DNA of 64,000 bases from Nitrososphaera sp. (lineage in GTDB: Archaea > Thermoproteota > Nitrososphaeria > Nitrososphaerales > Nitrososphaeraceae): positions 1-64,000 of the forward strand of contig JBDUUL010000015.1 of assembly GCA_039938515.1 (NCBI GenBank). The letters are read 5' to 3'. Positions 1 through 64,000 of this stretch are shown piece after piece (position 1 is the first letter of the stretch; every line of letters starts with the position of its first letter). The position numbers and the translations under genes were made by a program. The notes under the pieces were generated by a model. The model did not search any database, had not been told where the DNA came from, and saw only the letters and a list, made by a program, of their open reading frames with translations.

Positions 1-199
1 CCGGGCTTCCGTCAATTCCCTGGAGAAATGCAAGCGGGGCATAGACTATTGCAAAGAGAACCTCAAATGCCACGGTTACTATGATAAAATCGACAAGCCA
101 TGCCCAGAACCTTGTGGACCACCTGGCCAGCACTATTTCCCTTGTTGGCTGTGGTTCCTTTGCTCCTGCAGGATTATTACCTGTTGGTTCAAGTGCCAT
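1..199 (-). CDS. RDD-like membrane protein, N-terminal part (cut by window edge)
   Basis: The minus strand reads from an ATG at 199 without a stop to the window edge (66 codons). After about 25 polar, Pro/Gly-rich residues comes RFWAWLVDFIIVTVAF, which resembles the first helix of RDD-family membrane proteins (Arg before the helix, Asp inside it), followed by more hydrophobic sequence. A TATA-like TCTAATATG is centred near 222, about 23 bases before the ATG, so the transcript looks leaderless. The TGCA palindrome at 243-256 lies just upstream and is shared with the divergent ATPase gene. The family call rests on one motif and the C-terminus is unseen. Confidence 0.6.
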   Translation of the reverse strand, partial: MALEPTGNNPAGAKEPQPTREIVLARWSTRFWAWLVDFIIVTVAFEVLFAIVYAPLAFLQGIDGSP

Positions 200-242
200 A
201 AGCGTCAATCTGCGATTACATATTAGAACATGGAGATTTCTT

Positions 243-256
243 TGCAATGCACTGCA
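243..256. promoter_or_regulatory. TGCA palindrome, site 1
   Basis: TGCAATGCACTGCA. It ends 6 bases before the TATA-like GTATTAAG (264-271) of the P-ATPase gene and also stands upstream of the TATA box (about 222) of the divergent RDD-like gene, so one site may serve both. Confidence 0.75.
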
Positions 257-296
257 CGCGGAAGTATTAAGCACCATTGTCTCCTTGTTTTAAGTA

Positions 297-2264
297 TTGG
301 TCAGAGAAGGGTCTGCGTCAACCCGCTTGGATAGGGCTAAGTCTAATCTGAAGTCTTACCTGAACCAGACATCAGAGGTGGAGGCACCGCCGGCCCAAGC
401 AAGCATTACCAAAAAGGTCAGTGCATTTGTGCGCAGGTACCCTATGCCGGTCTTCAGTTTCATTGGTCTTGTCGTCGGCACGGTACTCCAATGGGGACTT
501 GGGCTCTCGGAGCAGGCCCAGTGGATTTGGCTTGCCACCCTTGTTATTGGCGGCGTCCCCGTCGTCTGGGAAACCGCGAAAGGGATTGCCAGTAAGCACT
601 TTGCATCCGACATCGTCGCCACGCTTGCCATAATCGCCGCCCTCCTGCTAAATGACGGCTTTCCAGGGGTAGTCATTGTACTTATGCAGACTGGTGGGAA
701 GGCACTTGAAGACTATGCATTTGGCAGAGCGTCGTCATCGCTTGATGTGCTTCTTGCACGATCGCCAAGGCTGGCCCACAGAAAAGGCAATGGTGCAATT
801 AAAGACATAGCAGTCGAGGATGTTAGGATAGGCGACATCCTGTTAATCAGGCAGGGCGACTTGATCCCAGTCGACGGCCGGATAATCAGCGGGGCAACAC
901 TGATAGACGAATCTTCGCTTACAGGAGAGCCGCTTCCTAAAGCAAAAACAGCAGGCGACGGAGTGTTTAGCGGCACTGTCAATACCCAGAGCGTAATAGA
1001 AATAGAGGCTGAAAAGCCCAGCAGCGAAAGCCAGTACGCAAAGATCGTAGAGCTTGTTCGGAAGGCTCAGCAAGATAAGGCGCCTCTTCAGAGGCTTGCA
1101 AGTAAATACGCCGTTTGGTTCACGCCAATCACCGTAGCAGTCGCGCTTGTCGGGTATCTTGTTACCGGCCGCGTTGAAACAATCCTGTCAGTACTTGTCG
1201 TTGCTACGCCCTGCGCGCTGATATTTGCGACACCGGTTGCAATAATCAGCGGCATAAATCGCGCCGCAAAGCACGGAATTATCATAAAACACGGAGCAGC
1301 GATAGAGCAGGTTGGCAAGGCCGAATTGGTAGTCTTTGACAAGACCGGCACCATTACTTCCGGCTCTCTTTCAGTTACCGCTGTACTTCCGCTAGGCAAA
1401 CGAACATCAGACGATCTTCTTTTCAAGGCCTCAAGCGTTGAGCAGCTTTCTTCGCATCCTGCAGCTCGCGTCCTTGCGGCCAAGGGATTTGAGAAATTCA
1501 GGACACTGCAGATTCCCTCGGATTTCACTGAAATTCCAGGCGCAGGTGTGCAGGGCAGAGTAAACGGCGAATTCGTGAAGGTAGGTTCAAGGCAGCTATT
1601 CGAAGAGAATTTTAATGCGGCTGAGGTCAATCAGCAGCTCAGGACTATTGGCAGGCTGGAATCTGTCCCTGCTGACGGCAGCATGCTGGCCTATGTCAGC
1701 ATAAACGACAATTTAGAAGGAGCGATTGTCTTTGGCGATACAATAAGACCGGGGGTACGCAAAATGATAAACGATCTGCACCTCATGGGTGTTAGAGAGA
1801 CGGTGTTGCTTACTGGCGACAATGAGAGAAACGCAGTAACCATAGCGCGCAATGCGGGAATTGAAAGAGCAGAGTGGGACCTGCTTCCGCAGGACAAGGT
1901 CTCATCCGTAAAAAAGCTGAAGGAGGTCTATCGCGACATTGTGATGGTCGGCGACGGCATCAATGATGCGCCGGCTCTCGCAACAGCGACTGTTGGCATC
2001 GCCATGGGTGCCAAGGGGACCGCGATCTCGGCAGAATCTGCAGACATTGTCCTGCTTGTCGACGACGTGACTAAGGTCGCTGACGTGATGAGGATAAGCC
2101 AGAGGACGATTTCAATTGCAAAGCAGAGCATATTCATTGGTCTTGGAGTCAGTATATTTTTGATGGCGGTTGCAAGCACCGGGGCAATCCCGCCCGCGCT
2201 GGGCGCGATGCTTCAGGAAATTCTGGATGTGGCTGTTATCCTTAACGCAGTCCGCGCCAGGTGA
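297..2264 (+). CDS. P1B-type heavy-metal-translocating P-type ATPase (TPC variant)
   Basis: A 655-residue membrane ATPase likely to export a metal ion. Visible landmarks are the actuator-loop TGE (209-211), phosphorylation site DKTGT with Asp348, SSHP with the P1B-typical His-Pro (about 387), and hinge GDGINDAP (about 552-559). The membrane metal motif that is CPC in Cu/Zn/Cd pumps is TPC here (304-306, in VVATPCAL), and there is no N-terminal CxxC metal-binding domain. The substrate therefore cannot be read from the standard signatures. The TTG at 297 is chosen because a TATA box at 264-271 sits 30 bases upstream, the spacing used by most genes here. It is controlled by palindrome site 1. 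Confidence 0.92.
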   Translation: MVREGSASTRLDRAKSNLKSYLNQTSEVEAPPAQASITKKVSAFVRRYPMPVFSFIGLVVGTVLQWGLGLSEQAQWIWLATLVIGGVPVVWETAKGIASKHFASDIVATLAIIAALLLNDGFPGVVIVLMQTGGKALEDYAFGRASSSLDVLLARSPRLAHRKGNGAIKDIAVEDVRIGDILLIRQGDLIPVDGRIISGATLIDESSLTGEPLPKAKTAGDGVFSGTVNTQSVIEIEAEKPSSESQYAKIVELVRKAQQDKAPLQRLASKYAVWFTPITVAVALVGYLVTGRVETILSVLVVATPCALIFATPVAIISGINRAAKHGIIIKHGAAIEQVGKAELVVFDKTGTITSGSLSVTAVLPLGKRTSDDLLFKASSVEQLSSHPAARVLAAKGFEKFRTLQIPSDFTEIPGAGVQGRVNGEFVKVGSRQLFEENFNAAEVNQQLRTIGRLESVPADGSMLAYVSINDNLEGAIVFGDTIRPGVRKMINDLHLMGVRETVLLTGDNERNAVTIARNAGIERAEWDLLPQDKVSSVKKLKEVYRDIVMVGDGINDAPALATATVGIAMGAKGTAISAESADIVLLVDDVTKVADVMRISQRTISIAKQSIFIGLGVSIFLMAVASTGAIPPALGAMLQEILDVAVILNAVRAR

Positions 2265-2428
2265 AAAGGATTAGCAAGCTTGATGGTACTTGCTGCTAAG
2301 TGTAAGTTGCTTGTCATCCAACGCAAAGAATGGATTGCAATTGAACTTTCACACATAACCGAAGGAACGCAAAAGTTTTCGCGATCCTGACGCGGGGGCG
2401 GTAATTGGGCCCTTTGCTATTAAGCGTC

Positions 2429-2863
2429 TCACTTACTCTTCAAGTAAAGCAAGTAAACGAGAACAAACGGCACCAAACCGATTGCAAGTGAAGCGTAGCC
2501 CAGAAAAGATGAAAGCGCTATTGCCAGACTCATGTACAGGGTAAGGCCTGTTGGAACAAACCCGTAAAGCATGAAGCGATGTGCACGCCTTTTGAATTTC
2601 TCGAGGTCTCTGTAGGGATATTCAACATGGTGATAAATTACCGGCAGGATAAAGAGCGAAATTGCAACCGTAATGGAAATTATTGCTATCATTACCAGAA
2701 TCCTGTCAATGGGCGTGAGTCTATCAGTATAAGCAATAGAGATGTTCAGCAAAAAACCAAAGAGGATTCCGGTGAACGCGATGAGAAGCGAACTTTCCCT
2801 AATGATTGCGTTGTAATCAGTCAAAAGCTTGTCTCGTTCGTTCTTCGGCGGATCGGAATCCAA
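2429..2863 (-). CDS. Four-helix membrane protein, DUF6328-like
   Basis: A 144-residue integral membrane protein. It has a short charged N-terminus (NERDKLLTDYNAIIRE), then four hydrophobic helices, with a cytoplasmic-looking charged loop (HHVEYPYRDLEKFKRRAHR) between helices 2 and 3. The arrangement of an RELLxDYNxxxRE-like N-terminus and helix pairs matches the DUF6328 family, whose function is unknown. The TTG start at 2863 lies 34 bases after a TATA-like GGAATAAG on the minus strand. Function is not recognised. Confidence 0.8.
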   Translation of the reverse strand: MDSDPPKNERDKLLTDYNAIIRESSLLIAFTGILFGFLLNISIAYTDRLTPIDRILVMIAIISITVAISLFILPVIYHHVEYPYRDLEKFKRRAHRFMLYGFVPTGLTLYMSLAIALSSFLGYASLAIGLVPFVLVYLLYLKSK

Positions 2864-2947
2864 CTAGCATCCCGGGTATGGCTGCAACCATTCTTATTCC
2901 TAGCCCCGCCTGGTGAGACTGACACAAACTAGCAGAATGCTAGCTAG

Positions 2948-2960
2948 TGCACTGCATTCC
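2948..2960. promoter_or_regulatory. TGCA palindrome, site 2
   Basis: TGCACTGCATTCC, followed by the TATA box CTTAAATAA (about 2966-2974) and the leaderless ATG of the first Hsp20 gene at 2998. Confidence 0.75.
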
Positions 2961-2997
2961 ATCTACTTAAATAATCTCTGTCGGATTAGAATTTGAT

Positions 2998-3504
2998 ATG
3001 TCTGCATCAAGCAGCGAAAGAAAGGACCGAGAAGAGGAAAGCGGCATTACCCCGAGGAGATTTGACACGATGTTCGACAATTTCAGGAAGGACATGGAGA
3101 GAATGATGGCAAGGCCCTGGAGCTTTCCCATGGACTGGAGCTTCCCGTCAATGTTCGAGGCAAGGGATATGCGCACTGCGATGTACGAGCTGACGGACAG
3201 GGGCGACCGATATGAAGTCCTGGCAGAGCTTCCTGGAATTGACAAGGACAAGGTAGACATCAAGGCAACAAAGTATTCTGTCGAGGTTTCAGCCAAGCAT
3301 TCCGAGAAGACAGAAGACAAGGGCAAAAAGTACGTATACACCGAGAGAATTTTCAGGTCGTTCTACCGAAATATTCCAGTTCCTGAAGAAATAGTCCCTT
3401 CAAAAGTTTCTGCAAAGCTTGAGAACGGCATCTTGAAACTCGACCTGCCAAAGAAGGTTCCAACCAAGGGAGAAACAGAATCAACGAAGGTTGAGGTAAA
3501 GTAG
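2998..3504 (+). CDS. Small heat shock protein Hsp20 (first copy)
   Basis: A 168-residue alpha-crystallin-type chaperone that should hold unfolding proteins in the cytoplasm. The N-terminal arm is rich in Met, Trp and Phe (RPWSFPMDWSFPSMF). The alpha-crystallin domain starts near residue 60 (YEVLAELPGIDKDKVDIKA), includes RIFRSFYRNIPVPEEI, and ends in ENGILKLDLPK, the usual GxL region. It is clearly paralogous to the Hsp20 at 29587: both share FRSFYRNI or FKSFYRNI, PEEI and PSK. The ATG lies 28 bases after its TATA box and palindrome site 2 precedes that. Confidence 0.95.
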   Translation: MSASSSERKDREEESGITPRRFDTMFDNFRKDMERMMARPWSFPMDWSFPSMFEARDMRTAMYELTDRGDRYEVLAELPGIDKDKVDIKATKYSVEVSAKHSEKTEDKGKKYVYTERIFRSFYRNIPVPEEIVPSKVSAKLENGILKLDLPKKVPTKGETESTKVEVK

Positions 3505-3555
3505 TAGAGGGAAGCAGCGCCCTACCTTGTTTGAGGCGAGTGGCCGGCCCGCTAC

Positions 3556-3561
3556 TTTTTT
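3556..3561 (+). terminator. T-run after first Hsp20
   Basis: Six T residues about 50 bases after the Hsp20 stop, in GC-poor surroundings. Archaeal transcription can end at such oligo-T tracts. No clear hairpin is needed or seen. Confidence 0.35.
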
Positions 3562-3678
3562 ATCAGCTCATTCGAGCAATTTTTTGAAGGATATCATATT
3601 CTATTGAAAGTACGCAAAACTGCGAAAACCGGGGGCTCGCAGGAATCAAAATAAATTCAAGGTGGCTTGGAACGAGCT

Positions 3679-3849
3679 TTATCTCTTCTTTGTGACGCCT
3701 TTGAGTCTCTTATGGTTCTGGGAGGTTTCGACCGACGGAAGGCCTGGGCTTCCTAATTTCTTGGTCGGCTTTGGCTGCTCGTCAAGGTCAAGGTTCTTGA
3801 CCTCTTCTGTATCCAGCGGATGGCGGTCAAGCTGTGATTTGTGTTTCAT
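3679..3849 (-). CDS. 56-residue charged microprotein under a TGCA palindrome
   Basis: The minus strand has ATG at 3849, 56 codons, then TAA at 3679. The product is hydrophilic, with acidic stretch EEVKNLDLDEQPK, a Pro/Gly/Ser-rich middle and a basic end (HKRLKGVTKKR), and is probably disordered. No Cys, helix or known domain is seen and I do not recognise it. A TATA-like CATAATAACG is centred near 3877, about 27 bases upstream, and palindrome site 3 follows at the regulon distance. Promoter and composition together support a real gene. Confidence 0.65.
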   Translation of the reverse strand: MKHKSQLDRHPLDTEEVKNLDLDEQPKPTKKLGSPGLPSVETSQNHKRLKGVTKKR

Positions 3850-3895
3850 TGTTGTAGAGATTCACTGCATCCGTTATTATGCTGTCAGATTTCTC

Positions 3896-3914
3896 TGTAA
3901 TGCAGTGCGTTGCA
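3896..3914. promoter_or_regulatory. TGCA palindrome, site 3
   Basis: TGTAATGCAGTGCGTTGCA; read on the minus strand, TGCAACGCACTGCATTACA stands about 15 bases before the TATA box of the 56-residue gene. The 274 bases from 3915 to 4188 hold no gene I can support. Confidence 0.7.
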
Positions 3915-4188
3915 AAAGAAGTCCGCCCTGATAAATAGACATGGTGCAAATCCGCAGGTTGGTCCACTTGACACTCAGATCGGAACGTCCATTCTCCAGT
4001 CTGGCTGGCAGCCGCATACAACGCTCAAGGCAAACCTTCAGTCCGACTATCTTTCTGATTCAGCCTATAACTCGTATGGCATTCACCTCATGGTCTTTCC
4101 ACTAACGAGCTGAGCGGGATTTAACCACCACAAAATGCTGAAACATTTCTGGGAATCTCTTTAACGGAGGGCTGTGGTGTTAAATAGC

Positions 4189-4722
4189 ATGACCGAAAAT
4201 ATCCTGAACCATGTGGATTTGCAAAAGACCTCGGCAACGATTGAATCGGGCGTGAAGGACAGATCGACCTTGAGAAGGCCGGTCAAGCTGCACGGCGACT
4301 GGATTCTCGACCCATCAACGCCTTTCCAGTTCAGGAGCGAGATGTCGTTTGAGAAGGGCAAGCAGGTAGTCGAAATCGACTCGCCGTCGTTTCTTGGCGG
4401 CAATGGCAACAGGCTTGGTCCCATGGCATACTGCGTCGCCGGAATTACTTCTTGTTTTATCAGCACCTTTGCTTCAGTCGCGGCAATGCACGGGATCAAG
4501 CTAACGAAATTAAGCGTAAATACGGAATGCAAAATCAATTTCTCCAAGACCTTTGACATCTCTGAAGATCCAATCACTGAGGGCATTAGGTTTGACATAG
4601 AGGCAAGCGCAGAGAACGCGGACAAGGGCAGGCTTGAAGAGATTCTCAGAATGGCAGAGGAAAGATGTCCTGCCGTGTATAGTATGACCCATCTCATCCA
4701 GGTTAGTGCTAGAATAAAATGA
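4189..4722 (+). CDS. OsmC/Ohr-family protein
   Basis: A 177-residue protein of the OsmC fold, whose members reduce organic hydroperoxides or handle related thiol chemistry. The helix GPMAYCVAGITSCFISTFA (about residues 81-99) carries the first conserved Cys region and ERCPAVYSM (about 157-165) the second, as expected. ATG 4189 is preferred over the upstream GTG at 4174 because the TATA-like CTCTTTAACG (about 4157-4166) is roughly 27 bases before it. It overlaps the next gene by ATGA, so the two are co-translated. Which of OsmC, Ohr or YhfA subtypes it belongs to is not certain. Confidence 0.85.
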   Translation: MTENILNHVDLQKTSATIESGVKDRSTLRRPVKLHGDWILDPSTPFQFRSEMSFEKGKQVVEIDSPSFLGGNGNRLGPMAYCVAGITSCFISTFASVAAMHGIKLTKLSVNTECKINFSKTFDISEDPITEGIRFDIEASAENADKGRLEEILRMAEERCPAVYSMTHLIQVSARIK

Positions 4723-5225
4723 CAACAATAGAGAGCAAAAGCGCAGCTCTCGCCGGACAGGATAGGCCTTTGCTGTTCTCAAAGGTATTGGTGCCAGTCG
4801 ACAGGTCAGACAACGCGGACAGGGCGTTTGATTGTGCATTGAGGCTCGCCAAGGCAATTTCGGCTCAGGTAATCCTTCTGGCAGTTGTTGAGGACATTCC
4901 CGCCATGACAGAATCATACTTTCCCAGGTATGAACTCCAGAAGGTGGCAGAGGAGGGCATGGACCAGTACATAGAAGGTTTGCTTCACAAAGCAGAGAAA
5001 CAATACGGCGTTAGACCAAGAGGTCTTGTCAGAAACGGGCACCCGGTGAAAGTCATTCTGGAGGTGGCTGGGGAAGAGAAGGCGAGTTCGGGAACCCAGA
5101 GCCAGTCCGATCTGCTAATCGTAATGGGAAGCAGGGGGCTCGGATCTTTCAAACAAATGCTCCTAGGCAGTGTCTCTCACGGTGTAATCAGCCACGGGGG
5201 ATTTCCGGTTTTGATTGTAAAGTAG
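4719..5225 (+). CDS. Universal stress protein UspA family (first copy)
   Basis: A 168-residue USP domain. It opens with FSKVLVPVDRSDNADRAF (conserved Asp and VPVD-S turn) and ends with the nucleotide-loop pattern LIVMGSRGLGSFKQMLLGSV followed by PVLIVK. The G-2x-G-9x-G(S/T) motif suggests it can bind ATP. It overlaps the OsmC gene by four bases, which pairs peroxide defence with stress signalling in one transcript. About 20 residues precede the domain. No TGCA palindrome is seen upstream of this operon. Confidence 0.92.
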   Translation: MTTIESKSAALAGQDRPLLFSKVLVPVDRSDNADRAFDCALRLAKAISAQVILLAVVEDIPAMTESYFPRYELQKVAEEGMDQYIEGLLHKAEKQYGVRPRGLVRNGHPVKVILEVAGEEKASSGTQSQSDLLIVMGSRGLGSFKQMLLGSVSHGVISHGGFPVLIVK

Positions 5226-5288
5226 CCGCTATACCAAAGGGGAAAATCAGTTCCAGATGTGGCCTGGGAGCCAGGGAGAATGTAGGTT

Positions 5289-5717
5289 TCAACCCGGTCC
5301 ATGCTGAAAGTCTGGCGGAGAAAACGTTTCCGGTCCGACCATCTGGCGAGCCTTGTCAAGTACTTCCCATTCCTGTTCCTCGCCCCTTAGGCTAGAGAGG
5401 ATGTACCTGCCGAGCTCGGTGAGGCGGACCTTGCTATTAAGGAACTTGAAATAAAGATCGCCTGCGACAAGCATATTCTCGGCAGACGAGTGCGAGCTTG
5501 ACTCCTCGGCTGCGGGCAGCGTTGACTTGTCAATTTCTATCACACCATTTGCAAGCGCATGGTTGATGTCGGATCTTGAAATTTCGTATTCTAGCAATTC
5601 GAGGATCGAGAGGCTGGCGATGTCAAGGATGCTAACCATTCTAATTATCCGGGGGTCTTTTAGCAGGACACTGACGGTAGCCATATCGATCTGAGTCATT
5701 CGACCAGGAGTCTCCAC
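5289..5717 (-). CDS. Winged-helix transcription-factor-like protein
   Basis: A 142-residue protein with a predicted helix-turn-helix: VSVLLKDPRIIRMVSILD, then LSILELLEYEISRSDINHALANGVI, then a wing-like VRLTELGRYILSSL. This is the pattern of archaeal ArsR/HTH proteins in which LTELG ends the recognition wing. GTG 5717 is selected because a TATA-like GTTTTAGATAG lies about 25 bases upstream on the minus strand. It is divergent from the CBS gene at 5867. Its target is unknown. Confidence 0.75.
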   Translation of the reverse strand: METPGRMTQIDMATVSVLLKDPRIIRMVSILDIASLSILELLEYEISRSDINHALANGVIEIDKSTLPAAEESSSHSSAENMLVAGDLYFKFLNSKVRLTELGRYILSSLRGEEQEWEVLDKARQMVGPETFSPPDFQHGPG

Positions 5718-5798
5718 AATTACTAGCGCGTCTCCCTATCTAAAACATATTGGCGATATTGCTGCATTTTTGAAAACAGGACCGCGATCGCCGGAGAG

Positions 5799-5825
5799 TT
5801 GCAATGCTTTGCAATGCAGTGCAAC
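5799..5825. promoter_or_regulatory. TGCA palindrome, site 4 (tandem)
   Basis: TTGCAATGC, then three T, then GCAATGCAGTGCAA. This is a full palindrome preceded by an extra half-site. The TATA box GCTAAATAATA (5832-5842) follows 7-8 bases later and the leaderless ATG of the CBS protein is at 5867. Confidence 0.75.
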
Positions 5826-5866
5826 GGTCGTCGCTAAATAATACATCCGATTTGTCATTCGCAGCG

Positions 5867-6763
5867 ATGACCTCAACTCCGCTTAGCTTGGGACAGAGGG
5901 CAAGCGAGCTAACGATAGGGGACGCGTTTGGGAGCGACTTGACGCGAGTATCATGCGTTAACATCAGCCACCGCAGAGACGCCTGGGTGGCGACCATCAT
6001 GTGCGCGCAGTACCTAGAGTCTGTAATTGATTCGATAGTTGTACGCGACGATGAATTCGCCCCCGTTGGGATAATTGGTGGATTTGACATCCTCAGCTAC
6101 CTGCGAAAAAATCCATCCAAGAATGCGCTATACGAGACGAGCGTCTCCGAGATCATGTTTCGTGATCTCTTTAGAATTGAAAACAAAGACTCTACCCTTG
6201 GAGGAGTGATCGAGACTTGGCGACGACTGGGTCGCGCCTTTGCCATCGTTCCAAACGAATATGGCGATTTTTCGTCCCTATCGGCGAGGAGGATGCTAGA
6301 GGTCGGTACACGGTATAACTTTGATTTCACGGTGGATTCTATTTCCAAAAAGAAGGCGATCACATTTGAGAGGGATTCAAACTTGGGGAATATTCTTGAG
6401 GTAATGTTTCAAAACAGGACCCGAAAGCTTTTGCTTGAGGGTACCTCAACTTACCTCAGCGACCGGCTCATACTTGCCTCGATAGCCAAGCTCCTGAACT
6501 CTCAGAAGGATATTGACAATTTCTTTGAGATTCCTGTTGACCAGCTTGACCTTGAAACCGTAGAGTCGGTGCAGCCCGAGACCAGTTTTAGCGAGCTCTG
6601 CTACATTATGAACTCCATGGAGCACCCCTATGTCAAATGCGGTGACGCAATCATAACGTCTTGGGATGTCTGCACTGCGCTTCTTACTGCGTCGTTCACT
6701 GAACACACCCCGTGGGTCGAAGAAGAATCTCCAACTGAGCCCGAAGATAGCTACATTACATAG
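5867..6763 (+). CDS. CBS-domain-like protein, 298 residues
   Basis: A soluble protein with sequence typical of degenerate CBS modules: SIVVRDDEFAPVGIIGGFDILSYLRK, SVSEIMFRDLFRIENKDSTLGGVI and LGNILEVMFQNRTRKLLLEG. CBS pairs sense adenine nucleotides or similar ligands, but the ligand cannot be read here. The C-terminus is acidic. The ATG at 5867 is chosen over upstream in-frame TTG codons because the TATA box is 31 bases before it. It is longer and more divergent than the other three CBS proteins in the window and lies under palindrome site 4. Confidence 0.75.
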   Translation: MTSTPLSLGQRASELTIGDAFGSDLTRVSCVNISHRRDAWVATIMCAQYLESVIDSIVVRDDEFAPVGIIGGFDILSYLRKNPSKNALYETSVSEIMFRDLFRIENKDSTLGGVIETWRRLGRAFAIVPNEYGDFSSLSARRMLEVGTRYNFDFTVDSISKKKAITFERDSNLGNILEVMFQNRTRKLLLEGTSTYLSDRLILASIAKLLNSQKDIDNFFEIPVDQLDLETVESVQPETSFSELCYIMNSMEHPYVKCGDAIITSWDVCTALLTASFTEHTPWVEEESPTEPEDSYIT

Positions 6764-6896
6764 CTCCCTAAACGGCCTTCATCTGTAGATTCAGATGAAG
6801 AGCATTTCTGGCAATCTGATGTTTGTTTCCGGTCGAGATGCATTAAGCGGCTCATGACAGCTTGAACAGCGTAAGGCGAAAAGAGACGGCGTCCGT

Positions 6897-7244
6897 TCAG
6901 GCGGAAATTGGAAATACGTCGCCTGAAACTCGGACAAGGTCGCTGTCGTCGGATAGTGCCAACAGCGTATCGAGAGTACCATCAAAGTCTATTACAAAAT
7001 GAAAGTGTCCATGATACAATGGGAATCTGCCAACTTGCGAGAAAATCATTGCGCTCTTTTCATCGGTGTTAGTATTCTCTTTGTATTGCAATTCGAGCCA
7101 GAAGTGCTGTTTCTTCTCGGTGGGATATTTCCTGGCAAGCATTGCAGATTTGATAAGCAGAAACGGATCGATGTTCTTGTACTCGGAATTCAGGTCAGAC
7201 ACGACCGTATCGTATTCCCTGTAGATTAGTTCCGATGTAGACAT
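6897..7244 (-). CDS. Uncharacterised 115-residue protein
   Basis: The minus strand reads from ATG 7244 to 6897. The product starts STSELIYREYDTVVSDLNSEYKNIDPF, has one basic/aromatic centre (RKYPTEKKQHFWLELQYK) and a beta-rich C-terminal half (HFHFVIDFDGTLDTLLAL). No membrane segment or Cys cluster is present and no family is recognised. It is placed at ATG 7244 because the TATA-like CTTAAG (7270-7275) is 26 bases upstream. A weaker TGCA palindrome (site 5) is in regulon position. Confidence 0.7.
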   Translation of the reverse strand: MSTSELIYREYDTVVSDLNSEYKNIDPFLLIKSAMLARKYPTEKKQHFWLELQYKENTNTDEKSAMIFSQVGRFPLYHGHFHFVIDFDGTLDTLLALSDDSDLVRVSGDVFPISA

Positions 7245-7282
7245 CAAAGGCCAAGGGAGCAAGCTGACTCTTAAGCACTAGG

Positions 7283-7299
7283 TGTACAGTGCATGGCAA
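7283..7299. promoter_or_regulatory. TGCA palindrome, site 5 (weak)
   Basis: TGTACAGTGCATGGCAA. It has one good half (GTGCAT) and a decayed partner, and resembles site 15. On the minus strand it is about 8 bases before the TATA box of the gene ending at 6897. Confidence 0.55.
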
Positions 7300-7502
7300 A
7301 AATACAGCGGCGGAACACACAACCTTTGTTACTTTTCGCTATGGCTCAAGCCATTTCATCCCAAGCGCTCACACGATCGCAAGAACGGCGGCATGAAGTT
7401 CAGAACTCTATCCCTGCGACCTAATTTGAAGATGGACGCTGGCTTTTCTGCCAATAAGGGTAATATAGACACGAAGCGAATGAGTATTGGAATAGAAATT
7501 GA

Positions 7503-8081
7503 ATGAGCGCTGACGGCGGCATGCCTCTCCGAGACTTTACTTTGGATAAGGAAATCTACCGCGCATTAACGAAAATAAAGTTCGCCAGCGCTGATTCAGA
7601 ACTTTCAATTTCCAAAATAATCAACGAGATGCTCGCAGAATACCTTCATACATACATCCTATCCAAGCGCATGGGTCACATACTTGTGTCAAGGGACACT
7701 ATCAGGATTGCGTTTAGCAGGCTGACCGATGAGCAGATAATGCATGCGGCTCATGCAAACGCTGTTCGGTACAAGGATGGTGCGCTGCTTGAATACGGCA
7801 AGCCCTCATTGAATGGCTATCTTGAACTCATAAAGTCATTTGCAAAGGCAAACAAGTTTGAATTCGAGATTAGCAAGGAACCGGAAACTGAAAATTACGT
7901 GCTGATTATGAGGTTCGGATTTCTCGGCCCGAACTTTACGAAATTCAAGGGTGAAACGTACAAGATGCTTATCCAGGAATATGCAGACATTGTTGGCACG
8001 GAATTTTCGGATACTGCTCTCTTTGTCAAGTATGCGCCTCGAAAAGAGCAGGTATCCAAAGAGCAGCAGCCTTTGACGTAG
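7503..8081 (+). CDS. Ribbon-helix-helix-like protein, divergent member
   Basis: A 192-residue protein with a short N-terminal strand (LRDFTLDKEIYRALTKIK) and helix SISKIINEMLAEYLHTYI that look like a ribbon-helix-helix DNA-binding unit. An approximately 130-residue C-terminal domain follows, ending in VLIMRFGFLGPNFTKF and a helix. The layout matches the two clearer RHH proteins at 8148 and 26089, including a Met-Gly motif after the recognition helix (KRMGHILVSRDTI against KIGMMPVPKVML). Homology is distant and inferred from order of elements. The start ATG follows a TATA-like GTAATATAG (about 7460). Confidence 0.65.
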   Translation: MSADGGMPLRDFTLDKEIYRALTKIKFASADSELSISKIINEMLAEYLHTYILSKRMGHILVSRDTIRIAFSRLTDEQIMHAAHANAVRYKDGALLEYGKPSLNGYLELIKSFAKANKFEFEISKEPETENYVLIMRFGFLGPNFTKFKGETYKMLIQEYADIVGTEFSDTALFVKYAPRKEQVSKEQQPLT

Positions 8082-8147
8082 CCACCAGCTCCTAAATACC
8101 GAATTCTGGTTCGGTGCTGTTTGGCAACAGGGCGCAAGCCACCGCGG

Positions 8148-8723
8148 CTAGAGCACAACCTCGGCAACGACAGTGTTCGGCGTGGACATGACATTTGCCC
8201 GGACGTTTGCCAGTTCTTCAAAAATCATCTTTATCAACTGCGCCGTAAATTCAGACCAGTTCTGCCCGAGCTCGTGCTGTATGATAAAGACATGTTTGCC
8301 GCCAGCCTCAATCTTGTGATCAGAGTTTATGCCGGAGACTTTCATGTACTCTTGCAATACTGCTAACACTGTCCAGAGATTATAGCTTTTTTTCATCAAA
8401 AGAACGGAATCTTTCATCAAGTCAAGCGCAGCCTTTGCTGCTTCTTTCGTAAAGAGCTCCCTATATCCTGCAATGTCCTTGTCCTTTAGGCCGTTTTCCT
8501 TTGCGACGGAAATTGTCCTGTCAATCAGAGTAGAGAGCATTACCTTCGGCACCGGCATCATGCCAATCTTGTTTTCATACCTGTCCCACTCTGAATAGCG
8601 TCGGAGGATTTGGTTTGTCAAGACATTGAGCGAGATTTCTCGCTGATCCGCCTCCTTTTGCAGCTCGCCTAGAACAGAATCATCTAGCCTAAAGGTCAGG
8701 CTCTTTGTCTCTCGTGTGGACAT
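8148..8723 (-). CDS. Ribbon-helix-helix protein with C-terminal domain (copy A)
   Basis: A 191-residue protein. Residues 6-45 form a canonical RHH unit: the strand KSLTFRLDDSVLGELQKEA, then REISLNVLTNQILRRYSEW. This fold binds DNA as a dimer, usually on palindromes. A conserved linker DRYENKIGMMPVPK leads to an approximately 130-residue helical/beta domain that may sense a ligand or mediate oligomers. It is a close paralogue of the gene at 26089, with the same linker, the same EYMKVSGIN and a C-terminal TPNT-AEVVL. It lies downstream of a SnoaL gene, as its paralogue lies beside one. Confidence 0.85.
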   Translation of the reverse strand: MSTRETKSLTFRLDDSVLGELQKEADQREISLNVLTNQILRRYSEWDRYENKIGMMPVPKVMLSTLIDRTISVAKENGLKDKDIAGYRELFTKEAAKAALDLMKDSVLLMKKSYNLWTVLAVLQEYMKVSGINSDHKIEAGGKHVFIIQHELGQNWSEFTAQLIKMIFEELANVRANVMSTPNTVVAEVVL

Positions 8724-8935
8724 GGCGCTAATACCAGCCCTTCATGCGGTCGCTGGTGCAAAGTGTAATACAAAACCCGTCTCTTTGTTGCTTAAAGTTA
8801 CCATTTGCAGAGGACACTAGATCCAGTGTCAGATCGCTAGGATATTACAATTACGAATCCTAGTTCCTTGATTCCCGGCATAAGCCATCATTCCGAGTGC
8901 AGAACGCTCCTGGATGGTCTTATTTCGGAGGCACT

Positions 8936-8957
8936 CCGCAACCTGCCTAGGTTGCGG
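8936..8957. repeat. Nine-base-pair hairpin
   Basis: CCGCAACCT and AGGTTGCGG are separated by GCCT. It lies about 23 bases after the stop of the minus-strand SnoaL gene and could fold in its transcript end. The surrounding 8724-8979 contains no gene I can support. Confidence 0.5.
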
Positions 8958-8979
8958 TAAGGATATGAGCCCTTGGTGT

Positions 8980-9378
8980 TTATTCCTTGAATCGTATTCT
9001 TAGCTCTCTGATATTCTTGCCTGTCTCGTCGGTAACAAAATGGAAGGCAAATCTGCCGGTTATCTCATCCCCACGCTCAAAAGTTACGACGGCTGTTATA
9101 GAGTCATCAGTGTTTTCAGTCAGCTTGATGGTTCTTTTCATGCCCGCATTGGCCATCACCGCGATCCGGAGGAAGTTTTCGATTGCAGTCTTGCCATGCA
9201 GACCATCAGGTACATTGCTAAAAGGCTCGTAGAGTACCGCGTCTTCAGAGAACAAATCAAGCAGGCCACGCACATCCTTCTGACTTATGAGCCGAAAGTA
9301 TTTCTGGACCATCTGCTCGTTGCTAATAGTGATTATGCTCTTTGGCAAATTAGACGTTGAATCTTCATTTCTTGCCAT
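8980..9378 (-). CDS. SnoaL-like/NTF2-fold protein (copy A)
   Basis: A 132-residue protein of the alpha+beta barrel type: VQKYFRLISQKDVRGLLDLFSEDAVLYEPF is the typical opening of SnoaL-like domains (two helices, then a hydrophobic strand with Asp), followed by GKTAIENFLRIA and beta strands. Such proteins may be enzymes or ligand binders; no catalytic residue set is clear. It is related to the products at 26770 and 27215 (DLFAEDAELIEPF, EMFDDDAIIYEPF). ATG 9378 is 26 bases after its TATA box CCTTAAG, under site 6. Confidence 0.82.
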   Translation of the reverse strand: MARNEDSTSNLPKSIITISNEQMVQKYFRLISQKDVRGLLDLFSEDAVLYEPFSNVPDGLHGKTAIENFLRIAVMANAGMKRTIKLTENTDDSITAVVTFERGDEITGRFAFHFVTDETGKNIRELRIRFKE

Positions 9379-9416
9379 GCACGAATTCCGGCGAACGCCT
9401 ACTTAAGGCGCGGGTA

Positions 9417-9434
9417 TGCACTGCATTGCAGTGC
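9417..9434. promoter_or_regulatory. TGCA palindrome, site 6 (17-base perfect palindrome)
   Basis: GCACTGCA-T-TGCAGTGC at 9418-9434 is perfectly symmetrical. On the minus strand it precedes the SnoaL TATA box (9402-9409) closely; on the plus strand it is about 30 bases before the TATA-like T-run (9465-9473) of the carboxyltransferase gene. Control of the SnoaL gene is likelier than control of the operon. Confidence 0.75.
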
Positions 9435-9495
9435 TACGCACTTTCCGGTGGCGCTTTTGAAAAGTTTTTTTACGCTTGGGACTGCAAGCAGCCCT

Positions 9496-11034
9496 ATGAG
9501 CTTTGGCGACCTTGCCCGGAAGAGAGAAGAACACCTGCTTGGAGGGGGACACGAAAAGCAGGAGGAGCAAAGAAAAAAAGGAAAAATGACAGCTCCGGAC
9601 CGCGCGAACCTGCTGTTTGACCCGGAGACCTTTGTGGAGCTTGACCAGTTCGTGCTTCATGACTGCAGCGACTTTGGGATGGATAAGAAGAAGGTTCTCG
9701 GAGACGGGGTGATGACAGGCTATGGCAATATCGACGGCAGGCTCGTCTATTCATTCATACACGACTTTACCGTGTTTGGGGGTTCGCTTGGCTGGGGCTT
9801 TGCTTCCAAGGTCTGCAAAGTAATGGACTTGGCCTTAAAGCAAGGCGTGCCGGTTGTCGGCATTAACGACTCAGGAGGCGCCCGAATCCAAGAAGGCATC
9901 ATGAGCCTTGCAGGCTATGCGGAAATATTTCACCGAAACGTCAGGTCATCCGGTGTCGTGCCGCAGATCTCTCTTATAATGGGACCCTGCGCAGGCGGCG
10001 CCGTCTACTCGCCTGCAATCACCGACTTTATCATCATGACCAGGTCAGCTTTCATGTTTGTCACCGGGCCGGAGGTGGTAAAGGAGGTTACAAAGGAAGA
10101 CGTGAGCTTTACCGAGCTTGGTGGAGCACACGTTCACAACGAGAAAAGCGGCGTGGCGCATTTTATCGCCGAAGACGAACAGGAGTGCTTCAGCATCTGC
10201 CGCAAGCTGCTCTCCTTTATTCCTTCAAATAACTTGGAGGAACCGCCGAGGGCCGCGCCAAATGACGATCCGCAGAGGCAGGACGACGAGCTCAATTCAG
10301 TCATGCCAGATAGCCCCAACAAGCCGTATGACATGGGGGGTTCGGTCATCCGGCACATAGTTGACAGAGGGGAATTTCTTGAGGTGCAGAAACACTGGGC
10401 AAAAAACATAATCGTCGGGTTTGCACGGCTTGACGGATACCCAATAGGCGTCGTCGCGAATAATCCCGAGGCGCTTGCAGGGGTGCTGGACATTGAGTCC
10501 TGCGAAAAGGCAGCGCGGTTTGTACGATTCTGCGACTGCTTTAACATTCCGCTGCTGGCAATGGTCGATGTGCCGGGGTTTCTTCCGGGCACGGGACAGG
10601 AATGGGGCGGAATAATCAGGCATGGCGCAAAGCTGCTTTACGCGTTCTCGGAGGCGACTGTGCCCAGGCTGACAGTAATTACTCGCAAAGCATATGGCGG
10701 AGCCTACTGCGTTATGAACAGCAAGCACATTGGCGCGGACTATAACTTTGCGTGGCCGTCAGCCGAGATTGCGGTAATGGGTCCGGAGGGGGCATCCAAT
10801 ATTATCTTCAAAAAAGAAATAATGCAGGCAAACGACCCGGTTTCAAAGAAGGCAGAACTTGTAAACGAGTTCAGGGACAGGTTCTCAAGTCCATACGTAG
10901 CTGCCTCCAGAGGATACATTGACATGGTTATCGAGCCAAGGGAAACACGGCCGCGCCTAATCTCTGCATTAAGGTCAATTTACAGAAAGCGGGAAAGCCT
11001 TCCAAAGAGAAAGCACGGCAACATTCCGCTGTAG
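9496..11034 (+). CDS. pccB: Acyl-CoA carboxylase, carboxyltransferase subunit
   Basis: A 512-residue carboxyltransferase that moves CO2 from carboxybiotin to acetyl-CoA and/or propionyl-CoA. In thaumarchaea this enzyme carries both carboxylations of the 3-hydroxypropionate/4-hydroxybutyrate cycle. Visible marks are the N-terminal crotonase-like half with INDSGGARIQEG and GPCAGGAVYSPA, and the C-terminal half with VDVPGFLPGTGQEWGG and KAYGGAYCVM. Full-length for the family. ATG 9496 fits the T-rich promoter element at 9465-9473. It heads the three-gene carboxylase cluster, with the biotin carboxylase starting 44 bases downstream. Confidence 0.95.
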   Translation: MSFGDLARKREEHLLGGGHEKQEEQRKKGKMTAPDRANLLFDPETFVELDQFVLHDCSDFGMDKKKVLGDGVMTGYGNIDGRLVYSFIHDFTVFGGSLGWGFASKVCKVMDLALKQGVPVVGINDSGGARIQEGIMSLAGYAEIFHRNVRSSGVVPQISLIMGPCAGGAVYSPAITDFIIMTRSAFMFVTGPEVVKEVTKEDVSFTELGGAHVHNEKSGVAHFIAEDEQECFSICRKLLSFIPSNNLEEPPRAAPNDDPQRQDDELNSVMPDSPNKPYDMGGSVIRHIVDRGEFLEVQKHWAKNIIVGFARLDGYPIGVVANNPEALAGVLDIESCEKAARFVRFCDCFNIPLLAMVDVPGFLPGTGQEWGGIIRHGAKLLYAFSEATVPRLTVITRKAYGGAYCVMNSKHIGADYNFAWPSAEIAVMGPEGASNIIFKKEIMQANDPVSKKAELVNEFRDRFSSPYVAASRGYIDMVIEPRETRPRLISALRSIYRKRESLPKRKHGNIPL

Positions 11035-11077
11035 GGGTCGGGCGACTTTACCTTAAGTTTCTAATTGGTACATAGCC

Positions 11078-12667
11078 ATGACTTTTAAGCCAACTTCCTC
11101 TACAGTGAGTCGCTTGACCAAGAAAAGAGTCCTTATTGCAAACAGAGGTGAGATTGTTCTGCGCGTGGCGCGAACTTGCAACAGGCTCGGCTACTCCCCA
11201 TGCGGCATTTACTCTGAAGCCGACAAGGACTCGCTTCACATCAAGTCCTGCCAGGAGGCGATTAGTATCGGGGGATTCACACCCACCGAGAGCTATCTAC
11301 GCGTTGACAAGGTGATCGATGCCGCGACAAAGCTTGGCTGCGAGATGATACACCCGGGATACGGCTTTCTTGCGGAAAATTCCAGCTTTGCGGCTTCCTG
11401 CGAGCGGTCAGGGTTTACGTTCATTGGGCCGTCCTCATCGACTCTGGAGCTATCAGGCGACAAGGCAAGGGCAAGGGAAGTTGCTTCCTCAATAGCGCCT
11501 GTGTTGCCCGGGAAGGAAGTATCGAATGAATCAGAGGCACTCGGGTTTGCGGAAAAGATAGGTTTTCCGATAATAGTAAAGGCAGTAAAAGGGGGCGGCG
11601 GGAGGGGCCTGCGGACTGTCTATTCGGCAGAGGAGCTTAAGCAGGCATTTGCCTCATCTCGCGACGAGGCACTGATAAGTTTCGGGTCCGGCCGTGTCTA
11701 TATCGAGAAGTACCTTGAGAACCCAAGGCACATCGAGGTGCAGATTCTCGGTGATAGCAAAACCGGCGAAAATGGCGGAGCCATCAATCTGGGCGAGCGG
11801 GAGTGCTCGGTGCAGCGCAGGCATCAGAAGCTGATAGAGGAGACACCTTCGGCAGCGCTTACCCCGGACAATCGGGCAAAATTGCTTGAAACCGCCACGG
11901 CGATTGCAGCAAAAATGAAATACGACAATGCAGGGACCGTCGAGTTTCTGTTCAAGGGCGGTGCGTTCTATTTCATGGAGCTGAACTCAAGGATTCAAGT
12001 CGAGCATCCGATTACAGAAATGGTTACTGGTGTAGACATTGTTGAACAACAGCTGCGAATCGCCTCCGGCGACGGAATTGCGTTCAAGCAGGGCGATGTC
12101 AGCTTTCACGGGCATGCAATAGAGTGCAGGCTAAACGCAGAGCACCCGATGACCTTTGCCCCGTTTCCGGGTGTTGTTGAAAAGTTTGTTCCACCCTTGT
12201 CAGGTACTGCAAGCGGCGACAAGTCTGTGAGGATTGATACGGCGCTTTACAGCGGGTATTCCATTCCGCCATACTATGACTCTCTTATAGCCAAGCTGAT
12301 ATGCCATGCGGCAGACAGAGGACAAGCGATTCAGACAATGAGAGAGGCGTTAATTTCGACTAGAATAACCGGAGTGCCTACAACGATACCATTCCACCTG
12401 TCGGCCCTCAACGACAGCCGATTTCTGCAGGGAAATTACGACACGTCCTTCGTTTCGGATCTAAAGCCGTATTCTGTCAAGAGCGGCGAAAAGGCAGCTG
12501 CGTTATTTGCTGTGCTTCCAAGGAGATTGCGCAAAGGCAGCGCAGAATCGGCCGCGGCTGGGACGCGGCCAATGCACACAGCCGATGCTTGGCACGGAGC
12601 GGCACTCTTTGAGGCAGTGACGGCAAGATCGGATAGCTTTGGGCAGAAATGGAGGTCAGATACCTGA
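11078..12667 (+). CDS. accC: Biotin carboxylase subunit of acyl-CoA carboxylase
   Basis: A 529-residue ATP-grasp enzyme that carboxylates biotin using ATP and bicarbonate. It shows KRVLIANRGEIVLRVAR at the start, the glycine-rich loop KGGGGRG, GERECSVQRRHQK, and ELNSRIQVEHPITE with the catalytic residues of the family. About 15 residues precede the usual start and about 60 less-conserved residues follow the core. ATG 11078 follows a TATA-like CCTTAAG (about 11051), so it may also have its own promoter. It overlaps the carrier gene by 19 bases. Confidence 0.95.
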   Translation: MTFKPTSSTVSRLTKKRVLIANRGEIVLRVARTCNRLGYSPCGIYSEADKDSLHIKSCQEAISIGGFTPTESYLRVDKVIDAATKLGCEMIHPGYGFLAENSSFAASCERSGFTFIGPSSSTLELSGDKARAREVASSIAPVLPGKEVSNESEALGFAEKIGFPIIVKAVKGGGGRGLRTVYSAEELKQAFASSRDEALISFGSGRVYIEKYLENPRHIEVQILGDSKTGENGGAINLGERECSVQRRHQKLIEETPSAALTPDNRAKLLETATAIAAKMKYDNAGTVEFLFKGGAFYFMELNSRIQVEHPITEMVTGVDIVEQQLRIASGDGIAFKQGDVSFHGHAIECRLNAEHPMTFAPFPGVVEKFVPPLSGTASGDKSVRIDTALYSGYSIPPYYDSLIAKLICHAADRGQAIQTMREALISTRITGVPTTIPFHLSALNDSRFLQGNYDTSFVSDLKPYSVKSGEKAAALFAVLPRRLRKGSAESAAAGTRPMHTADAWHGAALFEAVTARSDSFGQKWRSDT

Positions 12668-13107
12668 AACTCCAGGTCAATGACACCGATTACGATATTG
12701 AGGTACTTTCTGATGGCAGGGCGCGAGTGAACGGCAAGGAAATCACGTTTGAATCAAGCAAGGATGGAGACGCGCTCTTGATCGGTGGCGAGAAGTATTT
12801 TCTCGATTTTGCACAGGAAGGCGACCAGCCTTTTCTTATCGTAAATGGCATGGTATACCTTGTCACAAAAACAGACCAGGCGGAAGGAGATGCAGAACGC
12901 GAACTGAGGGCTCCGATGAGCGGACAGGTTGTCGAGGTCGCAGTGGCGCAGGGGAGCGAAGTAAAGAAAGGTCAGTTGCTTTTGGTGCTTGAGGCCATGA
13001 AGATGGAGAACCAGATAAAGGCACCCTTCAAGGGCCGAGTAGCACAGATAAAGACATCAAAGGGCGAACACGTAAAGCTGGGAGATCTACTCATCACGTT
13101 TGAGTGA
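12649..13107 (+). CDS. accB: Biotin carboxyl carrier protein
   Basis: A 152-residue carrier. The C-terminal half is a biotinyl domain (LRAPMSGQVVEVAVAQGSEVKKG) with the biotinylation motif EAMKM; Lys118 is the expected attachment site. The N-terminal half is a beta-rich linker domain. It begins inside the biotin carboxylase gene in another frame, so translation is coupled. Together with the two preceding genes it completes the acetyl/propionyl-CoA carboxylase. Confidence 0.95.
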   Translation: MEVRYLKLQVNDTDYDIEVLSDGRARVNGKEITFESSKDGDALLIGGEKYFLDFAQEGDQPFLIVNGMVYLVTKTDQAEGDAERELRAPMSGQVVEVAVAQGSEVKKGQLLLVLEAMKMENQIKAPFKGRVAQIKTSKGEHVKLGDLLITFE

Positions 13108-13193
13108 TCGCAAAAACCGGGCAGGGATACCGGCTCTAACTCGACTTGCGCTAACCGGCAGTAGAGCGTAGCGGCAAGCCTTGCGGGGAAGTG

Positions 13194-13209
13194 AATGCAC
13201 TGCATTGCA
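13194..13209. promoter_or_regulatory. TGCA palindrome, site 7
   Basis: AATGCACTGCATTGCA, ending about 14 bases before the TATA box GATATATCC (about 13224-13232). The cupredoxin ATG is at 13257. Confidence 0.78.
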
Positions 13210-13256
13210 GAACAATCCTACACGATATATCCTAAAGACGGAGAGCATGACTGCAG

Positions 13257-13748
13257 ATGTCGACAAGCAGGACACTTAAAAATTATGGGCTCGTGATTGC
13301 AGCTGCAATCTCTGTTGTTTTGGTTCTATCTATCGCAGTAGCTGCGATTTCAAACAAGCCCGCTGACGCAACCAGGTACAAAGGCGTAAACCGGGAATTC
13401 TGGATCGCAAACATGGACAACACCAAGATTAACGAAACAAAGGTGCTGCTGCCAGCAGACATGTTCACTACAAGTACACTCGTTGTCAAGAAGGGCGACA
13501 ACGTTACAATACACTTCTTCAACGTCGAGGATAAGCCAACAGACAGGCATTCATTTTCAATAGACGGCAAACCCTATGCGATGAATGTCGTTCTTAACGG
13601 CGGTCAGAACGCAACCATCAACTTTATTGCAAATCAGACAGGAGTGTGGACGTACTATTGCATATACCACGAACCCATGATGAAAGGCCAGTTGGTGGTA
13701 GAGGCGCCAACGCTGGATGAGCTTCTGGCTCTGGCGCACCAGAGGTAG
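13257..13748 (+). CDS. Membrane-anchored cupredoxin (blue copper protein)
   Basis: A 163-residue protein with an uncleaved or cleavable N-terminal helix (about residues 11-31), then a cupredoxin domain facing outward. Type 1 copper ligands are all present: His98 in DRHSF, Cys135, His138 and Met141/142 in CIYHEPMM. It is likely an electron carrier for the copper-based respiratory chain of ammonia oxidisers. A second in-frame ATG is absent and the ATG at 13247 is in a frame that stops at once, so 13257 is firm. It lies directly under palindrome site 7. Confidence 0.92.
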   Translation: MSTSRTLKNYGLVIAAAISVVLVLSIAVAAISNKPADATRYKGVNREFWIANMDNTKINETKVLLPADMFTTSTLVVKKGDNVTIHFFNVEDKPTDRHSFSIDGKPYAMNVVLNGGQNATINFIANQTGVWTYYCIYHEPMMKGQLVVEAPTLDELLALAHQR

Positions 13749-13884
13749 CCCCCTCCTTGGATTTTCTTTGGGCAACGGGTAGGCAGGGGTATAGAAGAGG
13801 TTTGACAGGATTTCTTATCCGCAGTACGTGGCCGGCTTATCAGTCGACTCTGCTGTCTCTTTGGGCGACCGGTGAACCTTATCC

Positions 13885-14691
13885 ATGCTGCTAAAATCCA
13901 TAAAGGATCTGATCGACCTCTCAGGCAAGACGGCGATTGTCACTGGCGCTGTCGGAATAGGGTATGGAATTGCTTATCGGCTAGCAGAGGCCGGCGCTAA
14001 TGTAGTCGTTGCCAGCCTGTTAGGAGACCAAGCGGATGTCACTGCAAATGACTTGACCAAGAGAGGATGGCATGCCAAGTCAGTAGTTGCCGACGTTTCG
14101 AAAGAAACGGACGCCAAGAGGATGGTGAGCGAGACTGTCTCAGCATATGGTGGCTTGGACATCCTGGTCAACAATGCTGGGATATATCCGTCGATTCCTG
14201 TATTGAAAATGACCAGTGAGGATTTTGAGCGCGTCCTTGCGGTGAACCTAAAGGGCGTTTTCCTTTGCTCCAAGTACGCCGTGGAACAGATGATAAAGCA
14301 GGGCAGCGGAGGCAAGATAATCAATATCACTTCCATTGATGCGCTCCATCCCTCTTCAGTCGGGCTTGCACACTATGACGCTTCAAAACACGGAGTCTGG
14401 GGCTTTACGAAGAATCTTGCACTGGAAGTTGCACCCCATAACATCACGGTAAATGCGATTGCTCCAGGGGGCATACTGACCCCGGGCGTAAAGGACATGC
14501 AACAGTCAATGCCTGCACCGCAAGGAATCGACCCCGGCAAAATGCTTGAAGGCTTTATGTCCAAGATCCCTATGCACAGGCTGGGCGAACCTGACGAGAT
14601 AGGAAAGGTTGCACTGTTCCTTGCCTCGGAAATGTCTTCGTACATGACCGGAAGTCAGGTGGTGGTTGACGGCGGAGCACTTCTGTCTTGA
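13885..14691 (+). CDS. Short-chain dehydrogenase/reductase (PhaB/FabG-like)
   Basis: A 268-residue Rossmann oxidoreductase. TGAVGIGYG is the cofactor loop (about residues 20-28), NNAG follows at about 96, and the catalytic Ser (ITSIDA) and YDASK carry the active-site Ser-Tyr-Lys set. The end MTGSQVVVDGGALLS is typical of 3-oxoacyl or acetoacetyl-CoA reductases and sugar dehydrogenases. The neighbouring CoA-transferase and PHA synthase suggest reduction of acetoacetyl-CoA for polymer synthesis, but substrate is inferred only from context. No TGCA palindrome precedes it. Confidence 0.88.
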   Translation: MLLKSIKDLIDLSGKTAIVTGAVGIGYGIAYRLAEAGANVVVASLLGDQADVTANDLTKRGWHAKSVVADVSKETDAKRMVSETVSAYGGLDILVNNAGIYPSIPVLKMTSEDFERVLAVNLKGVFLCSKYAVEQMIKQGSGGKIINITSIDALHPSSVGLAHYDASKHGVWGFTKNLALEVAPHNITVNAIAPGGILTPGVKDMQQSMPAPQGIDPGKMLEGFMSKIPMHRLGEPDEIGKVALFLASEMSSYMTGSQVVVDGGALLS

Positions 14692-14941
14692 TGTACCAGC
14701 CAACAGCGAATTGGCTATCATTGAACTAGGGGCATCAGTTGCTTGGCCGCATCATATGCTCCCGTTTTCCTTGCAGCGATTTGTGAAACCTTGTGGTGAA
14801 ACGATCGTGTGTCTGGAACAGTATTGAGGCGAGCGGGTAGCGTACGCTCCATAATTGGAAGTACCTGCGCCTTTGCGCCGTTCCTCCTCCTTTCAAGCAT
14901 CGCTCCGCTAGCCAGATGAAGACAGCATTGTTGGATTGTTC

Positions 14942-14957
14942 TGCAATGCAGTGCATT
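14942..14957. promoter_or_regulatory. TGCA palindrome, site 8
   Basis: TGCAATGCAGTGCATT, then ten bases, then TATA box TTATATAG (14967-14974), then the CBS ATG at 14995. This is a clean example of the common layout. The rest of 14692-14994 contains no supported gene. Confidence 0.8.
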
Positions 14958-14994
14958 CTACGTGGTTATATAGCAAGCCTCCACTTTGTCCGGC

Positions 14995-15465
14995 ATGGAA
15001 AATTCAGTAGAAGCTATAATGTCAAGAAATCTGGAAACTATAGACGCAGCAGCTTCTTCACTTGAAGCGGCAAGAAAGATGCGTGATAAGAAAATCAGCT
15101 CGCTCCTTGTGGTCAACAAGAAGAACAAGGATGAAATGCCGCTCGGAATCGTTACAGAACGCGATCTCGTTTGCAGGATATGCGCTCAGGGATCAAGCGG
15201 AAAGGATGTCTACATAAGAGACATAATGTCCTCTCCAATAGCAACCATCGATCCACAAACCACTGTCGAGGGCGCAGCAGACATTATGCTAAGCAACAAG
15301 GTAAGGCACCTCTTGGTGGTTGACCGGAACGCAAAGGCAACCCCGGTTGGAATCGTTGCGCCGACTGACCTCAACAAGTACCTGCAAGCAAACATTGACA
15401 TGGACGAAGTCCAGGCTAGAATCCTAAAGGCTGTCCAGTACAGCGAGGAGATAGGCTGGGCGTAG
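14995..15465 (+). CDS. CBS-pair protein (156 residues)
   Basis: A stand-alone CBS pair. First repeat: VEAIMSRNLETIDAAASSLEAARKM ending in LGIVTERDLVCRI; second repeat: IRDIMSSPIATIDPQTTVEGAADIM ending in VGIVAPTDLNKYL. The first GIVTERD pattern is the usual nucleotide-ribose contact. It probably reports adenylate state or similar to partner proteins. ATG 14995 is used because the TATA box is 25 bases upstream, so the upstream in-frame TTG at 14986 would fall outside the transcript. Regulated through site 8. Confidence 0.92.
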   Translation: MENSVEAIMSRNLETIDAAASSLEAARKMRDKKISSLLVVNKKNKDEMPLGIVTERDLVCRICAQGSSGKDVYIRDIMSSPIATIDPQTTVEGAADIMLSNKVRHLLVVDRNAKATPVGIVAPTDLNKYLQANIDMDEVQARILKAVQYSEEIGWA

Positions 15466-15560
15466 CAAGGGCCAGCATGATTGGATTTGTTGCAGCTATA
15501 GTTACTCGCATAACCCACGTTGTGTGTAGAACAACGATATCGTAGATCGCTACCTTTCAG

Positions 15561-17258
15561 CTAAGCGCGAATTGTGCGAAGCACTTCCTCGCGGATATTC
15601 GTTTTTTCTTGTTTAAACAGCCTTTTGTCCATCTCAATGGCACGAGAGTCTCTGACCGGGGCAAAATCCATCTTTTGCAAGATGTCCTTGTCCACATCAA
15701 TCCCGGGCGCAAACTCGAGGAGCGATATGCCGTCCCTGCCCAAGCCAAAAACTGCCCTCTCTGTGACATAGAGTATTTCTTTTCCGAACTTTACGGCCTG
15801 GTGTCCGCTAAATACAATCTTGTAAACTGATTCGACAAATTTGCGAATATTACCGTCCTGTTCTATTCTCAGCTCTTTTCCAGCAGCCACCGTTATTTTG
15901 CTCTGACCTCCAGTAAAGGCACCGGCAAAGTACGTCTTTGGCGCTCCGCCCGCGATTACGGGAAATCCGCCGGGTCCAAAGGCGCGGTTTGGAAGCATCG
16001 ATGGGTTGACGTTGCCGAATCTGTCAATTTGCAAAAATCCAAGTGAGGCGGCGTCGATTATCCCTCCTTCAAAATTTGAAAACATGTCCGGAATTGTTGA
16101 AAGGGCAAACGGGCTCATTGCCAGACCAAAATCCGGGCCGGACAGCGCCAATCCTCCCCAGGGACCCGACTCAAGAACGGTTATGATAAACTCTGTAACG
16201 TGCTCTTCGGCAGCCACCGCCGACACAAAGGCTGGAATGCCTATCCCCAGATTTACCAGCACTGGCTTGCCCTTGTCTTCTAGAACTTTCACCAACTCCA
16301 GCAGCACCCTTCTCGCGATTACCTTTTCATAATCAGCTGGAGGTGTCCCTCCGCTGGAGATGTCGCGCACAAGCGCGTCAGTGATCGGCGGCAGAACTGA
16401 ATAAGAAATCCGGGGATCATATTCGATGCTGCCACCCTGCCAGTGGTGCTGTTTTGGGGAAACCACCACCGAGTCGACAATCGGGCCCGGGACATCCACA
16501 TCCCAAGGATCGATTGAACCGGCCTGGGTGAGCCAACGGACCTGCGCGATAACCCTTCCCGAGTTCGGTCGGGCTTTTGCCGCCTGTGCAATGCTCAGAG
16601 TTGTTCCTCTGATGCCTTCGTCTCTCATTGATAGGTTGCCGTTTTCGTCCGCGACCGAAGCGCGTATGAGCGCATAATCAGGTTTTGGAGCCCGGTAAAG
16701 GAGGAACTCTTCGCCTTCGATATTTATAAGACTGACCCTGCAGGACTGGGCATGGTGGCCAGACAGATTGGCCGGTCCTTCCCGGCTTATGCTTTTGCTT
16801 GCCTTGTCATTTAGTGCAGCGCCATCCTGACGCGGGTCGAGAAAGGTTTCAAGGCCTATCTTTGTTATGAGGCCCGGTCTCCCGGACGCAACTTCCCTGA
16901 ACCAGTAGGCAGCTATCCCAAGCGGCCAGCCGTATGATTCAATCCTGTTGTCGGTGACCATTTTTTGGAGCCATGGCGAGAAGCCGAGAAAAGGCATCAG
17001 CATGCCGCGCATGAAATTCTGATTTGGGTCGGCATACAATTTCTCTGCCACGAAATCAAGTGCTCGGCCGGGCATGGCCGGCAGAGCGTCAGAAATTATG
17101 AACAAGTTGCATGGGTGGCCGGTCTTTGTGTAACTGTCAAAGAGTTGCAGTATCAGATGCTCCGGCGCTGTGGCTAGGTTGAACCCAGATATCGCTACTA
17201 TGCTCGAGTCCTTTATTGCGGCTGCCTCAGCGGCCCCTTCTGCAACCTTGGAAAGCAA
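15561..17258 (-). CDS. Fused acyl-CoA:carboxylate CoA-transferase
   Basis: A 565-residue CoA-transferase containing both family-I halves in one chain, as in propionate or acetoacetate CoA-transferases. The N-terminal half includes AISGFNLATAPEHLILQLFDSY; the C-terminal half has VLVNLGIGIPAFVSAVAAEE, then VLESGPWGG, where the Glu is the expected catalytic residue. It probably activates a short acid with CoA from acetyl-CoA, and the adjacent PHA synthase suggests 3-hydroxyacyl-CoA supply. The TTG start at 17258 is 28 bases after a TATA box (17283-17290). Only a half-site like TTGCATTG is seen upstream (about 17304-17311). Confidence 0.9.
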   Translation of the reverse strand: MLSKVAEGAAEAAAIKDSSIVAISGFNLATAPEHLILQLFDSYTKTGHPCNLFIISDALPAMPGRALDFVAEKLYADPNQNFMRGMLMPFLGFSPWLQKMVTDNRIESYGWPLGIAAYWFREVASGRPGLITKIGLETFLDPRQDGAALNDKASKSISREGPANLSGHHAQSCRVSLINIEGEEFLLYRAPKPDYALIRASVADENGNLSMRDEGIRGTTLSIAQAAKARPNSGRVIAQVRWLTQAGSIDPWDVDVPGPIVDSVVVSPKQHHWQGGSIEYDPRISYSVLPPITDALVRDISSGGTPPADYEKVIARRVLLELVKVLEDKGKPVLVNLGIGIPAFVSAVAAEEHVTEFIITVLESGPWGGLALSGPDFGLAMSPFALSTIPDMFSNFEGGIIDAASLGFLQIDRFGNVNPSMLPNRAFGPGGFPVIAGGAPKTYFAGAFTGGQSKITVAAGKELRIEQDGNIRKFVESVYKIVFSGHQAVKFGKEILYVTERAVFGLGRDGISLLEFAPGIDVDKDILQKMDFAPVRDSRAIEMDKRLFKQEKTNIREEVLRTIRA

Positions 17259-17369
17259 CGCGTTGCGATAATTGGCCGCATATTAAATACATTGACCATC
17301 AGCAGCTTGCATTGTAACGCGGTTCTTGGTCGAACCGTTCGCGCTGGCTGTTCGTCTTGGCTAGCTACG

Positions 17370-18719
17370 TCAGCTTCTCTGGGCCAGCCATTTTCCCACT
17401 TCTGGCCACAGCTTTTCGTGAGCTTGCTGACTGGTGCACAACCCAACGTGTCCAATTGGAAATTCAATAAGCCTTTTGTCCTTGCTTCCTATTACATCGA
17501 TAACCGACCTGCTTGACTGTGGAGGTACTAGGTCGTCTGTCTTGCCCACGATGTCAAGTACTGGCATCGCAACCTTTGACAGGTCTATATTCTTGCCGCC
17601 AACCTGCATTTTGTTCTTTATCAGGAGGTTTTGCCTGTATACCTGGTCTACGATCTCTCGGTAGACCTCGCCAATGATAGGCGGGCTGTCATATAGCCAC
17701 GCCTCGATAGAGAAAAATTCCAAGGTTTCTTCAATAGTTCTTGGTCTGCTAAAGTACCTTGGATACTTTAGTGCCGCCTCGACCGGATTTCGAAGGAGGA
17801 ATGCCGCATTTAAAATCCACCCAGGCACGTTGCCGCAGGCTTTGACCAGATTGTCCGCGTCCAGATGCGAAGTCCAGTGCTCGATTATTGTCGCACCCTT
17901 TTGGATGTCTACGGGTGTGGCGTGAAGTATCAGAGCATTGACATTTTCCGGGTGCATTGCGGAATAGACTAGAGTAAAGAGGCCGCCCCAGCAATATCCA
18001 AATAGCGATACCTTGTCTGCGCCTGTTATCTCTTTGATCTTTTTTACGGCGTTTCCAACGTACTGTTCAGAATAGTTTTCGAGCGTAAGGTCCTTGTCAT
18101 ACGACATGGGGGTGCCCCAGTCGGTGGCGTATATGTCAAATCCTTGGTTTAAGAGATTATTAATAACGCTATTCTCTGGCAGAAGATCCAGGATATAGTA
18201 GCGATTGATAAGCGAGTAAATAACGAGGATTGGAGTCTTGTGCTTCGGTTCCACCTTGGACTTGTAGTGGAGCAGATTGAACCTGCCTTCCATCTCGATC
18301 ACCTCTGATGGCGTCCTGTTGACAGTGTCGCGAAACGGCTCCAGCTGCCTGCTGAAAAAAGAAAGCAGATCAGAGTAGCTCCGGGAAATTTGATTGTGGT
18401 CCATGAGGTTTAGGACATCGGCCCATGAATCCACGGCCGACGCCAAGCTTGTTGTCATGGTTTCGTCATTTAGCCGCTCAGAAAGCTTTGCGCCGTACGC
18501 AGCCCTCATGGAACCTTGTATGTCTTCTATAGATTTCTTAGCGCCCGGTGTAAAGGCAGTCTGCAGCGCCTGCATGGTGGCCTCAAAGTTTGCTTCACCG
18601 TATTTCTGCGCGAATTCAGACCAGTTACGATAATAGTTGTACCACACCTGCGGAGCGTTTAACAGTTTGCCGGCATCATAACCATTGATTGGCAAGTTTG
18701 TTAATTGTATTTCAGTCAT
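17370..18719 (-). CDS. phaC: Polyhydroxyalkanoate synthase PhaC
   Basis: A 449-residue alpha/beta-hydrolase-fold polymerase that joins 3-hydroxyacyl-CoA units into storage polyester. The lipase-like box is GYCWGG with nucleophile Cys243; the general acid/base pair is around Asp395/396 (GKTDDLVPP) and His424 (GHVGL). It is longer at the N-terminus than class III PhaC proteins. ATG 18719 has a TATA box near 18756, giving a short leader of about 10 bases, and palindrome site 9 immediately before that, so PHA synthesis appears to be part of the regulon. A phasin-like gene at 49236 may supply granule coat. Confidence 0.93.
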   Translation of the reverse strand: MTEIQLTNLPINGYDAGKLLNAPQVWYNYYRNWSEFAQKYGEANFEATMQALQTAFTPGAKKSIEDIQGSMRAAYGAKLSERLNDETMTTSLASAVDSWADVLNLMDHNQISRSYSDLLSFFSRQLEPFRDTVNRTPSEVIEMEGRFNLLHYKSKVEPKHKTPILVIYSLINRYYILDLLPENSVINNLLNQGFDIYATDWGTPMSYDKDLTLENYSEQYVGNAVKKIKEITGADKVSLFGYCWGGLFTLVYSAMHPENVNALILHATPVDIQKGATIIEHWTSHLDADNLVKACGNVPGWILNAAFLLRNPVEAALKYPRYFSRPRTIEETLEFFSIEAWLYDSPPIIGEVYREIVDQVYRQNLLIKNKMQVGGKNIDLSKVAMPVLDIVGKTDDLVPPQSSRSVIDVIGSKDKRLIEFPIGHVGLCTSQQAHEKLWPEVGKWLAQRS

Positions 18720-18767
18720 TAATTGTCGGCTTTGCTGAGCAGCTCATTTGCTATTAAGCATCTCGGT

Positions 18768-18781
18768 TGCACTGCAATGCA
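18768..18781. promoter_or_regulatory. TGCA palindrome, site 9 (phaC)
   Basis: TGCACTGCAATGCA. Read on the minus strand it ends about 8 bases before the TATA-like GCTTAATAG of phaC. Confidence 0.75.
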
Positions 18782-18907
18782 AAGCGAAGGCTCCGGGCCG
18801 GCCAGCTCTATGAAGAGGCCGGAGTCAGGTCAGGCTGCGTCTCGCGTCGACAAACGAAATGTCAAGGCACGTAAAATGGACGCTGCTAAAGATTCGTGCA
18901 TGCCGTG

Positions 18908-18922
18908 GAATGCACTGCATTC
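18908..18922. promoter_or_regulatory. TGCA palindrome, site 10 (perfect consensus)
   Basis: GAATGCA-C-TGCATTC is a perfect 15-base palindrome. TATA box GTTAAATACC follows at 18929-18938, then the zinc-ribbon gene. Confidence 0.8.
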
Positions 18923-18968
18923 AATCTCGTTAAATACCGCGGGTAAATCAGCACAACAGACCAAAGCC

Positions 18969-19244
18969 GTGGAAACTGCAATGAGAAGGTGGAAAACTGA
19001 GGGCGAAGAATGTGATCTAGAGGCGCCGGTCATTCTCAATGGTTGCGCTTTTGTCATTTGCGAATCATGCCAATGGACTGCAACAGTGTCTAGGACAAAT
19101 GAGGGTCGCCTGCTGCTAGACGAGTGCCCGTTATGTAAGGCTGACAGTTTTCTTTCGTTTATCCCGCTCGCAAAGAGCGAGTCGTATCGCTTTACAATAG
19201 ACCAGACTCGCGGCCTGGATGTCCAGTTTCGCACAATATTCTAG
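18969..19244 (+). CDS. Small zinc-ribbon protein, CxxCxW family (copy A)
   Basis: A 91-residue protein (GTG 18969; ATG 18981 is the alternative). One zinc ribbon is evident: FVICESCQWTATVS, a spacer, and DECPLCKAD, giving CxxC...CxxC with a Trp two residues after the second Cys. The C-terminus FLSFIPLAKSESYRFTIDQ then RGLDVQF is shared with the product at 28688 (IPL, RF, RGL, LRF). Both lie behind a TGCA palindrome; a shorter relative at 52995 does not. Function is unknown; the ribbon suggests nucleic-acid or protein contact. Confidence 0.75.
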   Translation: METAMRRWKTEGEECDLEAPVILNGCAFVICESCQWTATVSRTNEGRLLLDECPLCKADSFLSFIPLAKSESYRFTIDQTRGLDVQFRTIF

Positions 19245-19353
19245 GGCAGGCACGCTTTTTTCGTTGTGAATTCTACTCATGCAACAGCATTGATGCTTCG
19301 TAGCAATACGCATCTAATCCGGCCTTATCACATGCCAGTCTGGCAGCCATGGG

Positions 19354-19376
19354 TTGCATTGTAATGCACTGCATTC
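19354..19376. promoter_or_regulatory. TGCA palindrome, site 11 with extra half-site
   Basis: TTGCATT (19354-19360) followed by the full AATGCACTGCATTC (19363-19376). TATA-like GCTTAACTA is at 19382-19390 and the ATG at 19416. Confidence 0.78.
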
Positions 19377-19415
19377 CTCATGCTTAACTATCGTCGCGCC
19401 TCTTCGACCATTGAA

Positions 19416-19649
19416 ATGTCTGAACCTATACCAAATTGGGAAGCAATAGTTCACAAGAACGTGAGGTCAAGAGACGGCGTCGACATGGGCAATGTTGCAG
19501 AAGTGGACGAAAAGAACTTGGTAATAATTCAAGGCGTTGCCTCTGAAAAAGAGTACAACGTTCCCCACTCTGCAGTCGAGGAATTCAATGGCGCCGAAGT
19601 AAGACTGAACGTCCCCTACTCGCAGGTAAAACAATTCCTCGTAAAATAA
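19416..19649 (+). CDS. PRC-barrel-like small protein (copy A)
   Basis: A 77-residue beta-rich protein: WEAIVHKNVRSRDGVDMGNV, VDEKNLVIIQG, EYNVPHSAVEEFNGAEVRL. The pattern (KxVRSxDGxDxGNV, a strand, a Val-Pro turn, then a GxEVxL strand) is like a PRC-barrel, a fold found in RNA-processing and photosynthetic proteins. A clear paralogue lies at 52390 with the same opening (MHKNVRSSDGVDAGN). ATG 19416 lies 31 bases after its TATA box. Function unknown. Confidence 0.75.
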   Translation: MSEPIPNWEAIVHKNVRSRDGVDMGNVAEVDEKNLVIIQGVASEKEYNVPHSAVEEFNGAEVRLNVPYSQVKQFLVK

Positions 19650-19685
19650 GGCTTAACTGCCTATTTTCGCGGAATTCCATTACCC

Positions 19686-19691
19686 TTTTTT
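19686..19691 (+). terminator. T-run after PRC-like gene
   Basis: Six T residues about 37 bases after the stop of the PRC-like gene, just before site 12. A plausible oligo-T terminator. Confidence 0.35.
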
Positions 19692-19701
19692 GTCAATGTT
19701 C

Positions 19702-19721
19702 TTGCATGCACTGCATTGCAA
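19702..19721. promoter_or_regulatory. TGCA palindrome, site 12
   Basis: TTGCATGCACTGCATTGCAA has symmetric outer TTGCA...TGCAA. TATA-like AAATACTAAAG is at about 19738-19747 and the ABC ATPase ATG at 19765. Confidence 0.75.
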
Positions 19722-19764
19722 AGCAGTCTGCCTTCTGAAATACTAAAGAAACAAACATCAGGCT

Positions 19765-20604
19765 ATGATGATAGCAGACGCAGTTGATTCTGGACCAGAG
19801 CCCAAAGAGGAAATAATAACTGGGCAGCAAAGCGAATTTACTTCTAATGACAGTACTGCAGGTCCAGGGAAATTCCGAAGTGCAGATGCTGTGCTTCAGA
19901 CTGTCAATCTTTCCAAGGTTTACCGCTCGTCTGCGGGACAAGTTATTGCTCTCAATAATGTCAACCTTGCAATAAGAAAGGGAGAGCTTGTCTCGATAGT
20001 TGGACCTTCTGGCAGCGGCAAGTCCACGCTGCTTAGCATTATCGGCGGTCTTGATAGGCCGACCGGAGGAAGGGTCATAATCAGAGGCCAAGACTTGTTT
20101 TCTTTAAATGACAACGAACTTGCGACCGTTCGAAACAAGCTGATCGGATTTGTTTTTCAATCATACAATCTCGTAAACAGATCGACTGTTCTAAGAAATG
20201 TTGAGCTGCCGGCCATGATTTCAGAGATGGACAGTGATGAGCGCCGCATCCGAGCGATGAAACTGTTAGGAATACTGGGAATAGCGAAACGGGCTCAATA
20301 TAGGCCCACAACTCTTAGTGGCGGTGAGCAGCAACGGGTTGCAATCGCAAGGGCACTGATGAATAACCCCGCAATAATACTGGCAGACGAGCCCACGGGG
20401 AACCTTGATACAAAGACTGGCAACGAAATATTCAACCTCCTAAAGATGCTGTCCGGGAGATATAACAGGACAATAGTGGTAGTGACGCACAATGCCGAGC
20501 TGGCATCTGCCACGGACCGGATTGTCTATTTGCGAGACGGGGAGATCGAGCGAGAGGTACTGACAAGCAAGAGGCAGCTGGATAAAGGTTCTGCCGCAGC
20601 CTGA
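19765..20604 (+). CDS. ABC transporter ATP-binding protein, LolD/MacB type, no permease nearby
   Basis: A 279-residue ATPase. Walker A is GPSGSGKST (about residues 79-87), the signature is LSGGEQQRVAIARAL, Walker B is IILADEPTGNLDT and the switch His is VVVTHN. GNLDTKTG and the FVFQSYNLV Q-loop are typical of LolD/MacB/FtsE-like exporters that work with a MacB-type permease, but no such permease is encoded in this window. About 45 acidic, low-complexity residues precede the domain. It stands alone under palindrome site 12. Confidence 0.93.
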   Translation: MMIADAVDSGPEPKEEIITGQQSEFTSNDSTAGPGKFRSADAVLQTVNLSKVYRSSAGQVIALNNVNLAIRKGELVSIVGPSGSGKSTLLSIIGGLDRPTGGRVIIRGQDLFSLNDNELATVRNKLIGFVFQSYNLVNRSTVLRNVELPAMISEMDSDERRIRAMKLLGILGIAKRAQYRPTTLSGGEQQRVAIARALMNNPAIILADEPTGNLDTKTGNEIFNLLKMLSGRYNRTIVVVTHNAELASATDRIVYLRDGEIEREVLTSKRQLDKGSAAA

Positions 20605-20750
20605 TAGTTGCGGGCAGGGTATCGATAGTCCTCCACATTTATTCGCCAACAGGCAATTCATCAAGTAATCAACTAGATGATTTGTTAATCGCTAACACGT
20701 CATGCTCACTGGGATGTTTATATTTCGAGTAGGCGAAAGCATTCTCGCTA

Positions 20751-21581
20751 TTGCCACTTCCGCTGGTTGAACGGTCAGAGAAGGAGATCCAGCGGCGCAT
20801 AAAAAGGAGCGTTGAGGCCGTGAAAGCGGTAAGCGACTGCCGTCAGATTTTCATAACATGGTCGAGAAAAAAGCCAAATGTTCATCTCCATCTCTGGCTC
20901 CATCAGGCCCTCGCATTCGAGCAACTGCATACCGTTTCCGAAGAAATTGAAAGGGCTGTCAGGGTCGTCCTCCCTAATGCCAGGGTGTCGCTTCGCATAG
21001 AACCCAGAGGCGCCGACTACGAATCGATCTGGAAGCTGGTAAAGGATGTCGCTGAGAAACAACCGGGCTCAAGAGGCGCGCACAACATCCACGTAGTAGT
21101 GGGCGAAGACGGAAGAATCAGCATTGACTTTCACCTCGAGGTTGGCGCAGGCATGACAGTACAGGAAGCCCATCGCGTTGCCATGCAACTGGAGCAAAAG
21201 CTGAAGGAGGCGGATTCTAGCATTTCCGAAGTGATTATCCACGAGGAATCGGTTGTTGATGTCGTCTACAATGAAAAGTCCGGCACGGGAACGCAAACCA
21301 AGTCTTACATAGAACACGTCGCAAGACGTTTTCCCGGAATAAAGCTTGTCCGCAGGCCCACAGTGCTGCATTCAGACGAGCGCGGAGGTGGACGCCTGCA
21401 CGTCATCCTGAAATGTGCTCTCGACCCCGCGCTAAGCGTAGAAAAAGCGAACGAGCTTACGGCCAAGTTTGAACGCGAGCTAAAAATCGGCAACCCGAAA
21501 ATATCGCGAATAGACATTAGTGAGGAGCCGGACGGAAAAGGACACTCGACAAGGGAGCACGCAAAGTCAGGCAGAGACTAA
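20751..21581 (+). CDS. Soluble protein with three CDF-type dimerisation domains
   Basis: A 276-residue protein with no membrane segment. Three beta-alpha-beta repeats resemble the cytoplasmic C-terminal domain of cation diffusion facilitators: about residues 38-85 (VHLHLWLHQALAFEQLHTVSEEIERAV), 105-165 (NIHVVVGEDGRISIDFHLEV with TVQEAHRVAMQLEQKL) and 220-265 (LHVILKCALDPALSVEKANEL). His/Asp/Glu-rich turns could bind metal. It starts with TTG 29 bases after the TATA box TTTATATTTCG. It sits 117 bases before an Mg-type ATPase, suggesting a cation-sensing or chaperone role, which is inference. Confidence 0.8.
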   Translation: MPLPLVERSEKEIQRRIKRSVEAVKAVSDCRQIFITWSRKKPNVHLHLWLHQALAFEQLHTVSEEIERAVRVVLPNARVSLRIEPRGADYESIWKLVKDVAEKQPGSRGAHNIHVVVGEDGRISIDFHLEVGAGMTVQEAHRVAMQLEQKLKEADSSISEVIIHEESVVDVVYNEKSGTGTQTKSYIEHVARRFPGIKLVRRPTVLHSDERGGGRLHVILKCALDPALSVEKANELTAKFERELKIGNPKISRIDISEEPDGKGHSTREHAKSGRD

Positions 21582-21608
21582 TAGGCTGGCGAGCGCGCAT
21601 AAGGATCT

Positions 21609-21627
21609 GAATCCTCTGTCGGGATTC
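21609..21627. promoter_or_regulatory. Inverted repeat overlapping upstream edge of Mg-ATPase promoter
   Basis: GAATCC and GGATTC, seven bases apart, directly abut the TATA box TTCTTAAATACC. The position suits an operator for a dimeric regulator. No protein is known. Confidence 0.4.
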
Positions 21628-21659
21628 TTAAATACCGAGCATAATTAGCGAATAGCGGG

Positions 21660-21677
21660 TGCCCTGAAATCAGGGCA
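21660..21677. promoter_or_regulatory. Perfect inverted repeat in the leader of the Mg-type ATPase
   Basis: TGCCCTGA-AA-TCAGGGCA is placed about where transcription should start (TATA at about 21627-21636) and 21 bases before the ATG. It could be an operator or an RNA hairpin. This gene, unlike most here, appears to have a leader of about 40 bases. Confidence 0.5.
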
Positions 21678-21698
21678 ATAAGTAAGAGAGAACGGGCC

Positions 21699-24365
21699 AT
21701 GACAAAAACCACGCAGGAACTATCTTCTAGAGACACCGACTACTGGTCGCTTCCTGCCTCAGAGGTCTTTTCTGCACTCAAGACAGGTCCGCAGGGCCTA
21801 AGCTCAGACGAGGCCAAGTCCCGCCTTGCAGCATACGGGCTCAACAGCCTCCCACAACAACGCTCCAGGATTGCAGGGATTATTTTTCGGCAGCTCAAGA
21901 GTCCCATGATAGTAATTCTTGCAGGGGCGACAATCCTTTCCGCACTTTTCGGCCAGCTGGACCAGTCGGCCATAATGATTATCGTAATAGTCTTGAGCGT
22001 CGGGATCGGAGTCTATAACGAGTCAAGTTCAGAGAGAATTGTCGAAGATCTACGAAAGCGAGTGTCAATAAGGTCAGTGGTTGTACGAGATCAGGGCAAG
22101 GTTTCCGAAACGGATTCCACTCTTCTCGTACCCGGCGACGTAGTTGTCGTCAATATCGGTGACATTGTCTCAGCAGACATGAGAATAGTAGAGTCAAATA
22201 ACCTCGAGGCCGATCAATCCGTCCTTACGGGCGAGTCATTTCCTGCAGAGAAGAGCTCGGACAAATCCACCTCGAACCCATCGTCAAGCCCCAGTGAGGC
22301 AGCCAATTACCTTTTCGCCGGCACCGTCATAGTCCGTGGAACGGGCCGTGCAGTAGTTGTATCGACGGGCAGGAATACGCAGTTTGGCCTGATTTCTGTT
22401 CGCCTGGAACGCGCCAGGCCGGCAACGGACTTTCAGAAGGGTGTCAAGAGTTATGGCAACCTGCTCATTACGCTGACTGTCGCCCTTGCCGGCGGCATTT
22501 TCATACTAAATGCCGTGGTCGGCCATTCACTGATAAACTCGCTCCTCTTTTCGCTGGCAATAGCCATAGGCTTGGTGCCGGAACTGATGCCAGCGATAGT
22601 AACCGTCACCCTTTCAAGGGGAGCGCACAGGATGGCAAAACAGGAAGTCATTGTCAAACGCCTTGTGTCTATGGAAAATTTTGGTAACATTGACATCCTT
22701 TGCACGGATAAAACTGGCACCCTCACCGAAGGAAAGGTCGTGTTAAAAGAGTACCTCTATCCAGATGGCCGGGCTGATGGCAGCGCATCTGGGAGCAAGA
22801 TATCCAAGGTCCTATTGTACGGTCTTTTGTGCAATGATGCAATAGTCGGCGGCTTGGATGACAAGAGCGGAAATGAGGCGTCTGTATCGGGAAATCCGCT
22901 TGATGTCGGAATTTGGAAGTATGCAATGGGTCAAGGTTTTAAGGATGTCACAAGGTCTTTTCGAAGAATAGGCGAGGTTCCATTTGATTATCACCGAAGA
23001 ATTCTTTCAGTCGTGGTGGCGCCTGCAGACGACGTCCCTCCCAGTGACCGGCCAAATACTAATGCGCTTCTAATATCAAAGGGAGCCCCTGAAGCAATCT
23101 TGGGCCAGTGCGTCAAGGCCGAGCGGGGGTCCGAAGGCAAGGAAGAGCCGCTCACCACAGAAATAGCAGGTTCGGTCAACGCGCAGCTTGCCGAGCTGTC
23201 AAGAGCCGGCTACAGGACTATCGCCGTTGCTTACAAACACCTAGAAGCTGAAAAAGAAGGGTACACAACCGATGACGAGAACGGACTTTCTTTTCTGGGA
23301 CTCCTGGTTTTCTCTGACCCTCCGAAAGCCGGGGCAAAGGAGGCTATCGATAAACTCAAGGGGCTTGCAGTGGATCTCAAGGTAGTAACCGGCGACAACG
23401 AGGCAGTCGCGCTAAAGGTGTGCGAAGACCTTGGGGTGACGGTAAAAAAGTCCGTCATCGGTTCAGACCTCGTGCGAATGAGCCTTGCCGAGCTAAAGGC
23501 TACGGTTGAGGAGGCGACGCTCTTTGCTAGGGTCAACCCCGAGCAAAAACTTGACATCATCAAGGCATTGAAGGACAACGGTCATACGGTCGGCTTTATG
23601 GGCGATGGGGTGAACGACGCCCCAGCACTCTACGAGGCGGACACCGGCATTTCCGTTGACGAGGCTGTGGACGTAGCAAAGGACGCGGCCGACATCGTGC
23701 TTCTGAAAAAAGATCTCCAGGTCATTGCAAACGGCATAGCCGAAGGCCGCAGAACTTTTGGAAACACAATGAAGTACATCCTGATGGCGACAAGCTCAAA
23801 CTTTGGCAACATGTTCAGCGCAGCCGCGGCGTCGGTGTTTCTGCCCTTCTTGCCAATGCTTCCAATGCAGATCCTTTTCATGAACCTGCTCTACGACCTT
23901 GTGAACATGACCATCCCCACGGACAACGTAGACGAGGAATATACCAAGGCTCCCAAGCACTGGGACATTAGTTTTGTGAGAAAGTTTACTCTGTTCTTTG
24001 GGCCCTTTAGTTCGCTGTACGACTTTCTCACATTCGGGATTATGCTTTTTATCTTTGGCGCATCGGCAGGACTATTCCAGACAGGATGGTTCATTGAATC
24101 GTTCTGGACGGAGGTGCTCGTGATTTTTGTGATAAGAACTAGGCGAATTCCATTCTTTAGCAGCAAGCCCGGCAAGTGGCTGACTATTGTTACTTTAGCA
24201 GCTGTGGTATTTGGGACGGTGCTGCCTTTCACCCCCGTTGGCGCTTTCCTCCAGTTCACACCGCCACCAGTGCAGTACTGGGCGCTATTGGTGGTCATGG
24301 TTGCGACATATCTGTTGCTGGTTGACGCAGGCAAGGTCTTCTTTTACAGGGTGTGCGGGTTTTGA
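21699..24365 (+). CDS. Magnesium-type P-type ATPase (P3B/MgtA-like)
   Basis: An 888-residue cation pump. An N-terminal cation-ATPase domain (SADEAKSRLAAYG-like region), TGES, phosphorylation site DKTGTLTEG with Asp337, and hinge GDGVNDAPAL are present. The C-terminal membrane part reads SSNFGNMFSAAAASVFLPF, then LPMLPMQILFMNLLYD, which is characteristic of bacterial MgtA/MgtB magnesium importers rather than Ca or Na pumps. Full length for that family. The neighbours, a CDF-domain protein and a small membrane protein, suggest a cation-homeostasis cluster. Confidence 0.92.
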   Translation: MTKTTQELSSRDTDYWSLPASEVFSALKTGPQGLSSDEAKSRLAAYGLNSLPQQRSRIAGIIFRQLKSPMIVILAGATILSALFGQLDQSAIMIIVIVLSVGIGVYNESSSERIVEDLRKRVSIRSVVVRDQGKVSETDSTLLVPGDVVVVNIGDIVSADMRIVESNNLEADQSVLTGESFPAEKSSDKSTSNPSSSPSEAANYLFAGTVIVRGTGRAVVVSTGRNTQFGLISVRLERARPATDFQKGVKSYGNLLITLTVALAGGIFILNAVVGHSLINSLLFSLAIAIGLVPELMPAIVTVTLSRGAHRMAKQEVIVKRLVSMENFGNIDILCTDKTGTLTEGKVVLKEYLYPDGRADGSASGSKISKVLLYGLLCNDAIVGGLDDKSGNEASVSGNPLDVGIWKYAMGQGFKDVTRSFRRIGEVPFDYHRRILSVVVAPADDVPPSDRPNTNALLISKGAPEAILGQCVKAERGSEGKEEPLTTEIAGSVNAQLAELSRAGYRTIAVAYKHLEAEKEGYTTDDENGLSFLGLLVFSDPPKAGAKEAIDKLKGLAVDLKVVTGDNEAVALKVCEDLGVTVKKSVIGSDLVRMSLAELKATVEEATLFARVNPEQKLDIIKALKDNGHTVGFMGDGVNDAPALYEADTGISVDEAVDVAKDAADIVLLKKDLQVIANGIAEGRRTFGNTMKYILMATSSNFGNMFSAAAASVFLPFLPMLPMQILFMNLLYDLVNMTIPTDNVDEEYTKAPKHWDISFVRKFTLFFGPFSSLYDFLTFGIMLFIFGASAGLFQTGWFIESFWTEVLVIFVIRTRRIPFFSSKPGKWLTIVTLAAVVFGTVLPFTPVGAFLQFTPPPVQYWALLVVMVATYLLLVDAGKVFFYRVCGF

Positions 24366-24377
24366 CGGCGACCGGCA

Positions 24378-24746
24378 GTGCTCTCACTAAGGGGAGCCCT
24401 TGGACCGCAGCCGTTGAAAGCCGACAGGAGAGGTGTTAGCAGCACCTTGGCAAATTACAGCGAACTGTTTGGATGGTGGACCGCAATGATAAGCTGGAGC
24501 ATCGCATTTCTTGTAATGGTTAGCGTCTACCTTTACCACAAGCGAAGGCACGTGGTGACTTCTGGGAGGCAGGGCTTGCAGTCGCTTCTAGAGCGGTTTG
24601 ATTTTGTCTGGGTTCTCGCAGGCTTGCTTGCGATTTACATAATTTCGATAAAGCTTGCCTCGTCGCTTATTTTTGTAGCAGGAAACGTCGCCGTAGAGCT
24701 GCTATTGATAACATACATCATGAGAAATAAAAGCGCCGGCGGATGA
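24378..24746 (+). CDS. Small membrane protein downstream of Mg-type ATPase
   Basis: A 122-residue protein with two or three hydrophobic helices (WWTAMISWSIAFLVMVSVYLY; FVWVLAGLLAIYIISI; SLIFVAGNVAVELLLITYI) and a basic loop KRRHVVTSGRQG between them. The GTG at 24378 lies 12 bases after the ATPase stop, so it is probably co-transcribed; a TTG further in (about 24448) is an alternative start. The family is not recognised. It may assist the pump, by context only. Confidence 0.7.
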   Translation: MLSLRGALGPQPLKADRRGVSSTLANYSELFGWWTAMISWSIAFLVMVSVYLYHKRRHVVTSGRQGLQSLLERFDFVWVLAGLLAIYIISIKLASSLIFVAGNVAVELLLITYIMRNKSAGG

Positions 24747-24777
24747 GGCTTGGAGAAGAAAAGGTATGAGCCAGCGC

Positions 24778-25296
24778 TCACTGGTTCTTGTCGGGAAAGA
24801 GAATCTCGCTTTGCATGAATTCCCCGAGTTTCTCGTACATCGGCCGGTATTCGACAACGAGCCGCTCGCTCAAAAAGCTAGAGACAAGGGTCTGGCTCTT
24901 GACTATTGCCCTGAAAATGTCCTTGTCGGTGATAATGCCGACGAGCCGGTCTCTTTGCATGACAGGTAGCCTCCTGATGTCCTTAAGCTGCATGGTCTGC
25001 ATGGCATCCTTGAGAGAGCTCTGGGGCTCGATAGTTATCACTGGTTTGCTCATTATTTCTCGGGCTGTCACAGAGTCTTTATTGTGATTGGAAGTTCCGG
25101 CTGCCATGTACTTGACCAGGTCCCGCTCTGTGACTATTCCAGCGGGCCTGTTTTCCTCGTCGCTTCCCACAATCACCACGCTTCCTATGCCATTATCCAC
25201 CATGGTTTTTGCAATGACCTTGATGCTCTGGTTCTCTTTGGCAGTCTTGACATCCCGTATCATGACGCTTGCCACGGGTACGATTTCTATGCTCAT
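24778..25296 (-). CDS. CBS-pair protein (172 residues)
   Basis: Two CBS repeats: VASVMIRDVKTAKENQSIKVIAKTM through PAGIVTERDLVKYMAA, and AREIMSKPVITIEPQSSLKDAMQTM through VGIITDKDIFRAI. An approximately 35-residue tail follows, with EYRPMYEKLGEFM. Similar CBS proteins sense adenylates. The minus-strand TATA-like CATATACTA (about 25332-25340) gives a leader of about 10 bases. It is divergent from another CBS gene, and palindrome site 13 lies between the two TATA boxes. Confidence 0.92.
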   Translation of the reverse strand: MSIEIVPVASVMIRDVKTAKENQSIKVIAKTMVDNGIGSVVIVGSDEENRPAGIVTERDLVKYMAAGTSNHNKDSVTAREIMSKPVITIEPQSSLKDAMQTMQLKDIRRLPVMQRDRLVGIITDKDIFRAIVKSQTLVSSFLSERLVVEYRPMYEKLGEFMQSEILFPDKNQ

Positions 25297-25354
25297 TTGC
25301 GCGTTTTACCGCTTGGCAGTTCGGTGGCATAGTATATGATTACTATGAATTCGG

Positions 25355-25371
25355 TGCATTGCACTGCATTC
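25355..25371. promoter_or_regulatory. TGCA palindrome, site 13 (shared, divergent CBS genes)
   Basis: TGCATTGCACTGCATTC. The plus-strand TATA box CAATATATCC (25377-25386) and the minus-strand TATA-like box (about 25332-25340) flank it at about 6 and 15 bases. Confidence 0.8.
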
Positions 25372-25413
25372 ATGGACAATATATCCATCTTGGCGGTTAG
25401 CACTTACATCAAG

Positions 25414-25980
25414 GTGACAAATATGCTGACAGTTGAGAACGATATGCTGGATGAAAACGCAGGCAAGGTTGCAGACAGGAATCTGGTAATGCTCGACGTA
25501 TCTTCAAGCGTCGCAGATGCAGCGAGACTAATGAAAAAGCGCAACACGACAAGCATGTTTGTCAGTGTTGCCGACTCTGACACTCCCGTGGGCATCGTTA
25601 CGGAGCGGGACATCCTATACAAGGTCGTCGCCGAGGGCAGGGGGCCGTACAAGGTGACCCTCGGCGAGATAATGAGCTCACCACTCGTGAGTGTGCCTGA
25701 AGGCGCGACTGTGCGAGAAGCAGTCGCCCTGATGAGAGCAAGATCGATAAGGAGAATAGCAGTCGTTTCCGATGGCAAAGTTGTCGGCCTGCTTACCCTG
25801 ATGGCGATTGTGGGCGGCAGCACTGATTCAGGCAGGGTCGAGCTGGCCGAGGTTGAGCTGCCAAAAACCGCATGCCCCTATTGCGGCTCAAAATTTGACG
25901 ACAGGGATGAAATGTCAAAGCACATCGACAGGTTGCACCTTGGAAGCGGCCTTCTTGAAGGCGACCCAAGACGATGGTAG
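25414..25980 (+). CDS. CBS-pair protein with C-terminal C2H2 zinc finger
   Basis: A 188-residue fusion. CBS repeat 1 (VADRNLVMLDVSSSVADAARLM through VGIVTERDILYKVVA) and repeat 2 (LGEIMSSPLVSVPEGATVREAVALM through VVGLLTLMAIV) are followed by a linker and a classical C2H2 finger: CPYCGSKFDDRDEM then SKHIDRLH (Cys-x2-Cys-x12-His-x4-His). This suggests a ligand-sensing pair coupled to a DNA, RNA or protein contact. GTG 25414 fits the TATA spacing (about 33 bases); ATG 25423 is the alternative. Shares site 13 with the divergent CBS gene. Confidence 0.9.
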   Translation: MTNMLTVENDMLDENAGKVADRNLVMLDVSSSVADAARLMKKRNTTSMFVSVADSDTPVGIVTERDILYKVVAEGRGPYKVTLGEIMSSPLVSVPEGATVREAVALMRARSIRRIAVVSDGKVVGLLTLMAIVGGSTDSGRVELAEVELPKTACPYCGSKFDDRDEMSKHIDRLHLGSGLLEGDPRRW

Positions 25981-26088
25981 GATAAGCACATTCATGTACA
26001 AGATCCATTGCCCAAATGAACTAATGTGGCACCGGCTCTCAGTCGCATACAGCGTGAAATCCTTTTATTCCCAAAACTTTAATCACGC

Positions 26089-26709
26089 ATGATGGTAGCC
26101 GACGAAGGCGAAAAAGGCATGGAAAATGCCTCGCTGCAGCAAACAAAGAAGACGCGCAGCGTGACGTTTAGGATTGATTCTTCCGTCATAGATGAGCTGC
26201 AGGCCGAGTCGGACAACCGCGAAGTATCGCTTAACGTCCTTGTCAACCAGATCCTAAAGCGCTACTCTGAATGGGACAGGTATGAAAACAAGATTGGCAT
26301 GATGCCTGTGCCAAAGATAATGCTCTCAACTCTCATTGACCGGGCGATAGGCGTGGCAAAGACAAGCGGCATAAAGGATGTCGAGCGCTATCGCAGCGAG
26401 ATAGTCAAAGAGGCCGCCCAAATAGCATTCGGCCTCATTAAAGACTCGGTGCTGTTTATGAAAAAGCAGTACAACCTATGGGTCGTTCTATCGGTTCTTG
26501 AGGAGTACATGAAAGTGTCCGGCATCAACGCCGACCATCGACTTGAAGGGTCAAGGAAGCATGTCTTTGTCCTACAGCACGAGCTTGGCGAGAACTGGTC
26601 ACTGTTCACAAAGGAGCTGTTATCGCTCATTTTCGAAAAGCTGGCCAACGTCAAGGCCGAGATCAGCGTAACGCCGAATACGACTATCGCAGAAGTGGTT
26701 CTGCGATAA
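26089..26709 (+). CDS. Ribbon-helix-helix protein with C-terminal domain (copy B)
   Basis: A 206-residue paralogue of the gene at 8148. After a 22-residue extension the RHH unit reads RSVTFRIDSSVIDELQAES then NREVSLNVLVNQILKRYSEW. The shared linker is DRYENKIGMMPVPK, followed by LSTLIDRAIGVAK, NLWVVLSVLEEYMKVSGIN and HVFVLQHELGENW. ATG 26089 lies 23 bases after TATA-like CCTTTTATTC. No palindrome precedes it although a SnoaL gene with one follows. It is one of three RHH-type proteins that are candidates for the TGCA-binding factor. Confidence 0.87.
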   Translation: MMVADEGEKGMENASLQQTKKTRSVTFRIDSSVIDELQAESDNREVSLNVLVNQILKRYSEWDRYENKIGMMPVPKIMLSTLIDRAIGVAKTSGIKDVERYRSEIVKEAAQIAFGLIKDSVLFMKKQYNLWVVLSVLEEYMKVSGINADHRLEGSRKHVFVLQHELGENWSLFTKELLSLIFEKLANVKAEISVTPNTTIAEVVLR

Positions 26710-26719
26710 GGCCGCAACC

Positions 26720-26736
26720 TGCATTGCACTGCATTC
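26720..26736. promoter_or_regulatory. TGCA palindrome, site 14
   Basis: TGCATTGCACTGCATTC, identical over 17 bases to site 13. TATA-like GCTTATTTACC (26742-26752) follows after 5 bases. Confidence 0.8.
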
Positions 26737-26769
26737 ACTGAGCTTATTTACCTCTTGACGATAGAGCAA

Positions 26770-27210
26770 ATGACCGGAAGAAAAATGGCGACGAATGTGG
26801 GAGCAAATCGGCAAACCCCGGTTACATCAAATGAACAGGCCGTGTTCCACTATTTCAACTGCATTGGAAGCAAAGACCTTGACGGTCTGCTAAACCTGTT
26901 TGCCGAGGATGCAGAGCTTATTGAGCCTTTCAGCAAGGAGAAGGGCCTCAGGGGGCACTCTGCCATCGAGCCCTTTCTCAAGGTCGCCTTTATGGCAAAC
27001 TCGGAGCTAAAGCGGCAGATTACCATAGAAAGAAATTCTCTTCAAGGCAGGCGCAAGAACACTGTGATGGCGCGCGTTTATTTTGAAAAAGGCGAGTCAC
27101 TTGAAGGGTCCTTTACCTTTGAATTTGCTGATGAGGTTTCCGCTGCGAGCAGCGGTACCTCAACGCGAGTGTATCCAAAGATCAAAAAGCTGACAATCAA
27201 GTTTGACTGA
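26770..27210 (+). CDS. SnoaL-like/NTF2-fold protein (copy B)
   Basis: A 146-residue relative of the products at 8980 and 27215. It shows VFHYFNCIGSKDLDGLLNLFAEDAELIEPFSKEKGLRG in outline, then SAIEPFLKVAFMA and a beta-sheet half ending KIKKLTIKFD. The ATG at 26770 (or 26785) fits the TATA box at 26742. It follows an RHH gene, repeating the RHH plus SnoaL pairing seen at 8148-9378. Convergent with copy C, their stops four bases apart. Ligand or reaction unknown. Confidence 0.8.
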   Translation: MTGRKMATNVGANRQTPVTSNEQAVFHYFNCIGSKDLDGLLNLFAEDAELIEPFSKEKGLRGHSAIEPFLKVAFMANSELKRQITIERNSLQGRRKNTVMARVYFEKGESLEGSFTFEFADEVSAASSGTSTRVYPKIKKLTIKFD

Positions 27211-27214
27211 AAAC

Positions 27215-27613
27215 TCAGCTGGCAGGCTCTATCCTAAGCGCCATTATTTTCGGAATTTCCAGGGCATCGTCCGGAGCTTCAAGATCAAATGTGAATCTAA
27301 AGTTGGTCTTGCTGCCCTTCAGAAATATCACGTCTGCAAGCACTTTCAACTGGGCGCTGTCCCCAGAGGCAGTGTTATTATTGTCAGGCGCTACTGAGGA
27401 AATGTAGTAATCAAGTGAGCTGTTTCCTTCTGTTACAAACCGCAGAAAGGGTGCAATCTCTCTTTTTCCCTTCAGCAACCCCTGCTTGCTGAAAGGTTCG
27501 TAGATTATCGCATCGTCATCAAACATTTCAAGTATCCCGGGAACATCCTTGCGGTAAAACCTCCTCATACAGACTTCCACCAGCGAGTTAGCGGCGTCTT
27601 TCGTTGACGACAA
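27215..27613 (-). CDS. SnoaL-like/NTF2-fold protein (copy C)
   Basis: A 132-residue paralogue. CMRRFYRKDVPGILEMFDDDAIIYEPF, KQGLLKGKREIAPFLRFV and KIMALRIEPAS match the other two copies in order. The TTG start at 27613 is about 28-30 bases after the minus-strand TATA-like GCTTTAG (27641-27647), so the transcript is leaderless; site 15 lies upstream. Convergent with copy B. Confidence 0.8.
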   Translation of the reverse strand: MSSTKDAANSLVEVCMRRFYRKDVPGILEMFDDDAIIYEPFSKQGLLKGKREIAPFLRFVTEGNSSLDYYISSVAPDNNNTASGDSAQLKVLADVIFLKGSKTNFRFTFDLEAPDDALEIPKIMALRIEPAS

Positions 27614-27654
27614 GTTCGCTCTGTGTACTCGCAGGAGACACTAAAGCACCACGT

Positions 27655-27671
27655 CTGCAGTGCATGGCAAA
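27655..27671. promoter_or_regulatory. TGCA palindrome, site 15
   Basis: CTGCAGTGCATGGCAAA; on the minus strand TTTGCCATGCACTGCAG stands about 8 bases before the TATA-like box of SnoaL copy C. It shares the variant TGCATGGCAA half with site 5. Confidence 0.65.
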
Positions 27672-27764
27672 TTTCAAAGATATTGCAGCCCGATTGCCTA
27701 TCCTGCAAACCTGCACATTAGCTATATAGAAGGCGGTCTAGGAAAGTAAGCCGCTCGGCCAGAC

Positions 27765-28106
27765 ATGAAAAAGATCGAGATAATCATACCGGACCGCTAC
27801 CTAAACGATGTGAACGAGATACTGAAGGAAATGCACACCGGCGGGATGAGCCACTACCGCGTGGATGGGAGGGGAAAGGTGAAGGCGCAGCCTGTTGCTA
27901 TCGACAGGGGCACCAGGCAGTTTGTGCCCGAGTTTGTTCCCAGGACAAAGATGGAGGTAGTAGTCCGCGATGACCAGGTCGATGCGATAGTCGCCAGAAT
28001 CTCGGAAAAGATCAAAGACCCCGCTACGGGTGGCAAGATGTTTATCAGCGACGTTTCAGCCGCGATTGACCTTGGAACCAATGAAAAGGGAGACAGCGCG
28101 CTATAA
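27765..28106 (+). CDS. PII signalling protein (GlnB/GlnK-like)
   Basis: A 113-residue PII fold: MKKIEIIIPDRYLNDVNEIL opens the first beta-alpha-beta unit, GMSHYRVDGRGK enters the T-loop, and the second unit reads TKMEVVVRDDQVDAIVARI followed by GGKMFISDV. PII proteins bind ATP/ADP and 2-oxoglutarate and adjust transporters or enzymes. The T-loop is not a close match to canonical GlnK and no amtB gene is next to it, so its target is unclear. TATA-like CTATATAG is at about 27721-27728, giving a leader of about 15 bases. Confidence 0.9.
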   Translation: MKKIEIIIPDRYLNDVNEILKEMHTGGMSHYRVDGRGKVKAQPVAIDRGTRQFVPEFVPRTKMEVVVRDDQVDAIVARISEKIKDPATGGKMFISDVSAAIDLGTNEKGDSAL

Positions 28107-28119
28107 CAGCCTCGCTTTT

Positions 28120-28584
28120 TCAGTGAACTATCATTACAGGGCACGCGGAGATTTCAGAGACCCTTCTCGCTACGCTGCCAAGCGGCGTCAGCTTTTCCTT
28201 TCCTATCTGTTTGCTTCCCATCACTATGAGGCCGGCGTGCTCGCCTTTTGCTATCGACACAATCTCATCTGCTGGCGACCCCACCCCCAGAACAAACCGG
28301 ACAGGCACGCCCTGCTGCCGGACATTTCGGATCTTTTGATCAAGCATCGCCTGCGCGCCTGTCTTTAGTATTCTAATCAATTGGACCTTGGCGTCTTCCA
28401 GGCTCGTTGTATCGCTGATAAACCCCAGCGTCGCGCTTGGCGGAACGAATCTGCTGTCGACTATGTGAACAATCAGTATTTCCGACTTCATGGCGCGGGC
28501 AAGTTCGGTAGCTTTTTCCAGCGCCCGATCTGACATTTCTGTGCCGTCGTGGGGAACAAGTATGGTGGACATTGTACCTGACAT
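28120..28584 (-). CDS. Universal stress protein UspA family (second copy)
   Basis: A 154-residue USP domain: MSTILVPHDGTEMSDRALEKA opens it, and AGLIVMGSKQIGKEKLTPLGSVARRV with PVMIVH closes it. The glycine loop differs from the first copy (MGSKQIG rather than MGSRGLG), so ATP binding is less sure. ATG 28584 is 27 bases after its TATA box GCTAAATAAC. It is divergent from the zinc-ribbon gene and shares site 16. Confidence 0.92.
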   Translation of the reverse strand: MSGTMSTILVPHDGTEMSDRALEKATELARAMKSEILIVHIVDSRFVPPSATLGFISDTTSLEDAKVQLIRILKTGAQAMLDQKIRNVRQQGVPVRFVLGVGSPADEIVSIAKGEHAGLIVMGSKQIGKEKLTPLGSVARRVSEISACPVMIVH

Positions 28585-28629
28585 TGTATTGGCAATAGTT
28601 GAATCCGTTATTTAGCTCGTCGATTATAG

Positions 28630-28645
28630 TGCAATGCAGTGCATT
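28630..28645. promoter_or_regulatory. TGCA palindrome, site 16 (shared)
   Basis: TGCAATGCAGTGCATT. Minus-strand TATA (about 28606-28615, Usp) and plus-strand TATA-like GCTTAACTA (28652-28660, zinc ribbon) flank it. Confidence 0.8.
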
Positions 28646-28687
28646 CTTGCAGCTTAACTAGCTTTGAGTCGCACTTTCTGTGTAACC

Positions 28688-28987
28688 ATGGGAAAAAAGA
28701 GTGCATTTCACGAGTCTCCCGAGAGCTCTGTGAGACCGTATGAGGACCTGAGCACCATGCAGCGGGACATCAGCGGCGAGGCTATTGCCGGCCCTGCACT
28801 CGGGATCTGTGATGCCTGTTTCTGGAGCTACACCGCAATCAACCACAAGGGAGTGATGGAGAAGTGTGCATTGTGCGGCGGACGTGTTTCAGTAATTCCG
28901 CTGTCAGCAGAAGAGACGACCCGGTTCGAGTATTCGTCAAAGAGAGGCTTGACGCTGCGCTTTGGGCGCAAGCTGCCGCTCAGATAA
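28688..28987 (+). CDS. Small zinc-ribbon protein, CxxCxW family (copy B)
   Basis: A 99-residue protein. ICDACFWSYTAI and MEKCALCGGRVS give CxxC...CxxC with a Trp two residues after the second Cys, as in the gene at 18969. The tail VIPLSAEETTRFEYSSKRG then LTLRFG aligns with that paralogue. The first 35 residues are polar and variable. ATG 28688 is about 31 bases after the TATA-like box. Function unknown. Confidence 0.78.
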   Translation: MGKKSAFHESPESSVRPYEDLSTMQRDISGEAIAGPALGICDACFWSYTAINHKGVMEKCALCGGRVSVIPLSAEETTRFEYSSKRGLTLRFGRKLPLR

Positions 28988-28991
28988 TTTC

Positions 28992-29007
28992 AGTGCAGTA
29001 CAGTGCA
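28992..29007. promoter_or_regulatory. TGCA palindrome, site 17 (weak)
   Basis: AGTGCAGTACAGTGCA contains two TGCA units but a looser centre. The TATA-like CTTACCTA (about 29019) precedes the ATG at 29048. Confidence 0.5.
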
Positions 29008-29047
29008 GACCTACACCTCTTACCTAGCTTCTGATCAATGTCATTAG

Positions 29048-29515
29048 ATGGCTCTAGATTCGAGGAATCAAAAGAGGATAAGTGAAGGCAAGCTTGTTCT
29101 AGCCGCGGTCGCGGGAGGACTTGCGACTATTGCTCTTCTTTTCATGTTTGTAAGCGGAGGGATTGTCAGGCAGGCCCAGATATTTCTGCCTGAAAAGGGA
29201 GGCGATACTGTGGCGTTTCAGAATGTCGATGGTAAGGTCGCAATAGTTGGGATTACCGGCATAAAGGGCGTCAACCCCACCCTTACCATGAGGACCGGCG
29301 AGTATATCCTGGAAATTACCGTGATAAATCAGGACACGGTCCCTCATTCACTCTTTATAGACAGGGCCAATGTCTCCACGGTAGTGCTTCAGCCCGGCGA
29401 GAAGGGTGTTATTGATCTGCGGTCGACAGTGCCGGCCATTTTTAACTACTATGAGCAGGGAAACTCGACTCCTCTAGGCCACATCGAGGCATTCAAGGTG
29501 GGCGGTTATGACTGA
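29048..29515 (+). CDS. Membrane-anchored cupredoxin-like protein lacking the copper Cys
   Basis: A 155-residue protein with an N-terminal helix (KLVLAAVAGGLATIALLFMFV) and an outward beta-sandwich domain. EITVINQDTVPHSLFID keeps the first copper His of cupredoxins, but the later loop that should contain Cys-x2-His-x3-Met reads FNYYEQGNSTPLGHIEAF, with no Cys. It may bind copper differently or not at all. Otherwise similar in layout to the cupredoxin at 13257, and likewise under a TGCA site. Confidence 0.78.
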   Translation: MALDSRNQKRISEGKLVLAAVAGGLATIALLFMFVSGGIVRQAQIFLPEKGGDTVAFQNVDGKVAIVGITGIKGVNPTLTMRTGEYILEITVINQDTVPHSLFIDRANVSTVVLQPGEKGVIDLRSTVPAIFNYYEQGNSTPLGHIEAFKVGGYD

Positions 29516-29526
29516 TACTGGGCAAT

Positions 29527-29548
29527 AATGCATTGCACTGCACTGCAA
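29527..29548. promoter_or_regulatory. TGCA palindrome, site 18 (last one)
   Basis: The sequence is AATGCATTGC directly followed by ACTGCACTGCAA. TATA box TTGATATACG (about 29557-29566) and the second Hsp20 ATG at 29587 follow. No comparable site is seen between here and 64,000. Confidence 0.78.
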
Positions 29549-29586
29549 ACTGACTTTTGATATACGCTTGCAGCAAAATCAGTTGC

Positions 29587-30102
29587 ATGGCATCACGCAA
29601 AAACAGAATCACGGTTCACAAAGGCACGCATAAATCTGCAAAGCGGCTCGACGATGTTTTTGAAGACTTTAGGCAGGAAATCGAGAGGATGGTTTCCGGC
29701 TCTCTTCCAGCCCTGGCTTTTCCGGCGCCCGGGTTTGCCGGGTCTGCGCTCATTGAAAGAGACCTGCCCAGGCTTCCGCTCTGCGACATGGTCGATAGGG
29801 GCAGCAAGTACGAACTGTATGTAGAAGTCCCGGGGATAGACAGAGAGAAAATAAAAGTGCATGGAACGAGGGGTGGAGTAGAGATATCAGGCGAGCAATC
29901 AGAAGCAAGCTCGGAGAAGGCAAGGAACTATGTCTACAACGAGAGGTCGTTCAAGTCGTTTTACAGAAACATTGCGACGCCTGAAGAAATAATTCCTTCC
30001 AAAATAGCCGCCAGAATGGCAAACGGAATCCTTACGGTTGAAATGCCAAAAAGCCCGTCAGCCGCTGTAAAAGAAAGGGGCGTCAGGGTAGAGATAAAAT
30101 GA
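29587..30102 (+). CDS. Small heat shock protein Hsp20 (second copy)
   Basis: A 171-residue alpha-crystallin chaperone, paralogue of the gene at 2998. The N-terminus is basic (ASRKNRITVHKGTHKSAKR). The core includes YELYVEVPGIDREKIKVHG, RSFKSFYRNIATPEEIIPSK and ANGILTVEMPK. ATG 29587 is chosen over the in-frame TTG at 29557 because the TATA box is about 25 bases upstream of the ATG. Its stop overlaps the start of the Cys-rich gene that follows (ATGA). Confidence 0.95.
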   Translation: MASRKNRITVHKGTHKSAKRLDDVFEDFRQEIERMVSGSLPALAFPAPGFAGSALIERDLPRLPLCDMVDRGSKYELYVEVPGIDREKIKVHGTRGGVEISGEQSEASSEKARNYVYNERSFKSFYRNIATPEEIIPSKIAARMANGILTVEMPKSPSAAVKERGVRVEIK

Positions 30103-30257
30103 CCCGCGTTAGATCTGCACACAACTTTCACGAAGTAAAGGTTCTAAATCCAGAGACTGTATGCGCAAAGTGCGGCAATGCAACGCCGCATGTATGCGAA
30201 TGGTGTGGGGCATGTAGGACGTGCCACAAAGGGCCTGACGCGGAAAAGCTGTACTGA
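30099..30257 (+). CDS. 52-residue Cys-rich zinc-binding microprotein coupled to Hsp20
   Basis: ATG 30099 overlaps the Hsp20 stop by four bases and the frame runs to TGA 30257. The product has six Cys and several His in VCAKCGNATPHVCEWCGACR followed by TCHKG. This can be read as two CxxC pairs plus an extra Cys pair, probably binding one or two zinc ions. The coupling suggests a redox or zinc-responsive partner of the chaperone. No family is recognised. Confidence 0.75.
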   Translation: MTRVRSAHNFHEVKVLNPETVCAKCGNATPHVCEWCGACRTCHKGPDAEKLY

Positions 30258-30270
30258 TTCTGGAGGCACC

Positions 30271-30294
30271 CAACTCTACCACCTGGTGGAGTTG
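30271..30294. terminator. Strong hairpin between convergent genes
   Basis: CAACTCTACCA and TGGTGGAGTTG pair over 11 positions (one G-T) around a CC loop, 14 bases after the Cys-rich gene. No T-run follows. It may end or protect both convergent transcripts. Confidence 0.5.
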
Positions 30295-30343
30295 ATGCCG
30301 AATCTTCGGATAGAACTATGCCGCAAATAGGATATTTAGCAGG

Positions 30344-31453
30344 TTATCCGGTCCCGCTGCCATTTGACGCGCTGCGACTTCTCACGAAGCCTAACATCAC
30401 GGCCACAGCGAGCCCCGACAGCATCATTGAGTGGGCGATGGGAAATTCCGGCATGGTAGATGTCGCGACCATGGAAATAGTGTTGACTCCGTACGGAAAT
30501 ACTACATCGACATGCCTGTAAAATCTCCCCGGAGAAAGCTCCGATGATGAGACCGATGCCTTTGTCGTGTTTTGCCCATTCACAAGTACTGTATAGTTAG
30601 AGTCAACTATCGAATTTGGGCCAGCAATGAACATCACCGCGACCCATCCTCCGCCGCGAAAGATCCCCTGCGCGTCAAAGTTTATGCTGTGAGTTGCTTT
30701 ATCGTATGTCACGTTTCTTATTTTGGCGTCGCTTCCTACTTCGATCTGCACAGTCTGGTTGTCCTCTATTGGAAGGGTGAAATTGAGTCCGGATTGTGAG
30801 GGCACAAAGCAGCTATAATATCCCACTTGGCCTGCTATCGACTTCATGGGAACCAGGGTAAATGGCGAGGAGGAATTGCCTGGGATACGCGGAATGACTT
30901 TGCTTTCCACGACGTCGAGTATTTTTGCATTCTTGTCAATGGCTATGGCACTTACTCTTACGCCGTAGGCATCAACCGGCGATTTATTGTCGAGCATGCC
31001 GGAAATGGAATGAGTTTCATTATCCATTACAAGCGTGTCATAATTTACCGCCAAGAGGGATTTGTCCCGCGCGGGCTGCGGAACTGCAACTATTCTTGAC
31101 GAGACTTTGATAGCCGAAGGGCTTGGTTCTACGTTGCCATCAGGAGCCGCGTGCACAGGAATTTTGAAGGGTATTCCCATGCCCGCGGTTATTTGGCCCA
31201 TGTACTTTGAATAGCTGACAGATTCATTTGAAAAGTAGACGGTCGATTCTATTGTCCTGTTGTTTGGGTCGTTGTTTGTAACTTCACCAATGAGATATTT
31301 ACTGCCGTCTATGTCTGTTACTATATGTTTGAATGTAAGCGTGCCCAGGTTATCTCTCTGCATCATGTCTGAAGAGGCGGCAAGGCACGAAAGTGGCCCG
31401 CCCATGAGTGAAAATCCAATGACAGCATACAGAGCTAGAAAAGTAAGCCGCAA
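30344..31453 (-). CDS. Exported protein with C-terminal membrane anchor
   Basis: A 369-residue protein with an N-terminal signal helix (LTFLALYAVIGFSLMGGPLSCLA), an extracellular region rich in Asn-x-Ser/Thr sites, and a C-terminal helix near IAHSMMLSGLAVAVMLGFV followed by Arg. Repeated beta-rich units such as LIGEVTNNDPNNRTIESTV and ISGMLDNKSPVDAYGVRV look like FxLYD-type domains, which occur in archaeal surface proteins. Function is not known. The TTG start at 31453 is about 34 bases after a minus-strand TATA box CGTTATATG. Confidence 0.8.
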   Translation of the reverse strand: MRLTFLALYAVIGFSLMGGPLSCLAASSDMMQRDNLGTLTFKHIVTDIDGSKYLIGEVTNNDPNNRTIESTVYFSNESVSYSKYMGQITAGMGIPFKIPVHAAPDGNVEPSPSAIKVSSRIVAVPQPARDKSLLAVNYDTLVMDNETHSISGMLDNKSPVDAYGVRVSAIAIDKNAKILDVVESKVIPRIPGNSSSPFTLVPMKSIAGQVGYYSCFVPSQSGLNFTLPIEDNQTVQIEVGSDAKIRNVTYDKATHSINFDAQGIFRGGGWVAVMFIAGPNSIVDSNYTVLVNGQNTTKASVSSSELSPGRFYRHVDVVFPYGVNTISMVATSTMPEFPIAHSMMLSGLAVAVMLGFVRSRSASNGSGTG

Positions 31454-31525
31454 TATTATATCCCCTTGGCATTGCGAGTTTCATATAACGATTTAGTCAA
31501 AAAAAGGGAAAGGTAGTTGTGCTAC

Positions 31526-32881
31526 CTAGTTTGTGGTGTCGAAGCAGGGCGATAGAGCCTTGCTATACGGCTGTTCATAACACGGCAGTGTCGAAGTTCC
31601 GTTCCAGTGATTGAATGGTGTCCCGAATGTGTATGGAGTCGTGGTCTGCGCAATGCTGTCCATTCCCATAGGAGGTACTGCGTTGGATGGATTGGAAACT
31701 GAGGTGCCTTGCGGAGACACTAGTACGACCGCGACCTGACCCTTGAACAACTGCGAATAGTCGTGATTCACGATGACGAATGCGCCGGGTTGCTGGAAGG
31801 TTACATCAATGATTGCAGTGTTTGCAGCACCTATCATGAATGTCTGGACGCCTTGCTGGACCACACCTCCTTGCGTTACTTGGTCGAGAATCTCGCCTAC
31901 GATGTGGAAGTTGACTGGATAGTCGCCGCTATTAAGAACGAAGAATCGGACATGGTCTCCTTGGTTGAACTGCAGTGGCGTCGCCCCAGTGACGGTCGGC
32001 AGGTTTCCTGTGGTTGGGTTCAGCGCAAGTGGCTGGTAGCCGTATGGAATACCGTTGATAGTCGCATATGTCACGTCATGGTTGTACATTGCGGTCCAAT
32101 CAAAGTCGCCATCCTTAGTCGCGTCTGCGTTCTGAGTGAGGTAGTATTCTCCAAAGTCAAGAGCAACTTCCTTTGCGTCCGCAGAGACCGGATGATTCCT
32201 AGTAGTATTTCCAACCGTCGTTGTGAGCTTGTAGCCTTGGTAACCATTTGCTGGATCTACTATAACTATTCCATGCATTCCTCTGAAAGCGTGCTCTGCA
32301 AGGTCGTTTACGTGGCCCTCACAGTGGTATTCCCATGCACCTGGTTGAGTTGCAACAAAGTAGTAAGTCTGAACTGCCGGGGCAGAAGCCGGTGCGACGA
32401 AGTTGAGTGCGCTAATTACAGAAGCGTGGTTGTCAATGCTATGCGTATCCGTGTTTGTTGCCGGGTCTGTGATTGTTGCAATGATGACATCGCCTTGGGT
32501 TGCCCTGATTACTGGTCCGGGGATAGTCCCGTTGAAGGTGTAGGCAATAACATGGCTGGCGAGATTTCCGCCGTCACCGCCAGAAGCACCAGTAGGCAAG
32601 GTGATTGTCTTCTCAAACGCCACCAAGTTCATGTGGACGACGTGTCCGCTTAATGCAAAGGCTTGCTGTGGAGTGATTTGCATAAAAGAGGCTGGTAATT
32701 GCAGGTTCAGTCCGTCAAGTGCCGAGTGATGGTTGTTGTCTGTCAGTGGAACTGACGTGGATTTTGTGGTTTCTTGTGTCGTTGAGGATCCAGATAATCC
32801 GAGGCCAGGTACAAAAATCAAGGCCACGACCAAGATCGCCGCGACTGAAGCGGCTCCTATTGAGAGCACATTTTGGTTCAA
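31526..32881 (-). CDS. nirK: Copper nitrite reductase-type multicopper oxidase NirK
   Basis: A 451-residue, two-cupredoxin enzyme exported by an N-terminal helix (VLSIGAASVAAILVVALIFV). HSIDNHA contains the type 1 His, the catalytic Asp and a type 2 His; EYHCEGH and AEHAFRGMHG contain type 2 His, type 1 Cys, His and Met; FHIVGE in domain 2 supplies the third type 2 His. This is the NirK pattern, reducing nitrite to NO, and is a hallmark of ammonia-oxidising thaumarchaea. The C-terminus adds about 60 residues with two Cys. TTG start follows TATA box GTTAAATAATAG by about 32 bases. Confidence 0.93.
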   Translation of the reverse strand: MNQNVLSIGAASVAAILVVALIFVPGLGLSGSSTTQETTKSTSVPLTDNNHHSALDGLNLQLPASFMQITPQQAFALSGHVVHMNLVAFEKTITLPTGASGGDGGNLASHVIAYTFNGTIPGPVIRATQGDVIIATITDPATNTDTHSIDNHASVISALNFVAPASAPAVQTYYFVATQPGAWEYHCEGHVNDLAEHAFRGMHGIVIVDPANGYQGYKLTTTVGNTTRNHPVSADAKEVALDFGEYYLTQNADATKDGDFDWTAMYNHDVTYATINGIPYGYQPLALNPTTGNLPTVTGATPLQFNQGDHVRFFVLNSGDYPVNFHIVGEILDQVTQGGVVQQGVQTFMIGAANTAIIDVTFQQPGAFVIVNHDYSQLFKGQVAVVLVSPQGTSVSNPSNAVPPMGMDSIAQTTTPYTFGTPFNHWNGTSTLPCYEQPYSKALSPCFDTTN

Positions 32882-32992
32882 TTGAGCTCATATCGAGCTG
32901 AGAAAACTATTATTTAACAAATTACCGAAGAATTTATCTATAACTTAAATTCTCGGACTCTCTCACGTGATTTCTTTGGTTGGTCGTTTTTC

Positions 32993-33038
32993 ATTATTTG
33001 AAATAATGCATGCCGTCAACCAGTCGTGCGTCGGTTGA
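32993..33038. promoter_or_regulatory. Palindromes upstream of nirK
   Basis: ATTATTT-G-AAATAAT (32993-33007) is a perfect 15-base palindrome. TCAACC (33016-33021) and GGTTGA (33033-33038) form an inverted repeat next to it. Both lie 80-125 bases upstream of the nirK TATA box. The gene-free stretch 32882-33160 contains these and the nirK promoter. Confidence 0.5.
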
Positions 33039-33160
33039 TCGGACGCATTGCATTTAGCTGGCAATATGATGTGCTATGCCGCAATGGGCCCATTATTTGA
33101 TTGCAAACCTATCAGAAAGTGAGAAAAAGAGAGAAGATGGAAAACCTGTCTCAAGCTTTC

Positions 33161-33889
33161 CTAATGGACGATAACCTTGCCCGTCATCCACGGGTGCACC
33201 AGGCAGACATAGTTGTATGTTCCCGGCTTTGTGAACTTGACAGCAAAGGTCTCTATCGGCTGCGTACCCGGTGGGTTCATTCCTTTCGGCCAAATCCAGC
33301 CCGAATTTACATATCGCTCGTCGGAGTTCATGGTATAGTTTGAGTTTGGTGGCATGTACTTGACATTACCGGCCTTGTCAATCGCCACAGGCGCGTCAAC
33401 TCGAGCATTTGCAATTATGGCAGTAGTCTTGCCCGGAGGCCCGGCCGGAATCGTCACCGGATCAGCATTTGCAGCCGGATTCAGAGGTGTGATATTGCTA
33501 CTATTGGATATTACAAACGGAGCCTCGATATCCGCAAAGTATGACTGGTTTGTTATAAACGACACAGTGTGCGGCTCACCAACACGGGTTGGATTGTACC
33601 AGACAACGGTTTCGCCTGCCTTTATTTCGGCTACCTTTGGAAAGAACTGGGTCAGCGGGGCTATCGCGCCTCCGGCTCCGGCCCTGACTTTGAACACGCC
33701 GTTGCTATAGTCCATGTACTTTCTGGACTCAGAGTATGCAATTGCGGGTTTGTCTGACGATGATGGAGATGATGATTGCGCAAGTGCGGATGCGCCTGTC
33801 ATGACAACAACTGCAGCGACTAAAATCCCGGCTGCAGCGATGCCGCCAAAAAGTGCACTAGTTTTTCTGTTTGAAGTTTTGCCAAACAT
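33161..33889 (-). CDS. Plastocyanin-like blue copper protein, exported
   Basis: A 242-residue cupredoxin protein. ATG 33889 (MFGKTSNRK) is used because a TATA box TGCTTAAATCC is 29 bases upstream; an in-frame upstream ATG exists but lies before that box. A signal/anchor helix (GGIAAAGILVAAVVVMTGASALA) precedes a Ser-rich linker. Copper ligands: His in GEPHTVSF and Cys, His, Met in YVCLVHPWM. A long insert separates them. It lies next to nirK and probably carries electrons in the same periplasm-like space. Confidence 0.9.
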   Translation of the reverse strand: MFGKTSNRKTSALFGGIAAAGILVAAVVVMTGASALAQSSSPSSSDKPAIAYSESRKYMDYSNGVFKVRAGAGGAIAPLTQFFPKVAEIKAGETVVWYNPTRVGEPHTVSFITNQSYFADIEAPFVISNSSNITPLNPAANADPVTIPAGPPGKTTAIIANARVDAPVAIDKAGNVKYMPPNSNYTMNSDERYVNSGWIWPKGMNPPGTQPIETFAVKFTKPGTYNYVCLVHPWMTGKVIVH

Positions 33890-33981
33890 CCCCTCGCGGC
33901 AAGAACAAGGGGGATTTAAGCATACTTGCAAACGTCCGCGGTTGTGCAATGGCCGCCTACCGCAACGCGCCTTTCTATTTG

Positions 33982-34704
33982 CTATAGCGCCGATTCGCTG
34001 TTTCGCTGTTCCGTCATTGCCAGACCCGTGCAGCAGAGCAGGAACGAGATCAGTGTCCCAGCATTCTCTACCTTGTTTTGCATGATAAGCTCGCGCAGGT
34101 GTTGGACAGGCATTAGCTCCACGCTGATGCTTTCCGTGCCATCAAGGCTCGCCTTACCCGGAGCAAGCTCGCTTGCCCGAAAGACGTAAACCACTTGCTT
34201 GGACTTGCTCACCGACGGGTGGTACTGGTAAACCAACTCCATCTTACCTGCACGGTAGCCCGTCTCTTCCTGCAGCTCTCGCATAGCTGTCGCACGCGGG
34301 TCCTCACCATTTTCAATGTGCCCAGCGGGAAACTCGAGCATGAGTTTGTCAAGCGGGTATCGGTACTGCCTTATCATTACCATGCGCCCGTCGTCTAGAA
34401 AGGGAACGACCAGAACTACATCAGAGGAATAGTACCTTGCATAGTTGATGACCTTGCCGGTACCAGTTAGTACCCTGTCCTGAAAGACTTCCATGTAGAC
34501 GGTGTGATCGTCTTTGGCCTCGAAAACCTTGACACTGTCAAGGCACTTCCAACGCTCGCTTTCGCTTAGGTCGCCCATACGTGATTCAGCCAGCTTGCCG
34601 CAATTATAACAATATTCTTGCCCATCAAAAATGGAGTTGAGCAATACTGTCCCCTTGTGAGCGATTGTAACCCGACAGGACTGCTTTGGTGCCGCTTTTA
34701 GCAT
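33982..34704 (-). CDS. Nudix hydrolase (ADP-ribose pyrophosphatase-like)
   Basis: A 240-residue protein. The Nudix box is GHIENGEDPRATAMRELQEE followed by TGY, with all metal-binding Glu residues. The preceding FLDDGRMVMIRQYRYPLDKLMLEFPAG is typical of ADP-sugar pyrophosphatases. An N-terminal extension of about 60 residues includes YCYNCGK, half of a possible zinc site. Likely reaction: hydrolysis of ADP-ribose or a related nucleoside diphosphate derivative. Confidence 0.88.
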   Translation of the reverse strand: MLKAAPKQSCRVTIAHKGTVLLNSIFDGQEYCYNCGKLAESRMGDLSESERWKCLDSVKVFEAKDDHTVYMEVFQDRVLTGTGKVINYARYYSSDVVLVVPFLDDGRMVMIRQYRYPLDKLMLEFPAGHIENGEDPRATAMRELQEETGYRAGKMELVYQYHPSVSKSKQVVYVFRASELAPGKASLDGTESISVELMPVQHLRELIMQNKVENAGTLISFLLCCTGLAMTEQRNSESAL

Positions 34705-34735
34705 CGCTTATTGTTCGGGGCCACAAACACAGGGT

Positions 34736-34876
34736 ATGGAAATAGCGGAAATCCTGATGTATATCGTCGCGGGATTTGCCCCGACTATGCTGGCAATGGA
34801 AGTTAGCTGGAGGCTGGCTTTCAGGCGCGTGGTGGCAGGCAGGCCTGCGGCAAGTGCCGAGATAGGGTTGCAGTGA
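34736..34876 (+). CDS. 46-residue membrane microprotein
   Basis: ATG 34736 to TGA 34876. One hydrophobic segment, ILMYIVAGFAPTMLAMEV, is followed by a basic stretch (WRLAFRRVVAGR). A TATA-like CGCTTATTG (about 34705-34713) is 26 bases upstream, so it fits the local leaderless pattern. It is divergent from the Nudix gene. No family is recognised. The remaining bases up to 35,051 carry only the promoter of the next gene. Confidence 0.5.
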   Translation: MEIAEILMYIVAGFAPTMLAMEVSWRLAFRRVVAGRPAASAEIGLQ

Positions 34877-35051
34877 GGGCAGCATGTCTGCGCCGGGATC
34901 AACGGCGCGGCAGCCGCCTAGTGTGCAGGCGGGCCTTACAGTCGTCAACTACCGAACAACGGGGACACAAAGGTGTGTTTCAGTAGTAGAACGCGACTGT
35001 TTAACGGTTCACCTTAAATGAAACGGCCTTGCTTTGTACTGTACCAAGAAC

Positions 35052-35978
35052 ATGCCGGATTCTCCTGACGACCTTGAGTACAAGCTTCAGGGCAGAACAC
35101 TGGAAGTGTACCTTTACCTTGTGCGAAAAAAACATCCCGTGGGAATCCGGGAGCTTCAGCGGGAGATTGGCCTTTCAAGCCCAAGCGTAGCTGAATACCA
35201 CGTTGAAAAGCTCGTGGCAATGGATATAGCGCAAAAGGACGCCTTTGGCCGGACCCGGATTACAAGAAAGGTAAAGGTCAAGGCGCTTTCAGACTATGTA
35301 GAGCTGGGCTCTCACATCCTGCCAAGGCTCGTACTTTACGCAGCTGCATTTACGGCGGTCTCGATTGCAATAGTTGTGGCGAGCTGGAAGTCGGTCAACA
35401 TTTACGGGCTGGCAGTCTCGTTCGCAGCTGCCTGCATATTCTGGCTCGAGGCGCTCAAGAACAGAAAGACGTTCCTGCACAGCTCGGCAAAAAGCAAAGG
35501 CATTCAGGCCACTGAAACAAGCCCGCTACAAAAGAGCCATTTTTGGGTGTCACTTGCGCCGGGGGTCATTGCCCTTGCAGCGTTTGCTGGCACTATCGCG
35601 TTTCTGTACTACTATATCACTCCAGCACCCCCGGACACACATACTGTCCAGATGCCGCCTGTACTAGGCTATGGCGACGACCCTTCCGCGCCGCCTCCGC
35701 TCTCATCATCGAGCCCAAGCGTTGAATACTCCAAGGAAATGTCCGCCAAGAAAGTCCAGGAGGCAGGGCCGGCAGACAGGTTGATTCCGTCGCCTGCGCC
35801 TGAACTCTATGCGGTCCTCGCCTTTGCCAGCGCACTTGTCATTGGATTCATTGCTTATCTTATAGTCAGATACAGGTGCGGTGAACTGGAACGCGTGGCT
35901 GTTCTGCCGCAAGAACACATGAAGATATTTGCGTTCGGAGACCAGGATTATCCCGCACGCCGTCAAAAGCGCATCTGA
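35052..35978 (+). CDS. Membrane-anchored winged-helix protein
   Basis: A 308-residue protein. Residues 8-75 form a winged helix (GRTLEVYLYLVRKKHPVGIR, ELQREIGLSSPSVAEYHVEK, then GRTRITRK), like archaeal HTH proteins that recognise DNA. Two hydrophobic helices follow (LVLYAAAFTAVSIAIVVA; IYGLAVSFAAACIFWLEAL), then a third, a Pro/Ser-rich stretch, and a fourth. It looks like a membrane-tethered transcription factor that could sense something outside. Start ATG 35052 (an in-frame TTG at 35034 is possible). Its stop overlaps the next gene (TGATG). Confidence 0.82.
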   Translation: MPDSPDDLEYKLQGRTLEVYLYLVRKKHPVGIRELQREIGLSSPSVAEYHVEKLVAMDIAQKDAFGRTRITRKVKVKALSDYVELGSHILPRLVLYAAAFTAVSIAIVVASWKSVNIYGLAVSFAAACIFWLEALKNRKTFLHSSAKSKGIQATETSPLQKSHFWVSLAPGVIALAAFAGTIAFLYYYITPAPPDTHTVQMPPVLGYGDDPSAPPPLSSSSPSVEYSKEMSAKKVQEAGPADRLIPSPAPELYAVLAFASALVIGFIAYLIVRYRCGELERVAVLPQEHMKIFAFGDQDYPARRQKRI

Positions 35979-36364
35979 TGAAAAGAACAACCTTAATTCT
36001 GGCATCAGCGGCCATGGCATTGGTCGCAATTCTGGCAGTCCAGGGCAACAGGCTGGCCTTTGCGCAGTCCCTGTACGGTGGCGGTGACACTCCTTCTGTA
36101 GGAGGAGTGACGAACGCGACGCTTCAAAAGTGCGAGCAGCTCGGCATTGCAAGGAGCCAGTGCAACGATCAGACGATTCTTGCGAAAGAAAGGATCGGCA
36201 TCAAGGGACAAGGTTCAGGCACCCCGATGATAGCAACACAATCCGGACAAATGTTGATTTTTGTAGGAGTGCTGGGCGTGATTTTCGGAGGCGTGGCGGC
36301 AGCGTTTCTGCTTCAGAGCAGGCGTTCAGGAGTCAGGGAGAAGAGTGCGGAGCGGCAGAGATAG
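35978..36364 (+). CDS. Exported small protein with two hydrophobic helices
   Basis: A 128-residue product with a signal peptide-like start (RTTLILASAAMALVAILAV, then FAQS), an external segment with two Cys (KCEQLGIARSQCN) that could form a disulfide, and a C-terminal helix (MLIFVGVLGVIFGGVAAAFLL) with basic tail. Translation is coupled to the membrane winged-helix gene, so it may be that protein's external partner. Function unknown. Confidence 0.75.
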   Translation: MKRTTLILASAAMALVAILAVQGNRLAFAQSLYGGGDTPSVGGVTNATLQKCEQLGIARSQCNDQTILAKERIGIKGQGSGTPMIATQSGQMLIFVGVLGVIFGGVAAAFLLQSRRSGVREKSAERQR

Positions 36365-36369
36365 GTCCC

Positions 36370-36376
36370 TTTTTTT
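36370..36376 (+). terminator. T-run terminator
   Basis: Seven T residues five bases after the stop of the exported-protein gene. An archaeal oligo-T terminator is likely. Confidence 0.5.
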
Positions 36377-36447
36377 AGTTCCCGCAGAATCTCCTAGAGA
36401 CCTTGCTGCAATTCTTGATATCTTTTGTCGCTCAGAGTCTGGACAGT

Positions 36448-36606
36448 ATGAGTGAATCAGAAGAAAAGAACCTAGAAGGAGCACAGAGAGATCAGAGGCA
36501 GGTTGGAGACGCGGCCTCAAACCCCAAGACTGCCGGCCCGGCAGAGAACCTGCGCGAAAAGGCAGCCGAAATGAATTCAGACGAGGACTCGCGCGAGCCT
36601 GCGTGA
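36448..36606 (+). CDS. 52-residue hydrophilic microprotein
   Basis: ATG 36448 to TGA 36606; very polar (SESEEKNLEGAQRDQRQVGD, NLREKAAEMNSDEDSREPA), no Cys, hydrophobic core unlikely, so disordered or a stress-tolerance peptide. A TATA-like GATATCTTTT lies about 29 bases upstream and a T-run follows nine bases after the stop. An upstream in-frame start would place hydrophobic residues before it and lies too close to the promoter. Confidence 0.6.
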   Translation: MSESEEKNLEGAQRDQRQVGDAASNPKTAGPAENLREKAAEMNSDEDSREPA

Positions 36607-36614
36607 GCCCGAGA

Positions 36615-36621
36615 TTTTTTT
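36615..36621 (+). terminator. T-run terminator
   Basis: Seven T residues nine bases after the stop of the 52-residue gene and before the convergent gene's end. Confidence 0.45.
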
Positions 36622-36634
36622 ATTCCTAGTTCCC

Positions 36635-36892
36635 TCAGCCCAGCTTGGCGAGCTCGGTATCAAAGGCCTTCATCACCAAGTCAGCACCCCTTCCGAAAAT
36701 TTGGCCGAGCGCAAACTCAATCTCTTTTCGCGTTAGAGGCCTGGTGCCGGACCTTGTTATGTGAAAGTCGGTTTCCAGCTGCCTCCAAGCAGCCGTCCTT
36801 GAAAATTCTCCGAACATCTTTAGTGCCTCGTTGAGGGCTGTGCGAGTACTGTCCGGGGCCTGGTTCTCTTCACCGGTTTCGCCCGTCGTCAA
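36635..36892 (-). CDS. Uncharacterised 85-residue helical protein
   Basis: The minus-strand frame 36892-36635 starts with TTG. The product is mainly helical: TRTALNEALKMFGEFSRTAAW, then a polar turn and TRKEIEFALGQIFGRGADLVMKAFDTEL. No known motif. The TATA-like GGTAAAACTTG is about 30 bases upstream. Its stop faces the preceding microprotein gene. Confidence 0.65.
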   Translation of the reverse strand: MTTGETGEENQAPDSTRTALNEALKMFGEFSRTAAWRQLETDFHITRSGTRPLTRKEIEFALGQIFGRGADLVMKAFDTELAKLG

Positions 36893-37060
36893 TCACCAAT
36901 TAACACTATGCGGCTGCAAGTTTTACCATGCTGAGAACCGGATAAGGAAAAGTGGCCAGTATATTAAAAATTTGCTGAGCGAATTCAAAGAAAGCAACTA
37001 TGTTTCTGCCTTCCAATCAAAGAGCAGATTTTTTAGGAGCTCGGCAGAATCGTAAAGCCA

Positions 37061-38380
37061 TTGGGCGCATTTAGGGCCGGGGAAATAAAGTCCCCGCAGT
37101 TTGAAGGCCGGGAGGTCACTGTCCGGGGATGGGTTCACAGGCTAAGAAAACAAAAGGAGAACACGTTTGTGCTTGTCCGGGACGATCGCGGTGGCATTAT
37201 ACAGTGCGTCTTTCCAACCGACAAGGCGTCGCAGCTTACCATCGAGTCGTCGGTACAGGTGACAGGCGTTTTGGCCAGAGACCCGAGAGCGCCTGAAGGC
37301 GGATATGAGATAAAGGGCAGGGAACTTGATGTCTTTAACATAGCATCCGCGGACTACCCTATTGGTGAGTACCAGAGTGACGAGCTCCTGCTTGACAAAC
37401 GTCATCTTGCCCTTCGCACAAGAAAAATGATAGCCGTTGCAAAACTCAGGGCCTCTGTCCTGCAATACGCCCGCGAGTGGTTCGTAGATAACGGGTGGAT
37501 TGAAGTGACGGCTCCGGTGATAGTAAAGGGAGCCGTAGAAGGCGGCTCGACTCTTTTCAAGCTAAAGTACTTTGACACCGAGGCGTACCTTTCTCAGAGC
37601 GCCCAGCTGTATCTGGAAGCAATGATTTTTTCGCTCGGGCCGGTGTGGAGCCTCACGCCGTCTTTTAGGGCTGAAAAGTCGCGGACCGCCAGGCACCTGG
37701 CAGAGTTTGCGCACCTTGAGGCCGAGGCGCCATGGGTGACTCTTGAAGACATAATGCAGGTGCAGGAGAACCTGCTGTCGCACATTGTGCAAAACGTGGT
37801 CAGGGACCGAAAGGAGGACCTGGCCATACTGCAGCGGGACACCTCAGAGCTCGTACAGGTCGTGCCTCCCTTTGACAGGATACCGTACGGAAAAGCAATA
37901 GAGACTCTGCGCTCAAAGGGATTTACCATCGAAGAGGAGAGCGGGGGCCAAAGAAAGACCCGCCTAATCGAATACGGCGACGACCTTTCCATAGAGTCTG
38001 AGCGGGAACTGACAAAAGACTCGACGAGGCCGATTTTTGTGGTCGGCTATCCGATTGCAATAAAGCCGTTTTACGTGAAGGAAGATCCTCAGGGCCCGGG
38101 CGCAGGGCTTGCAGCTGACATGCTTGCACCGCGGGGGTTTGGCGAGCTTACAAGCGGTGGAATGAGGGAAGACGACATTGAGTCGATAACTGCCAGAATA
38201 AAGCGCGAGGGTCTTGACCCGGCCGCCTATGAATGGTACCTTGACCTTCGCAGGTACGGTTCCGTCCCGCATGGGGGTTTCGGACTTGGGATCGAGCGGC
38301 TAGTGCGCTGGATAGCAAACGCGCAGGACATCAAGGACACTGTGCTGTTTCCGCGCACAATGTCCCGCGTTGAACCCTAG
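37061..38380 (+). CDS. asnS: Asparaginyl-tRNA synthetase
   Basis: A 439-residue class IIb synthetase. The N-terminal OB fold reads VTVRGWVHRLRKQKENTFVL. Motif 2 is FRAEKSRTARHLAEFAHLEA, and YLSQSAQLYLEA precedes it; these favour AsnRS over AspRS, which usually has FRAE-H/NTxRHLNE. Motif 3 is GGFGLGIERLVRWI. It attaches Asn to tRNA-Asn. TTG 37061 gives the expected N-terminus. A better TATA box (about 36960) lies further off, so there may be a leader of about 70 bases. A non-discriminating AspRS remains possible but less likely. Confidence 0.9.
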   Translation: MGAFRAGEIKSPQFEGREVTVRGWVHRLRKQKENTFVLVRDDRGGIIQCVFPTDKASQLTIESSVQVTGVLARDPRAPEGGYEIKGRELDVFNIASADYPIGEYQSDELLLDKRHLALRTRKMIAVAKLRASVLQYAREWFVDNGWIEVTAPVIVKGAVEGGSTLFKLKYFDTEAYLSQSAQLYLEAMIFSLGPVWSLTPSFRAEKSRTARHLAEFAHLEAEAPWVTLEDIMQVQENLLSHIVQNVVRDRKEDLAILQRDTSELVQVVPPFDRIPYGKAIETLRSKGFTIEEESGGQRKTRLIEYGDDLSIESERELTKDSTRPIFVVGYPIAIKPFYVKEDPQGPGAGLAADMLAPRGFGELTSGGMREDDIESITARIKREGLDPAAYEWYLDLRRYGSVPHGGFGLGIERLVRWIANAQDIKDTVLFPRTMSRVEP

Positions 38381-38922
38381 GCGGTCTTTTTCTTGCGTGT
38401 CTTTTTTGCAGGGCTTGCACGCGCTGCCTTTTTCTTTTTCTCCGGCGCCGCGGCTTTTGCAAGGAGCAGGCGATCAACCACCGAAGCCGGATCCTGCTCA
38501 ACAAAAGTCGTGGCCGCCACGGAGGCTTGGACTATATTTTCACCGCTATAGTCATCGTGCTCTTGGGCCGGCGCGGGAAGGTTTGCGATAATCGCCGGCT
38601 CCGCCTCTTTTGACAGCGCGATTTCCATGGTAGACATTCTCCTGATAGAGCCGTTGACAGCAACTTCGTCGGTCCCGACGGAGATCGAGCGGGTTGCAAG
38701 GTGCCCGACGTTTCGCTTTACGAGCTCTGCGACGTCCACAGCGGTCGAGATGCTCAGGCTTCCCCTCGCCCTGATCTCTAGGCCGCCTGTGTTGTGAATC
38801 CTAAAGAGCGCCGGCGCAAGGTATTCGCTGGCGCGTTTTTTACCGATAATGAGAACTGAAGCCGGGATTACAGAGTCCAGAGCATGACTCGGAGTGGTTT
38901 GGACCGTGGGTGCTGTCATCAT
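38377..38922 (-). CDS. albA: Alba-family nucleic-acid-binding protein with lysine-rich tail
   Basis: A 181-residue protein. The Alba core spans about residues 20-110: SVLIIGKKRASEYLAPALFR, then LEIRARGSLSISTAVDVAEL and RSISVGTDEV with RRMSTMEIALSK. Alba dimers coat DNA or RNA. The remaining 70 residues are unusual: an acidic linker and a basic tail, KKKKAARASPAKKTRKKKTA, like a histone H1 tail. Convergent with asnS, overlapping its end by four bases. Confidence 0.85.
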   Translation of the reverse strand: MMTAPTVQTTPSHALDSVIPASVLIIGKKRASEYLAPALFRIHNTGGLEIRARGSLSISTAVDVAELVKRNVGHLATRSISVGTDEVAVNGSIRRMSTMEIALSKEAEPAIIANLPAPAQEHDDYSGENIVQASVAATTFVEQDPASVVDRLLLAKAAAPEKKKKAARASPAKKTRKKKTA

Positions 38923-38992
38923 ATCTGGCCTGCCTCACACTCTCTGCTCTAGAGTCCGAGTGTCAAGATTTTTCGCCTTCTGGGTGTAAAAT

Positions 38993-39985
38993 ATGAAGTG
39001 TGATCCCAACAGATATTACCATTCCATGCACAAGTCTTCCCTATTGCCGGAAAGCTTCCTTGAGGCGCTCAAGAAAAGGGTCCTTGTCTTTGACGGGGCG
39101 ATGGGCACAGAGATACAAAAGCTCACGCCAAGGCCAGAGGACTTTCCGGAAGGCAAGGACGGCTTTAACGACGGCCTGATACTGTCAAGGCCCGAGTGGA
39201 TTATGCAGATACACAGGAGCTACCTGGCTGCCGGCGCGGACTGCATCGAAACCAATACCTTTGGCTCAAACAAGCTGAAGCTTGACGAGTACGGATACGG
39301 AGGACAGACTGTGGAATTCAATCGCAGGGCCGCCGAGCTTGCAAGAAAGTCGTGCAGTGAGTTCGACAAGCCACGGTACGTAATAGGCTCCATGGGCCCA
39401 TCCGGCTTTCTGCCAAGCTCAAACGACCCCGACCTGGGCCAAAAGCCGCTTGATGAAATACAGGAGGCCTTCTCTCTTCAGGCGGAAGGACTGATACTTG
39501 GGGGAGCCGACGCGCTTCTGATAGAGACAAGTCAGGACATACTCGAGGTCAAGCTCGCCATTCAGGGCTGCCATGCAGCGTTTGATAGGACTGGAAAAAG
39601 GATCCCAATTATTGCAAATGTGACTCTTGACCAGTATGGCAAGATGCTGCTCGGCACTAGCGTCCAGGCAGCGTATGTCACCGCAACCGGCATGGGGATC
39701 GACGCCTTTGGCCTGAACTGCTCGACCGGCCCGGCCGAAATGGAGCCAAGCGTACGTTGGCTCGGCGAGCAGGGAGAGATCCCCGTACTTGTGATGCCAA
39801 ACGCTGGAATGCCGCAGAACGAGGGCGGCAGGGCTGTTTACAAGATGGGCCCGGAGGCGATATCCTCATCGCTTGCCGAGTTTGTCAGCAGATACCCCGC
39901 AGTAAGGATGGTCGGTGGGTGCTGCGGGACAACGCCGGACCACATCAGGGAGCTGCGACGCGCAATAGACGGAAAAAATAGCTAG
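38993..39985 (+). CDS. Homocysteine-binding half of cobalamin-dependent methionine synthase
   Basis: A 330-residue S-methyltransferase barrel. VLVFDGAMGTEIQ opens the domain, GADCIETNTFGSN follows, and the zinc Cys ligands are in LNCSTGP and GGCCGTTPDHI. It corresponds to the first domain of MetH; the pterin, cobalamin and activation domains are encoded in the next plus-strand gene (40385), so the enzyme is split. ATG 38993 fits a TATA-like AAGATTTTTC; ATG 39026 is an alternative. Role: transfers methyl to homocysteine in methionine synthesis. Confidence 0.9.
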   Translation: MKCDPNRYYHSMHKSSLLPESFLEALKKRVLVFDGAMGTEIQKLTPRPEDFPEGKDGFNDGLILSRPEWIMQIHRSYLAAGADCIETNTFGSNKLKLDEYGYGGQTVEFNRRAAELARKSCSEFDKPRYVIGSMGPSGFLPSSNDPDLGQKPLDEIQEAFSLQAEGLILGGADALLIETSQDILEVKLAIQGCHAAFDRTGKRIPIIANVTLDQYGKMLLGTSVQAAYVTATGMGIDAFGLNCSTGPAEMEPSVRWLGEQGEIPVLVMPNAGMPQNEGGRAVYKMGPEAISSSLAEFVSRYPAVRMVGGCCGTTPDHIRELRRAIDGKNS

Positions 39986-40263
39986 TGGAATGCCCGCCGC
40001 GGGCTGACGGTCTGGCCGCCTTCTGCAACATCCTTGTAAAAATACTCGATGCCAATCCTTCCAAAGCCTCTCACCCTCTTTATCCTTCCCTGAACTGTAA
40101 GCCTTGTAATAGCGAACCGGACGTCCTGCTTGTTGCCTATAATATCGTCAAGGTCCTTGCTTGTCACCTTGCCCGAGCGGCTCTTTATAATAGCATAAAC
40201 CGCCTCTACAAGGCCAGTATTGCCGTTCCTTACCCTGAATTGTTGTTGAACTATGCTAGCCAT
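39982..40263 (-). CDS. Small winged-helix DNA-binding protein
   Basis: A 93-residue protein with FRVRNGNTGLVEAVYAIIKS, then KVTSKDLDDIIG, then VRFAITRLTVQGRIKRVRG, a winged-helix layout typical of archaeal transcription regulators. It overlaps the end of the methyltransferase gene by four bases on the opposite strand, and lies between the two methionine-synthase genes. Whether it controls them is unknown. Confidence 0.75.
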   Translation of the reverse strand: MASIVQQQFRVRNGNTGLVEAVYAIIKSRSGKVTSKDLDDIIGNKQDVRFAITRLTVQGRIKRVRGFGRIGIEYFYKDVAEGGQTVSPRRAFH

Positions 40264-40384
40264 GTTTCTTACTTCGGTTTATGCTATAAATCAGGTTAGG
40301 TAGAATTTTCGGTATAAGGGCTACTTTTTTTGACCTGTTGCATAGAAAATATAGGCGCCTGACAATAGCTCCGCTGTTTCTCTC

Positions 40385-42880
40385 GTGATCCCAAGGCTAA
40401 GCTCGGCTTTAAAGGCTGTTGACATGGCGCAGAGCCCGCCCCCACTGATAATAGGCGAGCGCCTTAACACTCAGGGCTCAAGGAAGGCCAAGCAGCTTGT
40501 GCTTGACTGCGACTTTGACGGCCTTGTGGAACTGGCACGGGGCCAGGTGGAGGACGGGGCCCACTGCCTCGACGTATGCGTGGCGCTCACCGAGAGGCCC
40601 GACGAGCTGGCGTTCATGCAAAAGCTGGTAAAAAGGCTCAGCCTCGAGGTCGATGCGCCGCTTGTAATTGACTCGACTGATCCCGCCGTGATTTCCGCGG
40701 CAGTAAGGCAGATTCCGGGCAGGCCGATGATTAATTCCATAAACCTTGAAGGCGACGGCAGCAGGTTTCACTCGCTTGCACCGATAATGGCAGAATACGG
40801 GGTGCCGGCCGTGGCAATGTGCATCGGGCCAAAGGGCATGGCCAAGTCGGCTGAAGAAAAGCTGCAGGTGGCAAGGCTTCTCTACGATACAGGCGCAAAG
40901 TACGGCCTGAAGCCCTGGCAATACGTGTTTGACGTCCTGACGTTCACGCTTGCGACAGGCGAGCAAGAGTATGCCGATTCGGCAAAAAGCACCCTGGAGG
41001 GCATCAGGCTTGTCAAGCAGGAGCTGCCCGGCTCGTTTACGGTCCTTGGGCTGAGCAACGTGAGCTTTGGCCTGTCGGCCGCGGCCAGAAAAGTGGTAAA
41101 CTCGGTATTCCTTTACCACGCGCTGCGAGCCGGTCTTGACATGGTGATAATAAACGCAAGAGATATCATGCCGTTTCCTGAGATCCCGGCAGAGCAGCGA
41201 AGGCTGGCCGAGGACCTGATATTTAACAGGCATCCAAACGCCCTTGCCGAGCTTATCGCTTTCTTTCAGGAAGCGGGTGCATCTGGAGCCCAGGGGGCGC
41301 AGTCAAGGCGCACTGAGGTTGACCCGTCCTGGGATGCAGGGCGGAGATGCTACTTTCGCATAGTAAACAGACTCAAGGAGGGGATACAGGAGGACGTGGT
41401 GCAGGCTATTTCTGACAGGACAGACGGCGCTTCCGAGTCGCGGGCTGAAGCTGCCCACAGGGCAGCGGTGCAGACGCTAAACGAGGTGCTTCTGCCGGCA
41501 ATGAAGGAGGTCGGCGACAAGTTTGGCGCCGGTGAACTTATCCTGCCGTTTGTGCTCAAGTCGGCGGAGTGCATGAAGGCAGCTGTAGCAGAGCTTGAGA
41601 AATACCTCATCAAGCAGGAGGGAGTCAGCAAGGGCAAGCTGGTGTTGTGCACCGTGTATGGCGACGTGCATGATATCGGCAAGAATCTTGTCAAGACGAT
41701 ATTTGTCAACAACGGCTATACCGTCTATGACCTTGGCAAGCAGGTCCCCATGCAGCGGATAATTGAAAAGATAGCCGAGGTCGGCGCCGACGCGGTCGGG
41801 CTGTCTGCCCTGCTCGTCTCGACGTCAAAGCAGATGCAGTATTTTGTCGAGTACGCACGCGAGAACAATCTGCAGGTGCCCGTGCTCTGCGGAGGGGCCG
41901 CGATAAACAGCAGCTTTGTAAACAGGATAGCAAAAGGCGGGGGGACAGTCTACCAGCCCGGCGTGTTCTACTGCAAGACGGCCTTTGACGGGCTTCGGAC
42001 AATGAACGAGCTGGTCTCGCAGAGCCGTGGTGGCTTTTTGCAGGACTGGCGGGCGAGAATTGAAAAGTGGGAGGACAGGCCTCAGGCCGAGCCGTCCTCG
42101 AACTTGGCGCTGCCCAATAGCGGCATTGAGCCGGTGTCTCCACCAGAGCCGCCCCAGATTGCCCGCGCGATAAGACTCGAGCCGTCGGAGATCGACCTCG
42201 AGCAGGTATGGAAGTACGTGAACAAGAAGTCGCTTGCAGTATTGCAGTGGGGAATCCGCGGGAGCAGCGCAAAGGAGCATGACCCCGAAGCGCTCTTTGC
42301 GGAGTGGAAGGACAGGGTGCTCAGGGAGCGGCTGTTCGAGCCGAGGGCAGTATACGGGTATTTCCGCTGCCACAACCTTTCACCCGGCGAGCCCGGCAGC
42401 GGCAGGCTTGCAGTAGACCTGCATGCCACGGGTACGGAGAAGGTCGTCTTTGAGTTTCCGCGCTCGTCAAAGGAAAAGCACCTGTGTCTTGCAGATTATT
42501 TTGGAAAGGATGACGTTGCGGCATTTCAGGCAGTCACGGTAGGAAACCGGGCCACCGCGGTGATTGACATGTGGAACAAGGAAGACAGGTACTCCGACGC
42601 ATACCATCTTCACGGGCTGGCCGTCGAGACAGCGGAGGCGATGGCCGAATGGGTAAACGCGAAGATAAGACAGGAGCTTGGAATAGGCGCGGGCCGCGGC
42701 CTGAGGTACAGCTGGGGGTATCCAAGCTGCCCGGACATCTCGCAGCACCACCTGGTGTGGAAGCTGTTAAGGCCCGACCTTTCGGGCATGACGCTGACTG
42801 AAGCAGGACAGATAGTGCCTGACCAATCGACTGCTGCCATAGTGGTGCACCACCCAAAGGCAGAGTATTTCGTACTCTGA
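40385..42880 (+). CDS. metH: Methionine synthase, pterin/cobalamin/activation domains
   Basis: An 831-residue protein matching MetH without its first domain. Order: pterin-binding barrel (LIIGERLNTQGSRKAKQLV, then DVCVALTERPDE), cobalamin cap (ILPFVLKSAECMKAAVAELE), cobalamin-binding Rossmann domain with GDVHDIGKN (the His below cobalt) and the activation domain (VETAEAMAEWVNAKIRQELG, GRGLRYSWGYPSCPD). With the gene at 38993 it should form a two-chain MetH. GTG 40385 is used; ATG 40424 is possible. A MetF-like gene lies 2 kb away. Confidence 0.92.
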   Translation: MIPRLSSALKAVDMAQSPPPLIIGERLNTQGSRKAKQLVLDCDFDGLVELARGQVEDGAHCLDVCVALTERPDELAFMQKLVKRLSLEVDAPLVIDSTDPAVISAAVRQIPGRPMINSINLEGDGSRFHSLAPIMAEYGVPAVAMCIGPKGMAKSAEEKLQVARLLYDTGAKYGLKPWQYVFDVLTFTLATGEQEYADSAKSTLEGIRLVKQELPGSFTVLGLSNVSFGLSAAARKVVNSVFLYHALRAGLDMVIINARDIMPFPEIPAEQRRLAEDLIFNRHPNALAELIAFFQEAGASGAQGAQSRRTEVDPSWDAGRRCYFRIVNRLKEGIQEDVVQAISDRTDGASESRAEAAHRAAVQTLNEVLLPAMKEVGDKFGAGELILPFVLKSAECMKAAVAELEKYLIKQEGVSKGKLVLCTVYGDVHDIGKNLVKTIFVNNGYTVYDLGKQVPMQRIIEKIAEVGADAVGLSALLVSTSKQMQYFVEYARENNLQVPVLCGGAAINSSFVNRIAKGGGTVYQPGVFYCKTAFDGLRTMNELVSQSRGGFLQDWRARIEKWEDRPQAEPSSNLALPNSGIEPVSPPEPPQIARAIRLEPSEIDLEQVWKYVNKKSLAVLQWGIRGSSAKEHDPEALFAEWKDRVLRERLFEPRAVYGYFRCHNLSPGEPGSGRLAVDLHATGTEKVVFEFPRSSKEKHLCLADYFGKDDVAAFQAVTVGNRATAVIDMWNKEDRYSDAYHLHGLAVETAEAMAEWVNAKIRQELGIGAGRGLRYSWGYPSCPDISQHHLVWKLLRPDLSGMTLTEAGQIVPDQSTAAIVVHHPKAEYFVL

Positions 42881-42887
42881 CGCGGGT

Positions 42888-43271
42888 CTAGTTATAAAAC
42901 CAGAACTCGGATGACTTTCTGACGTAAATAACGTCTGCAGCCTTTTGCTGTTCCTTGCCTGCACCTTCGGCCTTTGCCGGGGAGTCCTTTGTGCCCTCGG
43001 CTCCGGTTGCCTGAGGCTCTCGAGGCTGGCGCAATTCTGCCAGCTGCGCGGCCAGCTTGTCAACCTTGGCGTTAAGCTCGGCGATTGCTTTGTCAAGCTG
43101 CTGCCCGGATTCGTCACCGGGGACTGCTGCGTCCCTGACCTTGTTTAGTGAAACCGCGGCTGCAATTCCTGCGCCTACCGCCGCCACGTTAATTGCTGTC
43201 AGAATAAGATTGTCGATGCTGCTTCTGGTCTGCCGCGGGGAACCGTCCTTCTGGGAATTCGTATCGTCCAT
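42888..43271 (-). CDS. Single-helix protein with coiled coil
   Basis: A 127-residue protein from ATG 43271 (TATA TATGTATAAG about 32 bases upstream). One helix, LILTAINVAAVGAGIAAAVSL, follows a polar N-terminus. Then a heptad-like coiled coil (LDKAIAELNAKVDKLAAQLAEL) and an Ala/Pro/Glu-rich linker, ending VRKSSEFWFYN. Could anchor or oligomerise at the membrane. The family is unknown. Confidence 0.7.
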   Translation of the reverse strand: MDDTNSQKDGSPRQTRSSIDNLILTAINVAAVGAGIAAAVSLNKVRDAAVPGDESGQQLDKAIAELNAKVDKLAAQLAELRQPREPQATGAEGTKDSPAKAEGAGKEQQKAADVIYVRKSSEFWFYN

Positions 43272-43413
43272 CTTTTCAGACCAGCTCCGCAGTAGCGACT
43301 TATACATATTGTTCTGTAACTATCACCTTGCTACATTTTTTAGTTCTGTGAAATGTAGGCTTTTTCCGAGTCTTGATAGGATTATTAGTTACCTTTCGTC
43401 TAGTTCCACCAGA

Positions 43414-43959
43414 TTGCGCCTAAGAAGGGGGCATATCCTGATGATCGCCGGCTGCATCGTGTTTGCCATTAGCATCACGGCATTTTCCGCAAAATTAATT
43501 GCGGTTGTCCAGACGGGCGAAAAATACACGATAGCCCCGGGCAGCAGGCTGGTGCTCTCCTCGTACATCAATTCGACCTCGGGCGCATACTTTGTGGATC
43601 CGAACGAGACATCGATGAACTACCCTGTCCTAACCGTGGTAGGTCCGCTGAACAACACCCTTATTGCAAACCGGCATGTTGACGTGTACACCGCGATGGG
43701 CCAGTTCCCGGCTTCGCGCGCCGGCAACTACAGCCTCGTCCTTGCAAACCCGACTGGAGGCAACCTGCTGGTGGGCGCAATATTTGGTGCATCAGAGGAC
43801 GTGTTTTCACAGACGTTTTACATCGGGCTGATTCCCGTCATTTACGCAGGCGCTTATTCGGGCATTGCGTCGGTTGCCATCGGAGCTGTTGTCACGGTGC
43901 TTGACCGGCGCAAAATGACGAAAATGAAGCAGTTCGGGGACATGAGCGATCTTGTATGA
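43414..43959 (+). CDS. Two-helix membrane protein coupled to ABC ATPase
   Basis: A 181-residue protein. TTG 43414 is selected because TATA-like GGATTATTAG is 30 bases upstream. Helix 1 is LMIAGCIVFAISITAFSAKLIAV; an external domain with possible N-glycosylation sites (NNT, NYS, NSTS) and helix 2 near the end (GLIPVIYAGAYSGIASVAIGAVV) follow, with a short basic tail inside. It overlaps the ATPase gene by ATGA. It is too small to be an ABC permease. It may be an accessory or sensor. Confidence 0.75.
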   Translation: MRLRRGHILMIAGCIVFAISITAFSAKLIAVVQTGEKYTIAPGSRLVLSSYINSTSGAYFVDPNETSMNYPVLTVVGPLNNTLIANRHVDVYTAMGQFPASRAGNYSLVLANPTGGNLLVGAIFGASEDVFSQTFYIGLIPVIYAGAYSGIASVAIGAVVTVLDRRKMTKMKQFGDMSDLV

Positions 43960-44753
43960 CGCAGGGCGGAAGGCCATTGGCCAAACTTGAGGCCAACAAC
44001 ATCACCAAGTCCTACGGAGGCATGGACGACAAAGGTCCAGTGGCGGCCATCAAGGACGTGAGCTTGTCGATTGGCGACGGCGAGTTTGTTTGCTTTGTCG
44101 GCCCCTCGGGCTGCGGCAAGACCACTCTTTTGAATATCCTCGCGGGGCTTGACAGGCCGACCTCGGGCCAGGTAATGCTTGACGGAAGGCCGGTGTCCGC
44201 AACGGGCCCGGACAGGATAATGGTCTTTCAGGAGAGCGCACTGTACCCCTGGCTCAAGGTCATCGACAATGTCGAGTTCGGCCTGAAGATAAAAGGAGTC
44301 GATAAGGAAAAACGCGAGCAACAGGCTTCGCGGTATCTGGACATGATGCAGCTTGCCAAGTTCTCGGACGCTTACGTCTACCAGCTATCAGGCGGCATGA
44401 AGCAGCGAGTGGCGATAGCAAGGGCCCTGGTGATGGACCCGGAGGTGCTGTTCATGGACGAGCCGTTTGCGGCCCTTGACAGCCAGACGCGCGACCTTTT
44501 GCTAGTCGAGCTCCAGCTAATCTGGGCGCGGACAAAAAAGACCATTGTGTTTATCACCCACAACATCATCGAGTCCGTGTGCCTGGGCGACAGGGTAATA
44601 GTCTTCACCGGCAGGCCCGGCTCGATAAAAAAGGAGATAAGGATTGACTACAAGAGGCCGAGGCTGCCGGAAGACGAGGGCCTGCAGCCGTATTACCACG
44701 AGATTGTAGATGCCATGCGCGGCACTCTCGGGCACCACGAAGAGGACCTCTAG
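43956..44753 (+). CDS. ABC transporter ATP-binding protein, TauB/SsuB/NrtC type
   Basis: A 265-residue ATPase. GPSGCGKTTLL (Walker A), QESALYPWLKVIDNVEFGLK (Q-loop region characteristic of nitrate/sulfonate/taurine importers), LSGGMKQRVAIARAL, and VLFMDEPFAALDSQTR (Walker B) are present. No matching permease is near it; a solute-binding protein of the same import class is encoded at 60275. The preceding two-helix protein is translationally coupled. Confidence 0.93.
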   Translation: MTQGGRPLAKLEANNITKSYGGMDDKGPVAAIKDVSLSIGDGEFVCFVGPSGCGKTTLLNILAGLDRPTSGQVMLDGRPVSATGPDRIMVFQESALYPWLKVIDNVEFGLKIKGVDKEKREQQASRYLDMMQLAKFSDAYVYQLSGGMKQRVAIARALVMDPEVLFMDEPFAALDSQTRDLLLVELQLIWARTKKTIVFITHNIIESVCLGDRVIVFTGRPGSIKKEIRIDYKRPRLPEDEGLQPYYHEIVDAMRGTLGHHEEDL

Positions 44754-44765
44754 GTTCGCAGGATG

Positions 44766-45545
44766 CTAGCCGGCCTTTTGCAGCTGCCGCAGGAGATCAA
44801 GCCCTGATGAAAAGCTGTTAGGCGAGGTCAGGAGTATGCAATCTGCCATTTCAGCTGCCGCTCGAACAAAGTCGGCGGGGTTTTTCTCGTATGCGCTCCA
44901 GTCAAGACCGATGAGCGAGGCAGACTGCCTGTTCTTCTCAGACGGCACCATGATGCAGGCTGTTACTTTGGTTGAGCGGGCTTTTGCAAGGTCGACTATT
45001 TCGCCAAGGTCCTCAAGCGTTGCAATGGACTGAGTGACCAGGCTATGCGGACGGGTGGCGAGTTTCTTCATGATCGCGTTTGAGTCGCGGTCCGTTATCC
45101 TTGCGGGGAATGAAAGTTCCAGTCTTATCTGGGAGTCAAAGCCCTCCTTTTTGAGCATCTGGAGCGCAGTGGAGGGCGCGATGCCGCACCCGCTTCCTTG
45201 GGAATGTGAGGGCTCGTCTCCGAGCAAGAGCAGGATCGAATCAATGCCCATGAGGATTGCATCGGACACGGCTTGGGCGAGCGCTGCAAAGTTTCTGTCC
45301 CTGCACCGCAGGCTGCAGCTCAATTTTGTCGAGGAGCTTATTTCCTGCTTGACAAAGGCCGCTGCCGTCAGTCCGGATATGCGGGGGATGCCGAGGACCG
45401 AGTCGGTAAGGTGTATGCCGTCAACAAGCCGGTGCACCTGGACAGCCCTGTCGATCATTCCCTGCAGATCCTGCCGCAAAATGTCAAGGTCAAAGCGCTC
45501 GCCCTTGACAATCTTGGGCGGGTTCAGTTCGTAGATTATCTTCAT
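44766..45545 (-). CDS. Methylenetetrahydrofolate reductase-like (MetF) protein
   Basis: A 259-residue barrel: IYELNPPK at the start is the MTHFR E-x-x-P-P-K motif with catalytic Glu, and SSTKLSCSLRCRDRNFAALAQA with GIDSILLLLGDEPSH matches the folate/FAD-binding region. It should make methyl-tetrahydropterin for the nearby split methionine synthase. Shorter than Escherichia coli MetF, but similar to archaeal forms. Flavin binding cannot be proven from sequence alone. Confidence 0.85.
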   Translation of the reverse strand: MKIIYELNPPKIVKGERFDLDILRQDLQGMIDRAVQVHRLVDGIHLTDSVLGIPRISGLTAAAFVKQEISSSTKLSCSLRCRDRNFAALAQAVSDAILMGIDSILLLLGDEPSHSQGSGCGIAPSTALQMLKKEGFDSQIRLELSFPARITDRDSNAIMKKLATRPHSLVTQSIATLEDLGEIVDLAKARSTKVTACIMVPSEKNRQSASLIGLDWSAYEKNPADFVRAAAEMADCILLTSPNSFSSGLDLLRQLQKAG

Positions 45546-45624
45546 GATGTTTTCCGGTCTTTTTTGCCGACTTGAATGGAAGACCGACGGCTATAAAGCT
45601 AGGTGGAAAACGAAACAGAAATAG

Positions 45625-46242
45625 TTGTCTGCAGCAGCTGAGCGTGCACCACCGATGCAAACGGAGGAGCTGACAAGGCGGCTTATGGAGGGAGTTAGGA
45701 AGAATCGTGCTTATGGTCTGCATCATGCAGCAGCAAGCATTCCGTCGGCCGTCCTTGTAATATTGCACTACCACCACGCGGGCAGCGATTCGCGGGGGCC
45801 GTACATGATCCTGACAAAGAGGAGTCCCAGCGTCAGGACGCACAAGAGCGAAATATCCTTCCCCGGCGGAAGGCATGCTGAAGGCGACAGGTCCCTTCTC
45901 CATACGGCGCTGAGGGAGACCGAGGAGGAAATAGGAATCCGTTTTTCCGAAAAGGACATCGCCGGCAACCTCATGGCGGTCAGGACAATTACGTCGAACC
46001 ACTTTGTCGTCCCGTTTATCACAATCCAGCAGGAGCTGGCCGAGCGCAGGATAGAACCCAGGGAGGTGGAGGCGATAATCGATGTCCCCCTGCTTGAAGT
46101 CCTTGCCAGCATGTCAAAGGACATCGAGCACTTCAAGCTGGCAAAAGACGCGGTCAAGTTCGAGTGCGAGGGCGGAATAATCTGGGGGGCCACTGCAAGA
46201 ATTATGCGGCAGCTGCATGATATTCTCATCAGACCGTCGTGA
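45625..46242 (+). CDS. Nudix hydrolase, coenzyme A pyrophosphatase type
   Basis: A 205-residue protein. The signature LTKRSPSVRTHKSEISFPGG is the CoA-pyrophosphatase motif upstream of the Nudix box, which follows as GGRHAEGDRSLLHTALRETE then EEIG. Expected reaction: hydrolysis of CoA or its derivatives to phosphopantetheine and 3',5'-ADP. TTG 45625 follows TATA GGCTATAAAG by 32 bases. Confidence 0.88.
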   Translation: MSAAAERAPPMQTEELTRRLMEGVRKNRAYGLHHAAASIPSAVLVILHYHHAGSDSRGPYMILTKRSPSVRTHKSEISFPGGRHAEGDRSLLHTALRETEEEIGIRFSEKDIAGNLMAVRTITSNHFVVPFITIQQELAERRIEPREVEAIIDVPLLEVLASMSKDIEHFKLAKDAVKFECEGGIIWGATARIMRQLHDILIRPS

Positions 46243-46493
46243 TGAACTCATCGCTAATGCTCGTACGGATAACAGGTCATCATTTGAGAATGTCCTGCTA
46301 GCTGCAAATGGGCTTTTATTGCTATTGCCGATGCATGAGGTCAGCTGTATGCAACTGGGTAAGCAGTTTGATACTAAAGGGTTTATTAGGAATGCGAGTG
46401 GCTCTCTAAGTCAATCATGCTAAGCAGTTTATCTGATTATTTCGCCACTCTGGCGGCCGGGCTTTTCACTTTCTGAGAATCGATGGATGGAAG

Positions 46494-47999
46494 ATGGTCG
46501 AAGTGGAAAGGAGCACCGCGGGAAATTCCCCGTGGGTCACGCTTGTTGTCCTGAGTTCGCTTGGGCTTATCACGATGTACGGCGAGACCATGGTCTTGCC
46601 GGCGATTCCGGATTTCATCAAGGACTTTAGCATATCATACAGCACATCATCATGGATACTTTCCTCGTACTTGATTGCCGGCGCCGTCATGACGCCCATA
46701 GCAGGCAAGCTCTCCGATACGCATGGGAAAAAGCGAGTAATGCTTGCCGTCATGTCAGTCTACGCGGCGGGGATTCTGCTTGGGGGCTTTTCAAATTCAA
46801 TCGGAATGCTGCTTGTCGCACGCGTAATGCAGGGGGTTGGAATGTCCATGTTCCCCATAGCGTTTGGGATAATCAGGGAAATACTGCCTGAGAAAAAGCT
46901 GGCAGTCGGCCAGACGATATTCAGCTCGACATTTTCCGGTGGCGCGGTAGTGGGGCTTATCGCCGGCGCGAGCATTATCCAGAACTTTGGATGGCAGGCC
47001 ACGTTCTTTACGATATTTCCAATAGCCGTAGGGCTCGGGCTTGTCATCAGAAAGATTGTCAGGGTAAGGAGCGACGAGCAGAAATCAAAGACGGGACATG
47101 GCGGCAGCCAGTTTATCGATCTCAAGGGAACGCTCGCGCTTGCAACTACGATCGTGTCCTTCCTTGGAGGGCTTTCCTCGCTCGAGAGCAGCGGGCCCGG
47201 GGGCGGCCAGACAGCACTGGCACTGTTTGCAGTCGCCGCGGTCGCCCTTGCGGCATTTATCATGGTTGAGAAGAGAGTCAGGTGGCCGCTTGTTGACCTA
47301 AAGCTCATGACCAACAGGATGTTGCTGCCGGCCATGGTTATCCTCATGGTCGTCTTCCTGTGCATCTTTATGGTCTACCAGACTATACCCATAATGGTGC
47401 GGAGCCCCAAGCCGCTTGGGTTTGGAGGCGACGCGGTAGTGACTGCGGGCGTCCAGCTCCCGTTCATGGTGGTGCTCCTGATTGGCACTGTGACCTCGGG
47501 GTTTGCAATCAACAGAGTAGGCAACATACGCCTGGTCGCGATAGGCACGATAATCAGCACTGCCGGCTTTTTCAGCCTCCTTCTATTTCACTCCACCGAG
47601 TTCATGGTTTCTGCGGCGCTTGCGGTAATTGCAGCCGGCCTGTCACTTTCAATTTCCGGCTGCTTTAACGTCGTACTGCTGTCTGCTCCCATCCAGTCCA
47701 CAGGAATTGCGCTTGGAATGACGCTTCTTTTGAACCTCATAGGGATGTCCATAGGGCCGTCCATCGCAGGTCTGTACCAGCAGATTAACCAGGGTTCGGT
47801 GCCCGGCGTGCCGGGGACATTCCCAAACCAGGCCGCATACAACCTGATATTTTTAACCGCCGCAATAGTGTCCATGGTATCAGTCGCGCTCGCACTTGCA
47901 CTTGGGAGGATAAGGTCAAAGTCAGTGATGCCCGCAGTTTCGGCGGACTGGAACCGCAACCCGGAAGAGCATGACGGCAAGACCGGCGGACCGCAGTAG
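46494..47999 (+). CDS. MFS transporter (multidrug exporter-like)
   Basis: A 501-residue membrane transporter of the major facilitator superfamily. Helix 1 holds LGLITMYGETMVLPAIPDFI; KLSDTHGKKRVML is motif A between helices 2 and 3. About 14 helices fit the DHA2-like size. It probably exports drugs or metabolites, with substrate unknown. The gap 46243-46493 has no supported gene. Confidence 0.9.
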   Translation: MVEVERSTAGNSPWVTLVVLSSLGLITMYGETMVLPAIPDFIKDFSISYSTSSWILSSYLIAGAVMTPIAGKLSDTHGKKRVMLAVMSVYAAGILLGGFSNSIGMLLVARVMQGVGMSMFPIAFGIIREILPEKKLAVGQTIFSSTFSGGAVVGLIAGASIIQNFGWQATFFTIFPIAVGLGLVIRKIVRVRSDEQKSKTGHGGSQFIDLKGTLALATTIVSFLGGLSSLESSGPGGGQTALALFAVAAVALAAFIMVEKRVRWPLVDLKLMTNRMLLPAMVILMVVFLCIFMVYQTIPIMVRSPKPLGFGGDAVVTAGVQLPFMVVLLIGTVTSGFAINRVGNIRLVAIGTIISTAGFFSLLLFHSTEFMVSAALAVIAAGLSLSISGCFNVVLLSAPIQSTGIALGMTLLLNLIGMSIGPSIAGLYQQINQGSVPGVPGTFPNQAAYNLIFLTAAIVSMVSVALALALGRIRSKSVMPAVSADWNRNPEEHDGKTGGPQ

Positions 48000-48124
48000 A
48001 GTATTATTTTATTATACCTCCGAGAGCCGAAATACCCGCCTTCATTATGGTAATTCTGTTTTCAGGCGAGGGGGAATCGCTTGGAACCACCAACCAACAT
48101 CTCAACAACTTCTAGGACCGGACG

Positions 48125-48152
48125 GGCGTGTGGACGGTAGTGCCCACACGCC
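48125..48152. repeat. Nine-base-pair GC-rich hairpin
   Basis: GGCGTGTGG and CCACACGCC pair around a 10-base loop, followed by TCTTTT. It stands 125 bases after the MFS stop, preceded by a separate TATA-like TTATTATACC (about 48009), so a short non-coding RNA or an unusually remote terminator is possible. Confidence 0.5.
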
Positions 48153-48213
48153 TCAATCTTTTCCAAAACGCCGGCTGCGGCTTAAATACCAAGAGGCTCC
48201 TTCTTAAGGGACG

Positions 48214-48594
48214 TTGGATCCGGCCAGGCTTTGCCAAAAGATAATTGCGGCTGACCAGTCGATAAGGTACGCGGCCCTTGTTAGCAGGATGGGCAGGATA
48301 GTTGCAAGCGAGCTCCGTAGCGGCCTTGAGCCCATACTCACAGAGCAGGAGCGCGAGAGCTTTGCAATGAAGGCAGTGCTTGGCAAGATGACCATGGAGG
48401 ATTTTGCATACAAGCTCGGGCCACTTCTCTACACGGCTGCAATCTTCAAGCGCGTCAAGCGTATAGAGATCCCGCTTGGTGGCGCCGACGGCGAAGGGCT
48501 GGCGCTCCTAATCCTGTCTTTTGATTTTAGCTCCGACCACGAAGGCATTATTCTGCGGAAAATACTGCCGCTGCTGGCGCAGGGCAGGGGCTAG
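48214..48594 (+). CDS. Thaumarchaeal conserved protein, DUF6659-like
   Basis: A 126-residue soluble protein: LCQKIIAADQSIRYAALVSR, then GRIVASELRSGLEPILTEQE, then LGPLLYTAAIFKRVKRIEIP and LLILSFDFSSDHEGIILRKI. This resembles a Roadblock-like family seen in thaumarchaea (DUF6659); role unknown. TTG 48214 is 30 bases after TATA box GGCTTAAATACC. Overlaps the end of the convergent zinc protein by four bases. Confidence 0.72.
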   Translation: MDPARLCQKIIAADQSIRYAALVSRMGRIVASELRSGLEPILTEQERESFAMKAVLGKMTMEDFAYKLGPLLYTAAIFKRVKRIEIPLGGADGEGLALLILSFDFSSDHEGIILRKILPLLAQGRG

Positions 48595-49028
48595 ATGTAA
48601 AAAACTTTCTTGACACCTTCGGCGACGACTGGCAGAAAGTACGGCGAATTGGCCCTTACGTACTCGAGAATTCCCCTTGCCTGTGCCTTCATGTCCTCGC
48701 TCACGTGCTTTGAGGAATTTACGAGCCTGACAGCTTCTTCATAGGCGTCCAGCGTTGTCGCAGAGCCGGCGAAGGTCTGCCTCGGCGTTCGGGGAGGCGC
48801 CATTTGCACGCTAGGAGCTGTGACAGCTCCAGAGCGAGCCCTCGCGATCTTGAGCGCACCTGTGCTGCGGTCAACTTCGATGCTAATCCGGCGGCTGCAC
48901 CACCTTTTGGATCTCGCCGGAGCAAGTCCGCCATTGCAAATTATCTCGAAAGCACTTCCGCGCACCTCGTGCTCCTGAGGCGCACCGCACCATGGGCAAT
49001 TGATTAAAACTGTCTCTGCCTTTTTCAA
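48591..49028 (-). CDS. Zinc-binding protein with N-terminal Cys cluster
   Basis: A 145-residue protein beginning VLINCPWCGAPQEHEV, with further Cys in IICNGG and RWCSRR, making a four-Cys zinc site. The middle is Pro/Ala/Ser-rich; the C-terminal half is helical (DAYEEAVRLVNSSKHVSEDM). TTG 49028 is 27 bases after a TATA box GCTTATAG. No family recognised. Confidence 0.7.
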   Translation of the reverse strand: MKKAETVLINCPWCGAPQEHEVRGSAFEIICNGGLAPARSKRWCSRRISIEVDRSTGALKIARARSGAVTAPSVQMAPPRTPRQTFAGSATTLDAYEEAVRLVNSSKHVSEDMKAQARGILEYVRANSPYFLPVVAEGVKKVFYI

Positions 49029-49235
49029 GCCATGCGGATATCTCGCTCACGGTCTATAAGCACCTGTACGTTTTGGCGGTTAACAACCGATTTTCTTTTC
49101 GGAGTGGCAGTGGGGAGTTGCAAAAGACTGCTGTTCTTTTCCGGCTACGCCTGGGACGAAAATACCTGCCGGCGAATAGATAGAAATTTGCGGCTGACCA
49201 AGATTTCAGCAAAAAAAGGAAAAAAGGCCTGATGC

Positions 49236-49706
49236 TTATTGCGGCCTTAACATCTGCTGCGCCTGTTGCTGCTGTTGGGTTGCCCACGCATTCCAGGCTC
49301 TGAGGATGTTTGTGTTAAAGTCAGTCACGGCATCGACCGTGCGGTTGTAGATCTTTAGGTTCTCGCGGCCGGCATCCATCGCGTTGACGGTGAGCTGCTG
49401 GTAGATCCCAATAGAGCGGATTGCGTTGTTTGTCATTTCGGTTGATTGCTTTGAAACCTGCTCGTTTGCCTCTGGAAACTGCGGAAGGTTGAGTGCCTGT
49501 GCCATTTGCTTCTTGTATGCATAGTAGGTGCTGATGGTGTTCTTCATGGTCTGGAAGTAATCCAGCTGCAGGTTGGAGACTGACTGTGCAAGGAGTGGCT
49601 GCACCTTGGCCGTCTCGTCGAATACTCGCATGGTATTATCTCTGAGAGTATCAGCTATCTGGTCGGTTGTCCGTTGTTCTTCTCGCGGGTTACGCTTATC
49701 TGACAT
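49236..49706 (-). CDS. Phasin-like helical protein
   Basis: A 156-residue protein from ATG 49706, 27 bases after TATA GCTTATATACT. It is almost all amphipathic helix without hydrophobic spans or Cys: LAQSVSNLQLDYFQTMKNTI, QALNLPQFPEANEQVSKQST, MTNNAIRSIGIYQQLTVNAM, then a Gln-rich end. Length and helix pattern are like bacterial phasins that coat PHA granules; the window encodes a PHA synthase at 17370. The match is by style, not by a firm motif, and it has no TGCA element. Confidence 0.55.
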   Translation of the reverse strand: MSDKRNPREEQRTTDQIADTLRDNTMRVFDETAKVQPLLAQSVSNLQLDYFQTMKNTISTYYAYKKQMAQALNLPQFPEANEQVSKQSTEMTNNAIRSIGIYQQLTVNAMDAGRENLKIYNRTVDAVTDFNTNILRAWNAWATQQQQQAQQMLRPQ

Positions 49707-49959
49707 GCCAGTACTATTGGCAGCGGAGTATATAAGCATTGGTATTAAATGGCAATTACTGCCGCTGGACACCATTGACTGGAAGGCGGTTGACAGGCAC
49801 ATGTCAAGGCTGAATGCGGGTTTGTGGGCGAGTATGTCAAAGGTATGCTGCTGCACAGACAAGGCATTTCACTTGCAGGCCCGGCGCAACCGGCCAGGAC
49901 CTGCACCGTCCAGCTGCCCTGACAACGCATAAATTTTTCCGCGCTGATAATCTCGTCAG

Positions 49960-50562
49960 TTGAGCGAGTACGTTGTCAAAAAATTTCCCGCGCCGCTTGA
50001 GGCAAAGGTGTTCTTGGGCGGAAAAGAGGTCGCAGAGATAGAAAGAAGCAACGACTCTACCTTTACGCTTACAAGGCAAAGTGACAGCAAGAAGTGGGTG
50101 CTTTCAAACCGGGTGCACGGGCAGCCCAGGCCTTTTTCGCTCTCGGTAAGGGAAGCCGGCGCGGAAGATATGGCCGGTAAGAGCTCTCATCATGACTACC
50201 TTGACCTTGACGATCATTCTGGCGACGTCCTGACAATCAACAGGCATGTCTTCAGGCACGATGGCAAGTTCTACATGATGACAAACAAGCCGGCCGGTCA
50301 TTCACCACAAAGTTATCTGAAAGGTCCCAGGTACATATCGCGGCTTGACAATTTTCCCCACGAGCAGCTCGCCGAGGTGGGCGTGCACGACAGGCACGGA
50401 GGGTCCAGCCACAGGCTCAAGCGATTCCGCGGGGTGCCAGTCGGCGAGGCGACTGGACTTGGAATCAGCGACACGGGCCACAGGGTGAAGGTAGGTGCGG
50501 AACTGGAAGACATTGGCCTGTTTGTCGCGGCCTCTTCGTACCTGATGTATGCAATGGCCTGA
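49960..50562 (+). CDS. Uncharacterised beta-rich protein (LOR/tubby-like?)
   Basis: A 200-residue protein. TTG 49960 lies 28 bases after TATA GCATAAATTTTT. Alternating strands such as LEAKVFLGGKEVAEIERSND, VLTINRHVFRHDGKFYMMTN and a C-terminal hydrophobic helix (EDIGLFVAASSYLMYAMA) recall LURP-one-related or scramblase-like barrels, where a closing helix threads the barrel. This is a weak structural guess. Several His are spread through the middle (SSHHDYLDLDDH, DRHGGSSHRLKR). Confidence 0.65.
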   Translation: MSEYVVKKFPAPLEAKVFLGGKEVAEIERSNDSTFTLTRQSDSKKWVLSNRVHGQPRPFSLSVREAGAEDMAGKSSHHDYLDLDDHSGDVLTINRHVFRHDGKFYMMTNKPAGHSPQSYLKGPRYISRLDNFPHEQLAEVGVHDRHGGSSHRLKRFRGVPVGEATGLGISDTGHRVKVGAELEDIGLFVAASSYLMYAMA

Positions 50563-50694
50563 CAACCATTGCCGAACGGTGCAGGGCTCCGAATTTGGAA
50601 ATTGCTCCCGCGTCAGGCCATAAATCCATGGCCGCGGGTTATGTGTCTAGCATCGGACATGCGATAGCATAATATTTCATTCCCGGCATGTTTT

Positions 50695-52212
50695 ATGTTT
50701 GAACAATTGAAAGTAGAGCCTGACCGTGTAGGCGGTTTTCCTTTTCGCAAGGCCGACCCTGACAAGCGCAGGGACGGGTTTTCCGAAGTCCAGCAGCCAT
50801 ACTCCGAGGAGGAGGCGATGAAAGAGGCCGAACGATGCCTCCTGTGTGGTACGCCAGTCTGCATCGATGCATGCCCCGTGCTGCTCGACGTCCGCGGTAT
50901 GAATGAGGCAGTGGCACGAGGTGACTTCAAGACCGCTCATGAGAGGATAAGGGAGACCAACCCATTGATAGGCGTCACGGCCCGCTGCTGCCCGCAATTG
51001 TCGGGGCTCTGCGAGGATGCGTGTGTCCTCCGCTGGTCAGGCCAGCCTATAGGAATCGGGCTAATACAGCGCTATGTGGCCGACTGGGAGCGCAAGAACA
51101 GCGGCAAGGATACCCTCCCGACGGTGGCCAAGGACAGCGGAAAAAAAGTATCGGTTATCGGTGCAGGGCCATCGGGGCTTGCAGCGGCTGAGCTTCTGCG
51201 CAGGTACGGCCATGCAGTCACGGTTTATGACGAGCTTCCGCTGGCAGGAGGCACCGCGAGGTACGGCATACCCGACTACCACCTGCCAAAAGACGTGCTC
51301 CAGCACGAGGTGGATAGGATTGTCTCGATGGGCGTCACGATAAAGAACGGCGTGCGGGTTGGAGGCAATAACTCAGGCGACGTTTCGCTCGACGCGCTCG
51401 TAGACGAGTCCGACGCAGTGCTTATCACCACGGGCTCCCGCGACCCGATAAAGCTGCGCTGCCAGGGAGCGGACCTCAAGGGGGTAATGAGTGGTTATGA
51501 TTTTTTGAGAGACGTGTTCTCAAATGGGCTTGACAATTATCTACGAAACCCCAAGTACGAGCTTGGCAGGGACATCATAGTTGTTGGCGGCGGAGACTCG
51601 GCGCTGGATTGCGCACGCACCGCCCTAAGGCTGTCTGACGGAGGAAACGTGACTGTCGCATACAGGCGCACCGAAGCGGACATGCCTGCTGACCCGATAA
51701 TGCTCGAAGAGGCCCACGAGGAAGGAGTCAGGTTTCTCTACCTTGCCGAGCCAAAGGCGTTTGAAGGTTCCGGCAAAGTGACAACCGCAGTGTTTGACAC
51801 AATGGAGATGGGGCCGCCTGACGAGTCAGGGAGAAGCAAGCCCGAGGCAGTGCCTGGAAAGGAATTTCGCCTTGATTGCTCCTCCGTTCTGATGGCCATA
51901 GGAAGGGGGCCGAACTCATTTCTTCAGAAAAACGTGCCCAAGCTTGAGACCGGCGAAAAGGGGGCGATAGCGATAGGCGACCACCACGAGACATCGATCC
52001 CCGGCGTGTTTGCATCCGGAGACGTGACGACAGGCGAAACACTGGTAGTAAAAGCGATGGCGTCGGGCCGAGATGGGGCGCAGCGGGTGCACGAGTATCT
52101 AATGAAGGTTCCGGAGGGGCAGCACCTTTCGTTCTATGAAAAGTACTACCTTGGCAGGTCGTACGACAGGATGATGGAAGGGCTCTCCGGCATGGGCGCG
52201 CCTCCAGCATAG
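50695..52212 (+). CDS. gltD: NADPH-dependent flavin oxidoreductase, glutamate synthase small-subunit type
   Basis: A 505-residue GltD-like protein. ERCLLCGTPVCIDACP and RCCPQLSGLCEDACV coordinate two [4Fe-4S] clusters. VSVIGAGPSGLAAAELL is the FAD motif, DIIVVGGGDSALDCARTALR the NADPH motif, and VFASGDVTTGETLVV the C-terminal FAD contact. It could deliver electrons to a partner such as GltB, dihydropyrimidine dehydrogenase or another reductase. No GltB-like subunit is nearby, so the partner is unknown. ATG 50695 is 24 bases after TATA CATAATATTTC. Confidence 0.9.
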   Translation: MFEQLKVEPDRVGGFPFRKADPDKRRDGFSEVQQPYSEEEAMKEAERCLLCGTPVCIDACPVLLDVRGMNEAVARGDFKTAHERIRETNPLIGVTARCCPQLSGLCEDACVLRWSGQPIGIGLIQRYVADWERKNSGKDTLPTVAKDSGKKVSVIGAGPSGLAAAELLRRYGHAVTVYDELPLAGGTARYGIPDYHLPKDVLQHEVDRIVSMGVTIKNGVRVGGNNSGDVSLDALVDESDAVLITTGSRDPIKLRCQGADLKGVMSGYDFLRDVFSNGLDNYLRNPKYELGRDIIVVGGGDSALDCARTALRLSDGGNVTVAYRRTEADMPADPIMLEEAHEEGVRFLYLAEPKAFEGSGKVTTAVFDTMEMGPPDESGRSKPEAVPGKEFRLDCSSVLMAIGRGPNSFLQKNVPKLETGEKGAIAIGDHHETSIPGVFASGDVTTGETLVVKAMASGRDGAQRVHEYLMKVPEGQHLSFYEKYYLGRSYDRMMEGLSGMGAPPA

Positions 52213-52389
52213 TTTAGACTCTAACGCTGGATTGCTCGCGGAGGCCGCAAGACCGCTAAAGCCTCTGGCATTGATTCTGATCGGAAAGAATAGAAACGCG
52301 AAAGATGGCGCCTAATTTTTGGTGTTCTAGAAGGCAGCTGCAAGCCCTCGGGCTAGGTATGGACCTTTAGATACAAACGATCTGCGAAT

Positions 52390-52620
52390 CTAGGAGACTT
52401 TGAACTTTAGCATGTAGTTGTAGGTCAGGCTCAGGGTGACCTCGCTTCCGTTGAAGCCTTCTACAAAGTCCTTGGGGACTCTGTACTCGCGGCTTGCCCC
52501 CGATAGGATGGTAAATGTCTCGCCCGACTCGGCGATGATATTGCCGGCATCCACTCCGTCGCTTGACCTTACGTTTTTGTGCATGACCCTCTCCCAGTTC
52601 AGGATTACAGGCTCTGACAC
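52390..52620 (-). CDS. PRC-barrel-like small protein (copy B)
   Basis: A 76-residue paralogue of the protein at 19416. It starts with GTG as SEPVILNWERVMHKNVRS, SDGVDAGNIIAE, then FTILSGASREYRVPKDFVEG, then GSEVTLSLTYNYML. Unlike copy A it has no TGCA palindrome; its own AT-rich promoter region lies at 52628-52660. Function unknown. Confidence 0.78.
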   Translation of the reverse strand: MSEPVILNWERVMHKNVRSSDGVDAGNIIAESGETFTILSGASREYRVPKDFVEGFNGSEVTLSLTYNYMLKFKVS

Positions 52621-52825
52621 GTTTCTTCAATAATTATATGAACACTGGCTGTTTATCAATATTATGGTGAGATTATCCAGTCAAAGGCAAGTCTTTTTCA
52701 GAATCTTCCACATTGCATAAAAAACTCGTATTTATAAACTAGTTCCTCGTATAATACTACAGGTGAATTAGGAGACGGCATTTGAAATCTGGGGCGGTTG
52801 GCTTGCCTATGGGGTAGGCTGCACG

Positions 52826-52927
52826 ATGACGGCAGTATTTCTAATCGCCTACAGAAAAGAGCTGTTCGGAAGAACGAGAAAGCCCTCCGATGTGCCACAC
52901 GAATACAAACACGCGACCGCAGCATAA
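52826..52927 (+). CDS. Possible small membrane peptide without a clear start
   Basis: From ATG 52826 the frame encodes 33 residues (TAVFLIAYRKELFGRTRKPS and a polar end). Reading upstream, the same frame continues as EIWGGWLAYGVGCT, which makes a convincing membrane helix, but a stop at 52769 comes first and no ATG, GTG or TTG lies between. A TATA-like GTATAATACT is at about 52749. It may use a rare start, be a decayed gene, or contain a sequencing error. Confidence 0.35.
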   Translation: MTAVFLIAYRKELFGRTRKPSDVPHEYKHATAA

Positions 52928-52994
52928 GGGAACGGGACTTGGTTCCGTTCTTTTCCCACTTTTGGCAGCGCGACGGTCTTAAGAATCTCCGCGC

Positions 52995-53186
52995 CTAACT
53001 ATGCAAAATGCTGGCCAATGAAATATCGATCCGGTTAACGGGTTCGCTGCATATGGGACAAGATTTGATTTCGACAGTTCTAAAACTTACAGCCGATGCG
53101 GTCCAATAGCATGCGTCACAAATCAGGAACTCTGCTCGCTTTTTCCTTCGCTGTTGATGTCTTTCAACCGCGAGAAGCTGCGTCAT
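52995..53186 (-). CDS. Small zinc-ribbon protein, CxxCxW family (copy C, short)
   Basis: A 63-residue protein from ATG 53186, about 33 bases after TATA CGCTTTATACG. LICDACYWTASAVS and IKSCPICSEPV give CxxC...CxxC with Trp two residues after the second Cys, like the copies at 18969 and 28688. It has a basic N-terminus (HQQRRKKRAEF) and lacks their conserved C-terminal tail. No TGCA palindrome is visible upstream. The longer open frame to 53552 overlaps the divergent gene and is not used. Confidence 0.68.
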   Translation of the reverse strand: MTQLLAVERHQQRRKKRAEFLICDACYWTASAVSFRTVEIKSCPICSEPVNRIDISLASILHS

Positions 53187-53382
53187 GCAACAACCGCTTG
53201 CAGGGGCGTGATGTCGTATAAAGCGTTGGCGGTAATGTGTTAGAAGTAAAGGTACTAGGTTAGTTTTATAGAAATCCATTTCAGTTTTGACTTCATAAAA
53301 ACCCCAGCATTCGACAATTGTGCTGCCAACCTTCTTGCTATTTCTATACTCATAAATACGAGCCATCAAAGAACACTTGTTC

Positions 53383-54171
53383 ATGGCTCCCAAGAGATCG
53401 GCAGTATTTGCGGTCGCGGGAGTCGTTATAGCTGCAGCCTTTGTAGCGGGACTCGTTGCGTCTGACGGCTGGAAATTCAATTCGCCAATCGCCCTTTCAG
53501 ACGAACCCCGTTCAAATACAGCGCTGGGGGCGCCGGAACTGGAAAGCGGCAACCCCGGCCAAAACTTGGGTAATGGAGGGCCGATTTACAATGCCCAGCC
53601 AGCAGCGCCACAAATCGCTGCCGGCACTAATCTGGTCACGCTACTCCCGTCGCATTCTCAGATCGGAGCAGAGTGGGCCATCCAGCCCGTGGTTGCTCCT
53701 CCTCCGCACTCGGTAAATGCATCGGATTACGAGAATAGCAGGCTCAGCCCCGGCAAGCTGATAAAATTTAACACCAACCCAAGTACAAATTCCGTGGTAG
53801 AGGGGGGCTACTTCAAGTCGGCAAAATCAGGAAGCACGTCAGTTTCGGTTTTTCTCGCAGCCTACAACTCGACGCAAAGCCCGCTAGAAGCGTACTCGAG
53901 CAGCACGCAGTTTTCTATTGAAGGCTATCAAAAGTTCGATACTTCATCAGTTTCAAACTCTGTTTGCTTTGGAGCCTTTTACGGCAACCTCGACCCAGGG
54001 CAGAGAACTGAGATATTCTGCTACAAGGGCAACGTATACTATGAAGTGGCAGCCGACAGTGACGCTGACGGGGATACAAAAGCAACGGCGCTGATGTTTG
54101 CCAAGTCAGTTGCGAATAACTTGGGCCCGAATATTCCTGCAAATAGCCAGATTTCCGTTCCACAGAGCTAG
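53383..54171 (+). CDS. Exported protein, possibly membrane-anchored
   Basis: A 262-residue product. ATG 53383 (TATA TACTCATAAATACG 31 bases upstream) starts a signal helix (SAVFAVAGVVIAAAFVAGLVA). The rest is polar, rich in Ser, Asn and Pro, with beta-strand stretches (TSVSVFLAAYNSTQSPLEAY) and two Cys (VCFGAF, IFCYKGN) near the end that may pair. Function unknown. Confidence 0.75.
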   Translation: MAPKRSAVFAVAGVVIAAAFVAGLVASDGWKFNSPIALSDEPRSNTALGAPELESGNPGQNLGNGGPIYNAQPAAPQIAAGTNLVTLLPSHSQIGAEWAIQPVVAPPPHSVNASDYENSRLSPGKLIKFNTNPSTNSVVEGGYFKSAKSGSTSVSVFLAAYNSTQSPLEAYSSSTQFSIEGYQKFDTSSVSNSVCFGAFYGNLDPGQRTEIFCYKGNVYYEVAADSDADGDTKATALMFAKSVANNLGPNIPANSQISVPQS

Positions 54172-54176
54172 GTTCC

Positions 54177-54350
54177 TCAATCGACCGTACCTTCGCCCAG
54201 TGAATTCTGGCCGCCCTTGGTCGATTCTACCTCCCACTCCTGCATCTCTTTGTCAAGTTTCGACTTTGGCTTTGTCACTGGCTGGAGGGTTTCCTTCGTT
54301 ATCTTGTCCTGCACCCTCTGCTGATCGTTAACTTCATGATCCGAAGACAT
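54177..54350 (-). CDS. 57-residue hydrophilic microprotein
   Basis: ATG 54350 to TGA 54177 on the minus strand. Charged, Lys/Glu-rich (VNDQQRVQDKITKETLQPVT, KPKSKLDKEMQEWEVE), no Cys or hydrophobic span. A minus-strand TATA-like GCAATTAACC is about 29 bases upstream. Convergent with the exported-protein gene, stops six bases apart. Not recognised, but codon frame and promoter argue for a gene. Confidence 0.6.
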   Translation of the reverse strand: MSSDHEVNDQQRVQDKITKETLQPVTKPKSKLDKEMQEWEVESTKGGQNSLGEGTVD

Positions 54351-54558
54351 GCGCTGCTTCTGACATAGGCAACAAGGTTAATTGCAGTTGCGATTTGGTT
54401 CAAAGGCCCTGCCGCATACTGTGGTATTGCGAGTCGCCCATCCCAAAAAGCCTAGTAATATCTGGCAAGCAGCCGTTATCCATAGCGCTCACGTGCAATG
54501 AGGTCTGTCGCAAGAATCCAGGCAGCCTTCTTAAACTATAATGTGCATGTACGACTCG

Positions 54559-54720
54559 ATGACAGACCTTAGAAAAGATGCAAAGAATATGGCTCAGGAT
54601 ATTGAAGCCAAGGTCAGAACTGCCGAGGACCATGCCGAAGGCAAGCCTAGCTTTGAAACATGGAACAAGGCCAAGATAAAGGCGAGGGACGCTGCAGACG
54701 ATCTGAAGCGAGACCTCTAG
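54559..54720 (+). CDS. 53-residue helical microprotein (CsbD/LEA-like)
   Basis: ATG 54559 to TAG 54720. The product is amphipathic and charged: TDLRKDAKNMAQDIEAKVRT, AEGKPSFETWNKAKIKARDA, ADDLKRDL. That composition is like CsbD or LEA-type stress peptides, which are disordered until dried or stressed. TATA-like TCTTAAACTA is 25 bases upstream; in-frame ATGs at 54541 and 54547 are too close to it. The earlier stretch 54351-54558 has no supported gene. Confidence 0.6.
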   Translation: MTDLRKDAKNMAQDIEAKVRTAEDHAEGKPSFETWNKAKIKARDAADDLKRDL

Positions 54721-54871
54721 CCTCCAATCTTTTTGACGCGGCAGTCATCGAAAATTCTTGCGTCCTGTTCCATGAAATGGAGCCGAGCCTTCAGAAGCCC
54801 GGAAAGGTATATACTTTAGAATTCTGCTGGAAACCCTTGCACTGGACTCGCTGGCCAAAAATCAAAAGATA

Positions 54872-55234
54872 ATGGTCGTGGACGACGACCCAGATGTTCT
54901 CACAGTCATTCAAAAGGCATTGCAAAAGTGGGACTTGATCTCTGACGGCTTTACCGACCCGGAAAAGGCGCTGGATCATTTCACCCGGAATTCGCAAATG
55001 TACTCCCTTGTGATAAGCGACGTAAAGATGCCCGAAATGAACGGCTTTGCGTTTTTGGAAAGGGTTACAGAAATCAATCCGCAGGTCAAAGTAATGATGA
55101 TGACTGCCTATTTTTCTGACATGCTCGAGATTCCAAAGGTCCTTGAAGGAATTTTGAGGATCGACGCAATACTTGAAAAGCCAAGCGGCATCAAGACGAT
55201 CTGCAAGCACGTTCAAAAGCAACTCAGGAGATAA
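54872..55234 (+). CDS. Stand-alone response-regulator receiver domain
   Basis: A 120-residue CheY-like receiver. MVVDDDPDVLTVI contains the acidic pair; VISDVKMPEMNGFAFLE has the phospho-acceptor Asp; MMTAY has the conserved Thr; EKPSG has the conserved Lys. No output domain and no histidine kinase in the window. TATA box GGTATATAC (about 54806) predicts transcription from about 54838, so there is either a leader of about 34 bases or a CTG start at 54842 giving the usual few residues before the first strand. Confidence 0.9.
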   Translation: MVVDDDPDVLTVIQKALQKWDLISDGFTDPEKALDHFTRNSQMYSLVISDVKMPEMNGFAFLERVTEINPQVKVMMMTAYFSDMLEIPKVLEGILRIDAILEKPSGIKTICKHVQKQLRR

Positions 55235-55263
55235 GCCGGGCTCACTATGATAGTTTGCCGGAG

Positions 55264-55623
55264 CTAGAATGCGAAGCCAAACAGATGCGAACGCTCGTGC
55301 ACCACTTTCTCCTCCTTGCTCCCAAATATCATCGCGCACAGGCTGCAGAGATAAAGGCCGAGCTCCTCGATATCTCCCTGCCTTAGAACGCTGATCCGCG
55401 TTTCGTCGCCGGCATTGTCTACAACGAGATAATCGTCTTTTTTTGGAGATTTGGAAAGCGCGTCGCTGATGAGTTCCCTGACCGTCTGGATGTCGGGCGT
55501 GTCGGGCAGGTTGATTGCGGCCTTGCCTGCATCAAAGTTGTATGCAACGGATTTATCGCCAAGGGCCTTTAGCACAATATCGGCCGTATCGATGCATAAA
55601 CGCGAGATATCTATCCAGAGCAC
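55264..55623 (-). CDS. Uncharacterised 119-residue protein
   Basis: GTG 55623 fits a TATA-like CTGATATTAG 25 bases upstream (GTG 55638 would be five codons earlier). The N-terminal part is beta/alpha (LWIDISRLCIDTADIVLKAL), with later VRELISDALSKSPKKDDYLV and GLYLCSLCAMIFGS. Two Cys in LCSLC may be part of a metal or disulfide pair. No family recognised. It lies just downstream of the TPR gene and may be co-oriented with it. Confidence 0.65.
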   Translation of the reverse strand: MLWIDISRLCIDTADIVLKALGDKSVAYNFDAGKAAINLPDTPDIQTVRELISDALSKSPKKDDYLVVDNAGDETRISVLRQGDIEELGLYLCSLCAMIFGSKEEKVVHERSHLFGFAF

Positions 55624-55668
55624 GCGGTATGTGGGCACCCGACTAATATCAGGCTATTCCGGCCTGGA

Positions 55669-57138
55669 TTATTGAATAAAGCTCGGGGAGTGACCGTTTT
55701 GGAATTGCACCTTGTTCATGCCGACGACCTCGCGCAGGTACTTGAAATTGGCGTCTGCCGTCCTCAAGCTCAGCAATTGCCTGCCGCTGACGTGCCTGAT
55801 TTTCCCCGCAGACAGATCCTTTTCGAGCTGCACGACGAACCTGAGTCCCATGTCGATGTTCCTCCCCGCCTGCTCCAGCTTTATGACGACGTTTTGGTTC
55901 ATGCGGTTCCTGTAGTTAATTCGCGCAATTGAAATGTCGACAAGGCTTTTGTAGAGAAAGTTGTGGGCATAGGCTAGGCGCGCCTCGACAAAATTCACGT
56001 CATCCGGCGCTGCCGTGAGGCCAAAGTTGTCAAAGTGAATCCTTTCTGCCAGTTCAAGGTATTCCAGAGCCTCTCTCTCCCTGCCGTCCGAGGCGAGTGC
56101 CACGCTCCTGCCCATCATGGCGTATGCAAGGTTCAGCTTCAAAGTCACGTGATCCCAGCTTTTCCATGATGGAAGTTTGCTTGGAGAGCTGCTCGGTTCA
56201 GACCAGGATTTCTTGCCAAATTGTGCGCCGGTGCTTTTGATTTCAGTAATTCTGTCCTCAAACAGCCGGATTGCCCTGTCATAGCTGTCAAGTGCAAGGG
56301 TGTAAACGCCTGACCGCTGGTACATCAGACCCATTATTGCGTGCGCCGGCGCGTGGTTTGGGTCAAACTCTACCGCCTTGTTGACGGCCAGCTTTATCTC
56401 GTCGAAATCGCCCCTGTCTGCATAACCCGGTTCGAGAATTTCAAGAATGATCCCGCCCTTGAGTACCAGTGCGTCGATGTCATGAGGCCTTACCTTGAGG
56501 TAATCATCAAGAAGTTCCTTGGCCTGGCGAAACGCCTTCCTGTACGATTCTCCTTCCTCGCTCTTTTCGACAGGAGCCTGCGCCTGGCGGGAGTCTCCAA
56601 GCCCCAGGTAGGAAACAATGGACATTATCAGACCCTCTACGTACTTGCCGTCAAACTCGGGGTTCTCCAGCGCAAGCCTTGGATAGTACTTTGAAACCAT
56701 GCTGAATGCATTTGCGGCCTCGGCTGTCCTTGCCAGCTTCATGAGTATCGAGCCTTTCAGCTGGTAAGCCCGTGCTAGCTGCTCCATTATCTCATTTTCC
56801 CTATCGCTTTCTTTTCTAGTCCTGTACTCCCTGTGTAAGATTTCGCGCAGCTTGACTGCATCTTCGGCGGGCTTTAAGGCCTCGTCAAATCTGCCCAGTC
56901 TGAAGAGCGCGTCAGCCTTGTAATAATGTGCATGTTCGTGCCGGCGGTCGTTCTGGATAGCTTTTTCAAACGCCGGCAAGGCCTCGTCATACTTTGATGC
57001 TTCGTAAAGGCGCAGGCCATCGCTAAACGGATCGCTGCTGACACCGGCAAAAGCATCCGCGCTTGCAGGGGGCTTGCCTTCTGCTTTAGGATCGTCCGAA
57101 GCAGGCTTGTCCTTTGTCTTCCACCGATCGAACACCAT
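55669..57138 (-). CDS. Tetratricopeptide-repeat protein
   Basis: A 489-residue soluble TPR protein. Clear repeats include DGLRLYEASKYDEALPAFEK, HYYKADALFRLGRFDEALKP, QLKGSILMKLARTAEAANAF-like segments and HAIMGLMYQRSGVYTLALDS. Such arrays bind partner proteins. The ATG at 57138 is 24 bases after a minus-strand TATA-like TTTATTATC. No catalytic domain is seen. Confidence 0.85.
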   Translation of the reverse strand: MVFDRWKTKDKPASDDPKAEGKPPASADAFAGVSSDPFSDGLRLYEASKYDEALPAFEKAIQNDRRHEHAHYYKADALFRLGRFDEALKPAEDAVKLREILHREYRTRKESDRENEIMEQLARAYQLKGSILMKLARTAEAANAFSMVSKYYPRLALENPEFDGKYVEGLIMSIVSYLGLGDSRQAQAPVEKSEEGESYRKAFRQAKELLDDYLKVRPHDIDALVLKGGIILEILEPGYADRGDFDEIKLAVNKAVEFDPNHAPAHAIMGLMYQRSGVYTLALDSYDRAIRLFEDRITEIKSTGAQFGKKSWSEPSSSPSKLPSWKSWDHVTLKLNLAYAMMGRSVALASDGREREALEYLELAERIHFDNFGLTAAPDDVNFVEARLAYAHNFLYKSLVDISIARINYRNRMNQNVVIKLEQAGRNIDMGLRFVVQLEKDLSAGKIRHVSGRQLLSLRTADANFKYLREVVGMNKVQFQNGHSPSFIQ

Positions 57139-57201
57139 AAACGGTAAGGAGGGATGATAATAAAGACTATTTCGCCTGCAAGGCGCTCTGGAGAAACAGA
57201 A

Positions 57202-58662
57202 TTACTCGTCTGCGCGCACGGCTTCGTTGGGAATTGCGTCGCTCTTTTGCTCCTTGAGAAAGGCGGCAAAGACAATACCAATCCCGGTGAGAAAGGCCGC
57301 CGCCAGAAACGCATAGTCAAATCCCGTCACCATCGCTGGCACCGGCTGGGCGCCTCCCGGCCTCGCCCCCGCAATATCCGCAGCGGTTAGAAGCACGGCC
57401 AGGCCAATGGGCCCGCCAATCTGACGCGATGTATTAACCAGGCCGGAGGCAAGGCCTTCCTCGCCCTTTCTCGTTCCGGCTAGGGCCGCGATATTTACGG
57501 CCGTAAAACTCAGCCCCGTCCCGACTGCGACAACTATCATTGGCGCGAGCAGGCTGGCAGCATAGTCAGCCATGGGCGAGATTCTCGAGAGCAGTAAATA
57601 TCCTGCGGTCTGGAGCGCCATCCCTGAGATTATAACCGGTTTGACCCCGAGCCGGTTTGCAAGACGTGCGGAAAGAAACGCGGAAACGGCAAGAAATACG
57701 ATGCTCATGGGGATAAATGCCAGCCCTGTGGCAAGCGCCGAATAGCCGTCTACCTGCTGGAAATAGTTCGTCAGGATAAACACCATCCCGACGTACCCTG
57801 CAAGCTGAAGCAGAGCCAGTGCGTTTGCCGCAAAGACAGAGCCTCGGCGCAAAAATCCAAGCGGCACAAGAGGCATCTTTGAGCCATACTCTATAAAGAA
57901 AAAAGCCGCAATGACAATGCCTGACAGCAAGAGAAGTCCAACCGAGGCTGGAGACCCGACTCCAGTAGCCTGCACGACGCTCAGGGCGTAAACGAGCAGC
58001 ATAAGCCCGGCAGTCACGCTGACCGCGCCAATGATGTCCAGGTGCCTGCTTTTGTTCGAAGATGATCCTGCCTGTGAAACAGACTTTGCCGCAAGGACGG
58101 CTATGAACAGCCCCACCGGGACATTGATGTCAAACACCCATCTCCACCCAAGGGACGCCGTGATCACGCCTCCGGCTATCATTCCTGCAGCAGACCCAAG
58201 CCCGGTCACCGCCGCAAATACGCTGAGCGCGCGGTTTCTTTCCCTGCCTTCGGGAAATGTGGCGGTGAGAATCGACAGCCCTGTCGAAGATGCCATGGCT
58301 GCTGCAAGGCCCTGGACAATCCTGGCAGCTATAAGCACACTTTCAGAGTTGGCAAGACCAGCCGCCAGTGAGGCGGTGGAAAAGACAATCACGCCGGCGA
58401 TGAATAGTTTCTTGTGGCCGTAGAGGTCCCCCGCCCGTCCGCTGAGAAGCAGAAAGCCGGCCAGAGTCAGACCGTAGGCGGTAACTATCCACTGGAGCCC
58501 GTTGATTGATATGCCAAACTCCTTTCCGATTGACGGAATGGCGATCTGTACGATGGTAAAATCAAGTACCACCATGAACTGGGCCAGAACCACTGCGGCA
58601 AGTACAAGGCCCTTGCGGGAAAGTCCCGCACCTGCCCTGGAAGACTCTTTCTGACCCGCCAA
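57202..58662 (-). CDS. MFS exporter, DHA2/EmrB-like
   Basis: A 486-residue transporter with about 14 helices. LAQFMVVLDFTIVQIAIPSI (motif D1-like), LSGRAGDLYGHKKLFIAGV (motif A), and GLGSAAGMIAGGVITASLGW (motif C, antiporter) mark a drug:H+ antiporter. TTG 58662 is 29 bases after TATA-like GAAATACTG. Substrate unknown. The next 58663-58837 contains no supported gene. Confidence 0.92.
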   Translation of the reverse strand: MAGQKESSRAGAGLSRKGLVLAAVVLAQFMVVLDFTIVQIAIPSIGKEFGISINGLQWIVTAYGLTLAGFLLLSGRAGDLYGHKKLFIAGVIVFSTASLAAGLANSESVLIAARIVQGLAAAMASSTGLSILTATFPEGRERNRALSVFAAVTGLGSAAGMIAGGVITASLGWRWVFDINVPVGLFIAVLAAKSVSQAGSSSNKSRHLDIIGAVSVTAGLMLLVYALSVVQATGVGSPASVGLLLLSGIVIAAFFFIEYGSKMPLVPLGFLRRGSVFAANALALLQLAGYVGMVFILTNYFQQVDGYSALATGLAFIPMSIVFLAVSAFLSARLANRLGVKPVIISGMALQTAGYLLLSRISPMADYAASLLAPMIVVAVGTGLSFTAVNIAALAGTRKGEEGLASGLVNTSRQIGGPIGLAVLLTAADIAGARPGGAQPVPAMVTGFDYAFLAAAFLTGIGIVFAAFLKEQKSDAIPNEAVRADE

Positions 58663-58837
58663 TCCAGTCTACCAATTGGTCAGCACAGTATTTCAAGCAG
58701 ACGCCTTCCTTGCAGTAAGGGCAGGTCGCGATGAACCGCCTTTACGGTTCAGCATTCAATGGATGCAAGCAGGCGACGGATCCAGTGTGCTCTGATCCAT
58801 TGGCACATTGTATTGGCGCGGCCGGGACTGATGCAGC

Positions 58838-59677
58838 CTAGCTGATATAGTAGACAACCTCGACCGTCATTGTTACGTCCTGCTGGCCCGGCAGGATCTG
58901 GGTGTTGGCTGAAGCCGCCGCTTCGGGCGCAAGGGAATATGCAGGAAACGGCGACTCGCTCATTACAATTGACTGTACCCCGGAGACGGTCATTCCGACG
59001 GCTTTGGCCGCGACGTCAGCGCTGTGCCTTGCATTTGAAATGGCGTCCTGAATCAGGCTGTCGCGCACCTGCTGCTGTTTTTCGTCGGACAGGAAGAAGG
59101 TTACCTGGGTTATGCTGTTTGCCCCCGCATGGACTGCTGTATCTATGAGTTTGCCGGCGTCGACTGCCCCGGCAGTGTCGAGAGTTACGGTCAGCGCATT
59201 GACTGCTATGTAACCGGTAATGCTGCTTCCTTGCTGGCACCCGGGGGGCGCTGGTGAAATGGCAGGGCACTGTCCGCCAGGCGTCTGCGATTGCGCATAT
59301 ACCGGCGAGATGGTGTACGAGTTTGTGCTAATCTGGCTTTGAGGTATGCCAAGGGCTTCTACGGCTGAAATGACCCGGGCGCTGGCATTAGCATTGTCCC
59401 CTTCTGCCGCTTCCGCAGTGGTGCCATTGGTCTCAACGGCAAGGGTGACTGAGAATTTATCGGGCTTGATTTTGCTCGTGGCGGTGCCTGACGTTGACAC
59501 CGTTGCCTTGGTGTGATTGCCAAGGTTGCCAGTGGCACCTGGAGCTGCCTGCGAACCGTTAAGGCTCTGAGCGCTGGCGACCGTAGGGCCAGCGCTCCAG
59601 AACGAAATAGCTGAAACACCTGCAACGATTCCTGCTGCAAGGAGAGCAATCAGTACCCTCTGTCGAGAGATTTGCAT
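58838..59677 (-). CDS. SIMPL-domain (DUF541) exported protein
   Basis: A 279-residue product. ATG 59677 (25 bases after a TATA-like GTACAAAATTG) starts a signal helix (RVLIALLAAGIVAGVSAISF). The domain reads ATVSTSGTATSKIKPDKFSV, IPQSQISTNSYTISPVY, ITGYIAVNALTVTLD and ISNARHSADVAAKAVGM, all typical of SIMPL/DUF541, an extracytoplasmic family linked to oxidative or envelope stress in bacteria. Its exact role is unknown. Confidence 0.88.
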   Translation of the reverse strand: MQISRQRVLIALLAAGIVAGVSAISFWSAGPTVASAQSLNGSQAAPGATGNLGNHTKATVSTSGTATSKIKPDKFSVTLAVETNGTTAEAAEGDNANASARVISAVEALGIPQSQISTNSYTISPVYAQSQTPGGQCPAISPAPPGCQQGSSITGYIAVNALTVTLDTAGAVDAGKLIDTAVHAGANSITQVTFFLSDEKQQQVRDSLIQDAISNARHSADVAAKAVGMTVSGVQSIVMSESPFPAYSLAPEAAASANTQILPGQQDVTMTVEVVYYIS

Positions 59678-59821
59678 AGTAGAAACAAGGTGTTGCAATT
59701 TTGTACTTCTTGGTTTTGAAACAGGGTTCAGGTTTGGTCTTATCGTAAACTGTAGCCGATCCCATGAGGGCCAGGCAGGAGTTAGCGGAAACTTTATCAA
59801 AAAGATTCTAGTAAGTATCCT

Positions 59822-60187
59822 ATGAGCGGCAAGAGTGCTGAAAGCACTGTCAAGGTGCAGAGACACGAGGCCAGCATAAGTTCTGAAGCATTGAACCACT
59901 CCACGGAACGCGTGATGCGGGAAGCCGACTTTCTTGATGCCGCCATGGGGCTACTCCGCGGCCTGAGTTTGCCGGCATTCAGGGCAGAGATAATCGACCA
60001 TATTCGGTCTAATTCCAAAGACCTGGAGTACATTGCCCTCTTTGAAACGCTGGACCACTACATACGATACGACGACGAGGAACAGATAAGGGCTGCATTT
60101 GAGGTAAACCTGCCTTATGGCCAGCACCATGCAACGCCCTGGAGAAGGGACGAAGCAGGGGCTATCAAGACGACGCCTACCACCTGA
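59822..60187 (+). CDS. DUF2795-like small protein
   Basis: A 121-residue protein. ATG 59822 is about 28 bases after TATA-like CTTTATC. The middle, GLLRGLSLPAFRAEIIDHIR then YIALFETLDHYIRYDDEEQI, resembles DUF2795 (a helical domain with an L-P-A-x-R/K-E motif). Flanks are polar. Role unknown. Confidence 0.7.
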   Translation: MSGKSAESTVKVQRHEASISSEALNHSTERVMREADFLDAAMGLLRGLSLPAFRAEIIDHIRSNSKDLEYIALFETLDHYIRYDDEEQIRAAFEVNLPYGQHHATPWRRDEAGAIKTTPTT

Positions 60188-60274
60188 CTGGCAGACGAGC
60201 AGATTGCACGAGGAGTGCAGGCCGGACACGGCACAGAATGCTTGCCCCTAGAAGCAGAAAGATGTTTTATCCGT

Positions 60275-61366
60275 CTAGTTAATCTGGGGCAGTCCCCTTT
60301 CTGCAAGCACCTGGTTTAGTATCGTCAAGTCGTATATGTTCGACAGGTCAGGCTTGCTGTTGAAGAATCCAATCTGGTATGCATCGTCCGCAGCCTTGAA
60401 AAGAGACGATTTGATTGGGTCGTAGGTCAGCTTTAGCCTTGAGAAGGCATCGCTAAACTCGTCCTGTGGGATTGCCTTGCCTGTTAGCTTGACTAGTTGA
60501 TCATTGAATGCTTGCTGCGCTTCAGCTGGATGGCTGTTTATCCAGACAGTCTCGTTGACGTTTGCGTCTAGCAGCTTCTTTATCACGTCCGGGTTATTCT
60601 GTACATAGGAAGGATCGGCCACAATCTGTGCCGTTACAAAGTCGCCGTTTGGCCACAGAGTCCGCTCGTCAACAAATACGTGCGCGTTGGCCTCGTGCAC
60701 TAATTTAGCTCCCCATGGCTCCGGGACCCACGCGCCGTCGATTTCCTTCTTGAGCATCAGGGTGACAATGTCGGCATTTGTTGCAGGGATCACGGTAACA
60801 TTTCCGCCCTTGTCTGCCGTCTGGTAGCCGTTGTCAAGCAAATACTTTCGCAACGCCACATCCTGCGTATTGCCAAGCTGCGGCGAGGCAAACTTTTTGC
60901 CCGCAAAGTCCTTGACCGTTTGAATTCCCGAATCGTTTCTAACTACGAAGACAGCACCTCCGCTAGCAGCTCCGGAAATAATTCTAACTGATTCGCCGTT
61001 CGACTTGATATAGCCGTTAATCGCGGGGTTGGGTCCAACGTAGGTAACGTCAATTTGCTTTGCGAATATTGCCTCGATTGCCGAAGGCCCCGCGTTGAAA
61101 ATCTGCGTCTTTACCTCTACGCTATCGCCTAGCATCTTTTGAAAATCCCCATTGCCAAGGCCAATCACTGCTTGTGCATGGTTAATGTTTGGAAAATAGC
61201 CGATTCGGAGCACTTTGTGCTGTACAGGAGTTGAAACAGGCTGTGTAGAGTTGTTGTCGCTTACACCGCTTGAGGGTTTTGCATGTGGAATGGTAGTTGC
61301 TATTGCCGATGCAATTACCGCAGCTATTATTGCTCCAGCTATCGCAAATTTGATAGAGTTATTCAC
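60275..61366 (-). CDS. ABC-type solute-binding lipo/exported protein, TauA/NrtA-like
   Basis: A 363-residue binding protein for a nitrate/sulfonate/taurine-type importer. GTG 61366 (27 bases after TATA-like AGTATTATTTG) starts a signal helix (IKFAIAGAIIAAVIASAIAT). VLRIGYFPNINHAQAVIGLG is the family opening; PSAIEAIFAKQIDVTYVGPN and DGAWVPEPWGAKLV match the ligand lobes. No permease is next to it. The ATPase at 43956 is of the right type. Confidence 0.9.
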   Translation of the reverse strand: MNNSIKFAIAGAIIAAVIASAIATTIPHAKPSSGVSDNNSTQPVSTPVQHKVLRIGYFPNINHAQAVIGLGNGDFQKMLGDSVEVKTQIFNAGPSAIEAIFAKQIDVTYVGPNPAINGYIKSNGESVRIISGAASGGAVFVVRNDSGIQTVKDFAGKKFASPQLGNTQDVALRKYLLDNGYQTADKGGNVTVIPATNADIVTLMLKKEIDGAWVPEPWGAKLVHEANAHVFVDERTLWPNGDFVTAQIVADPSYVQNNPDVIKKLLDANVNETVWINSHPAEAQQAFNDQLVKLTGKAIPQDEFSDAFSRLKLTYDPIKSSLFKAADDAYQIGFFNSKPDLSNIYDLTILNQVLAERGLPQIN

Positions 61367-61586
61367 GATAATCGGCAGCCGAGGCGCAAATAATACTGCT
61401 ATTGTATGTGCAAATCAAGCGCGTTTTACGCAAAATACGTTGATTTCTGATATACTCGACCTGATTCAGGCATCGTTCACAGCCAAAAATAGGTGCACTT
61501 TATGGCATGCCTGCGGTCCGCAGATGCTAGAATCGAAAACGACGCAGTGAGGTCAGAACATCTAGATAGGCGGCACGAGCCTGAGC

Positions 61587-61602
61587 CTGCCTCTTGAGGC
61601 AG
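61587..61602. repeat. Hairpin in the 61367-61703 gene-free stretch
   Basis: CTGCCTC-TT-GAGGCAG, with two TCTAGA copies outside it (61561-61566, 61603-61608) that could extend the stem. The stretch also has a TATA-like GATATACTC (about 61450), so a structured RNA is possible. Otherwise I see only the promoters of the two flanking genes in these 336 bases. Confidence 0.45.
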
Positions 61603-61703
61603 TCTAGACATTCGGGTAAACTTTTCAGAGCTGCTGCCTGCGCTTCCTATGTCAAGCTTCTGCGTGGGATAAGCACTAATACTCGGCATGATGTAAGGCA
61701 GGT

Positions 61704-61889
61704 ATGGAAATATGCAGTACATGCCACACAACAATCCACCCGAACTATTCGGGACACCATAAATGCGGATATTCAAATTGCCCGGTATGCAAAGAGCCGG
61801 TAACTACGTCAGGCTACTGGAGGCACATTCAAACTCATCCGGGGCATGAGAACGATACTTCAAAGTACCCCGCCCGAAGGCCCGCTTAA
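61704..61889 (+). CDS. 61-residue C2H2/Cys-rich zinc-finger protein
   Basis: ATG 61704 is 25 bases after TATA-like CACTAATACTC. The product has ICSTCHTTIHPNYSGHH followed by KCGYSNCPVCKEPVTTSGYW and RHIQTHPGHE, giving a CxxC pair, a second CxxC and two His (C2H2-like). It is likely a nucleic-acid or protein-binding finger. It opens a run of small zinc proteins. Confidence 0.75.
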   Translation: MEICSTCHTTIHPNYSGHHKCGYSNCPVCKEPVTTSGYWRHIQTHPGHENDTSKYPARRPA

Positions 61890-61895
61890 GCGAAG

Positions 61896-62270
61896 CTACT
61901 GCTGGTACAGCTGCACGCTGCCAACCACTCGGAACTGGTACTGGCCCGCATACTCGTTTCTGTACATGCGGGCATAACTTTCGGCAGCATCGTAGGTCTT
62001 GAACCGCGTGCGCAGCCCGTCAACCCTTGCATCCTGGCTGAACACATCAGTAATTTCAATTGAATACGAGTTCGGGAGTTTCTTTGCCTGCCGCAGCATC
62101 AGGAACACGCTCAGGACAAAAAACGATATGCCGACTATCAGTATGATGGCAAACTCAAAGCCCTTTGCAAAACTGACAAATGGGCTAATCAAGCTGTGGT
62201 CCAACGCCTTGTAGACGATAGCGTAGACCTGCATTAGAATATCTGTAAGGAGGCCGATGGACACTGCCAA
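61896..62270 (-). CDS. Small membrane protein
   Basis: A 124-residue protein with N-terminal hydrophobic helices (SIGLLTDILMQVYAIVYKAL; FEFAIILIVGISFFVLSVFLML) and a cytoplasmic-looking domain (YSIEITDVFSQDARVDGLRT, YDAAESYARMYRNEYAGQYQ). TTG 62270 lies 24 bases after TATA-like AACTTTAAGAG. Function unknown. Confidence 0.75.
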   Translation of the reverse strand: MAVSIGLLTDILMQVYAIVYKALDHSLISPFVSFAKGFEFAIILIVGISFFVLSVFLMLRQAKKLPNSYSIEITDVFSQDARVDGLRTRFKTYDAAESYARMYRNEYAGQYQFRVVGSVQLYQQ

Positions 62271-62404
62271 TACTTACAGAGTCTCCCCTCTTAAAGTTAG
62301 AGGTTTATACCTCGCCTCCCAGAAAGCCAGAAGAATCAAAACGGGGAAAAAGAAAGAGAAAAGGTGTTCTTTGGTAACTACCTCTTAAATGACGTCCGTC
62401 CGGT

Positions 62405-62479
62405 ATGCGAGGGCGAGCAGTAGCCGCAATAATCGGTGTTTGGCCTGCTATGACAATTGCACTCGCACTTCTGGCCTGA
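62405..62479 (+). CDS. Possible 24-residue hydrophobic peptide
   Basis: ATG 62405 to TGA 62479 encodes a single hydrophobic stretch (VAAIIGVWPAMTIALALLA) after a basic start. A TATA-like CTCTTAAATG lies 17 bases upstream, shorter than usual. It could be a small membrane peptide or chance. Confidence 0.25.
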   Translation: MRGRAVAAIIGVWPAMTIALALLA

Positions 62480-62648
62480 TGAAAAACTTCTTCTTTTCAA
62501 TAAATAACGCTGTATAAAGCGGATATTTAACTTGCAGCGAAGAATCAGATGTCAACTCTACGCAGTACATGCCAGGATTTTGGTGGAACTCAGGTCCCAT
62601 CCGAGCGGAATGAATTGGCGAGACGAATAGCTTGTTCGCGGTCCCCGC

Positions 62649-62816
62649 TTATCTCGAGGCGTTTACTATGCACTTGTCGCAGTACCGTTCAACGATTACG
62701 ACACCGGATTCCTTAAAGTGCGCTTCGACCGTTGCCGGTGCGGCACATTTAATGCAGAAGCCAGGTTGCTTTCTTGCGCCAGTAATTATTGGCTTGGTGG
62801 TGGTAGGCTTGCCCAT
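62649..62816 (-). CDS. 55-residue zinc-ribbon protein (RYCxxC type, copy A)
   Basis: ATG 62816 to TAA 62649 on the minus strand. GFCIKCAAPATVEAHF and VERYCDKCIV form a CxxC...CxxC zinc ribbon. It matches the product at 63044 (NCKTCNEPATKDLLF, IQRYCTRCA) in spacing and in RYCxxC. TATA-like GCATTAGTAG is about 28 bases upstream. Function unknown. Confidence 0.7.
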   Translation of the reverse strand: MGKPTTTKPIITGARKQPGFCIKCAAPATVEAHFKESGVVIVERYCDKCIVNASR

Positions 62817-62858
62817 GTTGGCTCGTTACCAGTCAGCTACTAATGCTTTGCGCTTGAC

Positions 62859-63041
62859 CTAATCGGTCCTTCTGCACTCAGAGTTTACTTTCTTCTTGCA
62901 CCCAGAATTATTATGACGCCAGCTGCCGTTCATGAAGTACTCGAGGTGACTGGCGCCGTCTCGATCCACGGTCACTCTCTCCTGACCATTTTTTGGTGCT
63001 CCCGAGGGCGCGGGTCCAATCGAGGGTCGAACGTAGGGCAA
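62859..63041 (-). CDS. Possible 60-residue small protein
   Basis: The minus-strand frame from TTG 63041 to 62859 encodes a polar peptide with a plausible domain near NGQERVTVDRDGASHLEYFM and a basic Cys-containing end (NSGCKKKVNSECRR). The promoter is weak (TATA-like AAGTATGG). It sits three bases from the neighbouring zinc-ribbon gene and in the same direction, so it may be co-transcribed. Confidence 0.4.
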   Translation of the reverse strand: MPYVRPSIGPAPSGAPKNGQERVTVDRDGASHLEYFMNGSWRHNNSGCKKKVNSECRRTD

Positions 63042-63043
63042 GT

Positions 63044-63250
63044 CTAGATGCCCTTTCCAACCATACTTCCACTAAAGCCGGCCGATGCCTCGGTTGCGCA
63101 TCTAGTGCAGTACCTTTGGATCAGCGTTATCCCGTCGCCGGAGGCAAACAACAAATCTTTAGTGGCTGGTTCATTACACGTCTTGCAGTTTCTCGGGTTA
63201 GTTAAAACAGCCTTGTAATCGCGAACACCGATAAGAGGTTTATGAGCCAT
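63044..63250 (-). CDS. 68-residue zinc-ribbon protein (RYCxxC type, copy B)
   Basis: ATG 63250 is 26 bases after TATA-like TTCTTATACG. NCKTCNEPATKDLLF and IQRYCTRCATEA make one CxxC...CxxC zinc ribbon. It is a paralogue of the product at 62649, with a longer N-terminus (HKPLIGVRDYKAVLTNP). Confidence 0.72.
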   Translation of the reverse strand: MAHKPLIGVRDYKAVLTNPRNCKTCNEPATKDLLFASGDGITLIQRYCTRCATEASAGFSGSMVGKGI

Positions 63251-63325
63251 CACTTACTGGTGCTTTCTCACGTATAAGAATGCTATGCAAGCAAGTCACA
63301 CGTCAATGAAATGCGGCTTCCCGGA

Positions 63326-63544
63326 TTAGCCTGAATTGTCAGGGTCATCCAGCACGGTTCTAAGACGGGTCGCTTTGTCGGTCTTTGCCGCAACCATCCG
63401 CTGAAAAGTGTAATAGATGTTATGATCGTTCTTAAGATGGCTCAGAAAAGCCAGTCCATCGTTGACGTTGTCCTTTACTATCAGACGCCTGCCGCAATAG
63501 CTGCACGCTATCAAGTGCTCGTCTGTCTGCGCGTCGTGTTCCAA
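63326..63544 (-). CDS. 72-residue C2H2 zinc-finger protein
   Basis: TTG 63544 is 27 bases after TATA-like TCTTATTTGAG. ACSYCGRRLIVKDNVNDGLA then FLSHLKNDH gives Cys-x2-Cys...His-x4-His, a C2H2 finger with a long loop. The helical tail includes YYTFQRMVAAKTDKATRLRT. It resembles other short thaumarchaeal C2H2 proteins. Confidence 0.72.
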   Translation of the reverse strand: MEHDAQTDEHLIACSYCGRRLIVKDNVNDGLAFLSHLKNDHNIYYTFQRMVAAKTDKATRLRTVLDDPDNSG

Positions 63545-63676
63545 CTATTACCATGTATTTGCACTCAAATAAGAGGATTGCAGGAATTGCCATCCGCCCC
63601 CACAGCCTTTCATTCTTGTTGACCAGACAGATGTCTGAGCGCTCGCCTTATACTGCGGGCCGCCGTTCCTGTCCTA

Positions 63677-63826
63677 ATGGATGCTAAAGACGTGCGGATT
63701 GTTTGCGAGATGGCATTCGGCGCTGCAGGCCGGAGCACCGTTCTTGACAGGCACGTGAGTCCTTGGGCAGCAGGCAGCGCCCTAGCCTCCGCCGCTTCTT
63801 TCGGGCAGGAGCCATTTTTTGCATAA
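63677..63826 (+). CDS. Possible 49-residue protein
   Basis: ATG 63677 to TAA 63826. It follows a TATA-like GCCTTATACTG by about 27 bases, the local leaderless spacing. The product (DAKDVRIVCEMAFGAAGRST, SALASAASFGQEPFFA) has no recognised motif. The antisense frame 63867-63610 is low-complexity and less convincing. Confidence 0.4.
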   Translation: MDAKDVRIVCEMAFGAAGRSTVLDRHVSPWAAGSALASAASFGQEPFFA

Positions 63827-63941
63827 ACTCTTGATAACCTTTGAGAACTATCACTTGAATGCTTCACAGGTTTTTACAGATTAGAGCCATGATAATGAGA
63901 TGACAAAAGGCGTATTAATGGCACGCCTGCTGATTCACCTA

Positions 63942-64000
63942 TTGTCCGTTGCCAAGTTATGCAGAAATGAAAACCACATCATGCTGTTAGCCGTTATAGA
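63942..64000 (+). CDS. Possible gene start cut by the window edge
   Basis: TTG 63942 lies about 28 bases after a TATA-like GCGTATTAATG. About 19 codons are visible (SVAKLCRNENHIMLLAVI), too few to judge. Confidence 0.2.
   Translation, partial: MSVAKLCRNENHIMLLAVI

Follow-up and report, generated by a model that had tools for sequence, protein, structure and literature searches.

Can a single palindrome that lies between two genes transcribed away from each other serve as the operator of both? The question is raised by a short intergenic region of Nitrososphaera sp., from which two CBS genes diverge and which contains one 19-bp element built of TGCA boxes; the window analysed here is the whole stretch of 64,000 nucleotides around it. 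In the earlier note, a palindrome of this kind had been placed between the TATA boxes of divergent genes at 25355, 28630 and 243, and such an arrangement is indeed found at each of the three positions, with the following features.

24778..25296, minus strand: two-CBS-domain protein, left partner of site 25364 (PF00571, E 6e-32)
25331..25339, minus strand: TATA-like box TCATATACT of the left CBS promoter, ~29 bp from site 25364, distal register
25355..25373, centre 25364: TGCA-box palindrome TGCATTGCACTGCATTCAT, 19 bp, between the two CBS genes, kept in 8 genomes
25378..25386, plus strand: TATA-like box AATATATCC of the right CBS promoter, centre ~+18 from site 25364, proximal register, aligned and conserved in 8 genomes
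25423..25980, plus strand: CBS protein with a C-terminal CxxC/HxxxH finger, right partner of site 25364 (PF00571, E 1e-25)
28120..28572, minus strand: universal stress protein (Usp), left partner of site 28639 (PF00582, E 2e-26)
28607..28616, minus strand: TATA-like box GCTAAATAAC, ~28 bp from site 28639, distal register
28630..28648, centre 28639: TGCA-box palindrome TGCAATGCAGTGCATTCTT between the Usp and zinc-ribbon genes, site retained in 9 genomes
28652..28660, plus strand: TATA-like box GCTTAACTA, centre ~+18 from site 28639, proximal register
28688..28987, plus strand: 99-aa zinc-ribbon-like protein, right partner of site 28639, with CxxC pairs read from the sequence
1..199, minus strand: RDD-like membrane protein, a 66-aa N-terminal fragment cut by the contig end
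218..225, minus strand: TATA-like box CTAATATG, ~30 bp from site 252, distal register
243..261, centre 252: TGCA-box palindrome TGCAATGCACTGCACGCGG
264..272, plus strand: TATA-like box GTATTAAGC, ~+17 from site 252, proximal register
297..2264, plus strand: heavy-metal P-type ATPase, right partner of site 252, start 297 or 327

The partner genes had also been named beforehand, and domain searches agree with CBS/CBS at 25355 and with Usp/zinc-ribbon at 28630, where the Usp match is accompanied by a small CxxC protein that matched no Pfam family. At 243 the P-ATPase is well supported (TIGR01525, 529 bits) and the RDD-like neighbour is matched only weakly (PF06271, E 0.035, below the cut-off). 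In relatives, GTAAAATATT is aligned with the TATA-like box of the left CBS gene, and the Usp gene has an alternative start at 28584, 55 bp from its site. The small CxxC family of the zinc-ribbon-like protein has many members in Nitrososphaera genomes, including 7 matches in this genome and 11 in the relative G135.

The element is strongly enriched. Allowing up to two mismatches, TGCAnTGCAnTGCA has 39 matches in the window, whereas shuffles that preserve dinucleotides give 4.9 +/- 2.3 and at most 12, and its exact form occurs at 22 sites per strand in this genome versus 0 for the reversed pattern. As CpG is part of the reversed pattern, that control is imperfect, which gives the shuffle comparison its weight. 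A first motif model with a low threshold gathered mostly background and was dropped, and the consensus given here, TTTGCAATGCA-S-TGCATTGCAAA with ~20 bits, is based on 40 strong sites from the parts of the genome that were examined. In these sites TGCA is exact in 32, 90, 82 and 42% at positions -9, -4, +1 and +6, respectively, and in 5% or less elsewhere, so that the element consists of four box positions with a 5-bp pitch over 19 bp. Although approximately 69% of the sequence is coding, 39 of the 40 strong sites are located outside genes, both gene starts and coding share being taken from a simple gene caller. Full palindromic symmetry was considered and rejected, since the two edges are unlike and determine how far away the TATA box lies.

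All exact TGCAnTGCAnTGCA sites of the window fall within 243 to 29547, and a second cluster of exact sites is present at 33-52 kb of another contig (C8). Further sites of the island stand upstream of other genes, for example:

13191..13209: regulon site upstream of the cupredoxin gene at 13257
14942..14960: regulon site upstream of the CBS gene at 14995
19360..19378: regulon site upstream of the DUF2171 gene at 19416
26720..26738: unshared regulon site upstream of the SnoaL-like gene at 26785
29529..29547: regulon site upstream of the Hsp20 gene at 29587, built of four TGCA boxes

Genes of the island and of C8 encode Usp, CBS, Hsp20, OsmC-like, PII and SnoaL-like proteins, Mg- and heavy-metal P-ATPases, cupredoxins, PHA-synthesis proteins, a PfkB-like kinase, and site-2-protease-like and ferritin-like proteins, where the names on C8 and some of those in the window were read from sequence only. 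The sites are probably operators of a stress or energy-limitation regulon of ammonia-oxidizing archaea, the signal being what we infer. The remainder of the window (30000-64000) has no exact site, and the site-rich island ends at ~29.6 kb; between 9448 and 18719 the island also contains genes for acyl-CoA carboxylase, SDR, CoA-transferase and a class III-like PHA synthase.

The distance from each site to the neighbouring promoter was examined after sorting the halves by their edge, a C at +7 defining a TTCC edge and a G at +7 a TGCA edge, and plain A+T content was used as a proxy for the TATA box because a TATA model obtained by EM training on promoters that lack a site performed poorly. TTCC-edged halves show an A+T peak at +18 from the centre, which reaches 0.81 in the genome under study (n=28) and 0.89 in relatives (n=35), and TGCA-edged halves show a peak at +28 in relatives (0.74, n=40). 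Not one of 2000 permutations reached any of these three peaks. Within the genome under study, the +28 peak is not significant, either for all TGCA-edged halves (p 0.06, with the maximum elsewhere) or for the ten halves with an annotated gene, for which the maximum does lie at 28 but with p=0.13. Start codons are 43-47 bp away at approximately half of the +18-type promoters and mostly 48-57 bp away for the +28 type, distances that suggest leaderless or short-leader transcripts.

Each of the three palindromes has one TATA-like box per register, at +18 on the right and ~-29 on the left of 25364, at +18 and -28 around 28639, and at +17 and -30 around 252. The earlier suggestion that the symmetry of the site suits action in both directions is right only in part: each direction has its own edge and spacing (18 and ~28 bp), and elsewhere a palindrome between divergent genes seems to serve just one of the two. 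Single sites lie between at least four further divergent gene pairs of the window (2952, 5819, 7289 and 9421), and at 2952, 5819 and 9421 a TATA box is present on one side and absent on the other; sharing is thus not automatic.

Comparison with relatives indicates where the arrangement has been maintained. Within the genus, 8 genomes have the CBS/CBS pair with its single site and 7 have the Usp/zinc-ribbon pair with its own. For both pairs the site and the two TATA boxes are aligned, so that one site with TATA boxes on both sides is conserved as a unit in 7-8 genomes; the CBS/CBS sites of two relatives (G135 and G216) are weaker copies. The same two genomes provide one case each of partner decay and partner swap at the Usp/zinc-ribbon locus. 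In G135, Usp has decayed to a remnant of ~40 aa (VLVPYDGT) and its TATA box has changed from TATTTAC to TATCTAC, and despite this decay the site and the zinc-ribbon TATA box are retained. In G216, a cupredoxin-like gene takes the place of the zinc-ribbon gene, with its start 45 bp from the site centre and an A/T box at ~+18. Single cases as they are, both point the same way, towards the element as the common control. For the P-ATPase next to site 252, relatives offer no ortholog above 38% identity, and as the contig end truncates the gene on the left, this pair is known from the present genome alone. The proposal that the element rather than its neighbours is the common control is accordingly supported for the CBS/CBS and Usp/zinc-ribbon pairs, which combine two TATA boxes and fixed spacing in 7-8 genomes with, at the Usp/zinc-ribbon locus, retention of the element through decay or swap, and is plausible for 252 in its own genome only.

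These observations are best accommodated if each palindrome is an activator-type operator that serves both flanking genes as part of a stress regulon, a prediction that we consider likely, with a fair margin for error; protein binding, activation and a joint response of the partners are what we infer. A regulator bound at one palindrome just upstream of both promoters would help to recruit TBP/TFB in both directions, with the TTCC/CCTAC-edged half facing a TATA box at 18 bp and the TGCA-edged half facing one at ~28 bp. The two spacings differ by ~10 bp, or one helical turn, and since the second TATA box lies one turn further out, the bound protein would present a similar face to both. In other archaea, a binding site that closely precedes the BRE, with little freedom in its distance, is the mark of an activator (PMC2995911, PMC4706686, PMC5512572). 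The TGCA-box sites likewise lie upstream of the BRE/TATA region at constrained distances, as seen in the +18 and ~+28 peaks, and it is this placement that leads us to interpret the element as the operator of an activator.

The same palindromes might instead be repressor operators that block access of TBP/TFB or of the polymerase in both directions, as palindromic operators near the TATA box are often repressor sites in archaea and an array of bound dimers could extend to the BRE. We regard this as unlikely, because at most promoters the TATA centre follows the site centre at 18 or ~28 bp, and no site between TATA and start was seen among the promoters examined. For TrmBL1 and Lrp-type regulators, an upstream position goes with activation and a downstream one with repression (PMC4706686, PMC2995911), and strict spacing favours protein-protein contact. 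Still less probable is that each site serves one gene and that the second is adjacent by chance with an unrelated promoter. This does describe 2952, 5819 and 9421; at the CBS/CBS and Usp/zinc-ribbon loci, however, the relatives that retain the genes show both TATA boxes in alignment, at the two usual spacings, and at the latter locus the site outlives the loss or swap of a partner. Finally, the self-complementary TGCA boxes could fold into hairpins, and the sites are clustered in an island, as might be expected of a repeat that is not an operator (a terminator hairpin, transposon end, or replication or segregation site). Such an origin is very improbable given the fixed distance to TATA, the confinement to 5' ends of genes, the coherent gene functions, and the retention of the element by orthologous promoters across genera and families.

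Among known systems, the Lrp-type archaeal activators (Ptr2, LysM, Ss-LrpB) are similar in placement: their dimer site immediately precedes the BRE, its distance being tightly constrained, and activation occurs by TBP recruitment (PMC2995911). The TGCA-box site shares this position but differs in its sequence, its two registers and two directions, and in having no Lrp protein linked to it. TrmBL1 of the Thermococcales is a global regulator that also uses a palindromic operator, the TGM, whose upstream sites activate (PMC4706686). The TGM consensus, TATCAC-N5-GTGATA, is however not matched by the consensus found here (TTTGCAATGCASTGCATTGCAAA), and TGM sites lie mostly downstream of TATA, in contrast to the upstream position and TGCA-box core described here.

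With respect to gene content, the mycobacterial DosR dormancy regulon offers a parallel, as it comprises several Usp, CBS (hrp1), Hsp20 (hspX), a cation P-ATPase (ctpF) and tgs1 (PMC4090907, Table 3). Here, too, a single type of operator heads genes for Usp, CBS, Hsp20 and P-ATPase as well as storage genes, and the likeness extends to a PfkB-type kinase, ferritin-like proteins and storage polymer synthesis (tgs1 there, PHA here) (PMC4090907), several of the family names on the archaeal side having been assigned by inspection of the sequence alone. The present system belongs to an archaeon and has a different motif, and the likeness is thus one of content, not of regulator. It may be, with the arguments about evenly balanced, that ammonia-oxidizing archaea possess an undescribed DosR-like stress or dormancy regulon with one regulator, a TGCA-box operator and two helical registers (18 and ~28 bp), in which one asymmetric site would drive two back-to-back promoters. 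An operator with strict promoter geometry in both Nitrososphaera and Nitrosopumilaceae provides a list of probably co-regulated stress genes and a handful of candidate regulators, and the two-register geometry is a testable rule for bidirectional activation in archaea.

A literature search for a regulon of ammonia-oxidizing archaea with a TGCA-box motif found none, and to our knowledge gene regulation in these organisms is nearly uncharted. Exact TGCAnTGCAnTGCA occurs in 87 of 300 genomes class-wide, with almost no occurrences of the reversed control. Nitrososphaera and a few genera related to it have it in abundance, Nitrosocosmicus lacks it entirely or almost so, and each genome of Nitrosopumilaceae contains 0-5 copies; two Nitrososphaera genomes (G255 and G256) are nearly devoid of it. 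In Nitrosopumilaceae, the sites head clusters that include a small winged-helix gene, an RHH homolog, CBS genes, Hsp20 and Usp, and the element consists of four TGCA boxes followed by CCTAC and then a TATA box at ~+22/23. Some of these sites lie between divergent genes and have TATA boxes on both sides. On two Nitrosopumilaceae contigs (L093, 5245-5263, and L112, 2947-2965), a four-box site separates a winged-helix gene from a small CxxC gene; its edges are CTTAC-like, and a TATA box lies to either side of it.

Two proteins encoded in the window are candidates for the regulator, and the similar, tentative weights that we attach to them are shares within the activator reading and do not compete with it.

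5289..5717, minus strand: winged-helix-like protein, candidate regulator, whose distribution tracks the motif within Nitrososphaeraceae
26089..26709, plus strand: RHH protein, candidate regulator, with a ribbon-helix-helix N terminus and a domain weakly like the H-NOX/Bet3 fold

The winged-helix-like protein, to which the searches assigned no family, might possibly bind the element as two dimers on opposite faces, together with its A2-type counterpart in Nitrosopumilaceae. The model for such binding is the IdeR/DtxR iron box, a 19-bp palindrome of four 5-nt repeats bound by two dimers on opposite faces (PMC8464063). The TGCA-box element has the same layout, with four boxes, a 5-bp pitch and a central S, and this match to the two-dimer arrangement would favour a winged-helix dimer. 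The repeats themselves differ, being CCTAA there and TGCA here, no link to iron genes is evident, and four CCTAA repeats (TTAGGTTAGSCTAACCTAA-like) combined with iron genes were not found at TGCA-box sites. Among Nitrososphaeraceae, the family of 5289-5717 is found only in motif-bearing genera, is absent from Nitrosocosmicus and in several genomes is preceded by a site of its own, and the A2 gene directly follows a site at many Nitrosopumilaceae loci. On the other hand, the 5289 and A2 types may not be homologous, and three genomes with sites (G143, G259 and G248) have no detected 5289 homolog. True DtxR-family proteins occur whether or not there are sites; with a DtxR-type domain in 34 of 34 genomes, DtxR was rejected as a discriminating candidate. 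A2 was likewise set aside as a general regulator, as Nitrososphaeraceae have just distant paralogs of it.

The CopG-like RHH protein, whose gene comes next after the right CBS gene and thus behind site 25364, is an equally tentative candidate for the TGCA-box binder. Homologs lie within site-headed Nitrosopumilaceae clusters, the strand TRSxTxR is largely conserved, and the two nearly motif-free Nitrososphaera genomes have no close ortholog. Against it, RHH dimers do not usually bind boxes at a 5-bp pitch, and Nitrosocosmicus retains a 60% identical protein, including the DNA-contact strand, with no sites nearby; because of this occurrence without sites, RHH may not be the sole regulator. The structure model of the protein is of moderate confidence (pLDDT 72), and a fold search with it returned weak H-NOX/Bet3-like matches and otherwise mostly designed proteins. 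Its family, which also includes 8148-8723, has no Pfam match above the cut-off, no NCBIfam match and, in a search with the RHH profile, no sequence relative in the PDB. There are 7 family matches in this genome and up to 19 in G135, and the C-terminal domain has invariant D149, H150, E153, H158 and H164. An archaeal RHH gene of this kind is also present on two contigs (L189 and L195) filed as Chitinophagaceae and Phycisphaerae MAGs, which are probably mis-binned.

Follow-up and report, generated by a model that had tools for sequence, protein, structure and literature searches.

A putative membrane-bound regulator conserved beside a paralogue of the candidate ammonia monooxygenase subunit AmoZ in Nitrososphaera

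The window, i.e. the whole stretch of 64,000 nucleotides of Nitrososphaera sp. DNA that was analysed, contains a conserved and specific regulatory locus of two genes, 35052-35978 and 35978-36364, which lie exactly where an earlier note on this DNA had placed them. The first encodes a predicted winged-helix domain attached to four hydrophobic segments, the second a paralogue of AmoZ, a candidate subunit of the archaeal ammonia monooxygenase (AMO), and a short palindrome recurs upstream of both. The constituents are of known kinds (an archaeal membrane one-component regulator and an AMO-subunit paralogue), the combination of which was not found in the literature searched. On balance, and with modest confidence, we favour the reading that the locus represents an autoregulated membrane one-component regulator with an alternative AmoZ as its main output. 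The palindromic site shared by both genes suggests a dedicated switch for this enzyme subunit in soil ammonia-oxidising archaea. Archaeal ammonia oxidation accounts for a large share of nitrification, and with its regulator, short palindrome and AMO-subunit paralogue the locus lends itself to joint tests of all three. Its features, in window positions, are the following:

34976..34993, + strand: dyad of the regulator promoter at -76, degenerate, TGTTTC-N6-AGAACG, 3 mismatches (0-1 mismatch in the other 11 of 12 promoters)
35012..35019, + strand: TATA-like box of the regulator, CCTTAAAT, 18 bp past the dyad (CCTTAAA in 12/12 regulator promoters examined)
35035..35052, + strand: further dyad, 1 mismatch, its last base coinciding with the A of the ATG (absent at this place from the aligned promoters of orthologues)
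35052..35978, + strand: gene 1, putative membrane-tethered winged-helix regulator, 308 aa (ATG at 35052, stop ends at 35978)
35064..35267, + strand: winged-helix domain, aa 5-72 (AlphaFold2 model, Foldseek match to LexA)
35328..35447, + strand: transmembrane helices TM1 and TM2, aa 93-132, end of the portion common to the short HTH-2TM family (hydropathy, profile matches)
35547..35603, + strand: TM3, aa 166-184, start of the portion equivalent to a separate partner gene elsewhere (hydropathy, profile alignment)
35721..35762, + strand: predicted external-loop helix, aa 224-237, within the region resembling the AmoZ core helix (AlphaFold2, profile score)
35811..35867, + strand: TM4, aa 254-272, with the C-terminus taken as cytoplasmic (hydropathy, AlphaFold2)
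35900..35917, + strand: dyad of the AmoZ paralogue, perfect, TGTTCTGCCGCAAGAACA, within the 3' end of the regulator gene (upstream alignment, site scan)
35946..35952, + strand: conserved GATTATC element, 28 bp past the dyad and 32 nt before the start codon (14/14 promoters examined)
35978..36364, + strand: gene 2, AmoZ paralogue, 128 aa, with a signal-like segment, a Cys52/Cys62 hairpin, GSGTP and a C-terminal TM (ORF, AmoZ-family search, tree, model)

The proposal that gene 1 joins a DNA-binding domain to several membrane helices agrees with both the structural model and the hydropathy profile. Four hydropathy peaks were observed (aa 93-111, 114-132, 166-184 and 254-272), and AlphaFold2 predicts a winged-helix domain at around aa 5-70 (pLDDT about 75-89) followed by helices at aa 77-110, 117-148, 163-189, 224-237 and 250-282, at a low overall confidence (60). 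The models of both proteins are weak except for the HTH domain, the AmoZ hairpin and the TM of the latter. In Foldseek the domain matched the LexA-DNA complex 3jsp (rmsd 2.2 A, 67-68 alignment columns, probability 1.00), and given the E value of about 0.05 (best E for the domain 0.02) this supports the winged-helix fold class only. The HTH is highly conserved and its predicted model is compatible with DNA binding, as had been claimed. Searches of Pfam and NCBIfam yielded nothing above threshold, and no HAMP domain was present among the Pfam matches of gene 1 up to E 1. Judged from the positive charges, the TM3-TM4 loop would be external and the C-terminus cytoplasmic.

Gene 1 is a fusion of an HTH-2TM protein and a TM-loop-TM partner. 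Among 400 genomes of the order, full-length matches of the fused form were listed in 12, namely 11 of the 18 Nitrososphaera genomes and G020, besides a broken copy in G038; shorter relatives, which match up to about aa 140, are more widely distributed (any match in 98 of the 400 genomes). A short HTH-2TM gene is followed by a TM-loop-TM gene in 17 of the 27 distinct genomes examined, as counted by eye from 36 loci with repeated genomes, where at least one more partner (L025) had been missed by the script. The profile of 16 such partners is collinear with the second half of gene 1 over 95 columns (probability 90%), from which it follows that gene 1 joins two genes that are neighbours elsewhere. 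Five other families, used as control, scored at most 0.7% against the gene 1 half and about 10% against the partners. The unfused pair shares the HTH-2TM half with gene 1 and has in its partner a homologue of the remaining half; it differs from gene 1 by consisting of two genes and by a partner profile without the AmoZ-like signal described below. The idea of a regulator plus external accessory describes this unfused pair well. An origin of AmoZ from the separate TM-loop-TM partner was considered and found unsupported (probability 0.8% in the profile comparison). The own genome of the window (G000) also has a short HTH-2TM relative (G000:C1:291434-291844); it has no partner behind it, as the gene that follows is oppositely oriented, and the neighbours are presumably ribosomal.

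Gene 2 is a paralogue of AmoZ. With its protein (P0002) as the sole query, relatives were recovered in 39 of 61 genomes at E 0.01 or better, including amoY-linked amoZ genes of G010 (E 2.4e-27), G014 (3.0e-17) and the own genome (1.4e-14); these values and the tree place gene 2 within the AmoZ family. One set of relatives directly adjoins a short TM gene (cluster c2), and in G037, G044 and G054 a family member is located near amoB, amoC, amoX and amoA. Pfam confirms AmoA, AmoB and AmoC at the G037 locus (L088); the AmoX and AmoY found near AmoZ relatives we take to be such on the basis of their position. The traits that the earlier note had ascribed to the gene 2 product (export, two Cys, a membrane tail) were borne out: the N-terminus is signal-like, the cysteines are Cys52 and Cys62, and a TM helix lies at the C-terminal end. 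Moreover, the protein retains the AmoZ traits (Cys pair, GSGT and G/F-rich TM motif), and by eye the C-X9-C spacing, which is that of most Nitrososphaera AmoZ examined, is kept in the alignment in 13 regulator-linked copies and an orphan in G016. No solved structure of the family was found.

AmoZ itself is a recently proposed subunit of the archaeal AMO, named in 2023 (Hodgskiss et al. 2023, PMC10030591). As published, it measures 12.8 kDa, has one TM, is encoded directly upstream of amoY and has an ectodomain of two helices with a predicted disulfide in Nitrososphaera, features that fit both the family of gene 2 and the amoZ-amoY arrangement seen here. Gene 2 has in common with the AmoZ described there (PMC10030591) the sequence family, the GSGT motif, the C-terminal TM and the signal-like N-terminus. 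It differs in that it lacks the usual MNK start, carries a dyad in its promoter and is not beside amoY, the mark of a genuine AmoZ gene: in the own genome amoY adjoins the copy at C1:319,190, whereas the window copy is on C15 and the one amoA match on C22.

The AmoZ family is restricted to genomes with an ammonia monooxygenase in the set of 61, as its presence is concordant with that of AmoA in 53 of these and in 24/24 outside the family of the window (6 with both, 18 with neither). The eight discordant genomes all belong to the family of the window and are each at most 84% complete. In the order as a whole, the AmoZ profile matches 278 of 400 genomes. The occurrence of AmoZ paralogues in regulatory settings affects the counting of AmoZ in genomes and proteomes. 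A tree was made after removal of six shadow-frame matches; the AmoZ alignment A2 comprises 42 of the 43 rows, L086 being left out for its over-long start. The grouping of the regulator-linked copies as one clade obtained AU p values of 0.008 (all 13), 0.086 (without G038) and 0.040 (those 12 plus G016). The tree does not group these copies as one clade and so does not demonstrate a single duplication; it is compatible with one or several. The suspicion of gene conversion between AmoZ copies gave AU p values of 0.13 and 0.08 for two parts of the protein.

Additional AmoZ copies occur elsewhere too. A third copy in G010 (L080 6022-6883) adjoins an HxlR-type regulator, and no dyad with under 4 mismatches was found upstream of it. 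In ammonia oxidisers of another family (G058, L172 6594-6926; G125, L173 6287-6685) a second AmoZ has genes for an ammonium transporter and two P-II proteins as neighbours, as assigned by Pfam in G058 and by eye in G125. The mature part of the second G125 AmoZ is identical to that of the amoY-linked copy, with a different signal peptide.

The pairing of gene 1 and gene 2 is more than chance. The conservation of the pair, which the earlier note had put forward as a check, was found in all 12 genomes whose fused regulator is intact (11 of Nitrososphaera, and G020 of a sister genus). The pair is also together in the more distant G038, where the regulator is broken by two tandem stops in the HTH wing; of this regulator only the open part past the stops was aligned, and it is excluded from the 12 regulator promoters. 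The TGATG overlap of the two genes is real (35976-35980) but not conserved, as it was observed in the genome of the window only. In seven other loci the spacing is 7-63 nt, in G017 one gene intervenes between regulator and paralogue, in G020 the order is reversed, and in three further loci the gap was not measured or was negative through an over-long ORF. The fused regulator is missing in 7 of the 18 Nitrososphaera genomes, i.e. G016 (95% complete) and six incomplete ones, and G016 keeps the AmoZ paralogue without any fused regulator found. In named genomes a scan with single proteins found no relatives and a scan with alignments recovered 11 loci (6 Nitrososphaera sp., 2 Nitrososphaeraceae, 2 Pelearchaeum and 1 Benthortus); no relatives were found in viral contigs. 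Identity of the pair with NVIE_027260, which is reported to correlate with AMO in gels, was dropped as interpolation places the pair near NVIE_0262xx, which is an estimate; the tags NVIE_0261 to NVIE_0263 were not found in the literature searched.

A candidate palindromic target near the pair, as the earlier note had envisaged, emerged from the alignment of upstream DNA of the orthologues in the form of an 18-bp dyad, TGTTCT-N6-AGAACA, before both genes. Counted at no more than 1 mismatch within 200 bp, it occurs in 11/12 regulator promoters, the exception being that of the window, in 12/14 paralogue promoters (those of G020 and G038 deviate at 2 positions) and in 0/16 of the other amoZ genes (15 AMO-type, 1 orphan). 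None of 500 permuted palindromes scored a genome in any promoter set. No dyad with under 3 mismatches was found in the 6 upstream regions of short HTH-2TM genes checked. In most genomes the 3' end of gene 1 contains the dyad of gene 2, which in G016, G017 and G020 persists outside the coding sequence of gene 1. Inspected by eye, the surroundings of the single dyad of G016 look as if the two dyads had recombined with loss of gene 1. Single strands around the dyad folded no better than shuffles.

The distance between the dyad and the TATA-like box takes two values. It is 17-18 bp in nine regulator promoters and 28 bp in three regulator and 13 paralogue promoters, with 27 bp for the G038 paralogue, so that all 26 promoters have either 17-18 or 27-28 bp; as these promoters are related, the counts do not represent independent events. 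The boxes differ, CCTTAAA for the regulator versus GATTATC for the paralogue, the latter of which would serve as TATA box with a non-canonical sequence. The distance from the box to the start codon of the regulator varies between 17 and 52 nt, probably owing to uncertain starts. A two-valued spacing, one helical turn apart, suggests that the bound factor contacts the basal machinery.

The mechanism that we favour starts from gene 1 as a membrane-bound one-component regulator, an HTH-2TM protein fused to its former TM-loop-TM partner, a dimer of whose winged-helix domains would bind TGTTCT-N6-AGAACA before its own gene and gene 2. Binding most likely activates both genes, considering that the dyad is upstream of the TATA-like box at spacings differing by one helical turn. 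The gene 2 product would be exported to the side where the AMO ectodomains are thought to lie and could enter AMO there, making it the main output: an alternative AmoZ under a membrane-sensed condition, which might be AMO assembly, copper or redox state. Feedback of this product on the sensor, the external loop of which has an AmoZ-like helix, is also conceivable. Repression of both genes by gene 1, relieved by a membrane signal, is unlikely in our view: a near-perfect site of the window lies past the TATA-like box and runs into the start codon, as would suit a repressor, but the shared sites are upstream of that box at the two spacings, which would be the usual place of an activator. In the window the regulator dyad has decayed and a 1-mismatch site reaches the first base of the ATG, so that autoregulation might work otherwise in this genome.

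Outside the locus the dyad is no more common than a control pattern. The 18 genomes of the genus contain 29 perfect YGTTCTN6AGAACR sites, 21 of these at the pair locus, versus 26 for the reversed pattern, and at 1 mismatch five genomes contain 39 sites (10 at the locus) versus 48. Of the eight perfect off-locus sites all but G003:C174 were inspected; six of them showed no common context and the seventh lies within an ORF, as do the eight 1-mismatch sites inspected. No wider regulon was found among these. Given the lack of an off-locus excess, the likely regulon is the locus itself, with gene 2 as the likely output, and weaker sites at other genomic places are possible. The same equality with the control means that another protein could own the dyad, gene 1 then being an HTH-fold membrane protein that does not regulate the locus, and the persistence of the dyad in G016 without gene 1 fits this. 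We nevertheless deem it improbable, because the dyad accompanies the pair even when the order is reversed (G020), the distant G038 has a 1-mismatch and a 2-mismatch site before the two genes, and the HTH of gene 1 is highly conserved.

Of the one-component sensor with an external accessory proposed in the earlier note, the tethered winged-helix protein, the exported conserved partner and the palindrome beside both genes were recovered, but the partner is an AmoZ paralogue with its own promoter region and dyad that is kept in G016. As the dyad is not enriched elsewhere, this partner looks like an output at least as much as a sensor accessory; the accessory is matched more closely by the separate TM-loop-TM gene of other archaea, a homologue of which forms part of gene 1 here. 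ToxR/ToxS of Vibrio, a membrane winged-helix regulator and a co-located gene for an exported partner, resembles the pair in that regulator and exported partner are encoded and conserved together (12/12 intact and G038), and differs in topology and in that the partner here stems from an enzyme-subunit family and has its own dyad. A chiefly sensory, ToxS-like gene 2 product that binds the external loop and tunes a regulator acting on weaker, missed sites is a tentative alternative, to which we assign a small though appreciable probability. The tight pairing, the exposed parts of both proteins on the same presumed side of the membrane and the AmoZ-like helix in the regulator loop argue for it; the dyad and promoter-like block of gene 2, its persistence alone in G016, the preserved AmoZ Cys pair, GSGT and G/F-rich TM motif, and the lack of another conserved target among the inspected 0-1 mismatch sites argue against it.

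The helix in the TM3-TM4 loop resembles the core helix of AmoZ. Against AmoZ without Cys the profile comparison scored 26.1 for the loop alone and 33.4 for the whole half, versus at most 20.3 for 180 control windows from 24 other families, which were scored against this set only. The loop scored 19.1 against all AmoZ and 14.0 against the Cys-type, which includes that of Nitrososphaera itself. Column shuffles reached the observed score in 0/200 (all AmoZ), 1/200 (without Cys) and 3/200 (Cys-type) for the loop, and in 0/200, 0/200 and 1/200, respectively, for the whole half; because outlying scores above 130 came up in a few shuffles, we rely on the 180 real control windows. Among the 13 regulators, those of G010 and G017 have a degraded helix as judged by eye. 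The signal is absent from the profile of the TM-loop-TM partners of other archaea, and the helix may therefore have been acquired at the time of the fusion or later, possibly by mimicry or capture of AmoZ or by chance convergence of a short amphipathic helix. The regulator might even read the state of AMO, the loop mimicking the AmoZ helix and competing for or pairing with AmoZ-binding surfaces, such that loss or damage of AMO activates the alternative AmoZ. If true, this would be a transcriptional feedback loop made from a subunit of the enzyme served, but we consider it distinctly unlikely as the loop is only weakly like the Cys-type AmoZ of Nitrososphaera itself.

A known archaeal counterpart of gene 1 is ArnR/ArnR1 of Sulfolobus acidocaldarius, a membrane-bound one-component HTH regulator with the target TCGAC-N5-GTCGA. 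ArnR has putative HAMP and sensor domains followed by two C-terminal TMs, and its targets are archaellum and pili promoters (PMC6396743). As compared with that description, gene 1 shares the archaeal origin, the HTH and membrane anchor in one protein and a candidate inverted-repeat target, and differs by its four TMs with a first peak at aa 93, a loop taken as external, the absence of HAMP, another dyad and an AmoZ-like neighbour. In the passages on AmoZ and on regulators of ammonia-oxidising archaea that were covered, we found no mention of an amoZ paralogue or the fused regulator. Hodgskiss et al. (PMC10030591) report that they found no evident promoter motif shared by all six amo genes.

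Finally, several neighbouring genes may be mentioned. In the window, genes for a multicopper oxidase and a plastocyanin-like protein (31526-33949) are found upstream of the pair, past a divergent NUDIX gene. The gene inserted between regulator and paralogue in G017 encodes a plastocyanin-like cupredoxin (L063 7059-7610, Pfam PF00127), and one dyad precedes this gene and another the paralogue. The distant pair of G038 adjoins a urease accessory gene (UreD; L073 6649-9072).
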